Part shown: positions 1-6,873 of the stretch, one piece after another
Layout of the letters: each line of letters opens with the position of its first letter
Numbering within the stretch: the first letter of the stretch is position 1
Assembly (NCBI GenBank): GCA_014730235.1
Contig: WJIO01000352.1
Span: 1 to 6,873 of the forward strand
Direction of reading: 5' to 3'
DNA length: 6,873 nt
Origin: Candidatus Poribacteria bacterium
GTDB lineage: Bacteria; Poribacteria; DTPJ01; WJIO01
Made by a program: the position numbers and the translations under genes
The notes under the pieces: generated by a model
Told to the model about the DNA's origin: nothing
Seen by the model: only the letters and a program-made list of their open reading frames with translations
Database searches by the model: none

Positions 1-38
1 AAAGTGTTTGTCAAATTTGCTTAACTTTCTATAAAAAT

Positions 39-1769
39 ATGCTTCAGGAACTGGATATTCGCGATTTTGCCCTTATTGATAGGTTAAAAATCGAATTTTC
101 AGCAGGCTTGAATATATTGACAGGTGAGACGGGTGCTGGTAAATCCATCATTATAGGGGCTATGGAGTTAGTTTTAGGAGAACGGGCTTCGGTGGATGTT
201 ATACGAACAGGATCAAAACGCGCATCTATAAACAGCGTTTTTGATATACAAAAAAACTCTCAGGTATCTATTTTACTGAAAGAATCGGAAATGGAAGATC
301 CGGATGATAATTGCTTTTTACTTTTATCCAGGGATGTTGTGGACAGCGGAAGAAGCAGATCTAAGATTAATGAACAGACAAGCACACTTACCGTTGTGAG
401 GGAGATTGGTAACCATCTGGTAGATATCCATGGTCAACATCAGCACCAGATGCTCTTCCAGCAGGAAAAACACATGGATATCCTGGATAATTTCGGGGGA
501 TTGATGGGTCAAAGACAGAATGTGGTGGATTTATACAAACAGTTTCAAAAGCTTCGCGCTAAATACGACAGGCTTCTAAGACAACGGAAGGAAAAATTAC
601 GTGAGAAAGACTTGCTGGAATTCCAGTTGAAAGAACTTCAGGATGCTAACCTGCTAAAAAACGAAGAGGAAAAACTACAACAGGAACGTCAGATACTAAG
701 CAATGCCGAAGAGTTATTTGAATTGGCTTCGGGTATATATAAGAACCTGTATGATACTGAGGAACCAACTCTACCATCTGTGTTGGATGTCCTGAAAACT
801 TTAGAAACGGATATTGCAAAACTTACTGAGATAGACAAAGATTTAAAAGATATCCAGAACAGGTTTGAAAGTATTATATATGAACTTGAAGACATAGCAG
901 GTCAAATGCGGGATTACAGCACAAAAGTTGAATTTGATCCCCAAAGGCTTTCTGAGATAGAAACAAGACTTGATATTATCTACAGGTTAAAGCGTAAATA
1001 TATGCTAAATTCCCTCGATGAACTTATTGAATACAGGAATGAGCTGGAAAACCAGTTAAATGAATTAACGTTAAGTTCTGAAATGCTTGAAGATTTACGC
1101 AAAGAGATAAAAACAGTTGTAAACAAGGCTTCAAAAGCAGCGTTAAATTTATCTGAGGAACGACAAAAACATGCTAGACGTTTAAAATCTCTGGTAGAAA
1201 AAGAACTTAAAACTCTGGGTATGGAAAGAACTATTTTCGAAGTACAAGTCAATCGATTAGAAGACGAAAACGGGATCATTGAGAATGAAGGAAAAAAATA
1301 TAAGTTAGAACCTGAAGGTATAGATTTTGTTGAGTTTCTTATATCCCCGAATCCAGGTGAAGAACTCAGACCTTTGGCAAAAATAGCATCCGGCGGTGAA
1401 ATATCCCGTATAATGTTGGCTATAAAGACAGTATTGGCTCAAACCGGTGAATTTATTACCATGATATTCGATGAAATAGACACCGGGATTGGTGGGCGTA
1501 TTGCAGAGGTTGTAGGTAGGAAAATGAAAGAACTGTCAAAAAACCAGCAGGTAATATGTATAACACATCTGCCTCAGATAGCAAGTCTTGCTGATTCTCA
1601 TTTCAAAGTTCGTAAAGAAATTGTGGGAGATCGAACAGTTGTTTATGTTGAAAAATTAACATATGAAGAAAGAACAAAAGAAGTGGCCAGAATGCTGGCC
1701 GGAGAAAAAATAACTGATGTAACTATGGCTCATGCAAAAGAAATGATTGAGCAGGCAAAGGAGGCTTAA
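39..1769 (+). CDS. recN: DNA repair protein RecN
   Basis: RecN is a cytosolic SMC-like ATPase that acts at DNA double-strand breaks and supports recombinational repair. The 576-residue product has the usual length and full architecture. The N-terminal ATPase half has Walker A GETGAGKS at residues 29-36. A long charged, Leu/Glu/Lys-rich coiled-coil-like middle runs from about 155 to 400, broken near the centre as in SMC-type hairpins. The C-terminal half has the ABC signature SGGE at 451-454, Walker B with MIFDE at 475-479 followed by IDTGIGG, and a switch histidine at 510 in THLPQIA. The start MLQELDIRDFALID matches the family's N-terminus closely. No Shine-Dalgarno sequence is visible before it; the frame stays open upstream to the window edge, but no better start is seen. 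The 38 bases upstream are too short to identify the preceding gene. The identification is very secure. Confidence 0.97.
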   Translation: MLQELDIRDFALIDRLKIEFSAGLNILTGETGAGKSIIIGAMELVLGERASVDVIRTGSKRASINSVFDIQKNSQVSILLKESEMEDPDDNCFLLLSRDVVDSGRSRSKINEQTSTLTVVREIGNHLVDIHGQHQHQMLFQQEKHMDILDNFGGLMGQRQNVVDLYKQFQKLRAKYDRLLRQRKEKLREKDLLEFQLKELQDANLLKNEEEKLQQERQILSNAEELFELASGIYKNLYDTEEPTLPSVLDVLKTLETDIAKLTEIDKDLKDIQNRFESIIYELEDIAGQMRDYSTKVEFDPQRLSEIETRLDIIYRLKRKYMLNSLDELIEYRNELENQLNELTLSSEMLEDLRKEIKTVVNKASKAALNLSEERQKHARRLKSLVEKELKTLGMERTIFEVQVNRLEDENGIIENEGKKYKLEPEGIDFVEFLISPNPGEELRPLAKIASGGEISRIMLAIKTVLAQTGEFITMIFDEIDTGIGGRIAEVVGRKMKELSKNQQVICITHLPQIASLADSHFKVRKEIVGDRTVVYVEKLTYEERTKEVARMLAGEKITDVTMAHAKEMIEQAKEA

Positions 1770-1790
1770 ACGACTGATTGATTTATGAAT

Positions 1791-1820
1791 GGTGATCGGT
1801 GATGCGTGATCCGTGATCGG
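1791..1820. repeat. Tandem heptamer repeat (four units)
   Basis: Four contiguous 7-base units of consensus SGTGATS are visible: GGTGATC (1791-1797), GGTGATG (1798-1804), CGTGATC (1805-1811) and CGTGATC (1812-1818), followed by GG. The array lies 21 bases after the recN stop codon in the noncoding spacer. Its function is unknown. It could be a simple slippage-prone repeat or part of a larger dispersed spacer repeat. Confidence 0.8.
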
Positions 1821-1824
1821 TAGA

Positions 1825-1864
1825 ATCCCCTTTAACTCCCCTAATTCCCCTTTGGAAAGGGGAG
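1825..1864. repeat. CCCCT-rich spacer repeat with palindrome
   Basis: Three CCCCT blocks (1827-1831, 1838-1842 and 1847-1851) are followed by AGGGGA. The third block and the G-run form a perfect 8-base inverted repeat, TCCCCTTT (1846-1853) and AAAGGGGA (1856-1863), with only GG between. The first block (ATCCCCTTT) could pair with the same G-run as an alternative. The hairpin has no following U-tract on the plus strand, so it is not a good intrinsic terminator. It resembles the short extragenic palindromes scattered in many bacterial genomes; that likeness is from memory and not tested. Confidence 0.6.
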
Positions 1865-1866
1865 AT

Positions 1867-1893
1867 GAGATTCTTCGCTTTGCTCAGAATGAT
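1867..1893. repeat. Dispersed-repeat-like motif GATTCTTCGC...CAGAATGAT
   Basis: A 27-base stretch begins GAGATTCTTCGC and ends GCTCAGAATGAT, with ATTCT and AGAAT as inverted ends (1870-1874 and 1886-1890). I recognise this motif as a common intergenic repeat in several anaerobic and candidate-phylum genomes; this is recollection rather than a search result. A nine-base inverted copy of its start, CGAAGAATC, occurs at 1934-1942, so it may be one end of a small element. The rest of the 1770-2000 spacer is AT-rich, and I see no convincing promoter or terminator in it. Confidence 0.5.
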
Positions 1894-2000
1894 ATGTTTA
1901 TAAGAGTTTTTTCATTTTTACCAAATTTAACTTCGAAGAATCGATTTATTTAAGTATTAATAATATACGCCGTAAACATTCAGTCGTTGCTATTTATAAC

Positions 2001-2576
2001 ATGAAAGAGATAAGATTTCACGGCAGAGGTGGTCAGGGTGCTGTTTCAGCATCAAATATCTTGGCCCATGCTGCTTTTTTGGAAGGACGCTATGTGCAGG
2101 CGTTTCTTTTAATCGGTGCAGAACGGAGAGGTGCGCCTGTATTAGCTTTTACCCGTATTGATGATAAACCCATCAGGAATAGATCTCAGATATATTTTCC
2201 TGATTATGTTTTAGTACTTGATGCAGAACTGGCGAACTTTGTTGATGTGGCCAGCGGTATAAAGCCCACTGGCACTATATTTGTCAACAGCGACAGGGAT
2301 GGAGAATCATTTAGCTTCAACCATAAAGCCCAGACTGTAGCTATGGATGTGACATCCATAGCCTTAAAACATGGGTTGGGCACATCTACCTCCCCTATCG
2401 TTAATACTTCTGTTCTTGGGGCCTTTGCCCGGATATCCGGTGAGGTCTGTCTGGATGCACTATTACAGGCGATTGAAGAGACAGCCCCGGCAAAACCCCA
2501 GGAGAACGTCAGGGCTGCCAAAGAAGCTTATGAAGAGGCAGAAAAATGGATGACGAAATCAAATATAAAAACGTAA
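2001..2576 (+). CDS. porG: Pyruvate/2-oxoacid:ferredoxin oxidoreductase, gamma subunit
   Basis: This is the gamma subunit of a four-subunit 2-oxoacid:ferredoxin oxidoreductase, a cytosolic enzyme that decarboxylates a 2-oxoacid with CoA to acyl-CoA, CO2 and reduced ferredoxin. The 191-residue product has the expected length. It has the N-terminal glycine motif GRGGQGAV at 8-15, the conserved GAERRGAPV at 39-47, and NTSVLGAF at 135-142, all typical of the POR gamma family (CoA-side domain). The start ATG has no clear ribosome binding site, but translation begins directly with the conserved MKEIRFHGRGGQG strand. The gene opens the por cluster, and its last 31 bases overlap porD in another frame. 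Substrate preference (pyruvate versus branched-chain or other 2-oxoacids) cannot be read from this subunit; pyruvate is the default inference. Confidence 0.93.
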   Translation: MKEIRFHGRGGQGAVSASNILAHAAFLEGRYVQAFLLIGAERRGAPVLAFTRIDDKPIRNRSQIYFPDYVLVLDAELANFVDVASGIKPTGTIFVNSDRDGESFSFNHKAQTVAMDVTSIALKHGLGTSTSPIVNTSVLGAFARISGEVCLDALLQAIEETAPAKPQENVRAAKEAYEEAEKWMTKSNIKT

Positions 2577-2830
2577 AAGAACTACCACCAATGACCGTAT
2601 CAACAGGCTTGATGCTGGTCAACAAAACCGGTAGCTGGCGGTCTTTAAGACCAATAATAGATGAAGATAAATGCATTTCCTGTATGATATGCTGGAAATA
2701 CTGTCCGGAAGCCTGCATAGATATAGTTGATGATAAACCGGTAATAAACCTGGATTACTGCAAAGGCTGCGCTATCTGTGCGGAAGAATGTCCAAAGGAA
2801 GCAATAGAAATGTTGGAAGAAGGTAAATAA
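2546..2830 (+). CDS. porD: Pyruvate/2-oxoacid:ferredoxin oxidoreductase, delta subunit (2[4Fe-4S] ferredoxin-like)
   Basis: This is the small electron-transfer subunit of the oxidoreductase, 94 residues long. It has two classic [4Fe-4S] motifs: C43-x2-C46-x2-C49-x3-C53-P and C72-x2-C75-x2-C78-x3-C82-P. The roughly 40-residue N-terminal extension, with the TGSWRSLRPIID segment ahead of the first cluster, is typical of PorD and separates it from free ferredoxins. Electrons from the thiamine site pass through these clusters to external ferredoxin. The start at 2546 is supported by GAGG at 2535-2538, seven bases upstream and inside the end of porG. The 31-base overlap suggests translational coupling with porG. 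The gene ends 31 bases before porA. Confidence 0.95.
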   Translation: MDDEIKYKNVKELPPMTVSTGLMLVNKTGSWRSLRPIIDEDKCISCMICWKYCPEACIDIVDDKPVINLDYCKGCAICAEECPKEAIEMLEEGK

Positions 2831-2861
2831 ACAGATTAGTTCGGAAGGGATATACTTAAAA

Positions 2862-4031
2862 ATGAAAAAGGTGATGATGGGTAACCATGCTGCTGCTTAT
2901 GGCGCGAAGCTGGCCAAAGCCGAGGTGGTAGCTGCATACCCCATAACCCCTCAAACCCAGACTGTTGAGAAAATATCCGAAATGGTGGCCAGCGGCGAGA
3001 TGCAGGCGGAATTTATCAAGGTGGAATCGGAACATTCGGCCATGGCGGCTTGTATAGGCGCATCGGCTGCAGGAGCAAGGGCTTTTACAGCTACATCCTC
3101 TCAGGGATTAGCCCTGATGCATGAATTGCTTCACTGGGCAGGAGGTGCAAGACTTCCTATTGTTATGACCAATGTAAACCGGGCAATGGCTCCCGGATGG
3201 AACATATGGAGCGAGCAGACCGACAGCCTGGCCCAGAGGGATACAGGCTGGATGCAGATATACTGCGAAAGCAACCAGGAGGTGCTGGATACTATTATAC
3301 AATCCTTCAAGGTTTCGGAAAAAGTGCTTTTGCCAACCATGATATGCCTGGATGGATTCTCTTTGTCCCATACCTATGAGATAGTTGATGTTCCGGATCA
3401 GCAATTAATTGACTCATATTTACCATCATTCGATCCTGAATACAAGCTGGATGTGGACAATCCCCAGACCTTCGGGGCTATGAATTCACCTGACTGGTAT
3501 TACGAGATGCGATACCAGATTCACCGGGCAATGGTTGAGGCGAAATCCCTGATAATAGAAGCAAACAAAGAGTTTGACGAAATTTTCGGCAGGAGTTATG
3601 GTCTTGTGGAAAATTACAGATGTGAAGATGCGGAAACTATTATAATCGCTTCGGGTACTATCGCCAGTACTGCAAAAGATGTTATAGACACCATGATACG
3701 TAATGGCACATCGGTTGGCCTGTTGAGAATAAGGTCGTTCCGACCCTTCCCGGAAGAGGAAATAAGGGAAATTGCAGGGAAAGCAAAGAACGTTGGTGTA
3801 ATTGACCGCAACATCTCCTTTGGTCATGAAGGTGTATTCTTTACCGAAACAAAAGCCTCGCTATATGATCTGCCAGAGCATCCCAAAGCTTTCGGATTCA
3901 TAGCAGGCCTGGGCGGTCGGGACGTTACACCCGAAGACATCGAAGACATGATCCGCATAACTGCCAGTGGAGATGCTGATGAGGTTACATGGTATAAGCT
4001 TAAGGATGCTGGTGTAGTTGTAACAAAATAA
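2862..4031 (+). CDS. porA: Pyruvate/2-oxoacid:ferredoxin oxidoreductase, alpha subunit
   Basis: This is the alpha subunit, which together with beta forms the thiamine pyrophosphate active site. The 389-residue protein shows the expected order. The N-terminal pyrimidine-binding domain has YPITPQT at 26-32, followed by KVESEHSAM at 53-61 and the FTATSSQGLALMHELL segment (75-90). The C-terminal transketolase-C-like domain starts around ENYRCEDAETIIIASGT. The length is normal for the separate-subunit (archaeal/Thermotoga-type) enzyme rather than the large fused PFOR. GGAAGGGA at 2843-2850 is a plausible ribosome binding site, 11 bases upstream of the start. It lies 31 bases after porD. The next por gene, porB, follows only after 666 bases that hold a broken HEPN gene, an unusual break in a normally tight operon. 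A related family (VOR, OOR-type) is possible; pyruvate is the most likely substrate. Confidence 0.95.
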   Translation: MKKVMMGNHAAAYGAKLAKAEVVAAYPITPQTQTVEKISEMVASGEMQAEFIKVESEHSAMAACIGASAAGARAFTATSSQGLALMHELLHWAGGARLPIVMTNVNRAMAPGWNIWSEQTDSLAQRDTGWMQIYCESNQEVLDTIIQSFKVSEKVLLPTMICLDGFSLSHTYEIVDVPDQQLIDSYLPSFDPEYKLDVDNPQTFGAMNSPDWYYEMRYQIHRAMVEAKSLIIEANKEFDEIFGRSYGLVENYRCEDAETIIIASGTIASTAKDVIDTMIRNGTSVGLLRIRSFRPFPEEEIREIAGKAKNVGVIDRNISFGHEGVFFTETKASLYDLPEHPKAFGFIAGLGGRDVTPEDIEDMIRITASGDADEVTWYKLKDAGVVVTK

Positions 4032-4282
4032 AGGAATGGAATGTTCAAGAAATAGATTATGGTGTATGGAAAATTGGGATAATATCAGAAGATCCCAAGA
4101 GAAAAGCAAATAGCCAAAGCATTTTATCTTGAGGCAAGAACCGATCTGACAATGGCAAAACTTCCTATGATAATGACATATATAGCCGATGCGTTTCAAT
4201 GAGTCAGCAGGTAGTCGGGAAAATACTAAAGGCTGCTTTGTCATTAGTAGGGATTATTGGCATTGGTCAACATGAAGTATTG

Positions 4283-4290
4283 AGATATTT
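4283..4290. repeat. Target site duplication, left copy
   Basis: AGATATTT immediately precedes the element and is repeated exactly after it. Inside the HEPN gene it reads as AGA TAT TT-, and joining it to the sequence after the right copy restores the frame. Confidence 0.9.
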
Positions 4291-4315
4291 GGCTCTTCCG
4301 GGTTCAGTGTAGTAA
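4291..4315 (+). repeat. Left terminal inverted repeat of the MITE
   Basis: This 25-base terminal repeat starts GGCTCTTCCGGGTTCAG. It pairs with 4386-4410 at 22 of 25 positions, including 15 consecutive matches. Confidence 0.88.
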
Positions 4316-4337
4316 AGATAAGAAACTTCTTTATGAT

Positions 4338-4363
4338 GTCATTCCTGCGAAAGCAGGAATGAC
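4338..4363. repeat. Perfect palindrome GTCATTCCTGC-GAAA-GCAGGAATGAC
   Basis: Arms of 11 bases (4338-4348 and 4353-4363) are perfectly complementary around a GAAA loop at 4349-4352. I recognise this palindrome as a frequently dispersed repeat in many unrelated bacterial genomes. Here it sits in the middle of the MITE, so it is either the core of that element or a repeat nested in it. As RNA it would form a stable GNRA-capped stem. No U-tract follows, so it is not an evident terminator. Confidence 0.85.
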
Positions 4364-4385
4364 AAGCTGAGAGCATTTTCAATTA

Positions 4386-4410
4386 TTACCATACTGAACC
4401 CGGAAGAACC
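4386..4410 (-). repeat. Right terminal inverted repeat of the MITE
   Basis: This is the inverted copy of 4291-4315, ending CTGAACCCGGAAGAACC. It has three mismatches to the left end, which suggests the element is not a very recent precise copy or that its ends differ naturally. Confidence 0.88.
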
Positions 4411-4418
4411 AGATATTT
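4411..4418. repeat. Target site duplication, right copy
   Basis: AGATATTT directly after the right end of the element is identical to 4283-4290. The HEPN frame continues from here as AGA TAT TTT ATT without a stop to 4662. Confidence 0.9.
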
Positions 4419-4697
4419 TATTAATGAATATAAAGAGATTATTACAAAAGAATTAATGAATAAGATAATAAAACTTGCTAGGTCTATTGAAATAGAGTGG
4501 ATAAAATCTCGCTATCCAGATTGGCCAGATACTAGTCAACCAGTATGGACAACATCAGAACAATATAATAAATCTGACGCTGAAAAAGTATTATCCGATA
4601 CTATAGAAGTTTATGACACAGTAATAGATGTAATGAAAAGCAAGCTGAATTTTAAAGAATAATATATTATTCATAATCAGGGAGTTACATAAGAAAA

Positions 4698-5579
4698 ATG
4701 AGACTAACACTACCAGAACAGGAGCTAATGAGTTCGGGTCATAAGGGATGCCAGGGGTGCGGTGGTGTTATGGCCATGCGGTATGCCCTCAAGGCTTTGG
4801 GGGAAGATACTATTGTTGTTATTCCGGCGTGCTGCTGGACGGTGCTGGAGGGTGAATTTCCCTATACATCGCTGCGAGTGCCTTTGCTGCATACGGCTTT
4901 TGAGACGGCGGCTTCGGCAAGTTCGGGAGTGCGTGCAGCTTTGCGTGTTAAGGGAAAAGATGATGTAAATGTCATGGCCTGGGCTGGCGACGGCGGCACT
5001 TTTGACATCGGTATGCAGGCCCTGTCAGGCGCTGTGGAGCGGAATGAGGACTTTATATATGTTTGTTACGATAACGAAGGTTACATGAATACAGGCATAC
5101 AGCGAAGTTCTTCCACACCCTACGGAGCATGGACTACCACAACGCCTGTAGACGCTTTTGAAAAAGCCCATAAGAAGAACATGGTTGACATAATGGTATC
5201 ACATGATATACCCTATGCAGCAACAGCTTCCATTGCATATCCCGAAGACCTGATCCGAAAACTTAATAAGGCCAAATCCATAGAAGGGGCAAAATTTATA
5301 CATATCCTCGCGCCGTGTCCTTCCGGGTGGCGTTGCGCTTCAAACCAGACGGTTAAGCTGGCCCGGTTGGCTGTGGAGACCAACGTATTTCCCCTTTATG
5401 AGGTGGAACATGGGAAATATACCATAAACCGAAAACCCAGGAAAAAACCGGCTAAAGAGTATCTATCACTACAAGGGCGTTTCAGGCATATCTCAGATGA
5501 GGTGGCGGCTGAGATACAGGAGCAGATAGATGCTGGCTGGGAAAAATTGCTGAAGAAAGAAAAGGACTCAATGGAATGA
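4698..5579 (+). CDS. porB: Pyruvate/2-oxoacid:ferredoxin oxidoreductase, beta subunit
   Basis: This is the beta subunit that binds thiamine pyrophosphate and one [4Fe-4S] cluster. The 293-residue protein has the N-terminal GHKGCQGCGG motif (C18, C21), a Cys pair C45-C46 in the position of the family's third ligand, and C207 in LAPCPSGWRC as the likely fourth. The thiamine diphosphate/Mg motif is clear: GDGGTFDIG beginning at residue 97, followed by the YDNEGYMNTG segment at 124-133. Length is normal for PorB. AGGGAG at 4679-4684 lies 13 bases before the ATG, a slightly long spacing. The gene should be in one operon with porGDA, but the broken HEPN gene and MITE separate it by 666 bases, so a separate promoter is possible. 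Its end overlaps the next gene by ATGA. Confidence 0.95.
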   Translation: MRLTLPEQELMSSGHKGCQGCGGVMAMRYALKALGEDTIVVIPACCWTVLEGEFPYTSLRVPLLHTAFETAASASSGVRAALRVKGKDDVNVMAWAGDGGTFDIGMQALSGAVERNEDFIYVCYDNEGYMNTGIQRSSSTPYGAWTTTTPVDAFEKAHKKNMVDIMVSHDIPYAATASIAYPEDLIRKLNKAKSIEGAKFIHILAPCPSGWRCASNQTVKLARLAVETNVFPLYEVEHGKYTINRKPRKKPAKEYLSLQGRFRHISDEVAAEIQEQIDAGWEKLLKKEKDSME

Positions 5580-6025
5580 TCCGTAAAGCCACTGTGGATG
5601 ATGTCAAAACCATACAGAAACTGGTGAATAAACACGCCGAAAAAGGTGAAATGCTGCCCCGGTCAATGGGTGATATTTGCGATAACATAAGGGATTTTTT
5701 TATCTATGAGGAAGACGGTGTGGTAATAGGATGCTGTGCTCTTCATGTAACATGGGTTGATCTGGCCGAGGTGCGGTCTCTGGCTGTGGTCACAGAAGCC
5801 CAGGGTAAAGGTGTTGGAAGAAGTCTTCTGGATGCCTGTATACATGACGCTAAGAAAATGAATATAAACAGAGTATTCGCCCTTACATATAAACCTGTGT
5901 TTTTTTGCAAGATTGGCTTTAATGTAATTGACAAAAATGATCTTCCCCATAAAGTCTGGATTGACTGCGTTAAGTGTATTAAGTTCCCTGATTGTGATGA
6001 AGTGGCGGTTGTCATGGATTTGTAG
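5576..6025 (+). CDS. GNAT-family N-acetyltransferase, ArgA-like
   Basis: This 149-residue single-domain acetyltransferase transfers an acetyl group from acetyl-CoA to an amine. The GNAT fold is evident: the N-terminal strand-helix MIRKATVDDVKTIQKLV, the motif A core VRSLAVVTEAQGKGVG with the acetyl-CoA pyrophosphate-binding loop QGKGVG at 76-81, and motif B FALTYKPVFFCKIGF (101-115). CCALHVTWVDLAEVRSLAV resembles the short ArgA-like N-acetylglutamate synthases of actinobacteria and other bacteria, so glutamate acetylation in arginine synthesis is the best guess, not proven. The tail holds C131-x2-C134-x5-C140 with PHKVW before it. The start overlaps the porB stop (ATGA), a strong sign of translational coupling to an acetyl-CoA-producing enzyme. 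It converges on the phnL-like gene with 18 bases between stops and no clear terminator. Confidence 0.85.
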   Translation: MIRKATVDDVKTIQKLVNKHAEKGEMLPRSMGDICDNIRDFFIYEEDGVVIGCCALHVTWVDLAEVRSLAVVTEAQGKGVGRSLLDACIHDAKKMNINRVFALTYKPVFFCKIGFNVIDKNDLPHKVWIDCVKCIKFPDCDEVAVVMDL

Positions 6026-6043
6026 ACAGGGAATAAGGTTTTA

Positions 6044-6727
6044 TCAGTGTGACTCTAATTTAATCTGATCTTTAGAGACAAAATCCCTTGATTCCATCCT
6101 GAAAACCCTATCAGATAATTTATTCAGTGTATAAAAGTCATGGGTAATACAGACAACTGATGTTCCCTTTGCCTTGAGTTCCAGGATCATGTCAATTACA
6201 GAATCTTTGGTTGCAGGATCAAGGGAAGCGGTGGGTTCGTCAACCAAAAGTATTCGAGGACGGGCAATTATGGCTTGAGCGATGTTGATCCGCTGTTGCT
6301 CGCCGCCGCTGAAGGTAGATGGATAAGCGTCCCATAGCTCTTCAACCAAGTTAAGTCTTTTGAAATATTCCTGAGTTAAAGAGACAGCTTTATCTGCATC
6401 TTCACCTTTTGCCGTTAGCTTTGATGTGACTACCTCAATGGCAGGAATTCTGGGAATAACCTGAAGAAATTGAGAGCAGTAGGTTATATCTTCACGTCGT
6501 ATTTTCAATATGGCATGTTCATCCGCAGAGACAATATCCAGCCGCCCATTATTATCTGGATAATAATATATATGCCCAGATGTAGGCAGATAGGTTCGGT
6601 ATATACACTTCATCAGAGTTGATTTACCAGAACCTGACTTACCCATAAGCCCGATGGCTTCGCCCATATTCAGGTGTAGATTGATACCTTTCAGGGCTTC
6701 TATCTGTTTACCCTTAAGGATGTGCAT
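6044..6727 (-). CDS. phnL: PhnL-like ABC transporter-type ATPase (phosphonate C-P lyase system)
   Basis: This is an ABC-type ATPase of 227 residues with no membrane segment. Motifs are Walker A GKSGSGKS at 29-36, Q-loop Gln86 in CSQFLQVIPRIPAIEVV, signature FSGGEQQR at 139-146, Walker B ILLVDEP at 159-165 and switch His196. The stretches TYLPTSG, SQFLQVIPRI, PSTFSGGEQQRINIA and DEPTASLD follow PhnL of the C-P lyase complex closely, apart from LolD/MacB-type exporters. PhnL associates with the PhnGHIJ-K complex in phosphonate breakdown. The ATG at 6727 lacks a ribosome binding site and omits the first strand of the family. The frame is open upstream to 6763 and reads IYLNWYKTFTMHILKG, so initiation at a non-AUG codon such as ATT (6757-6755) is possible. 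No other phn gene is recognisable here, so the biological role is inferred from similarity. Confidence 0.8.
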   Translation of the reverse strand: MHILKGKQIEALKGINLHLNMGEAIGLMGKSGSGKSTLMKCIYRTYLPTSGHIYYYPDNNGRLDIVSADEHAILKIRREDITYCSQFLQVIPRIPAIEVVTSKLTAKGEDADKAVSLTQEYFKRLNLVEELWDAYPSTFSGGEQQRINIAQAIIARPRILLVDEPTASLDPATKDSVIDMILELKAKGTSVVCITHDFYTLNKLSDRVFRMESRDFVSKDQIKLESH

Positions 6728-6766
6728 TGTAAAGGTTTTATACCAATTTAAATAAATAAGGGATTA

Positions 6767-6873
6767 TTATTCTTTTCCTTGAATTTGCTTAATAACCCAA
6801 GGATATGCACACAATTCCCTGACTTTCTCTGCGTCATGGAAATACTCCTCCAGGGCTTCTGATAAAGCGTCCT
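6767..6873 (-). CDS. Unidentified protein, C-terminal end only
   Basis: The minus strand is open from the window edge to TAA at 6769-6767, followed directly by a second in-frame TAA (6766-6764). The last 34 residues include ALEEYFHDAEKVRELCAYPW and end IKQIQGKE, a believable helical C-terminus with no family I recognise; it does not look like the ends of PhnJ or PhnK as I remember them. It lies in the same frame as, and 39 bases before, the ATG of the phnL-like gene, so the two are probably co-transcribed. AAGGAAAAG near its end could serve as a weak ribosome binding site for the downstream gene. Confidence 0.6.
   Translation of the reverse strand, partial: DALSEALEEYFHDAEKVRELCAYPWVIKQIQGKE

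What the first reader, a model, noticed from the sequence alone, without database searches (positions are those of the whole stretch)
4283..4418. 120-bp ISL3-like MITE with exact 8-base target duplication
Terminal repeats of 25 bases (22 matching) are bounded by AGATATTT on both sides. The duplication falls inside a reading frame that is restored when the element and one copy are removed. This gives three independent signs of transposition and fixes the boundaries to the base. The family assignment from GGCTCTTC ends and 8-base duplication is inferred.
Basis: partly seen in the sequence, partly recalled or inferred. Interest (0 to 1): 0.75.

Follow-up and report, generated by a model that had tools for sequence, protein, structure and literature searches.

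The report
Abundant ISL3-like miniature transposon (MITE)
A 120-base piece of DNA without genes of its own, one of several hundred copies in this uncultured bacterium, has jumped into a small HEPN gene; this is a known kind of genomic parasite, with the unusual twist that the hairpin at its centre has been flipped and its two arms reshuffled among copies.

Summary
Window 4291-4410 is a 120-bp element with 25-base terminal inverted repeats (22/25 matching) between two copies of AGATATTT. It is one copy of a large family: 427 termini (at most 1 mismatch) in its genome, 0 in the backwards-read control and 0 in 83 other genomes of the phylum. Among 109 paired elements with readable flanks, 44 have perfect 8-bp duplications (0.84 expected), and duplications of 7 or 9 bp hardly occur. 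Uninterrupted copies of the same target repeats exist. The ends and 8-bp duplication match complete ISL3 insertion sequences examined here. The assembly holds only three contig-edge ISL3 transposase fragments, none with the MITE's ends, so the partner transposase is inferred. The interrupted HEPN gene also carries an independent upstream frameshift. ISL3-driven MITEs with GGCTCTTC ends and 8-bp repeats are already published (Microcystis), so this is a new member of a known kind. New to me: elements are mosaics of different arms joined at a central 28-bp hairpin, whose loop lies in both orientations 1:1 with no relation to sequence kinship; a second MITE family with different ends shares that hairpin.

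The parts
4283..4290 (+). left copy of the 8-bp target site duplication, AGATATTT
   Evidence: 8 bp is the family-wide length
4291..4315 (+). left terminal inverted repeat GGCTCTTCCGGGTTCAGTGTAGTAA
   Evidence: 22/25 match to the right end; 427 such termini in the genome
4291..4336 (+). arm A (terminus plus AAGATAAGAAACTTCTTTATG), one of several interchangeable arm types
   Evidence: arm classification over 110 elements
4337..4364 (+). central perfect hairpin TGTCATTCCTGC-GAAA-GCAGGAATGACA (12-bp stem, 4-nt loop)
   Evidence: occurs in both loop orientations in other copies and outside this family
4365..4410 (-). arm B (read inward from the right terminus)
4386..4410 (-). right terminal inverted repeat GGTTCTTCCGGGTTCAGTATGGTAA
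4411..4418 (+). right copy of the 8-bp target site duplication, AGATATTT
4169..4290 (+). left piece of the interrupted HEPN-domain gene in its local frame; the part before about 4166 is in another frame (separate frameshift)
   Evidence: HEPN PF05168 positions 21-49, E 0.0049, under the curated cut-off on its own
4414..4662 (+). right piece of the interrupted HEPN-domain gene
   Evidence: HEPN PF05168 positions 63-114, E 0.00029, just under the curated cut-off on its own

Best explanation
A non-autonomous miniature transposon (MITE) of the ISL3 type. It carries two 25-bp terminal inverted repeats and no gene. A DDE transposase of the ISL3 family, made elsewhere, recognises the GGYTCTTCCGGGTTNAGTGTGG ends, moves the 120-bp unit and inserts it into A+T-rich target DNA (AAAWWTTT-like); repair of the staggered cut makes the 8-bp duplication. 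Shown: the ends, copy number, duplication length, target preference, and target repeats with and without the element. Inferred: that the transposase is ISL3, and the cut-and-repair steps. The copy in the window landed in a HEPN-domain gene lying between porA and porB of a 2-oxoacid:ferredoxin oxidoreductase operon; that gene also carries an independent frameshift. The 28-bp perfect hairpin in the middle is probably a hot spot for DNA rearrangement: template switching at the hairpin during replication, or recombination between hairpins, flips the loop and swaps arms between copies (inferred from the loop and arm statistics).
For: Copies: at least 40 scored near-full copies from 874 first-look candidates; termini 163 exact, 427 with up to 1 mismatch, control 0, none in 83 other phylum genomes. 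Density in an unselected 744-kb sample: 61 paired elements, 82 per Mb, about 450 per genome by extrapolation. Duplication: 44/109 perfect 8-mers against 0.84 in shuffled partners (maximum 5 in 1000 shuffles); 0 perfect at 9 bp and 7 at 7 bp; duplication bases are 90% A+T. Occupied and MITE-free versions of the same repeat, one duplication copy apart: L101:7231-7351 against L205, L113:14904-15022 against L212. ISL3 ends: the P. profundus ISL3 (closest plasmid match to this genome's own L031 fragment, 54%) has GGTTCATCCGG ends with duplication ctaatggt, and the L031 fragment itself ends GGTTCATCCGGTTAATGCG; Candidatus Manganitrophus ISL3 has GGMTCTTC ends with duplication attctttt; Leuconostoc ISL3 has an 8-bp duplication; an ISL3 in the same phylum has a GGCTCTTCCG end. 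IS1595 and IS6 transposases are absent from the genome; the single IS256 gene, broken by a stop, has no MITE-like ends. Loop: 25 to 23 in the two orientations, nearest neighbours agree 21.1/48 against 23.5 expected, whereas four of six ordinary variable columns do carry kinship signal (p 0.012 or less). Mosaic arms with intact duplications.
Against: No intact ISL3 transposase gene, and none with these exact ends, is in the 91.6%-complete draft assembly. About 40% of paired elements lack a 7/8 or better duplication, part of it because some copies seem to lie in larger composite repeats. Copies differ from the family consensus by about 6%, so the family may no longer be active. The loop-flip and arm-swap steps rest on one draft genome.
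Confidence: 0.9

Rival explanations
1. The MITE is mobilised by a transposase of another family that also makes 8-bp duplications (IS1595, IS256, IS66, ISAs1 type), not ISL3.
For: Other families also give 8-bp duplications (general knowledge), and no ISL3 gene with the exact MITE ends was found in the assembly.
Against: IS1595 is absent and the one IS256 gene has no matching ends. Complete ISL3 elements have GGYTCWTC(CGG) ends with 8-bp duplications. The genome does contain ISL3 fragments. IS66 and ISAs1 were not searched.
Confidence: 0.08
2. A structured regulatory or REP-like palindromic element (attenuator, terminator, RNA motif) rather than a transposon.
For: Very stable fold and a central hairpin that also occurs outside the family and, as a solitary repeat, in a genome of the same order.
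Against: The family has sharp ends, 8-bp target duplications and MITE-free versions of the same sites. No Rfam family matches the window. The copy here lies inside a gene.
Confidence: 0.03
3. Loop flips and arm mosaics are assembly artefacts: the assembler mis-joined copies at the identical 28-bp hairpin.
For: One draft genome of 451 contigs; the three hybrids between the two MITE families (L106:3464, L109 minus strand 11370, L143:4151) show no obvious matching duplication.
Against: Mosaic elements (B/C, C/A, A or B with other arms) keep perfect or 7/8 duplications, so each looks like a real unit that moved after it was assembled; loops are still mixed (11 to 14) among A/B elements with intact duplications.
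Confidence: 0.2

Closest known systems
187-nt ISL3-driven MITE of Microcystis aeruginosa PCC 7806 (PMC11448079)
   Same: Terminal repeats begin GGCTCTTC, 8-nt direct repeats, stem-loop fold, attributed there to ISL3
   Different: Different sequence and length (187 against 120 nt); there some 1,215-bp ISL3 elements with matching ends are present in the genome, here no partner with matching ends is assembled; no arm mosaic was reported in the passages read
ISL3 insertion sequences (P. profundus plasmid ISL3, ISArsp7, Manganitrophus and Leuconostoc ISL3)
   Same: GGYTCWTC-type ends, 8-bp target duplication
   Different: They are 1.3-1.5 kb and encode the DDE transposase
Correia elements and dRS3 repeats of Neisseria (PMC3898611)
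   Same: High-copy MITE-like elements of 100-155 bp; dRS3, ATTCCC(N8)GGGAAT, is close in form to the central hairpin ATTCCTGC(N4)GCAGGAAT and has been proposed to promote rearrangements
   Different: Correia elements have a TA duplication and different ends; dRS3 is not described there as the centre of a MITE
Hairpin loop inversion by template switching (PMC8794818)
   Same: Inversion of a hairpin loop with the stem unchanged, seen in rRNA genes of bacteria and others
   Different: Here seen across a dispersed MITE family, at apparent equilibrium

Membership tests
MITE (non-autonomous DDE transposon) | Terminal inverted repeats bounding a short unit with no transposase gene | tested here: met
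   120 bp, 22/25 ends; no ORF of 60 aa or more lies within the element
MITE (non-autonomous DDE transposon) | Target site duplication of constant length | tested here: met
   8 bp, 44/109 perfect against 0.84 by chance
MITE (non-autonomous DDE transposon) | Many dispersed copies | tested here: met
MITE (non-autonomous DDE transposon) | Related empty sites | tested here: met
   MITE-free copies of the same target repeats; an orthologous empty site of the window copy could not be tested
ISL3-family mobilised | Ends of the GGYTCTTC type | tested here: met
   Compared with complete ISL3 elements and published ISL3 ends
ISL3-family mobilised | 8-bp target duplication | tested here: met
   ISL3 references
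ISL3-family mobilised | An ISL3 transposase gene bounded by the same ends in the genome | tested here: inconclusive
   Three ISL3 transposase fragments, all at contig edges; the two right ends read are GGTTCATCCGGTTAATGCG and GGATTCATCCGGG, related to but not the same as the MITE ends
ISL3-family mobilised | Transposition in trans by ISL3 transposase | not testable with these tools
   needs an experiment

The most novel reading that the evidence does not exclude
The central 28-bp hairpin is an exchange module: it repeatedly flips its loop and swaps whole arms between dispersed elements, even between two MITE families mobilised by different transposases (8-bp and 5-6-bp duplications), so that new mobile chimaeras arise and the chromosome is rearranged at these hairpins. 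Same-arm pairs (A/A, B/B), which would be near-perfect palindromes, are purged (0 seen of about 34 expected under random pairing).
Probability: 0.35. Interest if true: 0.55.

Novelty: new member of a known kind. Interest (0 to 1): 0.33.

Why it matters
It adds a very dense ISL3-type MITE family (about 80 complete elements per Mb in the sampled part) from an uncultured lineage with few sequenced relatives. It also gives a natural set of about fifty to a hundred related hairpins in which loop inversion and arm exchange can be measured, which bears on how MITE subfamilies arise and how short palindromes remodel bacterial chromosomes.

Tried and rejected
A pattern scan of 84,980 species genomes with the 17-base end gave 49 matches. 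The ends and best partner repeats were inspected; no MITE copy was recognised. The two Methylomirabilis hits resemble transposon ends (TGTGGG after the terminus), but the ORFs listed around them showed no evident transposase. Plasmid search with the element: none. A REP/RAYT origin of the hairpin was considered: the genome has a single Y1 transposase hit, so it is not favoured. IS6-like and IS1595 transposases: absent; IS256: one broken gene without MITE ends. Search for long (0.4-3 kb) terminus pairs as an autonomous parent in the first 354 kb: eight pairs, none with a convincing 8-bp duplication. Inspection of unpaired termini by eye found no end with an evident transposase interior. A homologue search with the right HEPN piece in the phylum found only one distant match. 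A first version of the loop-kinship control failed on a gapped alignment and was redone on elements of 112-126 bp.

Full report
Observation. Window 4291-4410 is 120 bases with terminal repeats GGCTCTTCCGGGTTCAGTGTAGTAA / GGTTCTTCCGGGTTCAGTATGGTAA (22 of 25 equal) between two AGATATTT. It folds into one long hairpin capped by a perfect 12-bp stem with loop GAAA (z -11.8).

Family. The genome (5.53 Mb, 451 contigs, 91.6% complete) gave 874 first-look candidates and at least 40 scored near-full copies, mostly at 90-95% identity. The terminus GGYTCTTCCGGGTTNAGTGTGGT occurs 86 times forward and 77 reverse exactly, and 220 and 207 times with up to one mismatch; the backwards control gives 0; the other 83 genomes of the phylum give 0. 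In an unselected 744 kb there were 61 paired elements (82 per Mb), from which I extrapolate about 450 in the genome. Relatives carry only the central hairpin, not the element.

Transposition. For 109 paired elements with readable flanks, the 8 bases on both sides are identical in 44 and match at 7 or more in 64. Pairing flanks at random gives 0.84 identical (maximum 5 in 1000). At 7 bases 7 are perfect, at 9 none. The first 354-kb sample, chosen from contigs rich in termini, gave the same picture. The duplicated octamers are about 90% A+T with an AAAWWTTT-like pattern. Some elements sit inside other repeats whose uninterrupted copies are present elsewhere in the genome, for example L101:7231-7351 against L205:13517 onward and L113:14904-15022 against L212, with the flanks meeting at one copy of the duplication. 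These are related empty sites. An orthologous empty site for the window copy could not be tested: no HEPN orthologue was found in the same order, only one distant match elsewhere in the phylum.

ISL3 assignment. I read the ends of complete ISL3 elements. P. profundus plasmid: GGTTCATCCGGCTAAAGCGTACTT on both sides, duplication ctaatggt; Candidatus Manganitrophus: GGATCTTCTCC / GGCTCTTCTCC, duplication attctttt; Leuconostoc: GGCTCTA.. / GGTTCAA.., duplication taaatatg. An ISL3 in the same phylum ends GGCTCTTCCG. Published ISL3 elements begin GGCTCTTCG or GGCTCTTCGCG with 8-base duplications (PMC11448079, PMC6305408). The genome itself has three ISL3 transposase pieces, all cut by contig ends. 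The two right ends that can be read are GGTTCATCCGGTTAATGCG and GGATTCATCCGGGAAATGCC: the same style, but not the MITE's. So the family assignment is well supported by ends and duplication, while the actual partner is missing from the draft. IS1595 and IS6-type genes are absent and the single IS256 gene has no such ends.

The interrupted gene. The pieces before and after the element match consecutive parts of the HEPN profile (positions 21-49 and 63-114; each alone under the curated cut-off). The gene lies between porA (2862-4031) and porB (4698-5579) of a 2-oxoacid:ferredoxin oxidoreductase operon. A separate frame change near 4166 shows that the HEPN gene is broken in at least two ways.

Beyond the finding: mosaic arms and a flipping hairpin. 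Classifying each half from terminus to centre gives arm types A, B, C and rarer ones. Observed pairs: A/B 67, B/C 15, A/C 3, A/A 0, B/B 0; random pairing would give about 14 A/A and 20 B/B. Several unusual pairs keep 7/8 or 8/8 duplications, so they probably moved as units and are not assembly joins. The absence of A/A and B/B may reflect descent from one A/B ancestor or loss of near-perfect palindromes; I cannot separate these. The central loop is GAAA-like in 25 and TTTC-like in 23 of 49 A/B copies; nearest neighbours share orientation in 21.1 of 48 against 23.5 by permutation, while four of six ordinary variable columns do follow kinship (p 0.012 or less). Loop orientation therefore seems to change faster than the sequence diverges. 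Template switching at hairpins is a published mechanism for loop inversion, with bacterial rRNA examples (PMC8794818). A second MITE-like family (about 124 bp, ends GTAATCGTTAAAAA; 10 of 26 paired copies have a perfect 5-bp and 8 of 26 a perfect 6-bp repeat at the ends as I set them) carries the same hairpin, and three elements join a left half of that family to a right half of the ISL3-like family at the hairpin. I saw no obvious matching duplication around those three, so for them assembly error is not excluded.

Verdict. A real, ordinary kind of element, correctly read from raw sequence, in an unusually dense family. ISL3-driven MITEs are known. The hairpin behaviour is the part worth a follow-up.

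Noticed in passing
L101:7104-7369, L198:13166-13290, L200:808-931 and others in the same genome: Second MITE-like family, about 124 bp, ends GTAATCGTTAAAAA...TTTTTAACGATTAC, 5-6-bp duplication, same central hairpin; 26 paired copies in 1.1 Mb.
   Followed up: partly
L106 near 3464, L109 minus strand near 11370, L143 near 4151: Hybrid elements: left half of the second family, hairpin, right half of the ISL3-like family.
   Followed up: partly
central hairpin of the family, window 4337-4364: Loop orientation is about 1:1 among copies with no kinship signal, and longer nested loops (TTCAAGCTTTTTGAAAAAGCTTGAA) and double hairpins (CCAG..CTGG) also occur.
   Followed up: partly
L165:12806, L189:1104, L109:12549, L220:2647: A subset of elements is flanked by a shared larger context...AAAGTTT[element]AAAGTTTTCACG, as if carried inside a bigger repeat.
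   Followed up: no
window about 4166: Independent frameshift in the HEPN gene upstream of the insertion.
   Followed up: partly
L180:10844-11005: An element with a perfect 8-bp duplication whose centre is a different palindrome, TTGTAGGGACACGGTATACCGTGTCCCTACAA.
   Followed up: no
window 1791-1862: Short intergenic repeats (GGTGATCGGTGATGCGTGATCC and CCCTTTGGAAAGGGG) downstream of recN.
   Followed up: no
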